The notes beneath the pieces are model-generated. The model was not told the origin of the DNA and did no database searches. It worked only from the letters and a program-made list of their open reading frames with translations. This document shows positions 1 to 64,000 of a stretch of DNA of 64,000 bases, in pieces. The DNA comes from Fibrobacter sp. UWB5 (lineage in GTDB: Bacteria; Fibrobacterota; Fibrobacteria; Fibrobacterales; Fibrobacteraceae): assembly GCF_002210295.1 (NCBI RefSeq), contig NZ_MWQH01000003.1, forward strand, positions 186,001 to 250,000. The letters run 5' to 3'. Each line of letters begins with the position of its first letter. Position 1 is the stretch's first letter. Made by a program: the position numbers and the translations under genes.

Positions 1-35
1 TGTCCGGACATTCAAAGTGAGTATGAAAATTTCGA

Positions 36-767
36 TTACTTCTTGCAGCACTTGCATTCGGCGATGCACTTGTAAGCGATACCGCCGATTACGCCACCGA
101 GAATCGGGGCCACCCAGAAGAGCCAGAGTTGCTTGATAGCGGCACCACCAACGAACACAGCCATAGCGGTAGAGCGGGCCGGGTTCACGGAGGTGTTGGT
201 CACCGGGATAGAGATGAGGTGGATGAGCGTGAGGCAGAGGCCGATAGCGATCGGGGCAAAGCCTGCCGGAGCGCGGCCGTCGGTAGCGCCCATGATCACG
301 AACAGGAAGATGGCCGTGAGCACGGTTTCAATGAGGAATGCAGAAAGCATGCCGGAGGTCTTGCCACCAAAGGCGTTCAGGCCGTCCTTGAGGGAATCGG
401 ACCAGCCGTTGGTTGCGAATGCGCCGATGCCTGCGTTGGTAAGGTCGGGGCATGCAATCACGTAAAGGAGCGCTGCTGCGATGATACCGCCGATAACCTG
501 GGCGGCGATGTATGCCGGAGCTTCCTTAGCGGGGAAGCGGCCGCCGGCAACCTGGCCGAGCGTGACAGCCGGGTTCAAGTGGCAGCCCGAAATGTGACCG
601 ATGGCGTAGGCCATGGTGAGCACCGTAAGGCCGAAGGCCAGCGATACGCCCACGTAACCGATACCGGTGGTGGGAACGCCGCAAGCGAGCACGGCTGCAC
701 CGCAGCCGCCAAACACAAGCCAGAAGGTGCCGATAGCTTCGGCAATAGCGCGAGTAGTAAGTTTCAT
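36..767 (-). CDS. aqpZ: Aquaporin Z, water channel
   Basis: MIP-family inner-membrane water channel of 243 residues with six hydrophobic segments. Both pore NPA motifs are present (N65-A67 in HLNPAV and N195-A197 in SVNPARS). The AqpZ-type selectivity residues are also visible: F45, H183 in the LIHLIS stretch, T192 and R198. The stretch leading into the second NPA box is essentially the Escherichia coli AqpZ signature, so a glycerol facilitator is unlikely. An upstream in-frame ATG at 782 exists, but GGAGA lies about 8 nt before the ATG at 767, so the shorter start is chosen. The gene stands alone; its start faces the end of the aspS region. Confidence 0.93.
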
Positions 768-877
768 TTGAATTTTCTCCATATTGGGGGTTAAGAGTCT
801 TTGCTCAATTTAGCAAAAGACCCTTTTGGAATTGCCCAAAGTTATGTGAAAAATTGTTTTCGTGCGTATGCTCACAC

Positions 878-903
878 AAAAAAAGTCCGGTTTGAACCGG
901 ACT
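878..903 (-). terminator. Intrinsic terminator of aspS
   Basis: Perfect 9-bp stem AGTCCGGTT/AACCGGACT (884-892 with 895-903). On the minus strand it is followed by a run of seven T. It lies just downstream of the aspS stop. Confidence 0.85.
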
Positions 904-929
904 ATTTTGAAAGGGGAGAAATCTTGCGA

Positions 930-2723
930 TTACTTCTTTTCAGCCGTCTTAGGCATCTGCACGGAGATGTGGATGTCCTGCAGCTGCTGCAGATCCACTT
1001 CGCTCGGGCACTGGTCCATCGGGCTAGAAGCGCTCGTGTTCTTCGGGAACGCGATGTAGTCACGGATAGATTCTTCACCTTCCATGGTAGCGACAACGCG
1101 GTCGAGACCGAAGGCGAGACCACCGTGCGGAGGAGCGCCGTACTTGAAGGCGTCAACGAAGAAGCCGAACTTGGTGCGAACCTGTTCTTCGGTAAGGCCG
1201 AGCAGGCGGAACACCTTTTCCTGGACTTCAGGGTTGTGAATACGGATAGAACCACCGCCGATTTCCACACCGTTAAGAACAAGGTCATAAGCTTCGGCGT
1301 TGCAATCCTTGAGGTTGCCACCGAGCATCATGTCCAGGTGTTCCGGAAGCGGGTTGGTGAACGGGTGGTGCATGGCCATGTAGCGGCCTTCGGTGTCGCT
1401 GTATTCGAACATCGGGAATTCGGTAATCCACACAAATTCACGCTTCTTCGGATCGCGGAGACCCTTGATACGGGCGACTTCCAAGCGGAGCTGACCCATA
1501 GCGGTTGCAGCAACCTTTTCCGGACCGGCGATGAAGAACATCATGTCGCCGCACTTGGCGCCGACAGCGTCGCGGAGTTCGTTGAGCTGTTCGGTTGTAA
1601 AGAACTTGCCGACCTGAGTTTCCACTTCGTCATTTTCCTTGACGCGCATCCACACGAGGCCCTTGGAACCATACTTGGCGACGTAGGCGGTGAGTTCGTC
1701 GATCTGCTTACGGGTGAAGTCAACGCAACCCTTGGCTGCGATACCGCGGATCTTGCCACCGGCGGCAACGCAGTTCTTGAACACGCCGAAGTTGGACTTT
1801 GCACCGATTTCGGACACATCGTGGATTTCGAGGTCGAAGCGGAGGTCCGGCTTGTCGGAACCGTACTTGAGCATGGCTTCTGCCCACTTCATGCGGCGAA
1901 TCTTCTTGGGCGGTTCGAAGTTCCAAACCTTACCGAGAACTTCGGTCACGAACTTGTCGAACATTTCCATGACTTCGTCCTGGTTGACGAAAGACATTTC
2001 GACGTCGATCTGCGTGAATTCCGGCTGACGGTCGGCGCGGAGGTCTTCGTCGCGGAAGCACTTGGCAATCTGGAAGTAGCGGTCCATGCCAGCGATCATC
2101 AAGAGCTGCTTGTACTGCTGCGGAGACTGCGGGAGGGCGTAGAACTTGCCCGGGTTCACGCGGGACGGCACGAGGTAGTCACGTGCGCCTTCCGGAGTGG
2201 ACTTGCAAAGGCACGGAGTTTCGATATTTTCGAAACCGTTAGAATAGAAGAAGTCGTACACGGCCTTGAGGAAGCGGCTCTTGAGGAGGAGCTTCTTCTG
2301 GATCCACGGACGGCGGAGGTCCAGGTAGCGGTACTGCAAGCGCAGGTCGTCGTTTTCCTTGCATTCTTCGTTCGGGTCGTTAATGGCGAGCGGAGAAGTG
2401 AGAGCGGCGTTCAGGATTTCGAGCTTGTCAGCCTTGACTTCGACTTCACCTGTGGCGAGCTTTTCGTTGGTGTTGCCTTCTTCGCGGGCGTAGACCTTAC
2501 CAGTCACGTAAATAACGTATTCGTTACGGAGCTGTTCGGCGGTCTTCAACACGTCGGCGTTGTAGTCCGGGTTGAAAACGATCTGGGTCTTGCCATACTT
2601 GTCGCGGAGGTCAACGAAAATCACACCACCATGGTCGCGGCGGCGATCCACCCAACCGGCGAGTGTTACGGTCTGGCCAACATCTTCCTTGCGAAGCTGG
2701 CCGCAGTTATGTGTACGTTTCAT
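930..2723 (-). CDS. aspS: Aspartyl-tRNA synthetase
   Basis: Cytoplasmic class II aminoacyl-tRNA synthetase of 597 residues, the usual bacterial length. An N-terminal OB-fold anticodon-binding domain (GWVDRRRDHGG) comes first. It is followed by class II motif 2 (FRDEDLRADRQPEFTQ), a bacterial-specific insertion domain and motif 3 (GLAFGLDRVV) near the C-terminus. The ending FPKN...PMDQCPSEV is typical of bacterial AspRS. AAGGA lies 9 nt before the ATG. Whether it also charges tRNA-Asn cannot be decided from this gene. Confidence 0.97.
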   Translation of the reverse strand: MKRTHNCGQLRKEDVGQTVTLAGWVDRRRDHGGVIFVDLRDKYGKTQIVFNPDYNADVLKTAEQLRNEYVIYVTGKVYAREEGNTNEKLATGEVEVKADKLEILNAALTSPLAINDPNEECKENDDLRLQYRYLDLRRPWIQKKLLLKSRFLKAVYDFFYSNGFENIETPCLCKSTPEGARDYLVPSRVNPGKFYALPQSPQQYKQLLMIAGMDRYFQIAKCFRDEDLRADRQPEFTQIDVEMSFVNQDEVMEMFDKFVTEVLGKVWNFEPPKKIRRMKWAEAMLKYGSDKPDLRFDLEIHDVSEIGAKSNFGVFKNCVAAGGKIRGIAAKGCVDFTRKQIDELTAYVAKYGSKGLVWMRVKENDEVETQVGKFFTTEQLNELRDAVGAKCGDMMFFIAGPEKVAATAMGQLRLEVARIKGLRDPKKREFVWITEFPMFEYSDTEGRYMAMHHPFTNPLPEHLDMMLGGNLKDCNAEAYDLVLNGVEIGGGSIRIHNPEVQEKVFRLLGLTEEQVRTKFGFFVDAFKYGAPPHGGLAFGLDRVVATMEGEESIRDYIAFPKNTSASSPMDQCPSEVDLQQLQDIHISVQMPKTAEKK

Positions 2724-2807
2724 GGTTGTATCCTTGAAGATAATTTTTCGGGCGTAAATGTAGAAAAAATCGAACTAGTATGTCATCTCCTAAAATGACT
2801 TTTTAAC

Positions 2808-3035
2808 TTAAATTGACAAAAGCTCGTTAGCGATTTTGTGAATTTCGTCAAGAATTGCTTTTTTACGTTTTTCGGAAGGGTGTTTGGATCCGTTCATGTA
2901 GGCAGCCATGAGTGATTGCTGTATGCCAAGTCTGCGGGCAACCTCGGACATGTTGATTGGCTTTAGCTTCGGCGAAAGTTTTAGTGGGAACTTACAGCTC
3001 CATGTTTTTGAAATACCTAACCCATTCTTTTTCAA
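2808..3035 (-). CDS. Small helix-turn-helix protein, possibly an antitoxin remnant
   Basis: 75-residue frame whose C-terminal half (from about residue 29, NMSEVARRLGIQQSLM) looks like an XRE-type helix-turn-helix followed by a basic helix. This arrangement is common at the C-terminus of HicB-like antitoxins, but the N-terminal HicB fold is missing and residues 1-28 look unconstrained. No convincing ribosome site precedes the ATG. The true product may start at a TTG slightly upstream, or the gene may be a decayed remnant. Its upstream side faces the AT-rich dapF control region, so it could be a local regulator. Function unproven. Confidence 0.45.
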   Translation of the reverse strand: MKKNGLGISKTWSCKFPLKLSPKLKPINMSEVARRLGIQQSLMAAYMNGSKHPSEKRKKAILDEIHKIANELLSI

Positions 3036-3126
3036 AGTGTTCCTTGTTTTTAACGTGAACGGAATTTAGGATATAAAATTATATCCGTCAATTCATTTGT
3101 TGCAAGAGGACGAGGATAGTGTTATT

Positions 3127-3171
3127 TTACAGAAAATGTAAAGTAAATTTGTTTAATTACAGAATTTGTAA
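3127..3171 (+). promoter_or_regulatory. Two tandem dyads TTACA-N5-TGTAA upstream of dapF
   Basis: Perfect 5+5 inverted repeats TTACA-GAAAA-TGTAA (3127-3141) and TTACA-GAATT-TGTAA (3157-3171). Their centres are 30 bp apart, about three helical turns. A third dyad with one mismatch, TAACA-ATTTT-TGTAA, lies at 3230-3244. Position and geometry fit upstream activator sites for the sigma54 promoter at 3248-3263; binding by the activator encoded at 5404-6930 is inferred. Confidence 0.6.
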
Positions 3172-3247
3172 TATTTCAAAATTTTGTTTTCTGTGAAATT
3201 TGGATAAAATTGGCGTTTTTAGCGTGATTTAACAATTTTTGTAAAGT

Positions 3248-3263
3248 TGGCACATTTTTTGCA
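3248..3263 (+). promoter_or_regulatory. Sigma54 (-24/-12) promoter of the dapF operon
   Basis: TGGCAC-N5-TTGCA, with GG and GC separated by exactly 10 nt, as RpoN promoters require. Transcription would start near 3274, some 25 nt before the dapF ATG. A sigma54-dependent activator is the third gene of the operon. Confidence 0.8.
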
Positions 3264-3299
3264 AATGGGGGCGTGGAAAAATATAAAGAGAACTGAATT

Positions 3300-4163
3300 A
3301 TGCCAATTAATTTTTCAAAATGGACCGGATTGGGCAACGATTTCGTGTTGCTGGAACCGGGCGTGACGCTAGATTATAGCGATAATTTCGAACAACGTGT
3401 CATTCAGCTTTGCGACCGCCGTTTCGGTATCGGTGCCGATGGCGTGGTCATCGTGACTCCGATGGATAACGATGGTTGTCTGGTAATCGATAAGATTAGC
3501 GAAGGTCCTCTGGCAAAGCCTGTTGCAAATGGCGTTGATTTTGAAATGCGCATTTTTAATGCCGATGGTTCTGAAGCGGCCATGTGCGGTAACGCAACGC
3601 GCTGCGTGGCCAAGTACATTCGCAGCCGCGGTCTTGCAAAAGACGCCAATACTAAAGTGTTTAATCTGCACACCAAGAGCGGCTTGGTGAAGCCGGCCCT
3701 TTTGGATGACGGCCGCGTGTGCGTCGATATGGGCCTCCCGAGAAAGTTCTTGGGCTCCATCAAACTCACGGCCGACAGCTTTGATTTTACTGCCGAGACG
3801 GTTTCCATGGGAAATCCGCATGCGGTGATTTTCGTGGATGACATCGAAAAGATTCAGCTGGAAAAGTGGGGAAGTATCTTGGAAGTCGACAAGCAGTTCC
3901 CCGACCGCTGCAACATTGAATTTGCACAGGTGGTGACGCCCACCCAAATCCGCATGCGGGTTTGGGAACGTGGTTGCGGCGTTACGATGGCTTGTGGTAC
4001 GGGCAGTTGCGCAACCCTCGTTGCGGCCCAGCGCACTGGCCGCGTGGGCGTCGAAGCCGACGTTGTCCTCGACGGCGGCGTCCTCCACATCAAGCACGAA
4101 GAAGGTGGCCCCGTCCTGATGACCGGCCCCGCAGAAGAAGTATTTAGAGGAACGATCGACTAA
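3300..4163 (+). CDS. dapF: Diaminopimelate epimerase
   Basis: Converts LL- to meso-diaminopimelate for lysine and peptidoglycan synthesis; cytoplasmic, cofactor-free two-cysteine racemase. The two catalytic cysteines are visible: C96 in MCGNATRC and C232 in ACGTGSCAT. The early GLGNDFV box is also present. At 287 residues it is slightly long because of an insertion at about residues 55-80, between the first strands and the FEMRIFNADGSE motif. It is the first gene of an operon, 10 nt before dapL, and consecutive steps of one pathway are encoded. It is likely expressed from the sigma54 promoter immediately upstream. Confidence 0.95.
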   Translation: MPINFSKWTGLGNDFVLLEPGVTLDYSDNFEQRVIQLCDRRFGIGADGVVIVTPMDNDGCLVIDKISEGPLAKPVANGVDFEMRIFNADGSEAAMCGNATRCVAKYIRSRGLAKDANTKVFNLHTKSGLVKPALLDDGRVCVDMGLPRKFLGSIKLTADSFDFTAETVSMGNPHAVIFVDDIEKIQLEKWGSILEVDKQFPDRCNIEFAQVVTPTQIRMRVWERGCGVTMACGTGSCATLVAAQRTGRVGVEADVVLDGGVLHIKHEEGGPVLMTGPAEEVFRGTID

Positions 4164-4173
4164 AGAAGAAATT

Positions 4174-5382
4174 ATGAACGAATCTATCATCAATACAAAC
4201 TACGACTTGCTGCCCGGCAGCTACCTTTTCTCGACTATCGCCCAGAAAATCAAGGAATATCAGGCGAAAAAGCCCGATGCAGACATTATCCGCCTGGGCA
4301 TTGGCGATGTGACCACGCCCTTGATCCCGGAAGTCATCAAGGCCATGCACAAGGCCGTGGATGAAATGGCCGTGAAGGGAACTTTCCGCGGTTACGGCCC
4401 CGAACAGGGCTACGATTTCGTGCGCGAAGCAATCGTCCGTGGCGAATACACCGCCCGCGGCATCGAAATGGATCCGGACGATATTTTCGTTAGCGACGGT
4501 TCCAAGTGCGATGTGGCAAACATCCAGGAGCTTTTTACAGAAAATGTAAAGATTGCGATTCCGGACCCGGTTTACCCGGTCTATTTGGACTCCAACGTGA
4601 TGGCTGGCCGTGCAGGCGTGTTGCAAAGTGACGGACATTTTTCTAAGGTGACCTACCTTGCTTCGACTGCAGAAAACAACTTCCAGCCGGATTTGCCCAA
4701 GGAACCGGTGCAGCTGATTTACCTTTGCAGCCCGAATAACCCGACCGGTACGGTGCTCAGCCGCGAAACCTTGCAGAAGTTCGTGAACTACGCCAACGAA
4801 AATGGTGCATTGATCCTGTTCGACGGCGCCTACAACTGCTATATCCAGGACGAATCGCTGCCGCATTCCATCTTTGAAATTCCGGGTGCACGCACTTGCG
4901 CCATTGAATTCCGCAGCTTCAGTAAGACGGCTGGCTTTACAGGCGTGCGCTGCGCCTACACGGTGATCCCGCACGAACTTTCGAAACTCCGCTCCATGTG
5001 GAATCGTCGCCAGTGCACCAAGTTTAACGGCGTGAGCTACGTGACGCAGCGTGCCGCCGAGGCAATTTACAGCCCGATTGGTTGGCAGCAGACCAAGGAA
5101 GTCATTGCCGGTTACATGCGCACGGCTGGCGTTATCCGCAAGGAACTGACGGCCGCGGGTTACACGGTGTTCGGTGGCGAACATGCTCCGTACATCTGGT
5201 GGAAAATCGCTGATGGCGAAAAATCCTTCGATTTCTTTGACCGCCTGCTTGCTACCTGCGAAGTCGTGGGTACTCCGGGTAGCGGCTTTGGCCCCTGCGG
5301 CGAAGGATACTTCCGCTTGACCGCCTTCGGTGACTACGAACGCACCGTTGAAGCTCTTAAGAGGATTAAGGAAAAACTTTAA
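4174..5382 (+). CDS. dapL: LL-diaminopimelate aminotransferase
   Basis: Fold-type I PLP aminotransferase of 402 residues. It makes LL-diaminopimelate directly from tetrahydrodipicolinate and so bypasses the succinylase/acetylase branch. Family features are the N-terminal LLPGSYLF stretch, GIGDVTTPL, the PLP-lysine motif RSFSKTAGFTG near residue 248, and the C-terminal SGFGPCGEGYFR. A short AAGAAG ribosome site precedes the ATG, 10 nt after the dapF stop. The product is the substrate of DapF. An AT-rich patch at 4533-4551 repeats exactly 19 nt of the dyad region upstream of dapF. Confidence 0.95.
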   Translation: MNESIINTNYDLLPGSYLFSTIAQKIKEYQAKKPDADIIRLGIGDVTTPLIPEVIKAMHKAVDEMAVKGTFRGYGPEQGYDFVREAIVRGEYTARGIEMDPDDIFVSDGSKCDVANIQELFTENVKIAIPDPVYPVYLDSNVMAGRAGVLQSDGHFSKVTYLASTAENNFQPDLPKEPVQLIYLCSPNNPTGTVLSRETLQKFVNYANENGALILFDGAYNCYIQDESLPHSIFEIPGARTCAIEFRSFSKTAGFTGVRCAYTVIPHELSKLRSMWNRRQCTKFNGVSYVTQRAAEAIYSPIGWQQTKEVIAGYMRTAGVIRKELTAAGYTVFGGEHAPYIWWKIADGEKSFDFFDRLLATCEVVGTPGSGFGPCGEGYFRLTAFGDYERTVEALKRIKEKL

Positions 5383-5403
5383 CCCCCAACCAATTACTAT
5401 CTT

Positions 5404-6930
5404 ATGTCCATGCCCTCTCCAATAGGTTCAGAAATCTCGGTCGTCCAGAAGATCAGTGTTGCGATCATTCACGAACGCAACGTTGAAAAGTTGCTCGAGA
5501 ATGTACTCGACATTCTGGAATCCGAACTCGGCATGCTTCGCGGAACTTTCGCGTTGCTCTTTGGCGACACGCTTAAGATTGAAGCGTCTCGCGGACTGGA
5601 TGAATCTGAAAAACAGCGCGGTTTGTACCGCATGGGCGAAGGCATTACGGGTCACGTCGCTGAACGCGGCGTGAGCCATGTGATTCCTGACCTGCGCAAA
5701 GACTCCCGCTTCTTGAACCGTACGGGTAGCCGCCATTATGACTCCCAGGTGGCTTTTATTTGTGTGCCTTTGATCCACGACGGCCAGGTGATCGGAACGC
5801 TTTCGATTGACCGCCCGGTGGATGGCTCTACTGATCTTGATCGCGATGTGGCTTTGCTTGAAATCATTGCAAACATCACGGGTGATGCCGCAAACGAATG
5901 CATTGAACTGCATAACGAACACGAAGCCATGCTCGAAGAAAACCGCAAGCTTCGTGACATGCTTTCGAATAACCCCGGCGAACTGGTGGGTAACTGCCGC
6001 GAAATGCAGCAGATTTACGAACAGGTGCGCCAGGTGGCTCCCAGCGATGCGACGGTTCTGATTCGTGGCGGTAGCGGTACGGGTAAAGAGATGATTGCCC
6101 GTGCAATTGTGAATTTGTCTGAAAGAAAGGACAAGCCTTTCATTACGCTGAACTGCGCGGCTTTGCCTGAAAACCTGGTAGAAAGCGAACTTTTCGGTCA
6201 CGAAAAGGGTGCGTTTACGGGTGCGGTGAATCGCCGTATCGGTCGTGCCGAAGCTGCCGACGGGGGAACGCTCTTCCTCGACGAAATTGGCGACCTTACA
6301 ATGCAGACTCAAGTGAAGCTCCTGCGATTCTTGCAGGAACGTACCTTTAGCCGCGTGGGCAGTAACGAAGAACTTCATTCCGATGTGCGATTCTTGGCTG
6401 CGACAAGCCGTAACTTGGAAGAGCTGATTGCGCAGGGCAAGTTCCGCGAAGACTTGTTCTACCGCTTGAACATTTTCCCGATTACCATGCCTGATTTGGC
6501 AAAGCGTAAGTCCGACATTATTTTGCTGGCGGAGCACTTCATTGAAAAGATGAATCTGCGCTACAACAAGAAGGTGGCCCGCCTTTCGACGACGGCGATC
6601 AACTTGCTCATGAGCTACCACTGGCCGGGTAACGTGCGTGAACTGGAAAACTGCATTGAACGTGCGGTGCTTACTGCCACGGACGACTGCGTTCACAGCT
6701 ACAATTTGCCGCCTTCGCTGCAGACAAGCCTTAGCGTCGGACCTTCTGGTGCCGTGACGACCAAGACTGCTCCGCTTGAAGTGATGATGAACAATTACGA
6801 ACGTGAAATCATTACCGAGGCAATCAAGCGCAATAACGGTAACCTTTCTGCCGCAGGCCGCGACTTGGGCGTGTCTCCGCGCATGATGAATTACCGTATG
6901 AATAAACTCGGAATCAAGTCCGGGCGTTGA
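5404..6930 (+). CDS. Sigma54-dependent transcriptional activator, GAF-AAA-Fis type
   Basis: Enhancer-binding protein of 508 residues. It has an N-terminal GAF sensory domain (about 20-165), a sigma54-interaction AAA+ domain (about 195-430) and a C-terminal Fis-type helix-turn-helix (about 465-505). The Walker A sequence is GGSGTGKE, the sigma54-contact loop is GAFTGAV, and Walker B is GGTLFLDEIGD. There is no receiver domain, so control is probably by a small molecule or partner protein through GAF, as in NifA. It is third in the dapF operon, 21 nt after dapL, and likely activates its own -24/-12 promoter at 3248-3263. The nif symbol is withheld because no nitrogenase genes are seen here. Confidence 0.92.
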   Translation: MSMPSPIGSEISVVQKISVAIIHERNVEKLLENVLDILESELGMLRGTFALLFGDTLKIEASRGLDESEKQRGLYRMGEGITGHVAERGVSHVIPDLRKDSRFLNRTGSRHYDSQVAFICVPLIHDGQVIGTLSIDRPVDGSTDLDRDVALLEIIANITGDAANECIELHNEHEAMLEENRKLRDMLSNNPGELVGNCREMQQIYEQVRQVAPSDATVLIRGGSGTGKEMIARAIVNLSERKDKPFITLNCAALPENLVESELFGHEKGAFTGAVNRRIGRAEAADGGTLFLDEIGDLTMQTQVKLLRFLQERTFSRVGSNEELHSDVRFLAATSRNLEELIAQGKFREDLFYRLNIFPITMPDLAKRKSDIILLAEHFIEKMNLRYNKKVARLSTTAINLLMSYHWPGNVRELENCIERAVLTATDDCVHSYNLPPSLQTSLSVGPSGAVTTKTAPLEVMMNNYEREIITEAIKRNNGNLSAAGRDLGVSPRMMNYRMNKLGIKSGR

Positions 6931-6955
6931 CAAGGGCCAAACTAATCTATATTTA
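6925..6955 (+). promoter_or_regulatory. Possible sigma70 promoter for nadE
   Basis: TTGACA overlaps the stop codon of the activator gene and is followed after 15 nt by TATATT, a few bases before the nadE ATG. The spacing is short and the leader would be very brief, so this is tentative. Confidence 0.35.
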
Positions 6956-6959
6956 GGTT

Positions 6960-8903
6960 ATGTTTGGATTTTACCGATTCGCATCTGTTTGCCCGACGCT
7001 GAAAGTCGCCGATACCGCCTACAATACAGCTGAAATTATTCGCTGTGCAACCGAGGCAATTGACGGAGGTGCCGCCTTCGTCGTGTTCCCGGAACTTTGC
7101 ATTACGGGGTATACCTGTAGCGACTTGTTCCATCAGGAGCTGTTGCTCAAGAAGAGCGTGGAATCGCTCTCGAAGATTGCAGAGGCGTTTGCAGATAGCG
7201 ATGCGGTGATTGCGGTGGGACTCCCGCTACGCATGTTCGGTTGCCTGTACAACTGCGCCGCGTTTTTGCAGAAGGGTAAACTGGTGGCGGTGACGCCCAA
7301 GATTCATTTGCCGAACCAGCGCGAATTTTACGAGAAACGCCATTTCTCGAGCGGTCGCGACTTGCTGCGCGAAAGAACGCTTTGCCCGGTGGAAGGCTTT
7401 GGCGATGTGCCGGTGACGAACTTCTTTACGATTGCGGGGAAGTCTGGCACCGAGGTGCGCGTAGGCGTGGAACTTTGCGAAGATTTGTGGACAGCAGTGC
7501 CGCCGAGTGGCGAGCTTGCCCTGGCTGGTGCGAATGTGATTGTGAACCTGTCGGCAAGTGATGCCTTGGTCGGCAAGCGCGATTACCGTCGCAACCTGGT
7601 GATGAACCAGTCTGCACGTTGCATGGCGGCCTACGTTTATTCATCGGCTGGTGTGCATGAATCGACGACGGACATGGTCTTTAGCGGTCACTTGATGATT
7701 GCCGAGAACGGCAGCATGATTGCCGAAAGCAAACCGTTCAGCCGTGAATCTGAAATTATTTACGCCGATGTCGATGTGGAACGCCTGAACATGCAACGCT
7801 TGAGCGAAGGCTCGTTCCAGGATTTCGACAGCCGCAGTTTCTATGCGCGCGCGGCGAGTTTCGATGGCCTGCGTTCGATTGATAGCCTCAAGTACCGCTT
7901 TGTGGCGCCGATGCCGTTTGTGCCGGGCAACATCGAAACTCGCGACAAGTCCTGCACCGAGATCTTCAATATCCAATGCGCAGGACTTGCGAAGCGACTC
8001 GAAGCGTCGCATTCGAAGCGCGCGGTGATTGGCCTTTCGGGCGGCTTGGATTCTACGCTTGCCTTGCTCGTGGTCGCAGAAACGTTCAAGCTCTTGAAGC
8101 GCCCTGCTTCTGAAATCCTGGTGCTCACGATGCCTGGATTCGGAACGACCAAGCGCACCAAGAACAATGCCGTCACCATGGCGGAACTCTTGGGCGTGGA
8201 ATTGCGCACCGTCGATATTCAGAAGGCTTGCTTGCAGCATTTTGCAGACATCGGACATGACCCAAAAACGCTCAATGTGACTTACGAAAATGTGCAGGCC
8301 CGCGAACGTACGCAGATCCTGATGGATATCGCCAATAGCGTGGGCGGAATCGTCATCGGTACGGGTGACCTTTCTGAAATCGCCCTCGGCTGGAGCACTT
8401 ACAATGCTGACCACATGTCTATGTATGCGGTGAACTGCGATATTCCGAAAACGCTGGTGCGCCATGTGGTGGGCTGGTATGCAGACCATGCCGAAAGCTT
8501 TACTGCCGACAAAAAGACGGCAAAAGAACTTGCTGATGTGCTCCGCGATATCTTGGATACGCCGGTGTCGCCGGAACTGTTGCCTGCCGATGCAAATGGC
8601 CAGATTGCGCAGAAGACCGAATGCATCTTGGGCGCCTACGAAATCCACGACTTCTACCTGTACCATTTCGCTAAGTATGGCGCTGAACCGAAAAAGCTCC
8701 TTTTCCTTGCGAAGTATGCCTTTGCGGGTAAGTTCAGCGACGAAGAATTGGAGAAGGCTTTAGCCGTATTCGTGCGCAGGTTCTTTACGCAACAGTTCAA
8801 GCGTAGCTGTATTCCTGACGGCCCGAAGGTCGGTACGATTTCGCTTTCGCCGCGAGCCGACTGGCGCATGCCCAGCGATTCAAGCTTCAGCGACTGGATG
8901 TAA
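6960..8903 (+). CDS. nadE: Glutamine-dependent NAD synthetase
   Basis: 647-residue two-domain enzyme that amidates nicotinic acid adenine dinucleotide to NAD using glutamine nitrogen. The N-terminal nitrilase-type glutaminase domain (about 1-280) carries Glu in FPELCITGY, Lys in KIHLPNQREF and Cys in VELCEDLW. The C-terminal ATP-pyrophosphatase domain carries GLSGGLDST near residue 360 and the GTGDLSEIALGW stretch. The length matches the long glutamine-dependent type. It follows the activator gene by 29 nt and may be the last gene of the sigma54 operon or use its own promoter. Its link to nitrogen supply fits such control. Confidence 0.95.
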   Translation: MFGFYRFASVCPTLKVADTAYNTAEIIRCATEAIDGGAAFVVFPELCITGYTCSDLFHQELLLKKSVESLSKIAEAFADSDAVIAVGLPLRMFGCLYNCAAFLQKGKLVAVTPKIHLPNQREFYEKRHFSSGRDLLRERTLCPVEGFGDVPVTNFFTIAGKSGTEVRVGVELCEDLWTAVPPSGELALAGANVIVNLSASDALVGKRDYRRNLVMNQSARCMAAYVYSSAGVHESTTDMVFSGHLMIAENGSMIAESKPFSRESEIIYADVDVERLNMQRLSEGSFQDFDSRSFYARAASFDGLRSIDSLKYRFVAPMPFVPGNIETRDKSCTEIFNIQCAGLAKRLEASHSKRAVIGLSGGLDSTLALLVVAETFKLLKRPASEILVLTMPGFGTTKRTKNNAVTMAELLGVELRTVDIQKACLQHFADIGHDPKTLNVTYENVQARERTQILMDIANSVGGIVIGTGDLSEIALGWSTYNADHMSMYAVNCDIPKTLVRHVVGWYADHAESFTADKKTAKELADVLRDILDTPVSPELLPADANGQIAQKTECILGAYEIHDFYLYHFAKYGAEPKKLLFLAKYAFAGKFSDEELEKALAVFVRRFFTQQFKRSCIPDGPKVGTISLSPRADWRMPSDSSFSDWM

Positions 8904-8916
8904 TTGAACTACGTCA

Positions 8917-8938
8917 TTGCGCCCCTATAGGGGAAGCA
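8917..8938 (+). terminator. Hairpin between convergent genes
   Basis: CCCCTATAGGGG core extended by ATTGC/GCAAT arms, between the nadE stop and the convergent small membrane protein gene. The following T-run is weak, so termination is only suggested. Confidence 0.4.
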
Positions 8939-8940
8939 AT

Positions 8941-9273
8941 TTATTGCTTATTAGGCTTCTTGGCGATAAGCTCGTCGAACGTTTTTTCGCGTTCTTCGGG
9001 CTTCTTTAGACCTAGAGCTTCGTCAAAGATATCTGATGCGTCACGTGTATCTACAGGTTCATCGTTAAAATATTCATCTATATAAAATGAATTGCCCCTA
9101 CCGGGGATGAATCCGAAAACTAAGCTAGTTATTGCGGAGATTGCGGTCATAATGATAAATAGAATGAACGCAAAATAATCGTCACTTATAAGAAAAAGAA
9201 ATAGCGCGAGTACAAGGTAAAACCCTGTAAAGACTAACCATGTATATAGCCTACCTTTCATCTTATCGGTCAT
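8941..9273 (-). CDS. Small membrane protein of unknown function
   Basis: 110 residues with two adjacent hydrophobic helices (about 11-30 and 33-55, the second ending before IPGRG) and a charged cytoplasmic-looking C-terminal tail rich in Asp, Glu and Lys. No catalytic motif is seen. The ATG at 9273 is used; a second in-frame Met four codons later is an alternative, and neither has a clear ribosome site. It lies between nadE (convergent) and the parC end, with its own terminator-isolated position. Function cannot be assigned. Confidence 0.65.
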   Translation of the reverse strand: MTDKMKGRLYTWLVFTGFYLVLALFLFLISDDYFAFILFIIMTAISAITSLVFGFIPGRGNSFYIDEYFNDEPVDTRDASDIFDEALGLKKPEEREKTFDELIAKKPNKQ

Positions 9274-9292
9274 GCTATAAATATAAACTAAT

Positions 9293-9318
9293 GAAAAAAG
9301 AAATGCCGTTAGGCATTT
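9293..9318 (-). terminator. Intrinsic terminator after parC
   Basis: AAATGCC-GTTA-GGCATTT stem-loop (9301-9318). On the minus strand it is followed by a run of six T after one C. It separates parC transcription from the small membrane protein gene. Confidence 0.7.
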
Positions 9319-9372
9319 AGTACTTTAGTACCATTCGTGTGACAATTTATTTTTCTTTTTAGGGATTAAAAA

Positions 9373-9455
9373 GGAGATCCCGGCGTCCCCGTTCCGAGGA
9401 CCATATCCACTAAGCAGCAAAGCTGCAAGTGGCTATTGGCAAGGCCGGGATGACA
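9373..9455. repeat. 83-bp palindromic element with nested hairpins
   Basis: The ends GGAGATCCCGGC and GCCGGGATGACA form an 8-bp stem (9377-9384 with 9444-9451). Inside are a GTCC...GGAC hairpin and a CCACT-GCAGC/GCTGC-AGTGG hairpin. The ends match the shorter palindrome at 54193-54221, which suggests one dispersed intergenic repeat family. It sits just after the parC stop. Confidence 0.6.
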
Positions 9456-9461
9456 TCGGGC

Positions 9462-12008
9462 TTAATCAAACAGTTCCGGGTCGGATTCGTCGGAGCCTTC
9501 GTCTTCACTGGAACCGTCGTCGAAACTGTCGGGCGGAGTGATTCGGGTAGCGCGCTTCACCTTCTTGGCGGTAAACTTGCTGCCCAAAGCCTTGTAACCC
9601 TTGACTTCGGCGACTTCGGTCAAGTCGAGTTCTTCCTTCTGGACTTCTCGGCCTACCTGGTATTCCATGAGCTCGCGGGCGTCTTCGGTGGCGAAGAATT
9701 CAATCATCTGCGTGTCCTTGTGGTCAGACACGAGGCTGAATTCCGTCGTCATGGGGCAGCCTTCCAAATTGAAACGCTTGACCATGTAGTTGAAGTTGCC
9801 GCCTTCGAAGTAGAGAATCGTAAAGACCTGTTCCGGATCGAACTTGTGGACGTACTTGATGCCAGTACCCACGAGAATCGGGTCGGCCATGTCGTGGACG
9901 CGGGCGGTGCCGTTTTCCTTGACAATGAGAATTTTGTCCTTTTCGCCGAATTCGCCGATGCGGTCACCCTTCTTTTGGGTGCTGATGATGCCGGCGAGGG
10001 CGTCAAAGTAGAGTACGCGGGCGCCCAAGGTGCTCACGCCCTTACGGACGCGCTTGATGCTCTTGACCGGGTACTTGGTCACAATGTTACCCATGGCGCC
10101 ACGGCCCTTCACGTCGATAGAGCTGAAATCCACTTCGAAGTTGAGCTTGGTGCGCGGCCGCGGCTTCAGCGTGACTTCTACGACTTCGGCTTCGCCGTTC
10201 AGGTTGCTCGACATATACAGAATCTTGCTGCCGGGCTTGCCCTTACCCATAAAGTAATCCTTGTCGCGGGTAACGCCACCCACGTTGAATCGCTTGATAT
10301 AGTAAGCGCCGTCCTTGCCGTCCTGGTGAATCACGTTGTAAATGTGGCGGTCGTCGTCCTTCTTGAATTTTTCGACGAGCAAGATGTTCTTGCCCACAAA
10401 ATCCTTGTCGCTAACCTTGACGACCTTGAAGCTGCCGTCGGCCTTGAACACGATCAAGTCGTCGTATTCGGACACGTCGAAGAGGTATTCTTCCTTCTTC
10501 ATACCGGTGCCCACAAAGCCTTCCTTGCGGTTCACGTAGAGCTTCTGGTTGGCAAGAGCCACGTGCACGGCTTCGACCTTGCCGAACTCCGCAATCTGCG
10601 TGCGGCGTTCCTTGCCTTCGCCATACTTCTTCAAGATGTTCTTGAAGTGCTCGATGGTGTAGTCGGTGATGTGTTCCTGGTTGTACTTGCAGGTCGCGAT
10701 ACTTTCTTCCAGTTCCTTCAAAAGCTGGTCGGCCTTTTCGCGGTCGTAATGGCTTATGCGGCGGATCGGAATTTCGATGAGCTTGCCGATTTCTTCGTCG
10801 GTGATGTCCTTGCGGTGCAGGCGCTTCACGTACGGCATAAGGCCTTCGCGCACGAAGTTGATAATCTGTTCGCGGTCCTTCGCCTTCTTGATGACCTCGT
10901 AGACTTCTTTTTCGATGAAGATCTTTTCGAGGGTGGTCATGTGCCACTTGTCTTCGAGGTGCTTAAGTTCGTTGGCCAGTTCCCATTCCAGGAGCTTGAC
11001 CGTGTGCTCCGTGTTCATGCGCAGAATGTCGGAGACGCCGAGGAATTTCGGGTGCTTGTCGACAATGACGCAGGTGCAGGGAGAAATGGACTTTTCGCAG
11101 TCGGTAAAGGTGTAGAGGGCGTCGATGGCGACTTGCGGGTCGGTGCCCGGCTGCAGGTGCACGAGAATTTCGACTTCTTTACTCGTGTTGTCGTCGACGT
11201 GCTTGATCTTGATTTTACCCTTGTCGTTTGCCTTCACGATGCTTTCGATCAGGCTTACGGTGGTGGTGCCGTACGGGATTTCGCGGATGGCGAGGGTCTT
11301 GTTGTCGACCTTTTCAATCTTGGCGCGCACGCGGACCTTGCCGCCGCGCTGGCCATCGTTGTAGTCGCTCACGTCGATGATGCCGCCGGTAAAGAAATCC
11401 GGGTACAGCGTAAACTTCTTGCCCTTGAGGATGGCGATGCTTGCTTCGCAGAGTTCCCTGAAGTTGTGGGGGAGGATTGAGGTCGAAAGACCCACGGCGA
11501 TACCGTCTACGCCCTGGGCGAGCAAGAGCGGGAACTTGACCGGGAGTGTCACCGGTTCCTGGCTACGACCATCGTAGCTCGGAATCCATTCGGTGGTTTC
11601 GGGGTTGAATACCACATCGACTGCGAACGGCGTGAGGCGGCCTTCGATATAACGGGGGGCTGCAGCACGGTCGCCGGTGAAGGGGTTACCCCAGTTACCC
11701 TGGGTGTCAATCAGCAAATTCTTCTGGCCGAGGCCCACGAGAGCATCGCCGATGGAGGCGTCGCCGTGCGGGTGGTAGGCCATGGTTCGACCGACGATGG
11801 TGGCCACCTTCTGGTAGCGGCCGTCGTGGTTTTCGAAAAGGGAGTGCAAAATGCGGCGCTGCACCGGCTTAAGTCCGTCTTCGTAGTACGGAACGGCGCG
11901 GTCCAAAATCACGTAGCTGGCGTAGTCCAGGAACCACCCGTCGTAGAGTTTTTCAAGGTGGTTAACGTTCGAAAGTCCAAGGGTCGAATCTTTAATTTCT
12001 TCGCTCAT
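9462..12008 (-). CDS. parC: DNA topoisomerase IV, subunit A
   Basis: 848-residue type IIA topoisomerase breakage-reunion subunit. It opens with the GyrA/ParC-type stretch containing LKPVQRRIL and the motif YHPHGDASIGDAL. The catalytic tyrosine is in AAPRYIEGRL near residue 120. The C-terminal part is beta-pinwheel-like but lacks the gyrase box QRRGGKG, which favours decatenating topoisomerase IV over gyrase. The end is an acidic low-complexity tail. The longest frame begins with TTG at 12014; the ATG at 12008 (MSEEIKDS) is preferred. The ParE partner gene is not in the window. Confidence 0.85.
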   Translation of the reverse strand: MSEEIKDSTLGLSNVNHLEKLYDGWFLDYASYVILDRAVPYYEDGLKPVQRRILHSLFENHDGRYQKVATIVGRTMAYHPHGDASIGDALVGLGQKNLLIDTQGNWGNPFTGDRAAAPRYIEGRLTPFAVDVVFNPETTEWIPSYDGRSQEPVTLPVKFPLLLAQGVDGIAVGLSTSILPHNFRELCEASIAILKGKKFTLYPDFFTGGIIDVSDYNDGQRGGKVRVRAKIEKVDNKTLAIREIPYGTTTVSLIESIVKANDKGKIKIKHVDDNTSKEVEILVHLQPGTDPQVAIDALYTFTDCEKSISPCTCVIVDKHPKFLGVSDILRMNTEHTVKLLEWELANELKHLEDKWHMTTLEKIFIEKEVYEVIKKAKDREQIINFVREGLMPYVKRLHRKDITDEEIGKLIEIPIRRISHYDREKADQLLKELEESIATCKYNQEHITDYTIEHFKNILKKYGEGKERRTQIAEFGKVEAVHVALANQKLYVNRKEGFVGTGMKKEEYLFDVSEYDDLIVFKADGSFKVVKVSDKDFVGKNILLVEKFKKDDDRHIYNVIHQDGKDGAYYIKRFNVGGVTRDKDYFMGKGKPGSKILYMSSNLNGEAEVVEVTLKPRPRTKLNFEVDFSSIDVKGRGAMGNIVTKYPVKSIKRVRKGVSTLGARVLYFDALAGIISTQKKGDRIGEFGEKDKILIVKENGTARVHDMADPILVGTGIKYVHKFDPEQVFTILYFEGGNFNYMVKRFNLEGCPMTTEFSLVSDHKDTQMIEFFATEDARELMEYQVGREVQKEELDLTEVAEVKGYKALGSKFTAKKVKRATRITPPDSFDDGSSEDEGSDESDPELFD

Positions 12009-12059
12009 ATTCAAAAAATTGCGTTTTAAGGCTTAAATTTCAACGTACGGACACAATAT

Positions 12060-12093
12060 AAAAAAAAAGTAGTGTCAAAAAATTGACACTACT
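12060..12093 (-). terminator. Intrinsic terminator of the porin-like gene
   Basis: Perfect 11-bp stem AGTAGTGTCAA/TTGACACTACT (12068-12078 with 12083-12093). On the minus strand it is followed by a run of eight or more T. Confidence 0.88.
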
Positions 12094-12117
12094 GCACAAA
12101 GGGGCAAAAATGCTCGG

Positions 12118-13647
12118 TTAGAAGCTGAACACGGCTTCGACACCGAACTTGAGGTTCAGATCTTCGCCGTAGTCAATTGTAGAAACGGCTGCTTCGTGGC
12201 CGTCCCTTTCCCAGTCGTCACCCATGGGGAGAATCGCCATGAGGAAACCGGTAACATCGAGACCGTCTACCGGAGTGAAGTAAGAACGCAGACCGAAGTT
12301 CAAAGTACCGAGGTCGGTGTCGTCGTCAAGAGAGTTCGTGTGCAGTTCGCCAACAGCGCCGAGGGCGAACGCGTCGTTGAACTTGATGATGCCTTCGCCG
12401 TAGGCAAACATATATTCCGGAAGTTCGATGTCGTGGATCGTTGCCTTTTCCAGATTGTCATCCAGCAGGGCGTAGAAGAATCCACCCTTGACAGTTACGT
12501 TGGCAACCTTGAAGGTGGGTTCTGCCAAGAAGGCGTGAGTGAATTTCGGATTGGACTTGGTGATGTTGTCTTTGTGCAAACCGTAGACGGCGTGGATGGC
12601 GAACGGACCGAATTCGAGGGCGGCATCCAAACCGGCGTGGAATTCGCTTTCGTCTTCAATCTGCCAGTTCTGGTAATGAACGAACGGGCGGAGTACCTGG
12701 CCGGCCAAGTCAAACTGGTACGCGGCGTGCACGTCGTAGCTCTTGCAGGTCTTATCTGCTGGAATCGGGTTGCCGTTTGCATCGTAGTACTGGTTGCTGC
12801 AGGTGTAGTCAGCGCCGCTTCTGGTAAGGCCAAAGGCGAGCTGCAGACCGTAGAGATCGAGTTCGATGCCACGGACATCGTGTTCCTTCATTCCGACGGC
12901 GTAGTCAGCAGGATCGTTATAGTCGTAGTAGTCGAATGCGCCTTCGGAATAGGTCATGTCGCCAAACTTGATGGCGAAGTTTTCGTTCTTCTGGTATTGA
13001 ACGAATGCACCGTTATAGTGAACTGCCGGCGAGGTCCCTTCGCCATCGGCTTCGATTTCAACCTGAGCGGACCACTTGTCGTTAAACTTTACCTGGAAAT
13101 CGACGTCGACGGTAGACCAGAAATCATGATAGAAGTCTCGTTCGTTGTCATTTCGCCAGTTGACGTAGGTGTCAAATTCTGCCTGGCCGGAAACCTTGAA
13201 TTCCATGGCCTTCTTGCCTTCGGGGGCGGGGTCAGCCTTGGTGATGTTCAGACGTTCTACGAAAGAGGCGCCTTCCTTAGCATCTTCTTTCTTTTCTTCG
13301 GCTTTGGGCTCTTCAGCCTTGGCAACTTCTTCTTTCTTTTCTTCAATTTTAGGTTCTTCTGCCTTGGCGGCTTCATCCTTTTTCGGTTCTTCAGCAACCT
13401 TGGCTTCTTCGGCCTTCGGGGCTACTGCTGCGGTGTCGGCAGCCGGAGCTGCGGCTTGTTGAGTAGCGGGCTGGGCTGTTTCAGCCTTCGGGGCTTCGGC
13501 AGCGGGTTGTGCTGCAGGAGCGGCGGCCGGCTGAGCGGTCGGGGTGGCGGCAGGCTGGGCTGCAGGGGCTGCGGCCGGGGCGGCTTGTGCAAAGGCGCTT
13601 GCGGCGGCGAGGCCGAGCACGATTGCAGAAAGTTTCATGGATTTCAT
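12118..13647 (-). CDS. Porin-like outer membrane protein with Ala/Pro and Glu/Lys-rich linker
   Basis: 509 residues. A signal peptide (about 1-22, cleavage near AFAQA) is followed by a long low-complexity stretch, Ala-Pro-Gln rich (to about residue 60) and then Glu-Lys-Ala rich (to about 125). The rest has alternating beta-strand character and ends VEAVFSF, with the C-terminal aromatic expected of a beta-barrel. This suggests a substrate-selective porin whose linker may touch the peptidoglycan or periplasm; the substrate is unknown. A strong ribosome site (AAGGAG) precedes the ATG. It is downstream of the Mla operon terminator and ends in its own terminator. Confidence 0.72.
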   Translation of the reverse strand: MKSMKLSAIVLGLAAASAFAQAAPAAAPAAQPAATPTAQPAAAPAAQPAAEAPKAETAQPATQQAAAPAADTAAVAPKAEEAKVAEEPKKDEAAKAEEPKIEEKKEEVAKAEEPKAEEKKEDAKEGASFVERLNITKADPAPEGKKAMEFKVSGQAEFDTYVNWRNDNERDFYHDFWSTVDVDFQVKFNDKWSAQVEIEADGEGTSPAVHYNGAFVQYQKNENFAIKFGDMTYSEGAFDYYDYNDPADYAVGMKEHDVRGIELDLYGLQLAFGLTRSGADYTCSNQYYDANGNPIPADKTCKSYDVHAAYQFDLAGQVLRPFVHYQNWQIEDESEFHAGLDAALEFGPFAIHAVYGLHKDNITKSNPKFTHAFLAEPTFKVANVTVKGGFFYALLDDNLEKATIHDIELPEYMFAYGEGIIKFNDAFALGAVGELHTNSLDDDTDLGTLNFGLRSYFTPVDGLDVTGFLMAILPMGDDWERDGHEAAVSTIDYGEDLNLKFGVEAVFSF

Positions 13648-13717
13648 TAGGAGCTCCTTTATGAATGTTAATCTTTACGAAATTTAACAATGTAAACGGT
13701 TTTTGACAAAACGAACG

Positions 13718-13745
13718 AAAAAAAGTGCCTTTTGAGGGCACTTTT
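13718..13745 (-). terminator. Terminator of the Mla operon
   Basis: AAAAGTGCC/GGCACTTTT stem (13721-13729 with 13737-13745). On the minus strand the T-run extends into the tail of the stem. Confidence 0.8.
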
Positions 13746-13768
13746 CTAGATATTCCGCTATTTTATTA

Positions 13769-14362
13769 CTAGTTCTGGGACGAAATTTCGTTGAGGGCTT
13801 CTTCCATGTACTTGCCGAAGAGCTTGGAAATGGTTTCGGCAGTCGTTCTCGGTTCGCGGTTGTCCATGCTTAGCTTCTCGTCAAAGCTCTTTTCCCAGAT
13901 GGCCTGGTCGCTTTCGGTTTTGCGGAAGGTGAGTTGTACGGCGAGACGTGCGTACTGCGAAGAACCTTCGTCCACTTCTTCGATGGCGATAATGTTTCCC
14001 ATGAACTCAAAATCGGGCTTGCCGGTGGGCTTGGTTTCAACACTCTTGAAAAGCCCGCTCTTGGTGATGTATTCGCTTGCGACCTGGGCGAGCATGTGTT
14101 CCGGGCGGCTTGCCCACAAGTCCAGGTCGTAGAACATGAAGTCGTAGGCGGATTCGCGGTAAACGATGTTTGTGCGCTGGTAGGCCGGTTCAATGGAGAA
14201 CTTGCGTACCTGCAGGCGCTTGTCGGCGAATGCTCCCGCCGAGGGCATGCTGATGTTTTCGACGGCAACAGTGTAATAGCGCGTGGGTTCGCTGGAACCT
14301 CCGCCCAGGCAGGCGGTTAAAGAAAGTGCGATTGCCGATAAGAGAATTAATTTCTTGAACAT
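13769..14362 (-). CDS. Mla/Mce-associated outer-membrane lipoprotein
   Basis: 197-residue lipoprotein with signal peptide and lipobox LTAC (Cys18). The body resembles the auxiliary lipoprotein (PqiC-like) that accompanies MCE-type lipid transporters: a short beta strand YYTVAV after the linker, a RxFSIEPAYQRTNIVYR-like stretch, and a predicted alpha/beta fold. It begins 3 nt after the mlaD stop and is the last gene of the operon. It probably docks the MCE protein to the outer membrane. Confidence 0.75.
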   Translation of the reverse strand: MFKKLILLSAIALSLTACLGGGSSEPTRYYTVAVENISMPSAGAFADKRLQVRKFSIEPAYQRTNIVYRESAYDFMFYDLDLWASRPEHMLAQVASEYITKSGLFKSVETKPTGKPDFEFMGNIIAIEEVDEGSSQYARLAVQLTFRKTESDQAIWEKSFDEKLSMDNREPRTTAETISKLFGKYMEEALNEISSQN

Positions 14363-14365
14363 TTA

Positions 14366-15292
14366 TCACTTCCTTCTAGACTTGTTTTCGGCATGGATGA
14401 GCGCCGACGGGTTATTCTTGATCTTCTGCGAGAATTCTTCGAGGTTTTCAAGCACGGCGTTGAGTTCTACGACCGCATCGCCGACTTGATCTTGATTCTT
14501 GTAGACCATCTGGTCGAGGCGCTTGGAAAGCTGGTTGATCGATTCCAGAGTCTGGGTGATGTTTTCGTTCATGCTCTTGGTATCGATCGCTGCAATCTTT
14601 TCCTTGACCAAGTCCATGTTTTCGCTGGTCTTTGCCGCAATCTTCGCTTCTTCGATTTCGGCGAGAACGTTTCTCATGGAGACCGCGGCATTCGAAATAT
14701 TGTTGATGGGCTTGTTCAGGTTCTGGGTCATGTTGTTCAGGTTCCTGGAGGCCCCTTCGAAATTCTTGATGGCGCTGCTGATGTTGTCGGCGTTTTCGGA
14801 CGAGAAAATCTTGTTGATGTTGGTCAAAAGGGAATCGATATGGCCGACGATGTCTGTGGCCTTGTTTGCCATTTCATCGAAGGCCGTTTTTTCTGCCGGA
14901 ACGAAGCCGCCTTCCTGTACATCGGGCTCGTCGAAGCGTCCGCCCGAAAGAACAATCTGCTTTTCGCCGGTGAGTGAAATGCCGTGTGTCATGCCGGCGC
15001 GGGTGCCAAGCTTGATCGGCGTGCCCTTGTTCACGCGGAAACGGACGACCACTTGGTTCAGGTTCGAAGAATCGATTTCAATTCCGGTGACGTTACCGAC
15101 ATCGATACCGTTCAGCTTGACCTGGGCGTCTGTGTACAGGCCGATAACAGATTCGCTGAATACGGTATAATAGTTGTCGAATTCCTTGTTCAAAAAGCGC
15201 GAAAGCACATAGCCTAGGAATACGCAAATCATGACTCCGCAAAGGAGCATGAAGGCGCCAATCTTGATTCGTTCGGAGCGTGTGGTTTCCAT
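14366..15292 (-). CDS. MCE-domain lipid-binding protein (MlaD-like)
   Basis: 308 residues. One N-terminal membrane helix (about 10-30) anchors a periplasmic MCE domain (about 40-120, with AQVKLNGIDVGNVTGI). A long, mostly helical or coiled-coil C-terminal region follows. MCE proteins form hexameric rings that carry lipids between the inner-membrane ABC complex and the outer membrane. It lies 12 nt after the ATPase gene and 3 nt before the lipoprotein gene, as expected for an Mla-type operon. The long coiled tail suggests a needle-like rather than a minimal MlaD form. Confidence 0.88.
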   Translation of the reverse strand: METTRSERIKIGAFMLLCGVMICVFLGYVLSRFLNKEFDNYYTVFSESVIGLYTDAQVKLNGIDVGNVTGIEIDSSNLNQVVVRFRVNKGTPIKLGTRAGMTHGISLTGEKQIVLSGGRFDEPDVQEGGFVPAEKTAFDEMANKATDIVGHIDSLLTNINKIFSSENADNISSAIKNFEGASRNLNNMTQNLNKPINNISNAAVSMRNVLAEIEEAKIAAKTSENMDLVKEKIAAIDTKSMNENITQTLESINQLSKRLDQMVYKNQDQVGDAVVELNAVLENLEEFSQKIKNNPSALIHAENKSRRK

Positions 15293-15304
15293 AGTTACTC
15301 CAAA

Positions 15305-16090
15305 TCAATCGATAAAGTTAAAATGATAATATTCATTGTTGTCTTCTTCCTTGGGGCATTGCCTATTGAAGAAATGCTTGAGTATCGGGTCTTCGCTTTC
15401 AAGCCCTTGCTGCAAGGTGCCATCCATGAGCACGTAGCCGTCTTTCAGGTAAATAAAGCGGTCGCAGACAATCTTGATGCTTTCGAGTTCGTGGCTCACG
15501 ATCACCATCGAAACCCCGAGCGTATCGCGAAGTTCAAGCAAAAGTTCGTCGAGCGAGCGGGCTGTCACCGGGTCAAGGCCAGTCGAGGGTTCGTCGCAAA
15601 AGAGCAGTTCCGGCTTCAGGGCGATGGCGCGGGCGAGGGCCGCGCGGCGTTTCATGCCGCCCGAAAGTTCGGAGGGGTACTTGTGGAAGGCGTGCAGCAG
15701 GTGGACTTTTTCGAGTCGGTCGGCCACAATCGCTTCCATTTGCTTCTTGGGCATGTAAGGCATGCTGCGGATGAGCGGAAGCATGGCGTTTTCGGCCACG
15801 GTCAAGTCCGACAGAAGTGCGCCATTCTGGAATAGTACCCCCGTACGGAGGCGGGTCTCGAAATCGAGGCCTTCCTTGGCGCCAAACTGCTTTCCAAAAA
15901 AGGTAATCGTTCCGCTTTCGGACTTGTAGAGCTTGAGGATGTTGTTCATCAGCGTCGACTTGCCGCATCCCGAGCTGCCGAGAATCATGCGGATTTCGCC
16001 CTTCTTGACATCGAACGAAATGTCGTTCAATATGGTCTTTCCGTCGTAACCGGCCTTCAGGTGATCTACTTTGAGTGTAATGTCTTCCAT
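15305..16090 (-). CDS. ABC transporter ATPase of the Mla system (MlaF-like)
   Basis: 261-residue ABC ATPase energising the MlaE permease. Walker A GSSGCGKST, signature LSGGMKRRAALARA, Walker B LLFCDEPSTGLDP and the switch histidine in IVSHE are all present. The open frame extends further upstream, but AGAGGT precedes the ATG at 16090 (MEDITLKVDH), which starts right where the ATPase fold should, so that start is used. It lies 8 nt after the mlaE stop. Confidence 0.93.
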   Translation of the reverse strand: MEDITLKVDHLKAGYDGKTILNDISFDVKKGEIRMILGSSGCGKSTLMNNILKLYKSESGTITFFGKQFGAKEGLDFETRLRTGVLFQNGALLSDLTVAENAMLPLIRSMPYMPKKQMEAIVADRLEKVHLLHAFHKYPSELSGGMKRRAALARAIALKPELLFCDEPSTGLDPVTARSLDELLLELRDTLGVSMVIVSHELESIKIVCDRFIYLKDGYVLMDGTLQQGLESEDPILKHFFNRQCPKEEDNNEYYHFNFID

Positions 16091-16098
16091 GTTTACCT

Positions 16099-17163
16099 CT
16101 AGTAGAATATGAAACTGAACGCGCAGTCCGCGACAATAATGGCAGAAATCGAAACCACGACGCTCGATGTCGTTGCAAGGCCTACGGCTTCGGCGCCTCC
16201 TTCGGCATTGAGGCCCTTGTTGCAAGAAATCAGCGTGACCAGCCAACCGAATGCGATGGATTTGACCGTGCTCTTCAAGAAAAGAATCGGCGGAATCCCG
16301 TCGCGGATGGACTGGAAATAGTTCGCAAAAGAAATATCAAAGAAAAAGTATCCGATCAAGAAACCGGCGAGGCAGCCCGCGATGCCCGCACAGAAGGCAA
16401 GAATCGGGGTACAGATGGTCATGGCGATAAAGCGGGGGACCACTAGGTACTGCACCGGCGAAATGGCCATGGTCTTGATGGCCTTGATTTCTTCGCAGAC
16501 GGACATGTTCGCAATTTCGGCCGCGATGGAACTGCCGGAACGCCCTGCCAAGATAATGGTCGTTAAAAGCGGGCTGATTTCGGCAAAAATCAGGTAGCCA
16601 AGCCCTGAGGCGAGGTAAGAGCCGCCGCCCACGGCTTTGAGCATGAATGAACTCTGGAGCGCCATGGTAAAGCAGATGAGGGCCACCATCAGGAAACATA
16701 TGCCCGTGGCTTCGGTGCCGAGCATAAAGACCTGCTTGGCGGTGCCGCCGAACTTGCTGCGGCCCTTGTCGAAGGGACCGCAAATCATCCAGTAAATGCT
16801 CATGTTCAAGAGGATGAACACCTCGGCGACTTCTTTGGCGACGACGATGGTCTTTGCGCCGATGGCTTCGAGGATGTTGTTGTAGCCGTGCTTGACTTTT
16901 TCAGGAATTTTCTCTTTTTTGAGAGCCCTGAGCTGCGCCTTGATTTCTTCGCTAAAGTGGGCGAGCGTGAGCTTGTTGCCGGTTTTTTCGCTTAAGTCGG
17001 CGAGGAGCGCAAAGAAGGCATCTCCGCTGTAATCCATGCGCGTGAGGGTAGAACCGTCGAGGCAAAGCGGCTCCTTGTAGAGCGTACGCCTGCACTCCCG
17101 CAACAATTCCTTGCTGTTTGCGGCCGTAAGGGTGGTGGGGAGTGTGATCGTTCTTCCTTCCAT
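16099..17163 (-). CDS. MlaE-type lipid ABC permease with N-terminal STAS domain
   Basis: 354 residues. About 95 N-terminal residues resemble a STAS domain (MlaB-like, with DGSTLTRMDYSGDAFFALL). They are followed by an MlaE permease with five or six membrane helices and the family stretch AGRSGSSIAAEIANMSVCEEI. The MlaB function is therefore fused to the permease instead of encoded separately. The open frame begins with TTG at 17172; the ATG at 17163 is preferred. It is the first gene of the four-gene minus-strand operon mlaE-F-D-lipoprotein. The likely role is phospholipid trafficking to keep outer-membrane asymmetry. Confidence 0.88.
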   Translation of the reverse strand: MEGRTITLPTTLTAANSKELLRECRRTLYKEPLCLDGSTLTRMDYSGDAFFALLADLSEKTGNKLTLAHFSEEIKAQLRALKKEKIPEKVKHGYNNILEAIGAKTIVVAKEVAEVFILLNMSIYWMICGPFDKGRSKFGGTAKQVFMLGTEATGICFLMVALICFTMALQSSFMLKAVGGGSYLASGLGYLIFAEISPLLTTIILAGRSGSSIAAEIANMSVCEEIKAIKTMAISPVQYLVVPRFIAMTICTPILAFCAGIAGCLAGFLIGYFFFDISFANYFQSIRDGIPPILFLKSTVKSIAFGWLVTLISCNKGLNAEGGAEAVGLATTSSVVVSISAIIVADCAFSFIFY

Positions 17164-17257
17164 TAAGGCCAAATCTAGAAAATCAGTAAAAATTGTGTTA
17201 CTTTTTTTGCTTTTTTACGACAAAAAGCCTTATAAAGAAGATGATTCGCAATACAAT

Positions 17258-18427
17258 CTAATCTTTCCAGGGAGCTTCGGCGCGTTCCTTCACTTTTTGC
17301 TCGTGAACTTCGCGTTTTTTATGCCATTCGGCAAGCTGCTCCTTGAAGGTTTCCTTGAGGCGTTCCATGCCGATGTTTTCGCGGGCGCTCACCTGGATTG
17401 CTTCGGGGTAGTTTTCGCGGAGTTCCGTACGGCGCGCCTCGTCACAAATTTCAGCCTTGTTGAAAACGCGAATTCTCGGTGTTTCGGGACTGATGATGCC
17501 TTCGAGCGTTCGGTGCGTGACTTCAAGATGCTCGCGGTAGTCGGGGGCGGAGCCATCGACGACTTCCAAAATGCAGTCCGCGTGTGAGGCGACGCCGAGT
17601 GTACTCTTGAAGGTTTCAATTAAGTTGTGCGGAAGTTTACGGATAAAGCCTACGGTGTCGGATAGAATAATGTTTTCGCCGTCCAGGTAGAGCTTTCGCG
17701 TGGTACTGTCGAGGGTGGCGAACAGTTTGTCTTCTACGTAAACGTCGGCGCCTGTCAAGCGGTTGGTAAGTGTAGACTTGCCGGCATTCGTGTAACCGAC
17801 AATACCGATATGAAAGATGTCGTTTCGGTTTTCGGCTTGGCTTTCACGGGCGTCTTCTATCTTTTCCAGTTTCTTTTTGAGTTCCTGGATTCGCTTGCGG
17901 ATCATGCGTCGGTCGGTTTCAAGCTGGGTTTCACCCGGGCCCTTGGTTCCGATACCGCCGTTGTGCTGGCGGCAAAGGTGAGTCCATGCACCGGTAAGGC
18001 GCGGCATCATGTACTGCAACTGCGCCACTTCAACCATCAAGCGGCTTTCGGCGGTAATGGCATGCTTTGCAAAAATGTCGAGAATAAGGCCGGTTCTGTC
18101 GAGAACCTTGATTCCAGGGAGTCTCTGCTCCAAGTTGCGGACCTGCGAACCCGAAAGATCGTCATCAAAAACGACCATCTTGGCGTCCTGTTCTTCGAGG
18201 GCGCGCTTGACTTCGCTCACCTTGCCTTCGCCAATGAGTGTTGCCGGACTGAAATTCTGTACGCGCTGTAAAAAACTCTGCACGACTTCGGCGCCTGCGG
18301 TTTCTGCAAGTCTTCCCAGTTCAGCAAGCTGTTCGGTGGCAAGCCATGGACGCACTTTGGGTGTTGAAATCCCGACAAGAATGCAGCGTTCCTTTTGTGG
18401 CTTGTGTTCGATGGTCAAATCCTTCAT
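17258..18427 (-). CDS. hflX: Ribosome-associated GTPase HflX
   Basis: 389-residue GTPase that splits or rescues stalled ribosomes. The N-terminal HflX domain contains FDDDLSGSQVRNLE, the nucleotide domain stretch HNGGIGTKGPGETQLE and a charged helical linker. The G domain has G1 GYTNAGKST, G3 DTVGF and G4 as NKAE. The C-terminus is a short basic tail. Minus strand, 94 nt upstream of mlaE. No obvious Shine-Dalgarno precedes the ATG. Confidence 0.95.
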   Translation of the reverse strand: MKDLTIEHKPQKERCILVGISTPKVRPWLATEQLAELGRLAETAGAEVVQSFLQRVQNFSPATLIGEGKVSEVKRALEEQDAKMVVFDDDLSGSQVRNLEQRLPGIKVLDRTGLILDIFAKHAITAESRLMVEVAQLQYMMPRLTGAWTHLCRQHNGGIGTKGPGETQLETDRRMIRKRIQELKKKLEKIEDARESQAENRNDIFHIGIVGYTNAGKSTLTNRLTGADVYVEDKLFATLDSTTRKLYLDGENIILSDTVGFIRKLPHNLIETFKSTLGVASHADCILEVVDGSAPDYREHLEVTHRTLEGIISPETPRIRVFNKAEICDEARRTELRENYPEAIQVSARENIGMERLKETFKEQLAEWHKKREVHEQKVKERAEAPWKD

Positions 18428-18485
18428 ACGAGCTACATATTAGAAAAAACTTTTGTTATAATTGCCTTATACAATTTGATTTGCT

Positions 18486-21062
18486 ATGAAAAAGTTTAAG
18501 ATAAAACGTTGGATGCCTTTAAGCCCGGCCATTATCGTGGTTGCGGTGGCGGTAGTTATTCTTGTTGTTGTTTACGCCTTGATCGCTCGCGAAACCTATT
18601 TTAAGCAAGTCGAAGAATCGATTGTGCAAGATACGCAGCGAATGTCTTCGGAATTGACCGAAAAGTTGAAATACGCAAAAAGTAGCATCAAACTGGTGTC
18701 TTATTCCGTGTCCACGAAAATGGATGGCCCGGAACTTCGCCGCCCGGAATCGGTATTCCTGTCGATGATGGACGAGGTTCCCTTTTCAAGGATTGAATAT
18801 ATTCGTAAAGACGGCCTGAAGCTTTCTTATGACGAAGAACCGGTTGATGTTTCTGAAAGTGATTTTTTCCGTCAAGGAATCATGGGCAGGTCTGGCGTTT
18901 GGATCGATTACAAGGCCAAAACTTTCAGTGAATCTAAAATCAACGTATTTACCCCTCTCTATTACGATCATTCCGTGATTGGCGTGATTTCTGGAATCTT
19001 GGGTGGCAAAAAGGACCTTTTGCCCTTGCTCAAGAATACGTTGAATGGGGAATCTACGGTGGTGCTTGTATGCGATGGTGAATTGAATATCATCACGTCA
19101 AACATTGTCGAAAACGATTACGGAAAATCTTTTGAAATGCGGGCCCAGGATTTCTTCCCGGCGGACATCTTCGACATGTTCAAGAAGAATGCCGTTATGA
19201 AGGAACCGAAAGCATTTAGGTTTACAACGGAATACGGCACATCGATTGCATGCGTTATGCCGGCAAACGAACTGGGGTGGTTCGTGGTACAAATGGTGCC
19301 GTACCATGTGCTGACGGGTGTAACCAAGGTAATCGTTCTAAAGTCATTCTTTGCCCTCTTCTTTGTACTGCTCTTCTTTATCATCTATATCCATTCGGTT
19401 TACCGAACCAACCGTCGCCTGCGTAGCGAATTGGAAGGCAAACACCTGAACGTCATCAATGCCCTTACGGATTCTTATGGTAGCGCCTTCGTTATTGATT
19501 CCATGACCGGTCAGAGCGAAAGCTATTGCATTGACGAGAATGTGTCGCGCTACATGCAAGACGCCTTTGACAAGTCTCCGCATTACGATCAGCTGATGTC
19601 GCTGTATGTGAACCGCATGGTGCTGCTCGAAGATCGTCCGCTTTTTGATCGCGTTATCAACTTGGAACGCCTGAATCGCGAATTCCTGAAGCATAACCGC
19701 TTTGAATTCATTTACCGCATTTCCAGAGGCGGAGTTATCCATTACATGCAGGTCCATTATGTCAAGCCTTCCAAGGATCGCCCTGAATTTGTCATGGGCA
19801 TCAAGCTTGTCGATGAATCCATGAATGCGGAACTTGAAAAACGCAAGGAACTGAACGAACAGCGTGTGGCGCTTGTGAAGGCGCTTGACCGTGCGCAGCG
19901 TGCAGATAAGGCTAAATCGAACTTCCTGTTCAATATTAGCCATGATATTCGAACTCCGATGAATGCGATTCTTGGCTACGGGGTTCTCACTCAAAAGTAT
20001 TTGTTGAATCTGAATCTGCCCGAATCTCAAGCCTCGATGCTGAATTACTATATGAGGGGCATTCAGTCGGCGGGCTCGCTTTTGCTCGATATGATCAATT
20101 CGGTCTTGAACCTTACGACAATCGAATCGGGCTACGAAAAACTTGAAGAACACCCGGTATTGACCGCTACGCTAAGCGAAGACCTGATAATGACTTTTGA
20201 ACAGACTGCTAGGCAAAAGAGTGTCATGCTGCAGGTTTCTCGCAATATCAAGTCCCGCTGCGTGTATGTGGATAAGGTCAAGTTCCACCAGATTCTCTTG
20301 AATATCGTGAGCAACGCCATCAAGTACACTCGCGCGGGAGGACTTGTCCGTATTTCGCTACGCGACTTGCCGCACGAAACTCCGGGAATGTGCTACATCG
20401 AAATGATTGTCGAAGATACGGGCGTGGGCATTTCGGAAGAATTCCTGCCGAAGGTGTTTGAACTTTTTGAACGCGAACAGACGGCGCTTACCCGCGGAAT
20501 CGATGGCACTGGCCTTGGACTGAGTATCGTGAAGAAACTGGTTGACTTGATGCGCGGAACGGTAAAGATTACAAGCCGAGTGGGCGAGGGAACCCGCGTA
20601 GTGGTGGTCACTCCGCACCAGATTGCCGAGGACCAGGTCGAAGAAGTTTCTGTCGAGGAATCGCCGTTTAAGAAATCCCTTGCCGGAAAACGAGTTCTCG
20701 TGGCCGATGACGATCCGCAAACGATTGAAATTGTTTCGAGCATGCTTGAAACTGCCAATGCCGATGTCGTTAGCGTCAATACCGGCAACGATTGCTATCG
20801 AAAAATTGATATGTCTCCGGCCGGTTCGTTCGACGTCGTGCTGATGGATGTGAAAATGCCTAAGGGCGACGGCCTTGAAACGACGGCGCGAATCCGTAAG
20901 ATGGAAGATCGCCGCAAGTCGAAATTGCCAATTATCGCCTTGTCGGCAAGCGCCTTTGAAGAAGAAAAAAGGGCCGCTTTTGATGCCGGCGTAAATGGAC
21001 ACGTGACAAAACCGATTGATTTTGCGGAATTGTTCGCGTTGATTATGCGGTTATTGAAGTAG
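18486..21062 (+). CDS. Membrane hybrid sensor histidine kinase
   Basis: 858 residues. Membrane helix 1 (about 12-33), an extracytoplasmic Cache-like sensor region (about 34-275) and membrane helix 2 (about 283-305) come first. A PAS-like cytoplasmic segment follows, then HisKA with phospho-His in FNISHDIRTPMNA (about 480) and a HATPase with N, G1 (EDTGVGI) and G2 (GTGLGL) boxes. A C-terminal receiver with acceptor Asp in VLMDVKMP completes it. No separate output regulator is adjacent, so signalling probably goes through a phosphotransfer partner elsewhere. It is 28 nt upstream of the peptide-importer genes on the same strand. The ligand is unknown. Confidence 0.93.
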   Translation: MKKFKIKRWMPLSPAIIVVAVAVVILVVVYALIARETYFKQVEESIVQDTQRMSSELTEKLKYAKSSIKLVSYSVSTKMDGPELRRPESVFLSMMDEVPFSRIEYIRKDGLKLSYDEEPVDVSESDFFRQGIMGRSGVWIDYKAKTFSESKINVFTPLYYDHSVIGVISGILGGKKDLLPLLKNTLNGESTVVLVCDGELNIITSNIVENDYGKSFEMRAQDFFPADIFDMFKKNAVMKEPKAFRFTTEYGTSIACVMPANELGWFVVQMVPYHVLTGVTKVIVLKSFFALFFVLLFFIIYIHSVYRTNRRLRSELEGKHLNVINALTDSYGSAFVIDSMTGQSESYCIDENVSRYMQDAFDKSPHYDQLMSLYVNRMVLLEDRPLFDRVINLERLNREFLKHNRFEFIYRISRGGVIHYMQVHYVKPSKDRPEFVMGIKLVDESMNAELEKRKELNEQRVALVKALDRAQRADKAKSNFLFNISHDIRTPMNAILGYGVLTQKYLLNLNLPESQASMLNYYMRGIQSAGSLLLDMINSVLNLTTIESGYEKLEEHPVLTATLSEDLIMTFEQTARQKSVMLQVSRNIKSRCVYVDKVKFHQILLNIVSNAIKYTRAGGLVRISLRDLPHETPGMCYIEMIVEDTGVGISEEFLPKVFELFEREQTALTRGIDGTGLGLSIVKKLVDLMRGTVKITSRVGEGTRVVVVTPHQIAEDQVEEVSVEESPFKKSLAGKRVLVADDDPQTIEIVSSMLETANADVVSVNTGNDCYRKIDMSPAGSFDVVLMDVKMPKGDGLETTARIRKMEDRRKSKLPIIALSASAFEEEKRAAFDAGVNGHVTKPIDFAELFALIMRLLK

Positions 21063-21090
21063 TGGATAAGCCTTTTAATAAATTTGTTGC

Positions 21091-22170
21091 ATGAAATTTC
21101 GCCTGACACAAGAAACCTTGAATCGACTGAAACGCTTTCGTAAAAATAAGCGTGCGTTTTGGTCGTTGATCGTGCTTGTGGTGGCGTACCTGTTGTCGCT
21201 CACGAGCCCCTGGACCGTTAATGACGAACCGCTCCTGATGCGCTACCAGGGAAAGACTTATTTTCCGGCATTTGTCCGCTATAGTGAAGCGGACTTTGGC
21301 GGAGAATACCAGACCGAGGCCGATTACAGCAAGCTGTTTGCGGCGGTGCGCGAATGTGAAGAAGATGCGGCTGAAGGCTTTACGCGTGCTGGTGGCTGCC
21401 CCGAAATTTGGGCGATTATGCCTCCGATTGCCCATGACCCCTTGAAGGCGGACTTGAGCGAAGACGGAACGCCTCCGTTTGCGCCGAGTGCGAGGCATTG
21501 GCTCGGAACCGACAGCAATGGCCGCGACGTGTTGGCCCGCTTGATTCATGGATTCCGCATTTGCATTAGCTTCAGTTTGCTCTTGACGGTGCTGGGAACT
21601 TTCTTGGGCATTGTGATTGGCGGTATTCAAGGCTATCTCGGCAAGTTCTGGGATACGGGCATGCAGCGTTTCATTGAAATTTGGTCGTCGCTCCCGATGC
21701 TTTACGTGGTGATTCTGATCGGTAGCATTTACGGCCGCAGTTTCTGGCTTTTGATTTTGATTATGGCCGCGTTCAACTGGATTTCGCTCAGCTATTACAT
21801 GCGTGCGGAATTCTTGAAACTGCGAGGCATGACTTATGTGCAGTCGGCCAAGGTCCTGGGCATGGGCCACCGCCATATTTTCTTCAAAGAGATTCTGCCG
21901 AATGCCATGACGCCTGTGGTCACGCTATTCCCGTTCACGCTGATTGGCGGAATCGGAAGCTTGACATCGCTAGACTTTTTGGGCTTTGGCCTGCAACCGC
22001 CTACACCTAGTTGGGGCGAACTCATGAGCCAGGGCCTGAATAACCTTTATGCGCCGTGGATTTCTGTCAGCACGGTGGCCGCTTTGTTCGTTACGCTCCT
22101 TTTGACTACGTTTGTAGGCGAAGGCGTGCGAGATGCAATGGATCCGAAGTCGGGAGATCGATATGTCTGA
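21091..22170 (+). CDS. Peptide ABC transporter permease, YejE-like
   Basis: 359 residues. It has an N-terminal membrane helix followed by a long periplasmic loop with NDEPLLMRYQGKTYFPAF and DFGGEYQTEADY, characteristic of YejE. The BPD-type permease domain then contains GTDSNGRDVLARLI and the EAA-like coupling loop. YejE is an inner-membrane subunit of the importer for oligopeptides and microcin C. It overlaps the downstream ATPase gene. The YejB permease, YejA binding protein and a second ATPase are not seen next to it, so the system is split or incomplete here. Confidence 0.9.
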   Translation: MKFRLTQETLNRLKRFRKNKRAFWSLIVLVVAYLLSLTSPWTVNDEPLLMRYQGKTYFPAFVRYSEADFGGEYQTEADYSKLFAAVRECEEDAAEGFTRAGGCPEIWAIMPPIAHDPLKADLSEDGTPPFAPSARHWLGTDSNGRDVLARLIHGFRICISFSLLLTVLGTFLGIVIGGIQGYLGKFWDTGMQRFIEIWSSLPMLYVVILIGSIYGRSFWLLILIMAAFNWISLSYYMRAEFLKLRGMTYVQSAKVLGMGHRHIFFKEILPNAMTPVVTLFPFTLIGGIGSLTSLDFLGFGLQPPTPSWGELMSQGLNNLYAPWISVSTVAALFVTLLLTTFVGEGVRDAMDPKSGDRYV

Positions 22171-23185
22171 CGCAATTGGTAGCCCGGTTTTGCAGGTTCA
22201 GAATCTCTCGGTCGCTTTCGGATTTGACAAGAACGGCAAGCCCCGCGAAGGAATTACTCCGCTGCAGGTAACGGACAAGGTCTCGTTCGAAATCAATCAG
22301 GGGGAATTCTTTGCGCTGGTGGGCGAGTCCGGCTGCGGAAAGAGCGTGACGGCCATGAGTATTTTGCGCTTGCTGCCGCAACCGAGTGCACAAATTGTCG
22401 AAGGTTCGGTGCTGTATCGCGCCGGCGAAAATGCATCGCTGGTGGATCTCGCTAAATTGCCGCTGGCCGAATTGCAAAAGATTCGTGGTTCCGAAATTGC
22501 ATGCATTTTCCAGGAACCCATGCAGGCGTTGAATCCGGTGGTGACGATCAAGAAGCAACTGCTCGAAGTCTTCAAGTTCTGTGGCATCAAGGGCGATAGC
22601 CTTGCCACCATTCGCGAAATGCTGACACTTGCTGGCTTCAAGGATATAGACCGCGTTCTGGATTCTTACCCCCATGAACTTTCGGGCGGCATGTTGCAGC
22701 GCGTGTGTATTGTGATGGCTCTGCTTTCTAAACCCAAGCTCATTATCGCCGACGAACCGACGACAGCCTTGGATGTCACGGTGCAGGCGCAGGTGCTAGC
22801 GGTGCTCAAGGATATGGCAAACCGCACAGGGACTGCAGTGCTCTTGATTACGCATAATATGGGAATCGTATCGCAGTATGCAGACCGTGTGGCCGTGATG
22901 TATGCGGGCCGTATTGTAGAAACGGGTGCTGTTCGCGACGTGATTGATTCTCCGATGCACCCGTACACGCAGGGCTTGCTGGCGGCCATTCCCGAGAACC
23001 ACAGCGACATGCGTACCATGAAGTCGATTCCGGGGTCCGTGCCGCATCCCCGTGATTTTGCGAAGGGTTGTCGCTTTGCGGACCGCTGCGAAAAATGCGC
23101 CGAACAATGCCGCAGCGAAGTTGTTCCGCCAAAACAAAAAGCTCCGGATTCATTGAACCACGAAGCGAATTGTTTTATGCTTTAG
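22163..23185 (+). CDS. Oligopeptide ABC transporter ATPase, OppD/YejF N-half type
   Basis: 340 residues. Walker A is GESGCGKSV, the signature is LSGGMLQRVCI, and Walker B is LIIADEPTTALD. The C-terminal oligopeptide-transporter extension has HPYTQGLLAAIP and a cysteine-rich CRFADRCEKCAEQC that may bind an Fe-S cluster, as in DppD-type proteins. The chosen ATG at 22163 overlaps the yejE-like stop (22168-22170) and is preceded by GGGAGA, so translation is coupled. In E. coli YejF two such ATPases are fused; only one is present here. Confidence 0.9.
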   Translation: MSDAIGSPVLQVQNLSVAFGFDKNGKPREGITPLQVTDKVSFEINQGEFFALVGESGCGKSVTAMSILRLLPQPSAQIVEGSVLYRAGENASLVDLAKLPLAELQKIRGSEIACIFQEPMQALNPVVTIKKQLLEVFKFCGIKGDSLATIREMLTLAGFKDIDRVLDSYPHELSGGMLQRVCIVMALLSKPKLIIADEPTTALDVTVQAQVLAVLKDMANRTGTAVLLITHNMGIVSQYADRVAVMYAGRIVETGAVRDVIDSPMHPYTQGLLAAIPENHSDMRTMKSIPGSVPHPRDFAKGCRFADRCEKCAEQCRSEVVPPKQKAPDSLNHEANCFML

Positions 23186-23200
23186 TTGTCACACGGATTC

Positions 23201-23220
23201 GATTTTGCTAACGCAAAATC
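23201..23220 (+). terminator. Hairpin between convergent genes
   Basis: Perfect 8-bp stem GATTTTGC-TAAC-GCAAAATC between the ATPase stop and the convergent lipoprotein gene. The T-run is weak on both sides. Confidence 0.45.
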
Positions 23221-23238
23221 TGTTTAAATAGAAATATA

Positions 23239-23865
23239 TTAGTCAGTTACATATCGGTCTTTCTTGCATTTTGTATTTGTCAGTTTGCAAGTAGATTCGC
23301 CTTCTAAATTTAGTGAGCGTAATTTCGTGAAATTTTGAACATCATTTTTTATTGATGTTGAGTCAATTGCTGAGCCATCTAAACGATTTTGGTACATCAG
23401 ATAACAATATGGGTCTTGTTTGCATTCGTTATAGGAATCTGTTACAAAGGATAGAATGCTTTCTTGGTTGCTAAATGAAGCGAACGTAATTTGATCGTCT
23501 GCACTTAATTTAAAAACAGCATGATGCTGGTTCTCTTCGGCTTGAGTTTCTGTAAGCAGGGTGTCTTTCAAGGTAAAAGAGGTCCAATATGTTTCTTCAA
23601 GCCTTTTCATAAAACTAGATAACTTCCAATCATCTTTTGTTGCCGTATGTAGAAAGGGTCCGCTAAAGATAATGCTGTCGTTGTCTGTGTAGAGAACACC
23701 ATTTTTTACGTGTATGGCTGACTCACATTCGAATGTGTAATCGCAGCTGGTGACTTCGTTATTATCATTCCCTGTTGATGCAGGATTTTTTGCATCTGAA
23801 CTACTGTCATCGGAACAGGCTGTAATGAATAGAATTCCTAATAAACTGAAGATTATTTTATTCAT
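23239..23865 (-). CDS. Putative lipoprotein of unknown function
   Basis: 208 residues. Signal peptide with lipobox ITAC (Cys17), followed by the acidic Ser/Asp linker CSDDSSSDAK seen repeatedly in this genome's lipoproteins. The rest holds six further cysteines that could form disulfides, and no recognisable enzymatic motif. GGGAG precedes the ATG at good spacing. It is single, convergent with the peptide-importer ATPase gene and downstream of the sirtuin. Its composition is more AT-rich than its neighbours. Function unknown. Confidence 0.7.
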   Translation of the reverse strand: MNKIIFSLLGILFITACSDDSSSDAKNPASTGNDNNEVTSCDYTFECESAIHVKNGVLYTDNDSIIFSGPFLHTATKDDWKLSSFMKRLEETYWTSFTLKDTLLTETQAEENQHHAVFKLSADDQITFASFSNQESILSFVTDSYNECKQDPYCYLMYQNRLDGSAIDSTSIKNDVQNFTKLRSLNLEGESTCKLTNTKCKKDRYVTD

Positions 23866-23894
23866 TTTATTTTCTCCCTGAGCCTAATTATGAC

Positions 23895-24596
23895 TTACTT
23901 GAATTCCTTGCACCACTTAGGCACAATGTCCGTGGCCTTGCCTTCCACGAAAACATCGGTGTAAGGATCGCTTGTCGGAACTTCCAGATTCAGGCAAGTC
24001 ACCTTGGCGCCAAAGCTCTTGGCAAAACTCTTGAAACCGGCGGCGGGGTAGACCACGCTACTCGTGCCGATATACACGAATTCCTTGCAATGCCTTAAGG
24101 CGTCCTGGATATCTTCCATGTAAAGCGGCTGCTCGCCAAAGAACACGATGTCCGGACGGCTCATGCCGCCGCAGAACGGGCAACGCGTATCCAGCGTTTC
24201 TTCGCCTTCGAAAATGAATTCGTGCTTCGGATTCTTTTCGCAGGTAAGGCGCATCAAGTCTCCGTGCATGTGCAGCACACGCTTGGAACCGGCGCGTTCA
24301 TGCAGGTTGTCCACGTTCTGCGTCACAAGCAAAAAGTCGTCGCCCAAGCGTTCTTCGAGTTCTGCAAGCGCAAAGTGAGCTGCGTTGGGTTCGTGTTCCT
24401 TGAGTCCCTTGCGCAAGAAGTTGTAGAAATCCTTTACGCGTTTCTTATCGCGGTAGTAGCCTTCGGGCGTGCACACGTCGTCAATGTTTTCGTGTTCCCA
24501 CATGCCGTCGTTGCCGCGGAAGGTGCGCAGTCCCGATTCCGCACTGATGCCGGCACCTGTTAAAACGACCAGTCTTGGAAATTTGGTAGAACTCAT
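23895..24596 (-). CDS. cobB: NAD-dependent protein deacylase, sirtuin family
   Basis: 233-residue Sir2-family enzyme removing acyl groups from lysines with NAD. GAGISAESGLRTFRG binds NAD, TQNVDNLHERAGS and the HMHG catalytic histidine follow, and a zinc module with cysteines in RLTCEKN and RCPFCGG is present. The acyl-selectivity pair could place it with desuccinylases, but this was not resolved. Its ATG overlaps the stop of the upstream M20 peptidase gene by one base (TAATG), so the two are translationally coupled. Confidence 0.93.
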   Translation of the reverse strand: MSSTKFPRLVVLTGAGISAESGLRTFRGNDGMWEHENIDDVCTPEGYYRDKKRVKDFYNFLRKGLKEHEPNAAHFALAELEERLGDDFLLVTQNVDNLHERAGSKRVLHMHGDLMRLTCEKNPKHEFIFEGEETLDTRCPFCGGMSRPDIVFFGEQPLYMEDIQDALRHCKEFVYIGTSSVVYPAAGFKSFAKSFGAKVTCLNLEVPTSDPYTDVFVEGKATDIVPKWCKEFK

Positions 24597-25981
24597 TAGC
24601 AGATTCCTCCAAAGAAAAGGGTTTCGGCGACAATGCCGTGTTCAAAGTCAGGCAGGTAAAGGCTTTCATTTTCGCCGTGGGCGTTGCATTCGGGGTCTTC
24701 AAGGCCCGTCAGCAAAATAGGAATGTCTCCGAATGTGTTGCGGAACAGTTCTGCACCTGGAATGCTTGCGCCGCAACCGATAAACTTGGTTTCGGCGTTG
24801 TAGGCGGTGGCCATGGATTCGCTCATTTTCTTGAAGAACGGGTGAGCGGTATCGGTCACGAAGGGGTTGGCTCCATCTTCGGTAATAATGCTGCATTGCA
24901 GTCCGTAAGGCACTTGTGACTGCAAGAATTCGACCAACTGCTGGGTCGCCACATCGGCGTCCATGCCGGGAGCGAGTCGAATGCCAATGCGTGCGTAAGC
25001 GCTGTTCTGCAGAACGTTTCCGGCGTTTGTGCGGCTGCCGATTTCCATCGCGGTCACCACAATGGAGGGCCTGCGCCACAGCGACAAGAGAATTTCGTCT
25101 TCAGGGACTTTGAGCTTCACGCTTTCCAGAATGCCGCCGTCGTTTCTGAAAATCTTTTCGGTCATGCCGAGGCTCTTGTAAGAGGCGAGTTCAGCCTCGG
25201 TCGGGGGCACCAGGGTGTCTTCAAAGTTCGGAATCAATATATTGCCCTTGCCGTCGGTAAGGCTTGCAATCATGCGGCAAAGCACCTGGCCGGGGTCAGG
25301 AATCGGGCCCGACCAGCTTCCGGAATGGAGCGGAGCCTTGGTCGCCTTGAGTTCCACATTCACTGCACTCATGCCGCGGAGCGTCGTCGTAATCGAGGGC
25401 GTGCCTTTGGCAAAGTTTCCGAGGTCTGCTACAATCACGGCATCGCACTTTAAAAGTTCGGCGTTCTTCTTCAAGATGACTTCAAATCCGGCACTTCCGG
25501 ATTCTTCTTCGCCTTCAATCAAAAACTTGAGGTTCGGACCGTCATTCTTTTTCCAGGCGCGCACTTGCTCGAGGGCGGCCAGGTGGGTCACGATGCCCGC
25601 TTTGTCGTCGGCCGTGCCGCGGCCATAGAGTCGGTCGCCCTGGTGGCTCGCTTCAAAAGGCTTGGTGTTCCAGAGAGCTTCGCGCATGGGGGGCTGCACG
25701 TCGTGGTGGGCGTACAAAAGCACGGTTGGCTTGTCGGGGCTGGTCAAGCTTTCTCCATAGACCGAGGGGCGTCCGCTCGGCGGCAACAGAAATTGCACGT
25801 TGGTAAGCCCGGCATCCAAGAAAAGTTGCTTCACGGCTTCTGCGGATTCCAGCACGTATTTCTGGTCAAAATTGTCAAAACTGATGGAGGGAATACTCAC
25901 CAGATCGCTTAAGGTCTTGATGTATTCCGGCATTTTCGTATGGATTGCCAAGACAATAGAATCGATCGTTTTCTGTTCCAT
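24596..25981 (-). CDS. M20-family metallo-dipeptidase
   Basis: 461-residue zinc dipeptidase. Metal-ligand motifs of the M20 family are in order: YAHHDVQP, GRGTADDKAG and EGEEESGS. The catalytic Asp follows HHD and the general-base Glu lies in the EEES box. A dimerisation domain sits in the middle. The frame extends 19 codons upstream, but AGAGGG six nt before the ATG at 25981 (MEQKTIDS) fixes the start. No signal peptide, so cytoplasmic. It is coupled to the sirtuin gene. The exact dipeptide preference is unknown. Confidence 0.92.
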   Translation of the reverse strand: MEQKTIDSIVLAIHTKMPEYIKTLSDLVSIPSISFDNFDQKYVLESAEAVKQLFLDAGLTNVQFLLPPSGRPSVYGESLTSPDKPTVLLYAHHDVQPPMREALWNTKPFEASHQGDRLYGRGTADDKAGIVTHLAALEQVRAWKKNDGPNLKFLIEGEEESGSAGFEVILKKNAELLKCDAVIVADLGNFAKGTPSITTTLRGMSAVNVELKATKAPLHSGSWSGPIPDPGQVLCRMIASLTDGKGNILIPNFEDTLVPPTEAELASYKSLGMTEKIFRNDGGILESVKLKVPEDEILLSLWRRPSIVVTAMEIGSRTNAGNVLQNSAYARIGIRLAPGMDADVATQQLVEFLQSQVPYGLQCSIITEDGANPFVTDTAHPFFKKMSESMATAYNAETKFIGCGASIPGAELFRNTFGDIPILLTGLEDPECNAHGENESLYLPDFEHGIVAETLFFGGIC

Positions 25982-26088
25982 TTTTAGCCCTCTTTCGCTT
26001 AAACAAAATAGAAAACGAATCCCAAAATGGTCGCCCAAGGGTGATATTTTCTATTTTTTTGATATAAGTTTCGGCAAAAGGAATTCCC

Positions 26089-27276
26089 ATGTCTTTCAAC
26101 TGCGTGAATCACGAATATTACCTGAACTTTGGCGACCGCGTTTTGGCGCTCATTCGCCGCATTTTTCACAAATATCCCGAATTCCGCCACGATTCTTTGA
26201 AACATGTGGCTAGGTTTGCGCCGTATATCCCGTTCATGGGCGGGCGTCCGGACTTGAGCAAGACTCTCAAGCGCGTCATTACCTTCCCGGACCATAGCAA
26301 TTCCCTGTACCTTGGTTGCCCCATTATTTTGGCTGCTGGTGCCAACAAGACAGCCAAGCGCATTTGCGACTATGCCAACATGGGCTTTGGCGGCATTTCC
26401 GTGGGAACTGCCACCCGCAAGTTCCGTGAAGGCAACACGCACCGCCCGCGTATTGGTTTTCTGGAAAATGACCGTGCTATTCATAACAGCATGGGCCTGA
26501 ACAACGAAGGCGTCGAAGTCATTGCCCGCCGTGCCGACGAACAGTTGACCAAGGCTCACAAGGTGGGGCTTTGCGTGGGTGTGTCCGTGGCAGAAACCCC
26601 AGGTCTTACCGATGACGAAGAAAAGCTGAAGGACTTGCTCGAAAGTTTTGCCATCGCCTACAAGGCGGGCGACTTTATCGAAATCAATTTGAGCTGCCCC
26701 AATACTGGTGAATCCCGCGTAGATATGGATTTGTCGTTGACCGAACGCATTTTCGGCGAAATCATGAAATACCGCAATGCCCAGGCGATTCGCAAGGCCG
26801 TGTATGCTAAGATTAGCCCCGACCTGTCGGAACGTCACTTGGTGAACGTGATGGACATGATTGTGCGTACGGGCGTAAACGGTGTGGTGGTAGGCAATAC
26901 TTACCCGACCAAAAAGATGAGCGAACTCCCGGTGGAATCCAAGCTCGAAAACTTGACTCCGCTTCGTGCCGACGGTGACTGTGGCGGCATGTCGGGTAGA
27001 CCGCTCTACGAAAACATGATGTGGAACGTGACCTACATCCGTAAGCATTACCCCCAGATTAGCGTGATTGCCTGCGGCGGTATTGACCACGGGTTCAAGA
27101 TTTTTGACCTCATCAAGCTTGGTGTTGATGCGGTGGAATGCTACTCGGTGGTGGCTTTCCGCTGGATGGCCGCGCATGCCATGCGTAAGGAACTCGAAGC
27201 CGCCCTGTTTGAAACGGGGTTCAAGACTCTTTCGGACTACGACGACCACAACCCCAAGCAAACGAAAGCTGTTTAA
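26089..27276 (+). CDS. pyrD: Dihydroorotate dehydrogenase
   Basis: 395-residue FMN enzyme oxidising dihydroorotate to orotate in pyrimidine synthesis. The N-terminal helical extension suggests the membrane-associated class 2 form. The FMN barrel has AAGANKTAKR, GFGGISVGTAT, RIGFLENDRAIHNSMGLNN, NLSCPNTGE and the phosphate-binding ACGGI near the C-terminus. The catalytic-residue loop is unusual (CPNT rather than the class 2 SSPNT), so the electron acceptor is not settled. Its stop (TAA) directly abuts the ATG of the PDZ-thioredoxin gene. Confidence 0.88.
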   Translation: MSFNCVNHEYYLNFGDRVLALIRRIFHKYPEFRHDSLKHVARFAPYIPFMGGRPDLSKTLKRVITFPDHSNSLYLGCPIILAAGANKTAKRICDYANMGFGGISVGTATRKFREGNTHRPRIGFLENDRAIHNSMGLNNEGVEVIARRADEQLTKAHKVGLCVGVSVAETPGLTDDEEKLKDLLESFAIAYKAGDFIEINLSCPNTGESRVDMDLSLTERIFGEIMKYRNAQAIRKAVYAKISPDLSERHLVNVMDMIVRTGVNGVVVGNTYPTKKMSELPVESKLENLTPLRADGDCGGMSGRPLYENMMWNVTYIRKHYPQISVIACGGIDHGFKIFDLIKLGVDAVECYSVVAFRWMAAHAMRKELEAALFETGFKTLSDYDDHNPKQTKAV

Positions 27277-28038
27277 ATGAAATTCTCCAGAATTATTCCT
27301 TTTGTCCTTCTTGCGAGCGGGATCTCTTTTGCGGTTCCCTGGCTCGGCGTTACTTTTAAAAAGTCCACTTTTGAAAATCACCTCGCCTTGAACGTTATCG
27401 GCGTGCATCCCGAATCGGGCTGCTTTTCGGCGGGCATGGTTGCGGGCGACCAGATTGTTGGCGTCGAAGGTCAAACGCTTACTGGCATGGCGCAGATCCA
27501 GTCTGCGGTCAATGGCCATAAGGCGGGACAAAAGGTCAAAATCGAAATCGTGCGCGAGGGTAAAAAGAAAACGCTGACGGTTGCTCTCACCGAACGCCCC
27601 GATGACATCAGCAGTCTCACGGGTTCCGCCATTGGCAGTAAAATTGCCAAGTTCGGTGAAAACTTTTACAAGAATGGCGAAAAGCGCAAGGAAAAACCGA
27701 AGGCCACCTTGCTCGACTTCTGGGCCACCTGGTGCGGACCTTGCCGCAAGACGCTTCCGGTGCTCGCAAACATCTATAAAAAGTACAGCGACAAGGGTGT
27801 CGAAGTCATTGGAATTGCAGACGAGTCTGTGGACGTGCTGAATGATTTCTATGCGCACCAGCATGCGTCGCCGTATCCGCTTTACCGTGACGCTAAAAAA
27901 GAAATGTGGATGCGCTATGGCATCCACGCAGTTCCGACACTGATGTTACTCGATAAAGACGGTTACATCAAGCGGGTCTGGAGCGGCGCTCCGACCGAAT
28001 ACATGATTGAACAAATCCTGAAGGATGTTCTGGATTAA
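27277..28038 (+). CDS. Secreted PDZ-thioredoxin fusion protein
   Basis: 253 residues. A signal peptide (about 1-19) precedes a PDZ domain (about 22-105: WLGVTFK, SGCFSAGMVAGDQIVGVEG). A TlpA-like thioredoxin domain (about 135-250) follows with active site WCGPC and cis-Pro region AVPTLML. TlpA-type proteins reduce or oxidise periplasmic disulfides, and PDZ domains bind protein C-termini, so a targeted periplasmic redox protein is inferred. The pairing of the two domains is uncommon. The ATG touches the pyrD stop, so translation is coupled although the functions look unrelated. Confidence 0.88.
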   Translation: MKFSRIIPFVLLASGISFAVPWLGVTFKKSTFENHLALNVIGVHPESGCFSAGMVAGDQIVGVEGQTLTGMAQIQSAVNGHKAGQKVKIEIVREGKKKTLTVALTERPDDISSLTGSAIGSKIAKFGENFYKNGEKRKEKPKATLLDFWATWCGPCRKTLPVLANIYKKYSDKGVEVIGIADESVDVLNDFYAHQHASPYPLYRDAKKEMWMRYGIHAVPTLMLLDKDGYIKRVWSGAPTEYMIEQILKDVLD

Positions 28039-28392
28039 TTATTCAATAGCCGCTTTTTTCTGAGAAGCGAAGATATCTTCGTATTCTTCTTTGCTGATGC
28101 GGGCGTAACCCGTGGTAATGCCGCCAAATTCGTAGTAAGCGGAGTCGCCCTTGACGCTCATGCAGTAAGGCATGTCAAGTGTATTCTTGCCGCAGAGCTT
28201 GCCTTCTTGGATGGTGGCGGAGAGATCGCCGTTCACGTTACGAATCGTGAAGTCCTGGTTGTTTTCACTCAAGACTTCAAAAATCATATTTGCTTCGCCT
28301 TTCCAGCAACCGGTATAGTTGGCGTTGTCGCCGCAGCCGAAAAGGAACATCGAGGAAATAAGGGAGGCGGAAATAAGAATAACTTTCTTCAT
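28039..28392 (-). CDS. Small lipoprotein of unknown function
   Basis: 117 residues with signal peptide and lipobox LFGC (Cys20). The mature part begins GDNANYTGCWKGEANMIFEV and may be a small beta-barrel or META-like fold, with four further cysteines. Its stop codon directly abuts the convergent PDZ-thioredoxin gene. AAGGG precedes the ATG closely. No functional assignment. Confidence 0.68.
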   Translation of the reverse strand: MKKVILISASLISSMFLFGCGDNANYTGCWKGEANMIFEVLSENNQDFTIRNVNGDLSATIQEGKLCGKNTLDMPYCMSVKGDSAYYEFGGITTGYARISKEEYEDIFASQKKAAIE

Positions 28393-28424
28393 GCCCTTAA
28401 AATAGTATTTTTGAATGCGTTAAA

Positions 28425-28964
28425 ATGCAATTTTTTGTTAAACATTTGTATTTGTTGGCGCCTGTGCTCGCTATTGCTGCCTTATTTGGCGTTTACAGGC
28501 TCATTAAGGCGAACGACCGCCCCATTCCGCATTACGAGCCCAAGCAGGTCGAAGATACCTGGTCTGCCGAAGAATACATGCGCCATTTGAATCTGAAACC
28601 TTTCAACCAGCGCGAAGTTCACCGATTGTTACTCAAGCGTACCCGCCAAAAAGAAGGCGTGTACCTTGAAAGCCTGCTCCCCGTGATGGATACCGCGGGG
28701 CTTGAAATCATTCGCTGCTATCATAAGGTCATGGGCGACGATTATGTGCCCGTGATTACAAGCGGTAACGATTATCCGTACCACAAGAAAAATTCAAGGC
28801 ATTACAAGAATGCGGCCATGGATTTCCGCATTGTCGATATGCACATGAACAAACGTCGCGAAGTTGTAGAAATGGCCCAAGATAAACTCGGGCCGCGATT
28901 CAAGGTGCTCTGGGAAAAAGGTGAAATGGAGCACCTGCATGTCGAAATGACTGAGGTCGAATAG
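28425..28964 (+). CDS. Membrane-anchored M15-like zinc peptidase
   Basis: 179 residues. One N-terminal membrane helix (about 7-24). The C-terminal domain shows the D-Ala-D-Ala carboxypeptidase-like metal arrangement: SxHxxxxAxD in SRHYKNAAMD, and ELHxE-type ligands in EHLHVEM. This suggests trimming of peptidoglycan peptides in the periplasm. The small size fits a minimal peptidase M15 domain. It is convergent with the FGE-like gene after 1 nt. Enzymatic activity is inferred from motifs only. Confidence 0.65.
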   Translation: MQFFVKHLYLLAPVLAIAALFGVYRLIKANDRPIPHYEPKQVEDTWSAEEYMRHLNLKPFNQREVHRLLLKRTRQKEGVYLESLLPVMDTAGLEIIRCYHKVMGDDYVPVITSGNDYPYHKKNSRHYKNAAMDFRIVDMHMNKRREVVEMAQDKLGPRFKVLWEKGEMEHLHVEMTEVE

Positions 28965-28965
28965 A

Positions 28966-30207
28966 TTACTTACAGCACCTGAACCCTACGTTCGGGTACT
29001 GGTTCTGCGGATAGAAACTGAATTTGTTGTCGGTGCACTTGCTTTCGTTGTTGGTGTTCCATGCACCACCAGCGACTAAGTACATGTTCGGGTGATCCTT
29101 GCTCGTCGTCGAAGTCCATTCCCAAAGGTTTCCGTTCATGTCGTACATGCCGTACCAGCTGCGGCACTGTTCCTTACGGCCACTGCGCTTGGCTGCCTTC
29201 GTGTTGGTGTTGCACTTGTTCTGCTTGTAGCTGTCGCCGTAGCTGTAGCGAGTGTTGTCCTTGCTCTTGCAAGCGGCTTGCCATTCGGCGAGGCTGCAAA
29301 GGTGCTTGCCTTCTTGCTGGCAAAGGCTTGCGGCCTGTTCCTGGCTTACCATGTCGCGGGGGAGCTCGTCAGCCTTGTTCGGGTATTCGTATGCGTCTAC
29401 GCAAACGGTCTTGCCGCCGAGCGGTACGGGGTAGGCGTTCTTGCCGCAAATGTTGTCGCTAGCCATATCATACTTGGCTTCTTCCCAGGCTGAGCGGTTG
29501 CCCACGGAGTCTTCGGCATAGAAGAATACGGAACCAGTCTTGTTATATTCAATGGCCTTGCCTGCTTCTTGAGCGTGGAGCGTGTCGCCAATAGAGAGGA
29601 ATGTCTTACACTTGATTTCTTCGCACTTGACCTTGAGCTTAATCGGGTCGTAGTAACGGCCTGCAGGCGGTGCGATTTCGGCGACGGGCGGCACCTGGTC
29701 GGCAGCACGGATACTGTCTTGAATGCGCTTCTTTTCGAGCGAATCGGCCCTTGCCTTTTCGATAGCCGCCAACGAATCGGCGATGCGCTGCAGGCTGTCG
29801 GCGCGAGCCTTGTCGATAGCGGCGAGGCTATCCTTGATGTGGTTCAGACTATCGCGCACGTGGCGAATGCTATCGCGGTTCACGTTGTTCTGGAGTGCAG
29901 CCAAAGAGTCTGCTATGCGCAGGCTGTCGGCGATGCGGGAACTGTCGGCACTGAGCTTTGCCAACGAATCGGCCATACGGATGCTGTCGGCATGAGCCTG
30001 TTCCAAAGCACGCAGACTGTCGAGCGTCTGGCGGCGTTGCATTTCAAGTGCAGTTTCCTGCTCCTTGGCAAGCGCTTCTTGCTTGATCTGGTCCAAGTGG
30101 CACTGCACAATAAAAAGGGTCACCAACAAGAGGAACATCAACACGAGAATGGCGATGTTCTTTTTCTTGCGCTTATTCTTCAACTGATCTTCGTTTTCGT
30201 TTGCCAT
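28966..30207 (-). CDS. Membrane protein with DSL-repeat coiled coil and FGE-like domain
   Basis: 413 residues. A basic cytoplasmic start and one membrane helix (about 17-36) precede a long coiled-coil (about 40-175) built from repeats such as RIADSLAxL and KARADSLxxI. A proline-rich linker and a C-terminal sulfatase-modifying-factor (FGE-like) domain (about 255-413) follow, with GKHLCSLAEWQAAC, MNGNLWEWT and GGAWNTNN. The catalytic Cys-Arg context of true FGEs is altered, so a structural or binding role is more likely. It lies 5 nt after cdaA on the same strand and may be co-transcribed. Confidence 0.75.
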   Translation of the reverse strand: MANENEDQLKNKRKKKNIAILVLMFLLLVTLFIVQCHLDQIKQEALAKEQETALEMQRRQTLDSLRALEQAHADSIRMADSLAKLSADSSRIADSLRIADSLAALQNNVNRDSIRHVRDSLNHIKDSLAAIDKARADSLQRIADSLAAIEKARADSLEKKRIQDSIRAADQVPPVAEIAPPAGRYYDPIKLKVKCEEIKCKTFLSIGDTLHAQEAGKAIEYNKTGSVFFYAEDSVGNRSAWEEAKYDMASDNICGKNAYPVPLGGKTVCVDAYEYPNKADELPRDMVSQEQAASLCQQEGKHLCSLAEWQAACKSKDNTRYSYGDSYKQNKCNTNTKAAKRSGRKEQCRSWYGMYDMNGNLWEWTSTTSKDHPNMYLVAGGAWNTNNESKCTDNKFSFYPQNQYPNVGFRCCK

Positions 30208-30212
30208 AAAAT

Positions 30213-31052
30213 CTAGCCTGCTTTTTCTTCGGCGGTTTCGGACTTTGCCGATTCGCGGACGTCGTTAAAGAGTTCGCCCCAGTGGCGAATGATTTCTTGT
30301 TTCAATTCTTGAACGCTAATGTTTCTGCGCAACGTGTTACGGTAGGCGATAGAGATGTAGCCCGTTTCTTCGGACACCACGATCACGAGGGCGTCGCATT
30401 CGGCGGCCAAAGCCTTAGCAGCGCGGTGGCGCATGCCGTAGCCCGCTTCTTTTTCGGCGTTACCCGTGGGCATGGGCAAGATACAGCCGGCGGCAATAAT
30501 GCGCTTGGTGTTCATGATGACTGCGCCATCGTGCAAAGCGGAATTCGGGAAGAAGAGGGCACGTAAAAGTCTAGAGCTGATTCGGGCGTCCAAGATTTCA
30601 CCGGTGTCGGCGTAGTTACGCAGGCCCACGCGCTTTTCAAGCACAATCAGCGCACCGGTGTGTGTCTTTGCCAGGTCTTGGCAGGCGCTTGCGATGGTCT
30701 TGGTGATTTCGTCGAGACCGCTGGAATGGAAAAACAGGTTGTGAAAATCGAGCTTACTGGCGGCCTGACCGATACGGGTGAGGGCGCTTCGAATTTCGGG
30801 CTGGAAAAGAATCACGAGTGCGATAATACCGAGGGTCGCAAGGTTACTGATAAGCCATACGACGGTGTGGAGTTCCCACCACTGCGCAATAATCCAGGCG
30901 AGAATCAAAAGCAATCCACCGAAAATCATCTGGGCGGCGCGGGTTCCGCGGAACAGCAAGAAGATGTAGTAGATGATAATCGAAATCAGGAGCACGTCCA
31001 GAATATCTGCTGGACGCACATCGATAATCCCGAATAGCTTAAACAGAATCAT
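30213..31052 (-). CDS. cdaA: Diadenylate cyclase CdaA
   Basis: 279 residues. Three N-terminal membrane helices (about 15-95) are followed by a DAC domain that makes cyclic di-AMP from two ATP. The catalytic DGA motif is in NSALHDGAVIM and the RHR motif in GMRHRAA. Cyclic di-AMP normally controls potassium and osmotic balance. GGAGG lies 9 nt before the ATG, inside the end of folP, with a 14-nt gene overlap. The FtsH-FolP-CdaA order is a frequent chromosomal neighbourhood. No CdaR partner is adjacent. Confidence 0.95.
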   Translation of the reverse strand: MILFKLFGIIDVRPADILDVLLISIIIYYIFLLFRGTRAAQMIFGGLLLILAWIIAQWWELHTVVWLISNLATLGIIALVILFQPEIRSALTRIGQAASKLDFHNLFFHSSGLDEITKTIASACQDLAKTHTGALIVLEKRVGLRNYADTGEILDARISSRLLRALFFPNSALHDGAVIMNTKRIIAAGCILPMPTGNAEKEAGYGMRHRAAKALAAECDALVIVVSEETGYISIAYRNTLRRNISVQELKQEIIRHWGELFNDVRESAKSETAEEKAG

Positions 31053-31920
31053 TTCTTAACGCCTCCAAATACAACAAGGATTCCTTGGCCTCTTTCACGT
31101 CATGCACGCGAATGCAGCTGGCGCCACCGAGTACGGCAACGATTCCTGCCGTAACGGTCGGAATCAGGCGGTCGCTTGTTTCGAGACCGGGCATTTTACC
31201 AATATAGGACTTGCGCGAGGTTCCGATGAGAACGGGGTAGCCGTCTTTCAGGAATTCTTCGGTGGATTTCATCAAATCGATGTTGTCCTGCGCGGTTTTT
31301 CCGAATCCAATACCCGGGTCAATGCAAATCTTTTCGCGCTCGACGCCGAGGTCCAAAAGCTTTTTCACCTGCGCCAAGAGTTCTTCGCGGACTTCCTGCA
31401 CCACGTTCGTGTACGGCTTGAAGTCCTGCTGCATGGTACCGAAGTTTCCGCGAATGTGGTTCAGCACGACGGCTGCCTTGGTGTCTGCGACGGTCTGGAG
31501 CATGTTCGGGTCCATGGCGCAGGCGCTAATGTCGTTGATGATGTGGGCCCCGAGCTTCATGGTTTCTTCGGCGACCTTGGCTTTGACCGTATCGACTGAG
31601 ATATAGAATTCGCGTTCTTTGGCGAGCTTGGCCAGACGTTCTACCACGGGGCATACGCGGTCCAGTTCTTCTTGCAGGCTGACAGGCGCGCTTCCCGGGC
31701 GGCTGCTTTCACCACCGATGTCTAGAATTTCGGCGCCCTGGTCCAGGAGCATCAAGGCGTGTTCGTAGGCGGCGTCAGGCTTGTTGTGCTTGCCGCCGTC
31801 AAAAAAACTGTCCGGAGTCACATTCACAATACCCATAATCAGCGGAGTCTTGCAAGGCAGAACCTTGTTGCCGATTTTCCAAGGGAGAGAGCGACTATGA
31901 TCCAGAACTTCTTTGAACAT
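31039..31920 (-). CDS. folP: Dihydropteroate synthase
   Basis: 293-residue TIM-barrel enzyme joining 4-aminobenzoate to the pterin in folate synthesis; the sulfonamide target. Family motifs are IMGIVNVTPDSFFDGG, ILDIGGESSRPG, INDISA, DPGIGFGKT and GTSRKSYIG. Its ATG overlaps the ftsH stop by one base (TAATG) and its end overlaps cdaA. It is part of the minus-strand run tilS-ftsH-folP-cdaA. Confidence 0.96.
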   Translation of the reverse strand: MFKEVLDHSRSLPWKIGNKVLPCKTPLIMGIVNVTPDSFFDGGKHNKPDAAYEHALMLLDQGAEILDIGGESSRPGSAPVSLQEELDRVCPVVERLAKLAKEREFYISVDTVKAKVAEETMKLGAHIINDISACAMDPNMLQTVADTKAAVVLNHIRGNFGTMQQDFKPYTNVVQEVREELLAQVKKLLDLGVEREKICIDPGIGFGKTAQDNIDLMKSTEEFLKDGYPVLIGTSRKSYIGKMPGLETSDRLIPTVTAGIVAVLGGASCIRVHDVKEAKESLLYLEALRNDSV

Positions 31921-34064
31921 TACGAGTTTTCCTGTTTCGGTTCTTCGGAGGACTTTAGCGTTTCGGTATGGGCATCGCCATCATTTGCCGGAGTGGTTCC
32001 GGCAGCGGGTGCGGGCTTGATTTCGGCTACGGGTGCATCAGTGACCGGTGCTACCGGCGGTTGCTTGCCCGGGTCAGGCGGCGGCGTATTTTCGCGCTTC
32101 TTCTTTTCTTCCATTTCTTCGAGCGCCTTGTACTGGCGGCTCTTCTTGGTGCCGGTCAGTTTTTCGCCGGCCATCACGCGGTCAATTTCTTCGCGGTCGA
32201 GCACTTCGAATTCAAACAGCGCTTCGGCGAGGTCGATGAGTTTGTCCTTGTTCTCTTCGATGAGTTTCTTGGCGGCCTGGTCCAGACGCTTGATGAGGTT
32301 GTTCACCGCGTTGTCGATCTTTTCGGCCATCATTTCGGACATTTCTTTCGGCTTGCTAATTTCGCGGCCGAGGAACACTTCGCCGTCGGTGCGGCTGTAG
32401 CATACCGGTCCGATTTCGTCGTCGAAGCCCCATTCCGTCACCATCTTGCGGGCAAGCTCCGTGGCGCGCTGGATGTCGTTGCTGGCACCCGTGCTCTGGT
32501 GGTTGAAGAAGATGAGTTCGGCGAGGCGGCCGGACATCATGATCATGATGCGTTCTTCGGCGTATTCGCGGCTGTAGCTTACTTGGTCGCGTTCGGGCAG
32601 ACTCATGGTCACGCCGAGGGCGCGGCCGCGCGGGATAATCGTAATCTTGTGGAGCGGGTCAGAATGCTTGCACAAGAGCGTCATCAAGGCGTGGCCTGCT
32701 TCGTGGTAAGCGGTGTGGCGCTTTTCTTCGTCGGTCATCAGGAGCGTGCGGCGCTCGGCACCCATGCTGAGCTTGTCGCGGGCTTCTTCAAAGTCAAGCA
32801 TCGTGACTTTCTTGTTGTTGAAGCGAGCGGCCAAGAGGGCGGCTTCGTTCACCAAGTTTTCGAGGTCTGCACCTGCAAGACCAGGAGTCCCCTTTGCAAC
32901 GGCCTTCACGTCCACGTCGTCGGCCAGGGGAACCTTACGCTTTTTCAGGTGAACCTTCAAGATTTCTTCGCGGCCCTTTAGGTCGGGGAGTCCCACCACA
33001 ATCTGGCGGTCAAAGCGGCCGGGGCGCAGCAATGCCTTGTCGAGTACGTCGGGGCGGTTGGTTGCGGCAATCAAAATCACGCCTTCGTTGGCGGTAAAGC
33101 CGTCCATTTCCACCAGCAACTGGTTCAAAGTCTGTTCGCGTTCGTCGTGACCGCCACCGAGACCAGCACCACGCTGGCGACCTACGGCGTCAATTTCGTC
33201 GATGAAGAGAATGCACGGGGCGTTCTTCTTGCCTGTTTCAAAGAGGTCGCGTACGCGGCTAGCACCCACGCCCACGAACATTTCCACAAAGTCGGAACCG
33301 GACATGCTAAAGAACGGAACTCCTGCTTCGCCTGCAACAGCGCGGGCGAGGAGCGTCTTACCGGTACCCGGAGGGCCAACGAGCAATGCACCCTTCGGAA
33401 TACGTCCGCCGAGGGCATCGAATTTTTTCGGGTCCTTCAGGAATTCCACGAGTTCCTGCAAATCTTGCTTGGCTTCGTCGCAGCCGGCCACATCGTTAAA
33501 GGTGGTCTTCTGCTTACCGTTCAACTGTTTTGCCTGGCTCTTGCCAAAGCTGAATGGACCCTTGCCGCCGCCACCCATCTGGCGGTTCATCATCAGGTAG
33601 AAGAATACAATTAGGAGAATCGCTGGCAAGAAAGCGACAATCGTGTCGAGCCAGGTGCTGGATTCGTGAATGACCTTGACCTTGACGCCCTTGAACATTT
33701 CCCAGGCGGTAATCTGGTCGTTGCTGACTTCCAGCATGTGGCTGCGGAAGGCTTTCGTATTGCCGTTGTCGGCCGATTTGGTGAAACGGGCGAGCGCGCT
33801 CTGGCTCTTTTTCGCTTCAGCCTTTTCTTCGGCACTCATTTCGCGTTTACCTTCGATAATCACGCCATCGGGGGTCTTCTGGAGCGAAAGTTCGGTAATG
33901 ACCTTGGTGGAGTCGCCCATCATGGCCAAAAATTCGGTGCGCGTAATGTCATTTTCGCCGTCTTTCCCTGCAAGCGGGAACATGACGAACAACAAAAGAA
34001 TCATCACTAACAAAATGATAAAGTTCTTGCTACGGTAGGGAGGGGTCGGTTTAGGTTGACTCAT
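31920..34064 (-). CDS. ftsH: ATP-dependent zinc metalloprotease FtsH
   Basis: 714-residue membrane AAA+ protease degrading misassembled membrane proteins and regulators. Membrane helix 1 (about 12-30), a periplasmic region and helix 2 (about 140-160) come first. The AAA domain has GPPGTGKT, Walker B ILFIDEID and the second region of homology [17 protein letters not shown]. The zinc site is HEAGH. The C-terminal tail beyond about 650 is rich in Pro, Ala and Glu. AAGGA precedes the ATG. It is directly downstream of tilS, a common pairing. Confidence 0.97.
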
Positions 34065-34081
34065 AAATTCCTTTTATACGT

Positions 34082-35107
34082 TCACTTGCAAGATACAAAT
34101 TTTAGGGCTGCCTCGACGCTTTCAAATTCGCAAATCAAGACGGTAGAGCCCTTTTTGACGATAGAACGCTTGCGGTAAGCGGCGCGTACGGGAATTTTAA
34201 CATGGGCGGGCTCTGTTTGGCTGTACAAGAAGCCAATCGGAAAGCGGAATCCCTGTTCCGAAAGCCATAAACGAAACATTTCGGAAAGGTCTGTACTTTC
34301 GTGAGCGAGCAGAACCTTGCGAAGTTTTTTCTTGTCCAATGCGATTCCTGCCCACATGTCATGCTGACGAAGGTCAGCATCAGCATTTCCTGCCTTCAAA
34401 ACAGGCGCGAAAAGCGACTCGCCTGCATTCATCACTTTCGCATACGCCTTATCCGCCAACAGGGCAATTCTGCATAATTGCGTCGCTGCGCCGGGGCTTT
34501 CTTTTTCTAGCTGCGGGAGAAATTCGTGTCGCACCTTGTTTCGTGCAAATTTTACGTCGGAATTGCTCTCGTCTTCGCACCACTCAAGATTGTTTTCGCG
34601 AGCATACGTAAGAAGTTCCGCCCGAGTCGTGTTTAGCAGAGGGCGGTAAATGTTGTCTCGTACTTCCTGAATCCCCTTGAGTCCCGCAAGCGTTGTTCCT
34701 CGGCGGAGTCGCATGTACATCGTTTCCGCTTGGTCGCCTGCATGATGCGCTGTCACGATGGCGTCGCAGTTTTCGGCGGCTTCTTGTAGCGCCTTGTACC
34801 TTGCATCTCTCGCGTTTTCTTCGAGCGAACCTTCGGCGTTTTTTAGCGCTTCGCCGTTCAAGCGTTTCAAGAAAAATGGTATGTTGTACTTGCGGGCGAA
34901 TGCTTCGACAAATGTGGCGTCGCGGTCGGCTGTTCCTTCGCGCAGTCCGTGATGCACATGCGCAATTCCCAGCCATTCAATCCCGAGCGCTTCGCGATTC
35001 TTGATGAAATAATGCGCCAGGCAAATAGAATCTAGACCGCCCGAAACCGCAAGCAACAGGCGCTTGAACCCATGACGTCGAATTCTATCTGCGATGGAAT
35101 CTTTCAA
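34082..35107 (-). CDS. tilS: tRNA(Ile)-lysidine synthetase
   Basis: 341-residue N-type ATP pyrophosphatase that puts lysidine on C34 of tRNA-Ile2 so that it reads AUA. The PP-loop is AVSGGLDSICLAHY, the HVHHGLR stretch and the THHAGDQAETMYMRL motif follow. The C-terminal substrate-binding region is short. The start is TTG at 35107, with AAGG about 8 nt before it, and no in-frame ATG lies nearby. It is first of the tilS-ftsH-folP-cdaA run and divergent from the small ArfA-like gene. Confidence 0.92.
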   Translation of the reverse strand: MKDSIADRIRRHGFKRLLLAVSGGLDSICLAHYFIKNREALGIEWLGIAHVHHGLREGTADRDATFVEAFARKYNIPFFLKRLNGEALKNAEGSLEENARDARYKALQEAAENCDAIVTAHHAGDQAETMYMRLRRGTTLAGLKGIQEVRDNIYRPLLNTTRAELLTYARENNLEWCEDESNSDVKFARNKVRHEFLPQLEKESPGAATQLCRIALLADKAYAKVMNAGESLFAPVLKAGNADADLRQHDMWAGIALDKKKLRKVLLAHESTDLSEMFRLWLSEQGFRFPIGFLYSQTEPAHVKIPVRAAYRKRSIVKKGSTVLICEFESVEAALKFVSCK

Positions 35108-35172
35108 AAGAAACCTTAAACCCTTTACTGCCTAAAGATAATAATTTATATTTGCCCCTCAAGGAGGCCACT

Positions 35173-35412
35173 ATGGCTAAACATAACAGTAAGGCGGCTG
35201 GCAAATTGGCCGAAACCGCCAAGGAGAGCGTGATGTTGCGCATGCTGCGCATTGACGGCTCCCAGAATGGAGCCACACTGCGGACTAGAATCGTCCGCGA
35301 CAAGACGAAGTACACCAGAACCCTTAAACACAAAAAATCCCTCGCCGATGCGGGGGATTTCCCTTTTATACAGGCCGCAGCAGGTTATTTGCCCGTTGCA
35401 ATCTTGCCGTAA
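35173..35412 (+). CDS. Small basic protein, possible ArfA-like ribosome rescue factor
   Basis: 79 codons with a strong AAGGAGG site 7 nt before the ATG. An in-frame TTG at 35152 precedes this site and is not the start. The product begins MAKHNSKAAGK, has a helical middle, then a basic stretch with RTRIVRDK and KYTRTLKHKK (about 37-55). This loosely matches the core of E. coli ArfA (RQRVEK..., SYMRKGKH). From codon 55 on, the frame enters an 11-bp terminator-type hairpin (35335-35360). Its stop lies 28 nt inside the end of the convergent phosphatase gene. ArfA genes are known to carry such a hairpin before the stop and to give nonstop mRNA. The resemblance is by eye, so the function is tentative. 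Confidence 0.5.
   Translation: MAKHNSKAAGKLAETAKESVMLRMLRIDGSQNGATLRTRIVRDKTKYTRTLKHKKSLADAGDFPFIQAAAGYLPVAILP
35332..35365 (-). terminator. Bidirectional terminator hairpin, inside the ArfA-like frame
   Basis: Stem AAATCCCTCGC with GCGGGGGATTT (35335-35345 with 35350-35360), loop CGAT, one G-T pair. On the minus strand six T follow, serving the phosphatase gene. On the plus strand CCCTTTT follows, a weaker tract that could end the ArfA-like mRNA before its stop codon. Confidence 0.8.
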
Positions 35413-36704
35413 AATTCCTTGACGTCTTCCCAGCGGTAATACGGGACGTCGGGACAGTTCTTTATGGTTGCTGAATCGCATGTCACAGGCAGTTTTTGCT
35501 CGATTTCGTTGAGCATCACCTTCACAAGAATCGGGGCGCCCTTCTTGCTTGACTTGTAGAATACGAGCTGTACGTTGGCGGCCATCGGACTGATTTCGTA
35601 GTCGCGCCAGATTTTGTGCAGGTTTTCCATGTCGGCGGTTTCGATGCCGGTGTTCTGCGTGCCGTTTTCTAGTTGTAAAAGTACTGCAAACGGGAAAATG
35701 ACGGTGTCGTGGCCGAAGCGGAGCGTCGCGGTGGTCTTTTTCGCGGGCTTCTTACCTGCGGTTTTGTCTGTTTTGGCTGTGTCGGCGGCAATCACCTTGT
35801 CGGCTTCGTCCAAAACGTTTTTCAGGAGCGGACGTGCGTTTTCGAGCCCCTGCTTTTTGGCGAAGGGATTGTTGCCGAGAACGCTATACCACCAGGCATT
35901 TTGTGCGTGCCAGCGAGCGGTGAATTCTTCGTCGGTCCACAAATCGTCAAAGTTGAATTCGATTTCGGGGCTGCCTTGCAGGCTGTTTCCGATTTCGTAA
36001 ATCTTGCTTAAAAGATCGCCTCCGTCTACATTCTTCTTGATGTAGTTGGAATCGTTGAAAAGGGCGCGCATCATGCGTGTCGGATTCACATGGCTGTATA
36101 GCTTTTCGTTTTCCTTTTGCCAGGCAGGCGTGTTCGATTCGTTGATAATTTTGCCGAAATCAAGCGGGCTGATGAAACTCATCAGGTACTTGCCCGATTC
36201 CTGGTGAATCTCGACCTTGGGCTTTAGCGCGTGCAGTTCTTCGAGGAATGCTGCCATGCTCACGACGCAGCGCACGCTAGTGCTGGCGTAGGCTTCAACG
36301 TAGGCGTCGTTCTTGAACACTTCCGGGAAGTTCTTGACCATGCGTTTTGCGATACCCTGGTGCTGGGCCACGCCGAGCTGGGTCAAATCGCCTGCGCGCG
36401 GGGCGGCGTATTCGTCTAAGTACTTGGCGCGTTCAAGCAGGCTTTTGCCCAAATCGGTGAGCTTGCCTAAAGAATCGGCCTTGGCTAGCGTGTTGTACAG
36501 AGCATGGTAATGGTCGGCAGGCTGGTGAAAACGGCTGCCGTGTCTGCCGTAATGGCTCAGATAAAACGGCTTGTAGCCGGCGGGAGCCTTGGTGTACTTG
36601 GCGGTCGGAGTGGGGTAGGCGTAGTAGTTGCTACCCATCTGGTGACGGTCCTGGGCAAATCCTGAAATTGCTACCGCGAACAATAACGCAAGAATTTTTT
36701 TCAT
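35385..36704 (-). CDS. Secreted histidine acid phosphatase family protein
   Basis: 439 residues with a cleavable signal peptide (about 1-18, ending GFAQ). The phosphohistidine motif is SHYGRHGSRF (near residue 55) and the proton-donor HD is in RFGHDTVIFPF (near 325). This fits the branch-2 histidine phosphatases, such as periplasmic phytase or inositol polyphosphate phosphatase types, that release phosphate from organic esters. GGGAG before the ATG at 36704 (MKKILALLFAV) decides the start over an ATG five codons upstream. Substrate not determined. Confidence 0.85.
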   Translation of the reverse strand: MKKILALLFAVAISGFAQDRHQMGSNYYAYPTPTAKYTKAPAGYKPFYLSHYGRHGSRFHQPADHYHALYNTLAKADSLGKLTDLGKSLLERAKYLDEYAAPRAGDLTQLGVAQHQGIAKRMVKNFPEVFKNDAYVEAYASTSVRCVVSMAAFLEELHALKPKVEIHQESGKYLMSFISPLDFGKIINESNTPAWQKENEKLYSHVNPTRMMRALFNDSNYIKKNVDGGDLLSKIYEIGNSLQGSPEIEFNFDDLWTDEEFTARWHAQNAWWYSVLGNNPFAKKQGLENARPLLKNVLDEADKVIAADTAKTDKTAGKKPAKKTTATLRFGHDTVIFPFAVLLQLENGTQNTGIETADMENLHKIWRDYEISPMAANVQLVFYKSSKKGAPILVKVMLNEIEQKLPVTCDSATIKNCPDVPYYRWEDVKEFYGKIATGK

Positions 36705-36754
36705 TTTATTCTCCCGCATCCCACATTACACATTGCTCATTGCGGCGGAGCCGC

Positions 36755-37105
36755 TCACTTTTCACATTTCTTAAAAAAGCAGCTGCGAGCGCCCGTGTGG
36801 CAAGCCACTTGCGGGCCCTGCATGCGGACCTTGAAAAGCAAGGCATCGCTGTCGCAGTCGGCGGCCCATTCCACGACGGTCATCACGTTTCCGCTGGTGT
36901 CGCCCTTGTGCCAGTATTCCTTGCGGCTACGGCTCCAGAACACCATTTCGCCACAATCGTGGGTGCGGCGGAGTGCTTCTTCGTTCATCCAGGCCATCAT
37001 CAGAACGTCGCCCTTGTCGGCATCTTGAACGATTACCGGCGCAAGTGCAACACCGTCCACAACGACTTCGAACTTTACTTCTTTAATCAAATCTTCGAAC
37101 TTCAT
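36755..37105 (-). CDS. hisI: Phosphoribosyl-AMP cyclohydrolase
   Basis: 116-residue histidine-pathway enzyme opening the adenine ring of PR-AMP. Motifs are MMAWMNEEAL, WSRSRKEYWHKGDTSGN, the metal-binding DCDxDALLF and CHTGxRSCFF. It lacks the HisE pyrophosphohydrolase domain. The start at 37105 (MKFEDL) follows AGAGGT and lies 2 nt after the proA stop, so the pair is coupled; the longer frame from 37144 would run inside proA. No other his genes are nearby. Confidence 0.95.
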   Translation of the reverse strand: MKFEDLIKEVKFEVVVDGVALAPVIVQDADKGDVLMMAWMNEEALRRTHDCGEMVFWSRSRKEYWHKGDTSGNVMTVVEWAADCDSDALLFKVRMQGPQVACHTGARSCFFKKCEK

Positions 37106-37107
37106 GA

Positions 37108-38388
37108 TTAACCTCTCACCTGACCGTTGCCGCGGAGAATCCACTTGTAGCTGCAGAGGCTTTCCACGCCCATAGGGCCGCGGGCATGCAACTTGTCGGT
37201 GGAAATGCCCACTTCGGCACCGAGGCCATATTCGCCACCGTCGGCAAAGCGGGTGCTGGCGTTCACCATCACGCTGCTGCTGTCCACGTTCGCGACAAAG
37301 TAGTCCTGAACGGCGGTGTCTTCGGCAACCACGGCTTCAGTGTGGCGGCTGCTGTTCTTTTCGATGTGGTCGCAGGCTTCGGCAACGTTATCGACGAACT
37401 TGACGCTTGCCTTGAGGGCCAAGTATTCGTGGTGGTAATTGCTGTCATCGCCAATATCCTTGATACGGCTGTCATGGCTCTGGGCGTCCTTGTTGCCAAA
37501 GAGTTCCACGCCACGATCGGCGAGGCAATCAATCAATTTCTTCGTTGTGGCTTCGTCGATATGGCGGTCGATAATCACGCATTCCATGGCGTTGCACACA
37601 CCCGTGCGCTGCGTCTTGGCGTTAATCAAGATGTTAACTGCCTTGTCCATATCGGCAGACTTGTCCACGTACACGTGGCAAATGCCGTTGAAATGCTTAA
37701 TCACGGGAATCTTGCTCTGTTCAACGACCGCGCGAATCAGGCGCTCGCCACCGCGGGGAATCACGAGGTCGAGGCAGTCATTGCGCTGCAAAAGCATACC
37801 GACCAGGTCGTGGCTCGTTTCGGTCACGAGCTGCACGGCGTCTTGATCGATGCCTGCTTCGGCCAATGCTTCATGGAAAATCCCGGCGAGGCACTTGGCA
37901 GAATTCAGAGATTCCTTACCGCCTCGCAAAATCACGGCATTGCCTGCCTTAAAGCAGAGGCATGCGCCATCGATTGTTACGTTCGGACGGCTTTCAAAAA
38001 TAAAGAATACGGAACCGATAGGTACGGCCACGCGGCTAATCTTGATGCCGTTCTTCAGTTCGCGGCTTTCGAGAACCTTGTTCAGCGGATCTGCGAAGGA
38101 TGCGATTTCTTCGGCACCCTTGGCCATGGCCTCGATGCGGGCGTCGTTCAATGTCAGACGGTCCATCTTCGAGTCGTCGAGCTTTCCGGCGGCGGCTTCA
38201 AGGTCAATCTTGTTTGCTGCAAGGATTTCTGGCTTACGCTCGCGCAAAATCTGGGCAACGCGGTTCAGCACGGCGCTACGCTTTTCACCCGGCAGGGTAC
38301 GGAGCGTCTTGCTTGCCTTCTGGGCATTTCTGGCCAAAAGGTCGGAGTATTCTTCCAAGTTGGAATATTTCAAATTGGAGCAAGTCAT
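37108..38388 (-). CDS. proA: Gamma-glutamyl phosphate reductase
   Basis: 426-residue aldehyde-dehydrogenase-fold enzyme making glutamate 5-semialdehyde for proline. Family stretches are PIGSVFFIFESRPNVTID, NAVILRGGKESLNSAK, IPRGGERLIR and the catalytic Cys in RTGVCNAMEC, with the C-terminal RGPMGVESLCSYKWILRG. Followed after 2 nt by hisI. No proB in the window. A weak ribosome site precedes the ATG. Confidence 0.96.
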   Translation of the reverse strand: MTCSNLKYSNLEEYSDLLARNAQKASKTLRTLPGEKRSAVLNRVAQILRERKPEILAANKIDLEAAAGKLDDSKMDRLTLNDARIEAMAKGAEEIASFADPLNKVLESRELKNGIKISRVAVPIGSVFFIFESRPNVTIDGACLCFKAGNAVILRGGKESLNSAKCLAGIFHEALAEAGIDQDAVQLVTETSHDLVGMLLQRNDCLDLVIPRGGERLIRAVVEQSKIPVIKHFNGICHVYVDKSADMDKAVNILINAKTQRTGVCNAMECVIIDRHIDEATTKKLIDCLADRGVELFGNKDAQSHDSRIKDIGDDSNYHHEYLALKASVKFVDNVAEACDHIEKNSSRHTEAVVAEDTAVQDYFVANVDSSSVMVNASTRFADGGEYGLGAEVGISTDKLHARGPMGVESLCSYKWILRGNGQVRG

Positions 38389-38435
38389 AAGCCGTTTTTA
38401 TCCTTTTTTGAGCATTTATCGTGATTGTTTCAATT

Positions 38436-38480
38436 GTTTTACATTGTAAAACTTGATTTTCATCACATTGGAGTATAAGT
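38436..38480 (+). promoter_or_regulatory. Promoter with palindromic operator for the candidate small RNA
   Basis: GTTTTACA-T-TGTAAAAC (38436-38452) is a perfect 8+8 inverted repeat directly before TTGATT (38453) and TATAAG (38474-38479). The palindrome centre would lie near -41 of the predicted start, as for class II activators. Both genes around it are on the other strand. Confidence 0.5.
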
Positions 38481-38484
38481 TAGT

Positions 38485-38598
38485 GTCGTACAGGTTTGTT
38501 TTTACCCGCGACGAGGGTTTATAGTCGCAAGGTATCGGACTTGGGTGTTTAGACTCGGTGCAATCCTTCTCTCTCGGGGAAGCACCGAGTCTTTTTTT
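38485..38598 (+). ncRNA. Candidate small RNA of about 115 nt
   Basis: A plus-strand transcription unit in the gap between two minus-strand genes (proA and the GH2 gene). It has a promoter-like pair at 38453-38479 and ends in a strong terminator. An internal hairpin GCGAC/GTCGC (38508-38512 with 38524-38528) is present. A second copy of GTCG at 38485 could compete for the same GCGAC arm, hinting at a switchable fold. No coding frame with a ribosome site is seen and no plus-strand gene follows, so it is not a leader riboswitch. SRP and 6S signatures were not found. Confidence 0.5.
38552..38598 (+). terminator. Strong intrinsic terminator of the small RNA
   Basis: Perfect 10-bp stem GACTCGGTGC/GCACCGAGTC (38552-38561 with 38582-38591), followed by seven T on the plus strand only. 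Confidence 0.88.
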
Positions 38599-38609
38599 GT
38601 TCGAATCTT

Positions 38610-41459
38610 TTACAGCAAGTTCACGATCGTCGCAAACAGCTTGTCGGCGAGCACGTTCGTTTCCAGACCTTCGAATACGTTGAACTGGTTGAACATGATC
38701 TTGCCGTTACCGAACGGGTAGAGCTGCAAGTCCGAACCGGTCTTGACTTCGCCGTCCTTCAAAGTGACGGAGCGTGCGAACACCTTGGCGCCCGGCAGTT
38801 CGTTCAGCGAGAGGCTCGGCATCACGGCTGCAGCATTGCTGTCGAGAACAGAGGCTTCGCCGAATACCGGTGCAAGTTCGGAACCCTTGGGCAGGTAGTG
38901 CAAGCTGAGTTCGTTTGCACCCGTGCTCCAGTGAGATTCGATATTGCAGTCGAACTGGTGGCTCTGGTTCAGGTAGTCGATATCTTCCTGCGTGAGGTCC
39001 GAGAGCAAAAGCGTCTTGCCGCCGTTCTTCACCACGTCAACGAGCTTGTCCAGGATTTCGTCGGGCCAAGAGCTCAGGTTGGCGGTAAAGATCACCTGTT
39101 CCGGACCAGTGAGAGCGGCCAGTGCGTCGCTGGATTCTTCGCTGTTGTCCAGGAAGCAGACCTTCTTCATGGCGCTCTTCACATCGGCTTCGGCGATCAC
39201 GATCAAGTCTTCTTCGGTCGTGTGGATCTTGTTGCCGTCGTTGATGAGAGTCATCTGCAACTTGTAGCTGCCTTCGGCACGCGGAGCCATCATGGTGCAA
39301 ATGCCCATTTGCGTAAGGCTCGTCTTGCCGGCCGGTTCTTCAGGGGAAATCTTGTCGGTGGCGAGTTCCTTGCCCTTGTCGTCCACCAGCTTGACTTCCA
39401 CAGACACGTCTTCGTAACGGCTGTTGTTCAGGAGCGTCACCTGGAAGCTGATTTCGCTCTGCGGGGCGACCACGTGTTCCAGTTCGCTGATCAAGGCGCG
39501 GCTCGGAGTCGTGATTTCCTTCGAGAAATCTTCGAAACCCTTGCTGACGCGGTTTTCGTCGCACAGACCGTCAAATTCGGTGCCGCAGTCGGCCCACTGG
39601 TCCAGGAAGAAACCGGCAATCTGCGGGTTGCTCTGGAGGGCGGTAATCTGGTCGAGCTTGCTCTTGATGGCGATGCGGTTGGCGTCGGCCACAAAGCTCT
39701 TGTAGTCCTTCCAAATGGACATGTCGCTTTCCACGAAGGTTTCGATTGCCTTGATGGCGTTCTTGATGGCCTTCTGGTTCTTGGAACTGCGCGGTCCCTT
39801 GATGTTGGTGGCCGTTTCCGGGAGGAGCGTGTGGTTCTTGAGCGTCACCAGCATCTTGTTGTTGATGTCGCTGACTACGTTTTCTTCTTCGTCCTGGAAG
39901 TGGCTGTCGCCAAGGCCTGTATCCGGCACGGAAATTTCTTCGGCGTCACGGTCAAAACTGTGAGCCAAGAAATGCGTATAGGCGGCATTCGGCGTCATGC
40001 GCGGGTTCATGCGGAGCGTGGCGTAAGGCGAAATCTTGTCGACCGTAACCGGCAAGAGTTTGCCAGTATCCTTGCGGAAGATTCCTTCGTTGTCGATGTA
40101 AATACTGTTCAGGTTGCTAATGACCGGGCGGGTCATGTCGACCGGGCTAATAGCGTTCAAGAGCTTGTTACCGTTCTGCAACAGGAGCGTGCCGTTTTCG
40201 GCGCCCATGACCCATGCACCGATGCAGGGGTGGTGGTGCTGTTCGGCCACGATGTCGTTGATCAGTTTCTTGACGATTTCAAGACCCTGGGCGGTAGACC
40301 TCATGGTGTGGATCGGGAATTCCTGGAACACGATCAAGCCGAGCTTGTCGCAGATGTCGAGAGCCTGCGTAGAGAGAGGTGCGCCGCAGCTACGAATAGC
40401 ATTGTAACCGGCTGCCTTCACGGCCTGCAGGTCCTTTTCGAGCTTCGGGTTGTCGAACGTCCAGAGACCACCTTCGCTCCACTGCTGGTTGTAGGTAATG
40501 CCCTGGATCTTCAAAATCTGGTCGTTCAGGTAGTAGTCGCCCTTGAGACAGTCAAACTTGCGGAAACCGAAGGTGCGCACCACGGGGAATGCGTATTCGG
40601 CGCGCTTGATTTCCTTGCCGTCTTTTTCCTTGCTGGCCTTGATTTCCATCTGGAATTCAATGGCGTAGACGTTGGGGTGTTCGGGGCTCCACTGGAACTT
40701 GTGGCGCTGCTGTTCCTTGACTTCGAAAACAAAACGCTGGGTCATGTTTTCCTTGTCGAGCTTCAGGTTGTTCACGAACTGCTCGTAAACGTCGCCGTCG
40801 GGGTTGCGCATGAGCACGCGAAGCCTGGTCTGGAAGCCGCGGGGGTTGTTGAAGCTGATTTCGCAGGCGATGCGCTGGGTATCGGCATCGGGTTCGAGCT
40901 TCACGTCAGAAATAAAGGCTGCAGTGCCCAAAATCAGGTCCACATGGCCAAAGATACCGCCGAACGGGTACTGGGTCCAGGGGAGGCCGACCGGGAGTTC
41001 GCCCGGGTGGACAAAGCGGTCATCGGCACCGTCGGCGCTTTCGCGGCCAAAGTCGATGCGGCTGTTGAGGGCGCCCATGTTGGCGACACGCACGCAGAGT
41101 ACGTTTTCTTCGCCGAGCTTCAAAGCCTTCTGGAGTTCAATAATAAAGGGGGTGTAGGCGCCGAAATGGGTGCCCAGGAGCTTGCCGTTCAGCCAGACCG
41201 TGGCATGGCTTGCAATGCGTTCAAAACGCAAGAAAATGCGCTTTGCGACCTGTTTTTCGTCGTCGATGGTAAAACGCTTGAAATAGAACGCACAGTCGTG
41301 CGACATCAGGAGCTTGTCAAAAGCCCTTTCCCAAATGTGGGGAACTTGCACTTCCTGGGTGTCTTTGGGGTAAGTAGCGTACCAACGATTAGAAATACCG
41401 GCATCTTCGGTGTCCCAAATCATCTGCCAGTCGCCATCAAGGCTCAAAATCTTGCTCAT
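38610..41459 (-). CDS. Glycoside hydrolase family 2 protein, cytoplasmic
   Basis: 949 residues without a signal peptide. The N-terminal sugar-binding domain (about 1-170, with AFYFKRFTI and HATVWLNGKLLGTHFGAYTPF), an immunoglobulin-like domain and a TIM-barrel from about 310 (GFRKFDCLKGDYYLN) fit GH2 beta-glycosidases. The acid/base region reads WVMGAEN where GH2 enzymes usually have WSLGNE. No clear nucleophile motif was found, and the C-terminal 300 residues are unlike standard GH2. It may act on short oligosaccharides imported from plant polymers or have lost activity. AAAGGA precedes the ATG. Confidence 0.8.
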   Translation of the reverse strand: MSKILSLDGDWQMIWDTEDAGISNRWYATYPKDTQEVQVPHIWERAFDKLLMSHDCAFYFKRFTIDDEKQVAKRIFLRFERIASHATVWLNGKLLGTHFGAYTPFIIELQKALKLGEENVLCVRVANMGALNSRIDFGRESADGADDRFVHPGELPVGLPWTQYPFGGIFGHVDLILGTAAFISDVKLEPDADTQRIACEISFNNPRGFQTRLRVLMRNPDGDVYEQFVNNLKLDKENMTQRFVFEVKEQQRHKFQWSPEHPNVYAIEFQMEIKASKEKDGKEIKRAEYAFPVVRTFGFRKFDCLKGDYYLNDQILKIQGITYNQQWSEGGLWTFDNPKLEKDLQAVKAAGYNAIRSCGAPLSTQALDICDKLGLIVFQEFPIHTMRSTAQGLEIVKKLINDIVAEQHHHPCIGAWVMGAENGTLLLQNGNKLLNAISPVDMTRPVISNLNSIYIDNEGIFRKDTGKLLPVTVDKISPYATLRMNPRMTPNAAYTHFLAHSFDRDAEEISVPDTGLGDSHFQDEEENVVSDINNKMLVTLKNHTLLPETATNIKGPRSSKNQKAIKNAIKAIETFVESDMSIWKDYKSFVADANRIAIKSKLDQITALQSNPQIAGFFLDQWADCGTEFDGLCDENRVSKGFEDFSKEITTPSRALISELEHVVAPQSEISFQVTLLNNSRYEDVSVEVKLVDDKGKELATDKISPEEPAGKTSLTQMGICTMMAPRAEGSYKLQMTLINDGNKIHTTEEDLIVIAEADVKSAMKKVCFLDNSEESSDALAALTGPEQVIFTANLSSWPDEILDKLVDVVKNGGKTLLLSDLTQEDIDYLNQSHQFDCNIESHWSTGANELSLHYLPKGSELAPVFGEASVLDSNAAAVMPSLSLNELPGAKVFARSVTLKDGEVKTGSDLQLYPFGNGKIMFNQFNVFEGLETNVLADKLFATIVNLL

Positions 41460-41579
41460 TCGAGGTTCCTTTATGAAATTTTGAGGTGAAATTTAGAAAA
41501 AAATGGGGCTTTGTCTTTACATTTTTCCAAATTTTGCTACATTTGGGGTCCCAATAGCAACCAAAAAAGGATTACAAAA

Positions 41580-42065
41580 ATGTATTCTATTGTTGAAACA
41601 GGTGGTTTCCAGTATAAAGTTGAGCTGGGCAAGGCTTACAAGGTCCCCACGCTCGATGCCGCTGTTGGTTCCGAACTGGAGCTCAAGTCCGTTCTTCTTT
41701 TCGCAGGAAAAGAAGTGCAAATCGGCACCCCTGTCCTGAACGACGCCTCCGTGAAGGTCGAAGTGCTTGCTCACGGCAAGTATGACACCGTCATCGTTTA
41801 CAAGAAGAAGCGCCGTACCCGTTACGAACGTCGTAACGGTCATCGTCAGGGCTATACCGAGGTGCTGGTTACGGAACTTCGCTCCGGCGCAGAATCCGCA
41901 AAGGTCGACTCCAAGGTTATCGATCGCAACCGCGCTCGCGTGGCTGCCCTCGCCAAGCAGAAGGTACAGTCTGTGCCTCTGACTCGCAAGGAAAAGATTG
42001 CCCAGGGTCTCCCGAAGCCCGCCAAGGTTAAGAAGAACTCTCTGCGTAAGGCTAAGGAGGTATAA
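41580..42065 (+). CDS. rplU: 50S ribosomal protein L21 with C-terminal extension
   Basis: 161 residues. The L21 core (about 1-103) is clear: MYSIVETGGFQYKV at the start and YKKKRRTRYERRNGHRQGYTEV towards the end. A basic tail of about 55 residues extends beyond the normal family length. AAAAGGA sits 8 nt before the ATG at 41580; longer frames upstream lack support. It is followed after 3 nt by rpmA, the classic L21-L27 operon. Confidence 0.96.
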   Translation: MYSIVETGGFQYKVELGKAYKVPTLDAAVGSELELKSVLLFAGKEVQIGTPVLNDASVKVEVLAHGKYDTVIVYKKKRRTRYERRNGHRQGYTEVLVTELRSGAESAKVDSKVIDRNRARVAALAKQKVQSVPLTRKEKIAQGLPKPAKVKKNSLRKAKEV

Positions 42066-42068
42066 TCC

Positions 42069-42329
42069 ATGGCTCATAAGAAAGGTCAAGGTTCAGTACG
42101 TAACGGCCGCGACAGTAACGCCAAGTACCTTGGTGTTAAGAAGTATGCGGGCGAAGTCGTCAAGGCTGGCAACATCATCGTTCGTCAGCGCGGTTCTCAC
42201 TTCCACAAGGGCACCAACGTGGGTATGGGCAGAGACTTCACTCTGTTCTCTCTCGTCGATGGCAAGGTGAAGTTCGAACGCCTCGATGCAAAGCGTCAGA
42301 AAGTTTCTGTCTATCCGGAAGAAAACTAA
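42069..42329 (+). CDS. rpmA: 50S ribosomal protein L27
   Basis: 86 residues, usual length. The product starts [17 protein letters not shown], so the N-terminus that reaches the peptidyl-transferase centre is present without the cleavable extension of Firmicutes. GVKKYAGE and [20 protein letters not shown] are family signatures. AGGAGG lies before the ATG, overlapping the end of rplU. A terminator follows. The downstream obgE often found here is absent. Confidence 0.97.
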
Positions 42330-42351
42330 TCGGTTTTGAATCGTTTAGAGC

Positions 42352-42384
42352 CGACGGTACCACAAGTGCCGTCGGTTTTTTTTA
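42352..42384 (+). terminator. Terminator of rplU-rpmA
   Basis: CCGACGG/CCGTCGG stem (42352-42358 with 42370-42376), followed by eight T. Confidence 0.88.
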
Positions 42385-42408
42385 TTGTATTTTGCTATTT
42401 TATAGCCA

Positions 42409-44769
42409 ATGTCTAGGTTTATGACGATTCGTTCTTTGTTTGTCGCCTTTCTTTTTTCGATGGCGGCTGTTTTTTGGGCTTGTTCTGACGACGATAGTTC
42501 TGTTGAATTTAGGGTAGAACGCGAAGTTTCCGATATTTCGACCTTGTTGCAGTGTGCCAAGGGTGCCGATAGCGGTGCCTACTGTTTTATGGTCCGTTTC
42601 CGCTATCCGGACGATACAGAAAGCTTGGACAGCATTTACTTATGGGTTGGCAACGACGTGTTGGACGATACTTCAAAGTCGGTTGGCGACAAGGAAAAGT
42701 CGAAGGCGACTGATCGCTTTGCGTACCCCTCGAAGACTGAGGAACTTTTCGACACGATTGACGTGACTCCGTATATCCAGGATTATGTGGAAGAACGCGA
42801 AAGTCTGATGGTGGCGCTCTATTGCGACTATTCGGGTGGACGTCCGGGAACGGTTCAAAGAATTTATCTGTATTTTGGCGACAAGCTTGCTCCGTCCGAT
42901 ATCAATATCTCTGATTCTACCTGGACTACCGGAGCGCTTCTAGAATGGACGCGTCCAACAGACCAGACGAATCACTACAAGCCGAATGAACTTTCTGGCC
43001 CGATTCTTGGTTACAATATCAGAATCTATAGCGAGAACAAGAACGAGGACTTGCGCAAGCTGAAGGTTAAGCTTGAATCTCCGGACGGAATCGATTCTAC
43101 TGGCGAGACGCTTTATTTGCGCCACAAGGGTTATCATTCTAACGTGGATTCCGTGTTCCTGCAGTCCAAGGAACATGGCGACAGCCGCAAGAACGAACTG
43201 TTCCTGGCCATTCCCGATGGTAAGGGTTACAACAACGATAACCCCGATTCTAATATTTTCCGTTTGACTATCGAAGGCCTTAAGGCAGAAACCGAATACA
43301 AAATCGGTTATTCAACATGGGATACTTGCGGCAACTATACGGGCGTAGACCGTTCCGATATGCGCGCATGGCTTACGATCAATACGACGGATTCTGTCGC
43401 ACCCTTGATGCCCACCAAGATCTTTACGATGAAGGATACCTTGTACCCTGAAATGGCAAGGCTCGACAGCAATAACCGCCTGCTCATTTTCTGGAGCCAA
43501 AGTGTAGACCCGTACAAGCGCGAACACGACATCGAGGTCGATACGGTTCTCTCAATTCCGGATACATGCCTCGTTGACTTGTGCTATGAAAAAGTGGAAA
43601 TGTACAGGGTTGAATATTGGGACCGCTACACCGAACAGTGGGTGATTAGCAGCGATGTGGATACTCTGGACCGCTACACCAAGTTTTACAAGCCCTCGGG
43701 CGATACCATGAAGGTTTCTGCCACGGGTAAGTTTATTTCTGACACGATCCGTTATGTTGCCCCTGGTGATACGCTTGTGCTTCGGATTATTGCCATTGAT
43801 GAATCCGGCTATTGGTCTGTTCCGCTGATCGACACGATTGCCGTGTCCCCGGGCGCTATCGCAAATGAAATCGAATGTCCCGAAGGCTTTGTCGCCGTCA
43901 AGGCGTCCGATACCAATTACTTCTGCATGGAACGCATGGAACACCAGAATGATTCTGGCGAATTCATGACGAACGTTTTGCATTCCGAAGCGCTGGCAAC
44001 CTGCGAAGCGATTTCGGCGAGCGGTTTCAAGGTGAGTCTGTGTAACGAACGCGACTGGGAACTCGTTTGCCTTTCGGGCGGAACGCTTGCCTATGGCGTG
44101 GTTCAAGACGATACTGTTGAGACGGCTGAATTCTTGTTCAAGTACTGCAATGTGGCGACCAACGATTCTGCCTCGGCGGCGAATCCTGCCAAGCGCAGTT
44201 CCCGCTGCATGAACCCGATGGGTATTCGCGACTTGCCGGGCCAGTATCAGGAATGGGTGAGGGGTCGCTCCGAAGATACGATTGCCGTGGTCAAGGGTGG
44301 TTCTTACCGCGTGATGAGCGGGCTTGAAAGTGGCGAGTTTGGCCGCGAAACCCAGGCCCTTTGCACGAACCGTTATTTCCCGTACTTTACCCGTTTGGCC
44401 TACACGACCGATTCCGTATACCTGTACCGCGAAGGTACCAGGGTCGATACCGTTTATACCGCCGACACATCCAGAACCCTGTACAAGGTACTGACCAAGA
44501 AAGATTTCAAGGATACCTTGCAGTTCTTTGACATTCAGGATTCTAGCGGAAATTCCGTGGGTACGGACTACGTGCCTTATGCTGAATACAAGCAGGGCGG
44601 CGATGAATGGCTTGAAACCATTTCCAACGGCATGAAGTATGTGCCGGACCATATCGAGGTCGTGTTCCTGACGGGCGAGCGCGTTGCTTACCGCGGGGCC
44701 TCGAACTACTACAGGTCATCAAGCATCGGATTCCGTTGCTGCGCCTATAAAGAACAAAATGAAGAATAG
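42409..44769 (+). CDS. Large lipoprotein with FGE-like C-terminal domain
   Basis: 786 residues. Signal peptide and lipobox VFWAC (Cys25), then CSDDDSS linker. The middle (about 150-500) reads as two fibronectin-like beta domains (SDSTWTTGALLEWTRPT, LTIEGLKAETEYKIGYS). The C-terminal part (about 490-786) is an FGE/sulfatase-modifying-factor-like domain with YFCMERMEH, LCNERDWELVC, GQYQEWVRG, VKGGSYRV and GFRCC. Catalytic cysteine context is not that of an active FGE, so a carbohydrate- or protein-binding surface role is inferred. Its end overlaps the inositol monophosphatase gene by 11 nt. Confidence 0.78.
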   Translation: MSRFMTIRSLFVAFLFSMAAVFWACSDDDSSVEFRVEREVSDISTLLQCAKGADSGAYCFMVRFRYPDDTESLDSIYLWVGNDVLDDTSKSVGDKEKSKATDRFAYPSKTEELFDTIDVTPYIQDYVEERESLMVALYCDYSGGRPGTVQRIYLYFGDKLAPSDINISDSTWTTGALLEWTRPTDQTNHYKPNELSGPILGYNIRIYSENKNEDLRKLKVKLESPDGIDSTGETLYLRHKGYHSNVDSVFLQSKEHGDSRKNELFLAIPDGKGYNNDNPDSNIFRLTIEGLKAETEYKIGYSTWDTCGNYTGVDRSDMRAWLTINTTDSVAPLMPTKIFTMKDTLYPEMARLDSNNRLLIFWSQSVDPYKREHDIEVDTVLSIPDTCLVDLCYEKVEMYRVEYWDRYTEQWVISSDVDTLDRYTKFYKPSGDTMKVSATGKFISDTIRYVAPGDTLVLRIIAIDESGYWSVPLIDTIAVSPGAIANEIECPEGFVAVKASDTNYFCMERMEHQNDSGEFMTNVLHSEALATCEAISASGFKVSLCNERDWELVCLSGGTLAYGVVQDDTVETAEFLFKYCNVATNDSASAANPAKRSSRCMNPMGIRDLPGQYQEWVRGRSEDTIAVVKGGSYRVMSGLESGEFGRETQALCTNRYFPYFTRLAYTTDSVYLYREGTRVDTVYTADTSRTLYKVLTKKDFKDTLQFFDIQDSSGNSVGTDYVPYAEYKQGGDEWLETISNGMKYVPDHIEVVFLTGERVAYRGASNYYRSSSIGFRCCAYKEQNEE

Positions 44770-45544
44770 TGATTTTTTGAAAGTTGCTGAAGCGCTTGCT
44801 AAGGAAGCAGGCGCTCTTTGTCTTGAAATCCAACAGAATTTGGGCGATGTCAAATACAAGTCCAAGAAGGACGTGGTGACCCGTGCCGACATTGCAAGCG
44901 AAAAGCTGATTGTGGAAGGACTTCGCAAGGCGTTTCCGGAACATTCCATTCGCACCGAAGAAGCTGGCGTTATCGAAGGCTCGGACCCGCGTTACCGCTG
45001 GATTATCGATCCGGTCGATGGTACCGTGAATTTTAGCCGCGGAATTCCGTTCTGGGGAATTTCGATTGCGCTCCACTTTGAAGGCAAGCCCTTGGTCGCG
45101 GTCGTGAATCTGCCGCGCTTGGGTGAACTTTTTACCGCGGTGCGCGGTGAAGGCGCCTTCATGAACGGCAAACCGATTCATGTGAGCGACGAGTCGGACC
45201 CGGTCCATGCGATCGTGAGCAATGGCGACTTTAACGTGGGCGATGTGGCTAAAATCAACGCCCAGAATTCCAAGAATTTCGCTCGCGAGGCAGAAACTTT
45301 CGAACGTGTCAAGTGCTTTGGCTCGGCGGTAATCGAAGGCTGCTTTACGGCCTGCGGGCGCCTGGACTGCTTTGTGATGACCATGAGCTACCCCTGGGAT
45401 ATTGCGGCCATTGCCCTGCTTGTCGAAGAGGCCGGTGGCAAGTCGACCCATATTGACGGCTCTCCCATGCAGTTCGTGGATGCCGAACAAGTTGTTTTTA
45501 GTAATGGAATTTTACATAAAACGTTGATAGATACTATCTTGTAA
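44759..45544 (+). CDS. Inositol monophosphatase family protein
   Basis: 261-residue Mg-dependent phosphatase. Metal-site motifs are the Glu in RTEEAG, WIIDPVDGTVNFSRG and SYPWDIAAIALLVEEAGG. It resembles SuhB-type enzymes acting on inositol-1-phosphate or other small phosphates; substrate not determined. The ATG at 44759 lies inside the end of the upstream lipoprotein gene, so the two are coupled. The longer frame from 44684 would be mostly overlapping sequence and is rejected. Confidence 0.92.
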   Translation: MKNSDFLKVAEALAKEAGALCLEIQQNLGDVKYKSKKDVVTRADIASEKLIVEGLRKAFPEHSIRTEEAGVIEGSDPRYRWIIDPVDGTVNFSRGIPFWGISIALHFEGKPLVAVVNLPRLGELFTAVRGEGAFMNGKPIHVSDESDPVHAIVSNGDFNVGDVAKINAQNSKNFAREAETFERVKCFGSAVIEGCFTACGRLDCFVMTMSYPWDIAAIALLVEEAGGKSTHIDGSPMQFVDAEQVVFSNGILHKTLIDTIL

Positions 45545-45622
45545 ACTTTCTTTTCGTGTGAAAAATCTCCAAATTAAACTATATTGCACACTTGGGATTG
45601 GTGTGTATTTTTGGAGAAAGTC

Positions 45623-47449
45623 ATGAATTGCAAAAAATACCTTTTTTCGGGTCTTGCCCTTTTGGGCTTGGCTTCGACAGCTGCTTTTGCTGCACTCAGC
45701 ACAGATGATTATGTAGAAGCAGCTTGGATGACCACCCGCTTTTTCGGAGCACAGCGCTCCGGTGAAGGCCCCAACTGGATTCTGGATGGTACAAACAATC
45801 CGACTAGCTTTACCAAGGACAGCTATAACGGCAAAAACGTGAGCGGCGGTTGGTTTGACTGCGGCGACCACGTGATGTATGGTCAGTCCCAGGGCTTCGC
45901 CTCTTACGTGCTCGCTTTGGCTTACGCTGAATTTACCGAAGGTTTCTACGACCTTTATACCGGTGACTACACCGACTACAAGGCCAGCAAGGACTATTCC
46001 ATGAAGGGCGGCAAGCCCAACAAGGAACGCGACTTACTCGAAGAACTCCGCTACGAAGCAGATTTCTGGGTCAAGGCCGCTATCGATGGCAATAACTTTG
46101 TGACGGTCAAGGGTGACGGTAACGCTGACCACCAGAAGTGGGTGACTGCCGGTGCCATGAGCAAACTCGGCTCGGGCGAAGGTGGCGAACCGCGCTCGAT
46201 TACCGGTAATGCAAACGATTCTTACACGCCGGGTATGGCAGCCGCTATGCTTGCCGTGATGGCCCGTATGGATCCCGAAGAATCGAACCAGAAGAAATAC
46301 CTTGATGCAGCAAAGGTTGCATACAGCTATTCCAAGAATCACAAGGGTGTGACGAATTCGGGCAACTTCTATGAATCGACTTGGTGGGACGGCCGTACGC
46401 AGGATGGCGTTTTCCTTGCCGCCTTGGAACTTTACCGTACGACGAAAGACGAATCCTACAAGAAAGATGCTACAAAGTATTTTGACGATCTTCAATTCGT
46501 GAAGGGTATGTATACCCGATTCTCCTACAGCAACGCAGTGCCGCTTTCTGTGGTGATGGGTGCCGGTGCCCTTGGCCTTGAACCGGGTGGACAGTACAGA
46601 GACGTGGAACGTTTCTTGGAAAAGCTTTACCAGGAAAATATGTCCAATGACGTGTTCAAGGGCGAAACCAGCAATAGCGACCATTTCCATGTGCGTACCC
46701 CCTCTGGTGGCGCCTTCCTCTATGCTCTTTATTCCAAGCTTTTCGACGATGATGCCTATGATGGCTTGGTCGAAAAGAATGTGGCCTACTTGCTCGGTGA
46801 CAATAGCAACAAGAAGTCTTATGTGGTAGGCTTTACCAAGAATGGTGCCAATGCTCCTAAGCGCCCGCATCACCGTGGCTACTATGGCAACGAAGATCCG
46901 GGTCGTGAAGTTGGCGGCATGGGCGATGCTCCTGAAAAGAACAAGTATCTGGGCGGCATGATTGCAGGAAACTTTAACGATGGCAATCATAGCAGTGACG
47001 TGTCGAACTGGCAGCTTAACGAAGTCTGCGTCGACATGAACGCTCCGATGGTGGGTGCTCTCGGTTTCATCTTGAGCAAGAAGGCTCCGAAGACCGACGA
47101 AGAACTTGGCGTCAAGTCTGTTGCCAAGAAAGACACCGTCAAGAAAGATACCGTTAGCAAGGATACAGTCAAAAAGGACACCACCAAGAAAGATACCAGC
47201 GATGCAATCATCCCGCGTCTTTCTCTGACCAAGAACTTCAACCTGACTTCGAGCGGCTCCATGGTGAGCATCTCTCAGGTCTTGAATATGCCTTTCAGGG
47301 TGCAGGTCTTTGACCTGACCGGTAAGCTTTTGCAGGAAATCAAGGGCGAAGGTCACAACCTTCAGTTCAAGATTCAGGGTAAGGGCGTATTCCGGGTGCG
47401 TGTTATCTCGGCTCGAGCGAGCGAGATGTTCACGGTGAAGGCTTATTAA
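45623..47449 (+). CDS. Secreted GH9 endoglucanase with type IX-like tail
   Basis: 608 residues. Signal peptide (about 1-24). The GH9 catalytic domain (about 26-485) has GGWFDCGDHVMYGQ with the catalytic Asp residues, APKRPHHRGYYGNEDP, and the acid Glu in WQLNEVCVDMNAPMVGAL. A linker of KKDT-type repeats (about 500-525) follows. The C-terminal domain (about 540-608) contains FRVQVFDLTGKLLQEI and ends FTVKAY, resembling a type IX secretion sorting domain. The role is hydrolysis of internal beta-1,4 bonds of cellulose outside the cell. GGAGA before the ATG at 45623 decides the start. Ends in a strong terminator. Confidence 0.94.
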   Translation: MNCKKYLFSGLALLGLASTAAFAALSTDDYVEAAWMTTRFFGAQRSGEGPNWILDGTNNPTSFTKDSYNGKNVSGGWFDCGDHVMYGQSQGFASYVLALAYAEFTEGFYDLYTGDYTDYKASKDYSMKGGKPNKERDLLEELRYEADFWVKAAIDGNNFVTVKGDGNADHQKWVTAGAMSKLGSGEGGEPRSITGNANDSYTPGMAAAMLAVMARMDPEESNQKKYLDAAKVAYSYSKNHKGVTNSGNFYESTWWDGRTQDGVFLAALELYRTTKDESYKKDATKYFDDLQFVKGMYTRFSYSNAVPLSVVMGAGALGLEPGGQYRDVERFLEKLYQENMSNDVFKGETSNSDHFHVRTPSGGAFLYALYSKLFDDDAYDGLVEKNVAYLLGDNSNKKSYVVGFTKNGANAPKRPHHRGYYGNEDPGREVGGMGDAPEKNKYLGGMIAGNFNDGNHSSDVSNWQLNEVCVDMNAPMVGALGFILSKKAPKTDEELGVKSVAKKDTVKKDTVSKDTVKKDTTKKDTSDAIIPRLSLTKNFNLTSSGSMVSISQVLNMPFRVQVFDLTGKLLQEIKGEGHNLQFKIQGKGVFRVRVISARASEMFTVKAY

Positions 47450-47476
47450 TAAATCTGTAATTCAAGCTTTTGATGG

Positions 47477-47506
47477 ACCCCTGCCTTTCGGCAGGGGTTT
47501 ATTTTT
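47477..47506 (+). terminator. Terminator of the GH9 gene
   Basis: ACCCCTGCC-TTTC-GGCAGGGGT stem (47477-47485 with 47490-47498), then T-rich sequence. Confidence 0.87.
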
Positions 47507-47565
47507 ACACTTTTGGCAATCCTGTTTTGTAAAACTAATTTTACTTATTGTTGAAAGATGTTTTA

Positions 47566-47663
47566 ACTTACAAAAATGTAGGTTTTTGTGCTAACACCCT
47601 TTAATTTTTAACGAAAAAACGCACTTTTGATTTCTGTTAAAAAAGTAACTTACAAAAATGTAA
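47566..47663 (+). promoter_or_regulatory. Repeated dyads upstream of gdhA
   Basis: The sequence AACTTACAAAAATGTA occurs twice, 82 bp apart (dyads at 47568-47581 and 47650-47663). The second copy is the perfect dyad TTACA-N4-TGTAA. A separate GTAAAA-CTAA-TTTTAC palindrome lies at 47529-47544. The remaining part of the 319-nt gap is AT-rich with no gene. These sites are likely operators for gdhA; the regulator is unknown. Confidence 0.5.
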
Positions 47664-49118
<1,455 letters not shown>

Positions 49119-49140
49119 TTCTCAAAAAGAATTCACTTCA

Positions 49141-49176
49141 AAAAGTCCTCCGGTCAAAAGCCGGGGGCTTTTTTTG
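49141..49176 (+). terminator. Terminator of gdhA
   Basis: CCTCCGG/CCGGGGG stem (one G-T pair) starting at 49147, followed by seven T. Confidence 0.82.
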
Positions 49177-49236
49177 TAAAAAAAGTTATAATTTATGTGT
49201 GTGCAACATGTGTTGTACATTTTTGAGAGGTAAGGA

Positions 49237-50301
49237 ATGAACAAAATACTTTGTACGCTGGCGATAGCCCTTGCTGGGTATAGCTTTGCCGGAGAACTGG
49301 ATGTGGTCTATGCCGACGCAATCGCAAAAGATACGAACGGCGTCGAATTGCCGGATGGCAAGTACACTTTGCATACATTCGCCATGGGAGGACAGTTTGT
49401 TCCTGTCTACATTTCTTCTGTAGCGGAATCTGCAAACGGTCTTGAAATTTATCCGCAAGAAGCGGCTGGACGTCAGTACACGCTTTCTTATGATAGATTG
49501 GTGACAGTCTTTTACAAGGTTAGCGATGCTACAGGAGGAAACTTCTACGAGAAGCTTAAAGAAGGTGAATCGCGTACGATTGGAGTTTCCGGTGTAGATA
49601 CCGTCTATGTATCAGTTGACATGTATAATTTGCCTAGTGTGGTTACGCCGTTCAAAATTAGCCTGGCGGGTAGACAGAACGCCTTGGAATGGAACTTCTT
49701 TAAGCCGCAAATAACCTTTGTAGAACAGATTCCTGCAGCGGGAGAGTCGCCTAAAGCCGTTAGGGGCCAAGAGCCTAAGGAAGATGGCTCTTACGAAGAA
49801 TATCACACGGGATCCGTTCTGGACTTGTTCTTAGCGATTCTTAAGCCTACCAAAGATGGAACTTATGACCTGTGCACGGAAGAATGCAATGGAATCAATG
49901 TGTACAAGGGACATATGACGTCTGCAAAGGTCGAGTTCCTGTTTGAAGACGCTCAATTCAAGGATGGCTATGCGACAATTTCGGTGCGCGCATCGAAGGA
50001 TTATCTTTGGAACTCGGATGCGTCTCTTTCTAATCCTGCAACTGTTGCTGTCATGATTGAAGGGGATATTGCAGAGGCTACCTATAATCCGCTGTTCTTT
50101 AGCGAATCAGGCGTCGAAAGCATTAAGAAGACGCCGGTTGCATCTAGCTTGGGTGCAAGGAAGTTCGTCGTGATGGATTTACAGGGGCGAGTCGTGCAGC
50201 AGGGGTTCACTACCGAAGCTGAACCTGTTGTCAAGAATCTTGCTACAGGAACCTATGTTGTGAGGGTCGGTGCTAAAGTTCACCGGGTGAATGTAAGGTA
50301 G
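49237..50301 (+). CDS. Secreted protein with type IX-like C-terminal tail
   Basis: 354 residues. Signal peptide (about 1-18, SFAGE). The body is beta-rich without a recognised enzymatic motif and includes one short Cys pair CTEEC. The last 60 residues (KFVVMDLQGRVVQQGFTTEAE, ATGTYVVRVGAKVHRVNVR) resemble a type IX sorting domain and match the tail style of the GH9 enzyme. AGGTAAGGA precedes the ATG. A perfect TATAAT lies at 49189 and a CAACA/TGTTG dyad at 49203-49214. Probably a surface or adhesion component; function unknown. Confidence 0.75.
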   Translation: MNKILCTLAIALAGYSFAGELDVVYADAIAKDTNGVELPDGKYTLHTFAMGGQFVPVYISSVAESANGLEIYPQEAAGRQYTLSYDRLVTVFYKVSDATGGNFYEKLKEGESRTIGVSGVDTVYVSVDMYNLPSVVTPFKISLAGRQNALEWNFFKPQITFVEQIPAAGESPKAVRGQEPKEDGSYEEYHTGSVLDLFLAILKPTKDGTYDLCTEECNGINVYKGHMTSAKVEFLFEDAQFKDGYATISVRASKDYLWNSDASLSNPATVAVMIEGDIAEATYNPLFFSESGVESIKKTPVASSLGARKFVVMDLQGRVVQQGFTTEAEPVVKNLATGTYVVRVGAKVHRVNVR

Positions 50302-50304
50302 TTG

Positions 50305-50328
50305 AAGGGGGAATTATCCCCCTTTTTT
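50305..50328 (+). terminator. Intrinsic terminator
   Basis: AAGGGGG-AATTAT-CCCCCTT stem followed by T-run, directly after the stop of the tailed secreted protein. Confidence 0.82.
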
Positions 50329-50405
50329 AATTTGGAATAAAAAAGTTTACGCGGCCTTGCTTTTTGGGCGGTTTTGAGTATATATTGCTTGGTAAGAGGG
50401 TGAAA

Positions 50406-52394
50406 ATGAAAATCCAAGTTGTTTTGTTGGTGATGTTGTTTAGTTTGGCGGGGCTTGCGAGTGCGCATGTCCTCAAAATGCCTGATTTCAAGGATAAACG
50501 CGATGGCCGCGTGTATAAGACGGTGCAGATCGGAAACCAGCGCTGGTTTGCCGAGAATTTGCGTTTTAACGTGAAGGGGAGCTGGTGCTACGACAATCGC
50601 GATTACAACTGCGAAACATACGGCAGGTTGTACAATTGGGCGATGGCGATGCGCTTGGTGGATTATTATAACAACCACTCCATTGCAGATATTGATTTTA
50701 CCAAGAAGGACTGGAAAAACTATCATGACGCTTGCCCTGCGGGCTGGCGTTTGCCGGCCAATAAGGACTGGGTGACTCTGAAGCGTTACGTAGGGCGAAT
50801 CGGCAAGAGTGATGGCGTCGGTTTGAGCCTTAAGTCTCCTGAACTGTGGGAAAAGGAACTGCGTGTGCCTGCGGGTTCCGACGAATTCGGCTTTAATGCT
50901 TTGCCGGCGGGGGTACGTAACGAGTATACGGGCTTTATGGATTTGAAAACTTCGGCCCAGTTCTGGTCATCGTCCGAAATAGACAACGTGGGGGCGATCT
51001 ATTGGGGCTTGCTCTACGATTCGAGGGCTTTCGATAAGGTCTACGCCTCCAAAGACGACGGCGCCTCTATCCGCTGTATCGAAAACAAGGTGTACCCCTT
51101 TAGGGAGCCGCCTCCGCCGCCTCGCCCGAAGGTGATTCCGCAAGTGGTCAATGTGCAGAACAAGGCCGTGCTCACGATTCATATTGGCGATCAGGTGTGG
51201 ATGGTCAATAACTTGAACGTGAAGGTGCCGGGTAGCTATTGCTACGATGACAGGGAAGAAAATTGCGAACGATTCGGACGCCTTTACACGTGGGAGGCCG
51301 CCACCAATATTACGGGGACATCGAAGATGAAGGATGTTTGCCCTAATGGCTGGCATGTGCCGACATCGCTTGACTTTTACAGGCTCAATATTTATTTGAA
51401 AGATATTGACGATGCGGTGGGCGTGGGTACGAACTTGCGTGCCCGAGAAACCTGGCTGGAAAGCGATCTTGCGCTTATGGGTGAAAACGGTTTCGGGTTT
51501 ACGGCGCTGGCCTCCGGTGTGCGCGATTCCGCGGATACTGTTTCGGCGTATTCTGGAATTGGAACCTTTACAGGGTTCTGGACGGTGAATGAACTTGATT
51601 CGTCGCGGGCAATCGTCTGGACGCTTCCGAATAACAATGATGATTTCGTGATGGATTCGAGTCTGAAGAATAAGGCGTATCCGGTGCGTTGCCTGATGAA
51701 TCCGCCGGATATCGACGAAATTTATGACAGTACTTCGATTTACGACAAGCGTGACGATAACCGCTACAAGACTTTGGCTGTGGGCGAAGATGTCTGGATG
51801 GCGGAAAACCTGCGCTTTGCCGCTCCGGGGAGTTTCTGCTACGAGGACAAGGATATCCGTTGCCGCAATTACGGAAGGCTTTACCCGTGGCATGTAGCGA
51901 TGCGCTTGCCCGAAGACTTTATCGAGAATTCGCTGGATAGCGTGTCGCATGGGGCCGTTGTCGAAGAACACCAGGGAATTTGCCCGGAAGGCTGGCATAT
52001 CCCGCGACAGGAAGAATGGACTCGGTTAGGGCAGTTTGCGATTAACAAGCGCAAGGGCTTGGCTGCAGCCCTTAAGAGCCGCGAAGGCTGGGCTCAGGGC
52101 GATATGACCAAGAACAACAATGCAAGCGGCTTTAACGCCTTGCCGGCGGGTATCCGATTCCGCAATGACGGCGAATATACGGAACTCGGAACGAGCGCGT
52201 ATTTCTGGGCGGCCGAAGGCGGTGCTGGTTCGGGAGCCGCTTACTGGTATGTCGTAAGCAGTAAGGATGAATTCAAGAACGAAGAGGATTTTGACGGGAA
52301 TGCGTTCTCGCTCCGGTGTGTGAAAAACAAGGTGCCGCCGAAAGAGACTGCGCAAACCGAAAAAAATGCTCCCACACAGCCGCAACAACAGTAA
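50406..52394 (+). CDS. Secreted protein with three Fibrobacter major paralogous domains
   Basis: 662 residues. Signal peptide (about 1-20). Three tandem copies of the Fibrobacter major paralogous domain occupy about 28-225, 245-430 and 450-640. Each has an R/G-YKT-like strand, W-[FM]-AENLRF or VNNLNV, a SxCYDxxxxNCxxYGRLYxW core, a CPxGWH/RxP segment and a GFNALPAGxR or GFTALASGVR strand. The family is amplified in Fibrobacter and distantly related to FGE-like folds; the function is not established. AGAGGG precedes the ATG at 50406. A proline-rich linker separates copies 1 and 2. Confidence 0.92.
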   Translation: MKIQVVLLVMLFSLAGLASAHVLKMPDFKDKRDGRVYKTVQIGNQRWFAENLRFNVKGSWCYDNRDYNCETYGRLYNWAMAMRLVDYYNNHSIADIDFTKKDWKNYHDACPAGWRLPANKDWVTLKRYVGRIGKSDGVGLSLKSPELWEKELRVPAGSDEFGFNALPAGVRNEYTGFMDLKTSAQFWSSSEIDNVGAIYWGLLYDSRAFDKVYASKDDGASIRCIENKVYPFREPPPPPRPKVIPQVVNVQNKAVLTIHIGDQVWMVNNLNVKVPGSYCYDDREENCERFGRLYTWEAATNITGTSKMKDVCPNGWHVPTSLDFYRLNIYLKDIDDAVGVGTNLRARETWLESDLALMGENGFGFTALASGVRDSADTVSAYSGIGTFTGFWTVNELDSSRAIVWTLPNNNDDFVMDSSLKNKAYPVRCLMNPPDIDEIYDSTSIYDKRDDNRYKTLAVGEDVWMAENLRFAAPGSFCYEDKDIRCRNYGRLYPWHVAMRLPEDFIENSLDSVSHGAVVEEHQGICPEGWHIPRQEEWTRLGQFAINKRKGLAAALKSREGWAQGDMTKNNNASGFNALPAGIRFRNDGEYTELGTSAYFWAAEGGAGSGAAYWYVVSSKDEFKNEEDFDGNAFSLRCVKNKVPPKETAQTEKNAPTQPQQQ

Positions 52395-52466
52395 TTAAAA
52401 AATCCCTTGGACGAGAGTCCAGGGGATTTGTTTTAGAATTTTCTGTTTTGGCGTTCTGCCTGCGCC

Positions 52467-54221
<1,755 letters not shown>

Positions 54222-54226
54222 TTTAC

Positions 54227-56083
54227 TTACTTTACTCCGATCAGAGACAGGTCGCGCACAGCGCCCTTGTCTGCGGACGATGCCATGGCAGCGTATGCCT
54301 GCAGAGCCTTGGACACCACGCGGTTGCGGGTTTCCGGCTTCCAAGCCTTGGCGCCACGAGATTCCATTTCCTTGCGGCGGGCGTCGAGTTCGGCGTCGGT
54401 GAGTTCCACGTTGATGGTGCGGTTCGGGATGTCAATTTCGATGACGTCGCCCGTGTGCACGAGGCCGATGTTACCCTTGTTGGCGGCTTCCGGAGAAGCG
54501 TGGCCGATGGAGAGACCGCTCGTACCGCCGGAGAAACGACCGTCGGTGAGGAGGGCGCAGGACTTGCCGAGGTGACGGCTCTTGAGGTAAGAGGTCGGGT
54601 AGAGCATTTCCTGCATGCCAGGACCACCCTTCGGGCCTTCGTAGCGGATGACGACCACGTCGCCAGCCTTCACCTTGTTGCCGAGGATGCCTTCGACAGC
54701 TTCTTCCTGGCTTTCGAACACGATGGCCGGACCAGTGAACTTCCAGATGGATTCATCGACACCTGCGGTCTTCACGATGCAACCGTCGATAGCGAGGTTA
54801 CCGTACAGAACAGCGAGGCCGCCGTCCTTGGTGTAGGCATGTTCGCCATCGCGGATAGCGCCGTTTGCGCGGTCGAGATCGTGATCCGGATACATGAAGT
54901 TCTGCGAGAAGGCTTCGATATTGTACTTGCGGCCCGGACCTGCGAGGTAGCGCTGCTTGGCTTCGGCGCTCGGGTTACGCTTGAGGTCGTTCACTTCGAG
55001 AGCTTCGCCCATGGAGGCTGCGTGAACGGTCTTTGCATTCTTGTGGATGAGGCCCATACGGTCGAGTTCACCGAGGATACCCATGATGCCGCCAGCGCGG
55101 TTCACGTTTTCCACGTGAATGTTGTGGACGGTCGGGGCGACCTTGCAGATGCACGGCGTGTTGCGGGAGAGGCGGTCGATGTCCTTCATGGTGAAGTCGA
55201 CGCCAGCTTCCTGTGCGACGGCGAGCAAGTGGAGCACGGTGTTGGAGGAACCGCCCATGGCGATGTCGAGGCGCATGGCGTTTTCGAAGGCGTCCTTCGT
55301 AGCGATGCTGCGCGGGAGGATGCTTTCGTCGTTCAAATCGTAATACTGGTGGCAGAGTTCCACGATGCGCTTACCGGCGGCTTCGAAGAGCTTCTTACGT
55401 TCGGCGTGCGTTGCAACGATGGTGCCGTTACCCGGGAGGCTAAGGCCCAAAGCTTCGGTAAGGGAGTTCATGGAGTTTGCGGTGAACATGCCGGAGCAGG
55501 AACCGCAAGTCGGGCAAGCGTTCGCTTCGATGGCTGCCACTTCTTCGTCGCTGATGGTGTTGTCGGCAGAATCGATCATGGCGTCGATCAAGTCAAGAGC
55601 GCGGTCCTTGCCGTCCTTCGTGGTGACGTGGCCAGCTTCCATCGGGCCGCCAGAAACGAAGATTGCCGGAATGTTGAGACGCATGGCAGCCATGAGCATA
55701 CCCGGAGTCACCTTGTCGCAGTTAGAAATGCAAACGAGGGCGTCGGCACGGTGGGCGTTAGCCATGTATTCGGTGGAGTCGGCGATGAGGTCGCGAGAGG
55801 GCAAGCTGTAGAGCATGCCGTCGTGGCCCATGGCGATACCGTCATCAACGGCGATGGTGTTCATTTCCTTGGCGACACCACCGGCTGCTTCGATCGCGCG
55901 GGCCACAACCTGGCCCAAGTCTTTCAGGTGAACGTGGCCCGGAACAAACTGGGTGTAACTGTTCACCACGCAAATCACGGGCTTACCAAAGTCTTCCACC
56001 TTGGTTCCAGTTGCGTGCCACAGGGCGCGTGCACCGGCCATTTCGCGGCCTTCCATAGTCTTGAGCGAACGAAGTTTCGGCAT
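54227..56083 (-). CDS. ilvD: Dihydroxy-acid dehydratase
   Basis: 618 residues, E. coli IlvD type. Fe-S enzyme making the 2-keto acids for valine, isoleucine and leucine. Cluster cysteines are in [12 protein letters not shown]-adjacent [11 protein letters not shown] and [17 protein letters not shown]. The C-terminus has [26 protein letters not shown] precedes the ATG. Likely co-transcribed with thiC. Confidence 0.96.
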
Positions 56084-56379
56084 AATAATCCTCTTTTTGT
56101 GTCTTTAAAATCTGCGGCGTTACCCGTAAAAAATGCGGGGAAAAAGACGCCAAATTTCGGGCTAAAATGTAGAAAAATTGAGTGTTGACGCGCAAAACGG
56201 TGCCAAAATAGGGCTAAATCTGCAAAAATGACCCCCAAATTGCCGTTTTTGAACTAAAAACGCAAACTTTTAAATGTAGTATATTTCTTATGGGAATCTT
56301 AAAATAATCTTATAAATGGCGATTTTGCGCAAATTTCGCGGTTGTTGTATTTTGGTCAAACGGGGTGTGATGTAAATCC

Positions 56380-56412
56380 CTTTGAATTTTGTGGGGATAA
56401 GTCTATATTATG
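56380..56412 (+). promoter_or_regulatory. Promoter of the InlB-repeat surface protein
   Basis: TTGAAT followed after about 16 nt by TATATT (around 56405), about 30 nt before the gene start. The rest of the 357-nt gap 56084-56440 is AT-rich and shows no gene; its first 100 nt should hold the ilvD promoter on the other strand. Confidence 0.55.
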
Positions 56413-56440
56413 CGCGTCAATAAAAACGAGGTTGGTTTTG

Positions 56441-59400
56441 ATGGACAAGAATATTCTCACGAATAGATTTTGTGGTGTATTTGTATGCGCCATTATGTTG
56501 TTTGTAGCACAGGCTTTTGCCCTTGATTGCAAAACGGGTACGGGCTGGGGCGATTTCCTGACGCAAGAGGCATCCAAAGGTAGCGACGGCTATTATCAGA
56601 TTGATACGCCGGAAAAGTTGGCGTGGGTTTCTTGCAAGGTAACGAACAAGGCTTTAAGTTCAGAAAAATTCAAGTTGACCAAGTCCCTTGATATGCAGGG
56701 GAAACTGTTTATTCCTATTGGGTCGGGTACTGGTGAAGATACTGGATTTAAAGGAACTTTTGATGGTCAGGGCTTTACCATTTCGAATCTTTATGTTAAT
56801 ACATCCGAAATCAACAGTGATATATCCAGTATTACTGGAAAATCCAAGAATGGTATTACTGCCTATGCCCAAAATATTGGATTGTTTGGTGTTCTTTCTA
56901 CAAACGCAAAGGTCAAGAACTTGATCTTGAAGGAAATACAAATATATGCTGCGGCATCTTCTGGAACCACGGGTCTTGGGTCTGATAAGCCGATTTCTGT
57001 GGGTTCTCTTGTCGGCTGGGTTGGTGCGACTGATAAAACGGTTGTAAAAATTGAAAATATCGTGGCGTCAGGTTCCATTGAAACGAGCGGTGCAACAAAC
57101 CGTGTCGGTGGTATCGCGGGAAATGTGAAGCATGTGACGATATCCAATTGCGTCAGTTCCGTAAGCGTGACCGCTAGTGGTGCGAATACCAATGTGGGTG
57201 GTGTCGTTGGGGCGATTCGTAACGATGGTAATGTTACTCTGACATCATGTGTTTATTCTGGAGACCATCTTTACACGGTTGATGGTTCCATCGGTGCCGT
57301 AGCGGGTAGCTATGAAAATTCTAAGGGAACTTTGACAACGGAGAATTTGTACTATTCTGCCAATTATGATGGAATTGGTGTTTTACCCAATGGAAAAGAA
57401 TTTAATACAGAAAAAGTTGCCGATTTGAATTCAGACAGTGTTGTCTGTGCCTTGAATGGCGGTACATGGAATGAAGGTGTATGTACCGGAGACACATCCG
57501 ATGTATGGTCTGTTGGCCAGTCCGATATTTCCATGAACGGTTCTGATGGCTACAAGATTACTTTCAACGCGAATGGAGGTTCGTTTGCTTCTGGAGCAAG
57601 AACTGCGAAAATTCTAGCTAAGAATGCTGCTATTACGGCGGATGAAATTGGTGAGCCTACGCGTACAGGAAAAAAATTTGCCGGATGGGCTGTAACAGCA
57701 GATGCAGATACATCTTCAGATCTGGGTATTGCCCACTCTGCCGTTACTATTTATGCTGTTTGGTATGATTTTTATGAGGTGACTTTTAAGACTGATTCTG
57801 AAGGGGATTTCTCCGACGCAACATTCCCTGATGGAAGTAAAATCAAGAAAATTTCTGTGGCAAAGCATGGCACGGTTTCTGTAGATGGTTTTTCTGTTCC
57901 CACGGTATATGAAATTGGAACTGGTGCCAATAAGGTGAAATACTACTTTACAGGTTGGGCTTATGAGCCAAAGTCATTTGGTAAGGATGATGTGATTGGT
58001 GCAAATGACACGCTTCACCTTTCTGCCATTGATGTGACGAAACCTGTTGTTCTGTATGCTGTATGGACTAAGGCTACGACATACTCTGTCACTTTTGATG
58101 CCTCTTTGCATGGAAAGACGGATGTCCATTTTGTTCGGATGGTTACTGAGGGGGAAAAGGTGTCTCGTCCTGATACTGTCATTACGGATGATGGATACAA
58201 GGTTGTTGGATGGTGTGTTGTTGAAAATTGCACAGAGCAAAACGAATATTCCTTTGCTGACACGCTAAAGGGTAATCTGGTACTCCATGCAAGGTGGGAA
58301 ATAGAATCCTATTCGATTGTTTATGAGTTGGATGGTGGTACAAATGCCTCTACGAATCTAACCACATATAATGTCAACAGTGGCGACATTGTCTTTGCTG
58401 CTCCGACCAAGGATGGGGCTAAGTTTGAAGGCTGGTTCTATGATGCAAATCTGACTAATCCTGCGACTCAGATTGATTCAGGCTCTACGGGCGATAAGAC
58501 CATTTATGCCAAGTGGACTGTTGCGACCTACACTATCCAGTACCTTTCCGGGACTACGATTTCGGCAACGGTGCCCGGCGCTACTAAAACTTATGGCGAT
58601 ACAATTACGCTTAGGGATGCTCCTCCTCAGTTCGCTGTTGGTGGGTGTACTTTCGATGGCTGGTCTAAAGTGGATTATGGTCAGGAAGGATATAAAGTTG
58701 ACTATGCATTTGGTGCTAAATATGGAGACAATGCAAACCTCAAGTTGTTCCCGCATTGGACTTCTTGCGGAGAATATACTATAACTTACGAATTGTATGG
58801 TGTTGAGGCGACAAATAGAAATTCTTCGACCTATACAGGTCCGGAAAAGGTTAAGTTGGTAAATGCGTTTGTTTCTGGTAACCCTGTAAAGATGGATGAT
58901 TGGTATTTGGATCCAAACTTCAAGACATCTGTTCGCTATCTCCAAGGTATTAATAAAAATACGACTCTTTATGCAAAGTGGTATAATGTAATTACATTCC
59001 AGCCCGGAACTAAACTGAAAAACTTCAACAAAGGCGCTGGCAAGGTAGAAAAGCAGAAAGATCTGAATAAAACGTATACCTTGGGTATACCGAATACTAA
59101 ATATGCGATTGAAAACTACACCCTTGATGGCTGGTCGTTGACCGATGGTGGCGAAAAAGTGTATGATGTGGGATTCGATTATACGGATAACGTAAATATC
59201 ACACTGTATCCGCACTGGGTGGAAAATCCTGTGGTAACCCATTATGGTGCTGTGACGATTGAAAAATATTCCGACAAGGCTATTGCAAAAATTGATGGCG
59301 TATCTGAAGAAACGGTAAATATTCCTACGGCAGACAATGTTGTAGTTGACCAGATTATCTTTAATCGAGACTTTTCTGGTGGCTTAAAGTCAACCGTTAT

Positions 59401-60070
59401 GTTCCCCTTTACGGTAAGTTTGGATGAAGTTAGTGGCGGTGAGTTCTGTGAATTTAAGGCAATGGAATATTCGTCTGAAACGAAAAAATGGACTTTCCGT
59501 GTTGAAGAGCCTGTAGATAACGAATTGAAAGCAAACAAGCCGTACATCTTTATTGCTGACCCGGATTCTAAGAATATCACGTTTAATTTGAGTAAACCGG
59601 TTTCCTTTAGTACGGAAGAAATGAATCCTTCTGTGGATAATCGTTGGATCTTCAAGGGCTCGTATGAAAAGATTGTCTTGAATGAATCTCATCCGGATTG
59701 GACCTACGGGTATGGTTATTCTGCTGAAGATAAAAATGGCTTGACAAAGGGTAAATTCTTTAGATTTAAGACTAGTCAGTTTACCGAAGCTACGCTGCTT
59801 CCCATGAGAGCTTACCTGGTTTACGACGTGTCTCTAGCATTGGCGAAATCGAAAGAAGCATATAATTATGCACCTGAATCCTTCCCTGATTTAGTGGATG
59901 TAGAAATTGTAAGTCAAAAGGGTATTGTTATTGGTGGCGGAGAGCTGAACACCAAAACTGGTGAGCTAAAAATGGATCGTTGGTATGATTTGTCCGGCCG
60001 TCGACTCAATGCTAAGCCCACGACACAGGGAACATATTACTATAATGGTAAGCGTGTAATTGTGAGGTAA
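56441..60070 (+). CDS. Large surface protein with GLUG and InlB B-type repeats
   Basis: 1209 residues. Signal peptide (about 1-28, AQAFALD). The first 350 residues hold a GLUG-like beta-helix (GTFDGQGFTISNL, NIGLFGVLS). From about 360 to 930 come InlB/Listeria-Bacteroides B-type repeats, each with a strand, Gly-rich turn and [FY]xGW and YAxW core. A beta domain follows, and the C-terminal tail WYDLSGRRLNAKP...YYYNGKRVIVR resembles a type IX sorting signal. Likely exported, cell-surface adhesion or sensing. GAGG lies about 10 nt before the ATG. Its stop is 3 nt before the first small peptide gene, whose ribosome site lies in its last codons. Confidence 0.85.
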   Translation: MDKNILTNRFCGVFVCAIMLFVAQAFALDCKTGTGWGDFLTQEASKGSDGYYQIDTPEKLAWVSCKVTNKALSSEKFKLTKSLDMQGKLFIPIGSGTGEDTGFKGTFDGQGFTISNLYVNTSEINSDISSITGKSKNGITAYAQNIGLFGVLSTNAKVKNLILKEIQIYAAASSGTTGLGSDKPISVGSLVGWVGATDKTVVKIENIVASGSIETSGATNRVGGIAGNVKHVTISNCVSSVSVTASGANTNVGGVVGAIRNDGNVTLTSCVYSGDHLYTVDGSIGAVAGSYENSKGTLTTENLYYSANYDGIGVLPNGKEFNTEKVADLNSDSVVCALNGGTWNEGVCTGDTSDVWSVGQSDISMNGSDGYKITFNANGGSFASGARTAKILAKNAAITADEIGEPTRTGKKFAGWAVTADADTSSDLGIAHSAVTIYAVWYDFYEVTFKTDSEGDFSDATFPDGSKIKKISVAKHGTVSVDGFSVPTVYEIGTGANKVKYYFTGWAYEPKSFGKDDVIGANDTLHLSAIDVTKPVVLYAVWTKATTYSVTFDASLHGKTDVHFVRMVTEGEKVSRPDTVITDDGYKVVGWCVVENCTEQNEYSFADTLKGNLVLHARWEIESYSIVYELDGGTNASTNLTTYNVNSGDIVFAAPTKDGAKFEGWFYDANLTNPATQIDSGSTGDKTIYAKWTVATYTIQYLSGTTISATVPGATKTYGDTITLRDAPPQFAVGGCTFDGWSKVDYGQEGYKVDYAFGAKYGDNANLKLFPHWTSCGEYTITYELYGVEATNRNSSTYTGPEKVKLVNAFVSGNPVKMDDWYLDPNFKTSVRYLQGINKNTTLYAKWYNVITFQPGTKLKNFNKGAGKVEKQKDLNKTYTLGIPNTKYAIENYTLDGWSLTDGGEKVYDVGFDYTDNVNITLYPHWVENPVVTHYGAVTIEKYSDKAIAKIDGVSEETVNIPTADNVVVDQIIFNRDFSGGLKSTVMFPFTVSLDEVSGGEFCEFKAMEYSSETKKWTFRVEEPVDNELKANKPYIFIADPDSKNITFNLSKPVSFSTEEMNPSVDNRWIFKGSYEKIVLNESHPDWTYGYGYSAEDKNGLTKGKFFRFKTSQFTEATLLPMRAYLVYDVSLALAKSKEAYNYAPESFPDLVDVEIVSQKGIVIGGGELNTKTGELKMDRWYDLSGRRLNAKPTTQGTYYYNGKRVIVR

Positions 60071-60073
60071 AAG

Positions 60074-60199
60074 ATGGAAAATAAAAAGACATACGAAAAA
60101 CCGGAAATGGAAATTGTAGAAATGCCCTGCAACTCAGCATTATTAGATTGTAGTACTGATCCAGAAAGTTGTTTGCCGGATAATATTAATGTTGAGTAA
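60074..60199 (+). CDS. RiPP precursor peptide candidate 1
   Basis: 41 residues, MENKKTYEKPEMEIVEMP at the start. The N-terminal leader-like part has Tyr7-x-x-Pro10, the motif bound by PqqD-like recognition domains of lasso-type systems. After LLDC (Cys26) the core-like tail has the Cys26-x6-Cys33 pair and acidic residues and ends NINVE. GAGGT in the last codons of the upstream gene serves as ribosome site. No enzyme or other domain is seen. It shares leader, LL-Cys and Cys spacing with candidate 2 two nt downstream. Modification type is unknown. Confidence 0.6.
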   Translation: MENKKTYEKPEMEIVEMPCNSALLDCSTDPESCLPDNINVE

Positions 60200-60201
60200 A
60201 T

Positions 60202-60366
60202 ATGAATAAGCAGAAAGCTACATATGAACCGCCGAAGATGGAAGTATTTCCTCTTCTAAGTCGAACAGATTTACTTTGCTCGTCTGGAGATTCTAATTGC
60301 ATCATCTTGAATTACAATGAGAATCCGGTCAATTTGGACTCCAGTCACAAAGGCGATCTTACGTAG
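60202..60366 (+). CDS. RiPP precursor peptide candidate 2
   Basis: 54 residues, MNKQKATYEPPKMEVFP at the start. Tyr8-x-x-Pro11 gives the same leader motif as candidate 1, and Cys26 and Cys33 fall at the same positions in LLCSSGDSNC. A longer polar tail of 21 residues follows, ending SSHKGDLT. The start is 2 nt after the stop of candidate 1; its ribosome site is weak. The two probably arose by duplication and diverged in their cores. Function as a secreted modified peptide is inferred from the neighbouring genes. Confidence 0.58.
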   Translation: MNKQKATYEPPKMEVFPLLSRTDLLCSSGDSNCIILNYNENPVNLDSSHKGDLT

Positions 60367-60397
60367 GACAAGGTTCTTTGCTTGATTAGGTTGAAAG

Positions 60398-60427
60398 ATG
60401 GGCTTCTTGAAGAATGCCCATTTTTTC
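60398..60427 (+). terminator. Terminator between precursor genes and enzyme genes
   Basis: ATGGGC/GCCCAT stem with an inner TTC/GAA extension, followed by seven T. It lies 30 nt after candidate 2 and 14 nt before the nucleotidyltransferase gene. A readthrough attenuator would make precursors more abundant than enzymes. Confidence 0.75.
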
Positions 60428-60440
60428 TATCTTTGCGGCC

Positions 60441-61559
60441 ATGGGTTTAATTCTGAAGAAAACAGACAAGCTCTTGTTTAAACTGTTGCAGCTTGCGCTC
60501 GATACGACGGGCGCTTTGCAGGGGCTTGAGGAGGCGCCTTCCGAAGAAGACTGGAAGGCTATTTATAAGCTGGCGAAGCGCCAGAGTGTTTTGGGCGTCG
60601 TTTTTATCGCGGTCAAGAAACTTCCGGAAAATTTCAGGCCTGCAAGGGCTCTTTTGTTGCGCTGGTCCATGGATGCCGAGGGCACCGCGGGCATGAACAA
60701 GCTGTTGAACCTGGAGGCGGCGCGCTTGACTCGGGTTTTCGAGGGCGCGGGTCGCAAAAATGCAATCTTGAAGGGCCCCGCCAATGCAAGACTTTATCCG
60801 GATCCGCAGAGTAGGCAGTGTGGCGATATCGACATTTGGGTCGAGGGCGGCCGCAAGGGTGTAACCGAATTGCTTTATAAGTTGAATTTGTTGAATGCGG
60901 AAACTGATGACCATGCTTATTCGCGGCACCATATTCACTTGCCCCAAAATAAGGATGGAGTCACGGTGGAGGTGCATTTCAAGCCCGCGTCGGGAATCCC
61001 GTTCCGCAATGGAGCGTTGCAGAAGTTCTTGAACGAAGAAATCCGTAAGGCAGAAATGGTGCCCGAGGGCTTTTATTCTCCGTCAATCAAGTTTGCGCTC
61101 GTGATGCAAATGGCGCACTTGCAGCAGCATTTTTATAGCGGCGGTCTTGGTCTTAGGCAGTATACGGATTACCTGATGCTGCTTAGACATTCTACCGAAA
61201 GCGATCGTAGTGCTGCGTTAGTTGTCATGAAACGCCTGAGCATGATGCGCGCCTGTGGAGCCGTGATGTGGATGCTGCAAGAGGTGTTTGGGCTTGAACG
61301 CGGCTTGATGCTTTGTGCGCCGGATCGCTGGCGTGGTGAACGCCTTTTGAAACTTGCCCTTTCGGGCGGAAATTTTGGTCAGTACAAGACGGAACCTAAG
61401 CCCAAGAATGTTTTTGTACGCTGGTTCAAGGACCGCTTGCAGGCTATTACATGGTTGACATTTGATCCGGTGAATGCGGTTTTCAAGGAACTCAAGTACT
61501 GGCGAGCGACGATTTCGCTGATTCCTGTGCGCATTAAACGCAGGAGAATTGCTTTATGA
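60441..61559 (+). CDS. Nucleotidyltransferase-family enzyme of the peptide cluster
   Basis: 372 residues. A nucleotidyltransferase (NTP_transf_5-like) core shows NAILKGPANARLYPD (about 107-121), the metal motif QCGDIDIW with D129 and D131, and VEVHFKP. The C-terminal half is helical. Members occur in lasso and other RiPP clusters, where they are thought to add nucleotidyl or sugar-type groups to the peptide; that role here is inferred. The ATG at 60441 follows the attenuator closely. The end overlaps the next gene by 4 nt (ATGA). Confidence 0.8.
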   Translation: MGLILKKTDKLLFKLLQLALDTTGALQGLEEAPSEEDWKAIYKLAKRQSVLGVVFIAVKKLPENFRPARALLLRWSMDAEGTAGMNKLLNLEAARLTRVFEGAGRKNAILKGPANARLYPDPQSRQCGDIDIWVEGGRKGVTELLYKLNLLNAETDDHAYSRHHIHLPQNKDGVTVEVHFKPASGIPFRNGALQKFLNEEIRKAEMVPEGFYSPSIKFALVMQMAHLQQHFYSGGLGLRQYTDYLMLLRHSTESDRSAALVVMKRLSMMRACGAVMWMLQEVFGLERGLMLCAPDRWRGERLLKLALSGGNFGQYKTEPKPKNVFVRWFKDRLQAITWLTFDPVNAVFKELKYWRATISLIPVRIKRRRIAL

Positions 61560-62443
61560 TTCAATCGGCTTGTTACAAGGTGGCGGGGCATGTGTTTAAG
61601 GTGTCCGCGTCTGCAGACCTTTGCGATAAATTGTTCAGTGAATGCATGGATAACTACGAACCGTTTGCGGTTCCGGCGGTGCATGATTCCGAATGTCTTT
61701 TTGTGATGGATGTTGAATGTGGCGATGCTCCGGAATATACCGAAGAACTGCGCCAGGATGAAGAAGGCCAGCAGATTCTCTGCGGAACCATTCAAGACAA
61801 GTCGGTGTTCGATTTTCGCCTGCATTTCAAGATGACGGGCGTGCTCGTTTGCGCTAAAGATTACAAGACGGCCAAGTTGATTGTTCCTCCGGATGAACCG
61901 CTTTCTTTGTTCAAGTTTGCGGTGAACAATGCCATGATGGTTTTGTATGCTATCGCCTCGGCTTCTTGCAATACGGCCTTGTTCCATGCGGCGGTCGTGA
62001 GTTACAAGGATTGCGGCTATCTGTTCTTGGGCAAGAGCGGTACGGGCAAGAGCACTCATGCTAGACTTTGGCTTAAGCATATTGCAGGCACGGATCTTTT
62101 GAATGACGACAACCCGGTGGTGCGCATTTTTGAAGGAAATCGTGCGGTCGTTTACGGCTCGCCGTGGAGCGGCAAGACTCCTTGCTACAAGAATCAGGAA
62201 TTTGCATTGGGTGGCTTTGTGCTGCTTTCGCAGGCACCGTACAACAAGATTGTCCGCTTGCGTGGCGTGCAGGCTTTTGCTGCGCTTGTTCCCTGTATTT
62301 CGGGCAAACGCTGGGAACGCGTGATTGCTGATGGTTTGCATAAGACCGAAAATGCACTTGCCATGAATGTGCCGGTATGGCATTTGGAATGCTTGCCTGA
62401 CGAAGAGGCCGCGCGAGTCTGCAAGGAAAGCGTTGTGTTATGA
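61556..62443 (+). CDS. HPr-kinase-like peptide kinase
   Basis: 295 residues. The C-terminal half is like the HPr kinase/phosphorylase P-loop domain: FLGKSGTGKSTHARLWL (G159-S166) and the acidic LLNDDNPV (D184, D185). The N-terminal half lacks the HprK sensor fold. Such stand-alone kinases phosphorylate the C-terminal Ser of some lasso peptides (paeninodin type). It is translationally coupled to the genes on both sides (ATGA overlaps). Confidence 0.82.
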   Translation: MIQSACYKVAGHVFKVSASADLCDKLFSECMDNYEPFAVPAVHDSECLFVMDVECGDAPEYTEELRQDEEGQQILCGTIQDKSVFDFRLHFKMTGVLVCAKDYKTAKLIVPPDEPLSLFKFAVNNAMMVLYAIASASCNTALFHAAVVSYKDCGYLFLGKSGTGKSTHARLWLKHIAGTDLLNDDNPVVRIFEGNRAVVYGSPWSGKTPCYKNQEFALGGFVLLSQAPYNKIVRLRGVQAFAALVPCISGKRWERVIADGLHKTENALAMNVPVWHLECLPDEEAARVCKESVVL

Positions 62444-62898
62444 TTGGCGCTCCCAAAGATGATGCGATGATTCTCGCTGAGGCGATTCGCCTGGTGGGCG
62501 AGGGAGTCGAAGTGACCTTCCCGGTGAATGGGCGGAGCATGCGCCCGTTTATCGAGGGTGGCCGCGACAGCGTAGTGCTTGTTCGTCCGACAAATGTGAA
62601 GCCGATGGATGTCGTGCTTGCCAAAACCGAGGATAATCGGTACGTGATTCACCGTGTTTTGGAAATGGCGGGCGAGCGTGTGACTTTGATGGGTGACGGC
62701 AATTTGCAAGGCCGTGAGCATGCGGAATGTAAACAAATTTATGCCAAAGTAACGCATGTTGTGCATCCAAATGGTTACAAAAGATTTCTTTACACGCCTT
62801 TTATACAATTTGTCCAAAAAATGTGGGTGAGCCTTTTACCTTTGCGTCGTTATTTGCTTAAATTATATACAGTCTACATCCGTATTCGGAATTTCTAG
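62440..62898 (+). CDS. S26-type signal-peptidase-like protease
   Basis: 152 residues. Nucleophile Ser33 in VNGRSMRPFI, His72 in YVIHRVLEM and Asp87 in MGDGNLQG fit the Ser-His-Asp arrangement of SipW-like (S26B) peptidases instead of the Ser-Lys bacterial type. A hydrophobic and basic C-terminal segment (about 115-152) may sit on the membrane. It probably removes the leader or processes the exported peptide. ATGA overlap with the kinase gene. Confidence 0.78.
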   Translation: MIGAPKDDAMILAEAIRLVGEGVEVTFPVNGRSMRPFIEGGRDSVVLVRPTNVKPMDVVLAKTEDNRYVIHRVLEMAGERVTLMGDGNLQGREHAECKQIYAKVTHVVHPNGYKRFLYTPFIQFVQKMWVSLLPLRRYLLKLYTVYIRIRNF

Positions 62899-62912
62899 AA
62901 GGAGAGTACACC

Positions 62913-63182
62913 ATGCACATCAAAAAAGGATTTGTTCTGCGCGAAGTTTGCGGTGAACAGGTAATTATGGGCGAAGGCGTTGGCGCTCTCGATTTCGGGA
63001 AGCTCCTTTGCCTGAACGAAACGGCGTCTTGGCTTTGGACGCGCGCAAGCGAACTCGGCGAATTTACGGTCGAAGCGCTAGCCGATGCGCTCTGTAGCGA
63101 ATACGACGTTGCCGCTGACGATGCTTTGAACGATGTCAAGGGCATTGTTTCGCAGTGGCAAAACGTGAACGTAGTCGAATGA
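62913..63182 (+). CDS. PqqD-like RiPP recognition element protein
   Basis: 89 residues. The PqqD/RRE fold shows LDFGKLLCLNETASWLW followed by a helical C-terminus. Such proteins bind the leader of a precursor peptide (often through YxxP) and present it to modifying enzymes. A strong AGAAGGAGAG site precedes the ATG. Overlaps the exporter gene (ATGA). Confidence 0.88.
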   Translation: MHIKKGFVLREVCGEQVIMGEGVGALDFGKLLCLNETASWLWTRASELGEFTVEALADALCSEYDVAADDALNDVKGIVSQWQNVNVVE

Positions 63183-64000
63183 AATACCTTTCGTGGTTAT
63201 GGAACAGGACGGATGGATTCCGCCTGAACATTGCGCTCCGCATTGTATTTGGTGTGGGGCGAATTTCGCTTGGGTTGTTGATGGTATGGCTCAGCAAGCG
63301 CTTTATAGACGAAACGATTCGCACGGGTAGTCAAGATGATATTGTGCGCATGATTGCGTTGCTTGTGGCGACGGTCGTGGGCGCGATTGTCTTGCGCATT
63401 GTGTTTTATTATATGACGAACGTGGCCATGGTCCGCCAGTCGAACCGTTTACGCTTGCAGGTTTTCGAAGGCCTGTTCTCTCGCAAGCTTTACGCGGGGG
63501 CGGAACTGCATTCGGGCGATGTGGCTTCCAGACTTTCGAAAGATATCGAGTCGGTGTCGACCACGACCATGGAAACATTGCCGCAAATGATTGTGACGGC
63601 GCTACAGCTGGTGGGCGCGTTCCTTTTGATGCGCTGGTTTGACCCGCGGCTTGCCTGGGCCTTGCTTTTGCTTACGCCGGTGGCGATTGTGCTCGGAAAG
63701 CTGGTGTCTCGCAAACTCAGGAACATGACGCTTGCGATTCGTGAACGCGAATCGAAAATCCAGATGCAGGTGCAAGAGGGCGTGGAACACAATGTGCTCA
63801 TGCGCTCGCTCGAAAGTGAAAACTGGGTGGCGGGCCGCTTGGGTGACATGCAACAGCACTTGGAAAGCGATGTTTTGCGCCGTACGCGATTCACTACGCT
63901 TTCGCGGTTTGCACTCGGGTCTGCCTTTGGGCTGGGTTACTTGTTGGCCTTTATTTGGGGCGGCCTCGGGCTGCGCGATGGGGCGATTACGTTTGGTATG
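63179..64000 (+). CDS. ABC exporter, N-terminal membrane part (cut by window end)
   Basis: The first 274 residues of an exporter, running off the window. Six membrane helices are expected; visible ones include about 20-45, 60-85 and 140-185. The transmembrane domain has the exporter-type VARxSKDIESVSTT and coupling region REREIKIQMQ-like sequence. The nucleotide-binding domain should follow beyond the end. Starts in the last codon of the PqqD-like gene. It most likely exports the mature peptide. Confidence 0.85.
   Translation, partial: MKYLSWLWNRTDGFRLNIALRIVFGVGRISLGLLMVWLSKRFIDETIRTGSQDDIVRMIALLVATVVGAIVLRIVFYYMTNVAMVRQSNRLRLQVFEGLFSRKLYAGAELHSGDVASRLSKDIESVSTTTMETLPQMIVTALQLVGAFLLMRWFDPRLAWALLLLTPVAIVLGKLVSRKLRNMTLAIRERESKIQMQVQEGVEHNVLMRSLESENWVAGRLGDMQQHLESDVLRRTRFTTLSRFALGSAFGLGYLLAFIWGGLGLRDGAITFGM

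Follow-up and report, generated by a model that had tools for sequence, protein, structure and literature searches.

The window, a 64,000-nt stretch of DNA from a rumen-type Fibrobacter, contains five coupled genes and two small genes that we interpret as parts of a hub-and-spoke, RiPP-like system, in which a single hub probably matures and exports many precursors encoded in trans. The precursor family and the hub are well supported; the chemistry and the role of a large partner protein encoded upstream of the small genes are inferred. The features are as follows (positions in the window).

56441..60070, + strand: partner gene (1242-aa ORF), large secreted-type protein carrying Listeria-Bacteroides repeats plus the peptide-linked C-terminal tail
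60074..60199, + strand: precursor peptide A1, 41 aa, YxxP leader; profile match E=8e-14
60202..60366, + strand: precursor peptide A2, 54 aa, YxxP leader; profile match E=4e-12
60396..60426 (about), + strand: intrinsic-terminator-like hairpin with a T run, lying after the peptides and before the hub
60441..61559, + strand: NTP_transf_5 nucleotidyltransferase-like protein (PF14907, 2.4e-44)
61556..62443, + strand: HprK/PEPCK-fold kinase, fold from an AlphaFold model; weak Pfam match (E=0.0035)
62440..62898, + strand: S26/SipW-like serine protease (TIGR02228, 2.4e-6, under its curated cut-off)
62913..63182, + strand: stand-alone PqqD-type RiPP recognition element (RRE; PF05402, 1.2e-12)
63179..64000, running to about 64801 past the window, + strand: ABC exporter, 540 aa (PF00664, 3e-25)

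The hub genes run in the order NTP_transf_5, HprK-fold kinase, S26-like protease, PqqD-type RRE and ABC exporter. A preliminary description of this DNA had claimed that they are coupled by three ATGA overlaps and one strong ribosome site; the overlaps lie at 61556, 62440 and 63179 and the ribosome site, AGAAGGAG, just before 62913. The five protein types that it named were borne out by matches to NTP_transf_5 (E=2e-44), PqqD (E=1e-12) and ABC_membrane (E=3e-25), those to S26/SipW and HPr kinase being weaker. All hub proteins fall into known families, and the antiSMASH label for such a locus would be 'RRE-containing'. The ORF of the NTP_transf_5 gene starts at 60414, inside the hairpin, so the ATG at 60441 is the likelier start. 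Its motif GDIDiWV is kept across the genus Fibrobacter. Two further NTP_transf_5 genes in the genome (C1:629661 and C10:33218) adjoin neither peptides nor hub parts, and some Fibrobacter hubs (L042, L043, L044 and L053) contain two such genes. The S26-like protease has conserved S34, H70 and GDGN; an N-terminal membrane helix was not evident by eye. The PqqD protein, encoded in the same cluster as the precursors, is the only PF05402 match in the whole genome. No match to a C39 peptidase domain was obtained in the scanned part of the exporter, and four hub proteins had no defence match in PADLOC. Sequence searches against solved structures gave no useful match for PqqD and only weak matches to HPr kinases and signal peptidases for the kinase and the protease.

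Past the window edge, the exporter gene ends at about 64801 and is followed by a 179-aa gene and then by convergent housekeeping genes. The preliminary description had advised reading beyond position 64000 for a B2 protease, a cyclase or another maturase; inspection of 18 kb of this DNA revealed no recognisable maturase. About nine relatives likewise have the 179-aa gene (from 64819; L002:2820-3359) next to their hub region.

Upstream of the hub, both of the tiny tandem genes claimed for this region are present at the positions listed. Besides the end of the exporter, the earlier account needs correction on two points. The partner gene ending at 60070 belongs to the same unit as A1 and A2, A1 beginning 3 nt past its end, and the hairpin sets the small genes apart from the hub genes. 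This hairpin folds with −17.7 kcal/mol (z −3.6; 1 of 200 shuffles was equally good); it was missing from the output of a simple terminator scan. The partner ORF opens at 56342 (56342-60070), and we shifted its start by eye to the ATG at 56441, the likely start. Its product has a signal-peptide-like N terminus (judged by eye), a Pfam Flg_new match (5e-42) and the C-terminal tail TGELKMDRWYDLSGRRLNAKPTTQGTYYYNGKRVIVR.

RRE and precursor detection had been recommended; besides the PF05402 match, a profile built from 23 peptides, mostly hub-adjacent, found 11 members in this genome, nine of them outside the window. Across the genus Fibrobacter, 56 genomes encode members of the family. Differences between close pairs were distributed 32/28/90 over codon positions 1/2/3, and identical columns made up 87% of the leader versus 72% of the core (p=7e-4). 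Because the family recurs in 56 genomes, with differences mostly at third codon positions, a conserved leader and a variable core, the two small genes are, as judged from these sequence patterns, genuine genes. They have the form of RiPP precursors, being short with a conserved leader and a variable core. The leaders of A1 and A2 share YxxP, then Met and, further on, LL; YxxP has been documented as a motif that RREs recognise (PMC12710340). The Y and P of the leader were partly fixed by sequence selection, and an LL-like filter was applied to part of the set. A K-K ahead of YxxP is conserved, though absent from the selection criteria, and a Ser at Tyr+20, also outside these criteria, is found in 44/56 Fibrobacter and 22/25 Prevotella precursors. 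None of five peptides scanned matched a family in Pfam or NCBIfam.

A single PqqD and a single kinase of the hub family are present in this genome, versus 11 YxxP-leader peptide genes; A1 and A2, the pair noticed in the preliminary description, are thus two of 11 precursors that one hub probably serves. The 11 peptides are encoded at seven places, behind eight partner genes, and in 10 of the 11 cases the preceding gene codes for a large protein that ends in a shared C-terminal tail. The eleventh peptide is preceded by a PA14/C25-like protein, whose tail is divergent. At locus L104, a PA14-domain protein with a weak C25 peptidase match spans 7741-9546 and a peptide gene 9599-9721. A profile of the tail (44 positions) gave seven matches in this genome at E≤4e-21, all of them peptide-linked and one of them the partner protein in the window, and the next match had E=0.01; this result is partly circular, because the profile was built from peptide-linked proteins. 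Less circular is the count centred on tails in other genomes, where a YxxP gene lay downstream in 28/36 loci. Conversely, peptide-centred loci in relatives had a tail protein upstream in 33/39 cases. Units of partner gene plus peptide are tandemly repeated in several relatives (L079, L082, L047 and L050).

Hub and peptides also co-occur within the genus. Among the Fibrobacter genomes, 53 have both, one has the hub without peptides (G039, in which peptides were undetected), three have peptides without the hub and four have neither (Fisher p=3e-4, shared ancestry ignored). Seven genomes are without the standard kinase, and of the three with peptides, two are incomplete assemblies (G017 and G041) and the third (G026) retains PqqD. 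Counts of tails and peptides per genome were correlated (rho 0.80, n=61, shared ancestry ignored). Searches of 40 other genomes of the phylum yielded no peptides, no tails and no kinase save for four weak matches. Peptide genes adjoin 23/45 hub loci; in the rest, the pattern applied detected no YxxP gene next to the hub. PqqD and the ABC gene stand beside the kinase in about 30 loci of the genus; elsewhere in the genus, PqqD-ABC is on a separate contig, sometimes together with S26, which suggests that hub parts can work in trans.

The same arrangement recurs in rumen Prevotella; in about 45 Bacteroidales loci, the order is mostly kinase-S26-PqqD-ABC, with NTP_transf_5 optional. The peptide search here covered 18 hub-positive genomes, of which 17 had peptides, scattered in numbers of 1-25 per genome. 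Many of these peptides lie behind proteins that end in a pattern like GxYIxNGKKVxxK; strict patterns undercounted the Prevotella tail variants (14/27 by pattern, about 21 by eye). In a tree of 60 kinases, Fibrobacter was separate from Prevotella, and the identity of 54-60% across the phyla suggests an old transfer. In some Bacteroidales hubs (L173, L185 and L192), the ABC transporter is another one, sharing 29-36% identity with the window exporter. The claim of a RiPP-like precursor and maturation cluster, and the conservation of the small genes near homologous Fibrobacter clusters by which it was to be judged, are supported in Fibrobacter and rumen Prevotella, with the small genes either beside the clusters or in trans to them.

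The near one-to-one operon pairing with tail proteins, and the distance that often separates the peptides from the hub, are also what one would see if the small proteins were unmodified accessory subunits of the tail proteins (chaperones or secretion helpers) and the hub acted elsewhere. We consider this very unlikely, given the YxxP leader together with a single RRE, the co-occurrence of hub and peptides, and the peptide genes that adjoin about half of the hub loci.

The kinase was modelled with AlphaFold. A model based on six sequences was poor (pLDDT 58.6), but a repeat with 60 input sequences reached pLDDT 94.9 and has the PEPCK/HprK fold (Z 14.7 over 239 residues and rmsd 3.7 against PEPCK; E about 1e-5 against HPr kinases). 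Residues H144, K165, D184 and D185 are invariant among 60 homologues. His-Lys-Asp-Asp residues have been reported for the PadeK-type kinases that tailor lasso peptides (PMC9266682), and the hub kinase appears to fit this motif as matched by position, PadeK itself being unaligned. PadeK modifies a C-terminal Ser. Such a residue ends 1/56 Fibrobacter precursors, A and P being the commonest last residues; therefore, the target of the hub kinase must differ from that of PadeK.

These data do not support the likeness to lasso-type systems noted in the preliminary description. Stand-alone PqqD, YxxP leaders, an HprK-like kinase and NTP_transf_5 are all known in lasso clusters; a YxxP leader with a B1/PqqD-type RRE is found here, and there are weak matches to lasso PqqD models. 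Against this, the B2 protease family Transglut_core3 (PF13471) is unmatched in the whole genome, including the 18 kb past the window edge, and inspection of the cluster ORFs and of the same 18 kb revealed no Asn-synthetase-like cyclase. The C-terminal Ser is nearly always missing, and the precursor core has no conserved position for ring closure. Since the B2 family was not found in the genome, this is not a canonical lasso cluster, and it is extremely improbable that it is a lasso cluster with its B2 protease and cyclase encoded at other genomic sites.

We propose instead the following order of steps for the hub-and-spoke system. PqqD would bind the KKxYxxPxM leader and thereby recruit the trans-encoded precursors. 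The HprK-fold kinase would phosphorylate the precursor. The conserved Ser at Tyr+20 is a possible site, suggested because the C-terminal Ser of PadeK substrates is missing here. NTP_transf_5, where present, might add a further group by analogy with PsmN of pseudomycoidin, an NTP_transf_5-annotated protein credited with hexose addition to a phosphorylated lasso peptide. The S26-like protease would remove the leader, cutting near LLxxS, its specificity being unpredictable from its consensus, and the ABC protein would export the acidic core. Since most peptide genes immediately follow the gene of a shared-tail protein, it is probable that the product works together with, on or next to this large partner at the cell surface.

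The partner tail resembles type IX sorting domains by eye, and the genome encodes SprA, the type IX translocon. Known sorting-domain families were unmatched at E≤1, TIGR04183/Por_Secre_tail having no such match in the proteins scanned. For Fibrobacter cellulases, a basic C-terminal domain that overlaps TIGR04183 has been proposed as the type IX signal (PMC6851124). A bolder version of the surface role, in which the processed peptides are attached to or assembled with the upstream surface proteins as a peptide-based decoration or anchoring system in Fibrobacter and rumen Prevotella, is unlikely, and we raise it tentatively.

Alternatively, the hub could make a freely secreted bacteriocin or signal, with the tail protein as immunity, receptor or delivery partner. 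A conserved leader with a variable core, an ABC exporter in the operon and the tandem duplication of partner-peptide units in relatives would all suit such a product. The cores are strongly acidic (26% D/E, 5% K/R), unlike most bacteriocins, the hub contains no regulator or immunity gene, and a genome may encode up to 25 peptides; a free product is thus a minor possibility, if not a negligible one. Because the peptides are constantly paired with one class of large secreted-type protein, we infer that a role at the surface is more probable than that of a free antibiotic.

Among the closest known systems are those of the phosphorylated/glycosylated lasso peptides paeninodin (PadeK) and pseudomycoidin (PsmK/PsmN). 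These are the systems with which the hub shares the HprK-like kinase with His, Lys, Asp and Asp, NTP_transf_5, a PqqD-type RRE, an ABC exporter and the YxxP leader. It differs from them in having an S26-like protease, with no B2 found in the genome and no cyclase in the cluster, and precursors that are mostly in trans and without a C-terminal Ser. The hub kinase and PqqD also match ScmC and ScmD of the SynChlorMet cassette weakly, far under curated cut-offs; unlike that cassette, the hub has no radical SAM gene (by inspection). In prochlorosin-type RiPPs, a single maturation enzyme acts on many precursors whose genes lie at other genomic sites. The one-to-many arrangement in trans is common to both systems, whereas prochlorosins rely on LanM chemistry and the present system on a kinase and a protease, with precursors behind a large secreted-type protein. 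Clusters labelled 'RRE-containing' by antiSMASH have been reported in rumen isolates (PMC13289728); any RRE cluster fits this label, which implies no mechanism, trans precursors or tail-protein pairing. In the open-licence literature, we found neither this lasso-free gene combination with trans precursors and genome-wide tail-protein pairing, nor a paper linking type IX secretion with RiPP precursors or joining PqqD with Prevotella and the hub genes.

If the hub-and-spoke reading is correct, two major rumen genera contain many orphan small genes that can be recognised as substrates of a single hub, and their link to large secreted-type proteins is directly testable in culturable rumen isolates. 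It would also place the RRE, the HprK-like kinase and NTP_transf_5 outside lasso peptides, so a RiPP-like family may have a kinase as its main maturase. The hub kinase has at least 579 relatives in the species collection. Its gene matches as two pieces in three genomes (G028, G036 and G056), as in a frameshift or insertion, and G031, a genome in which neither peptides nor tail proteins were detected, carries a divergent NTP/kinase/PqqD locus (L088).
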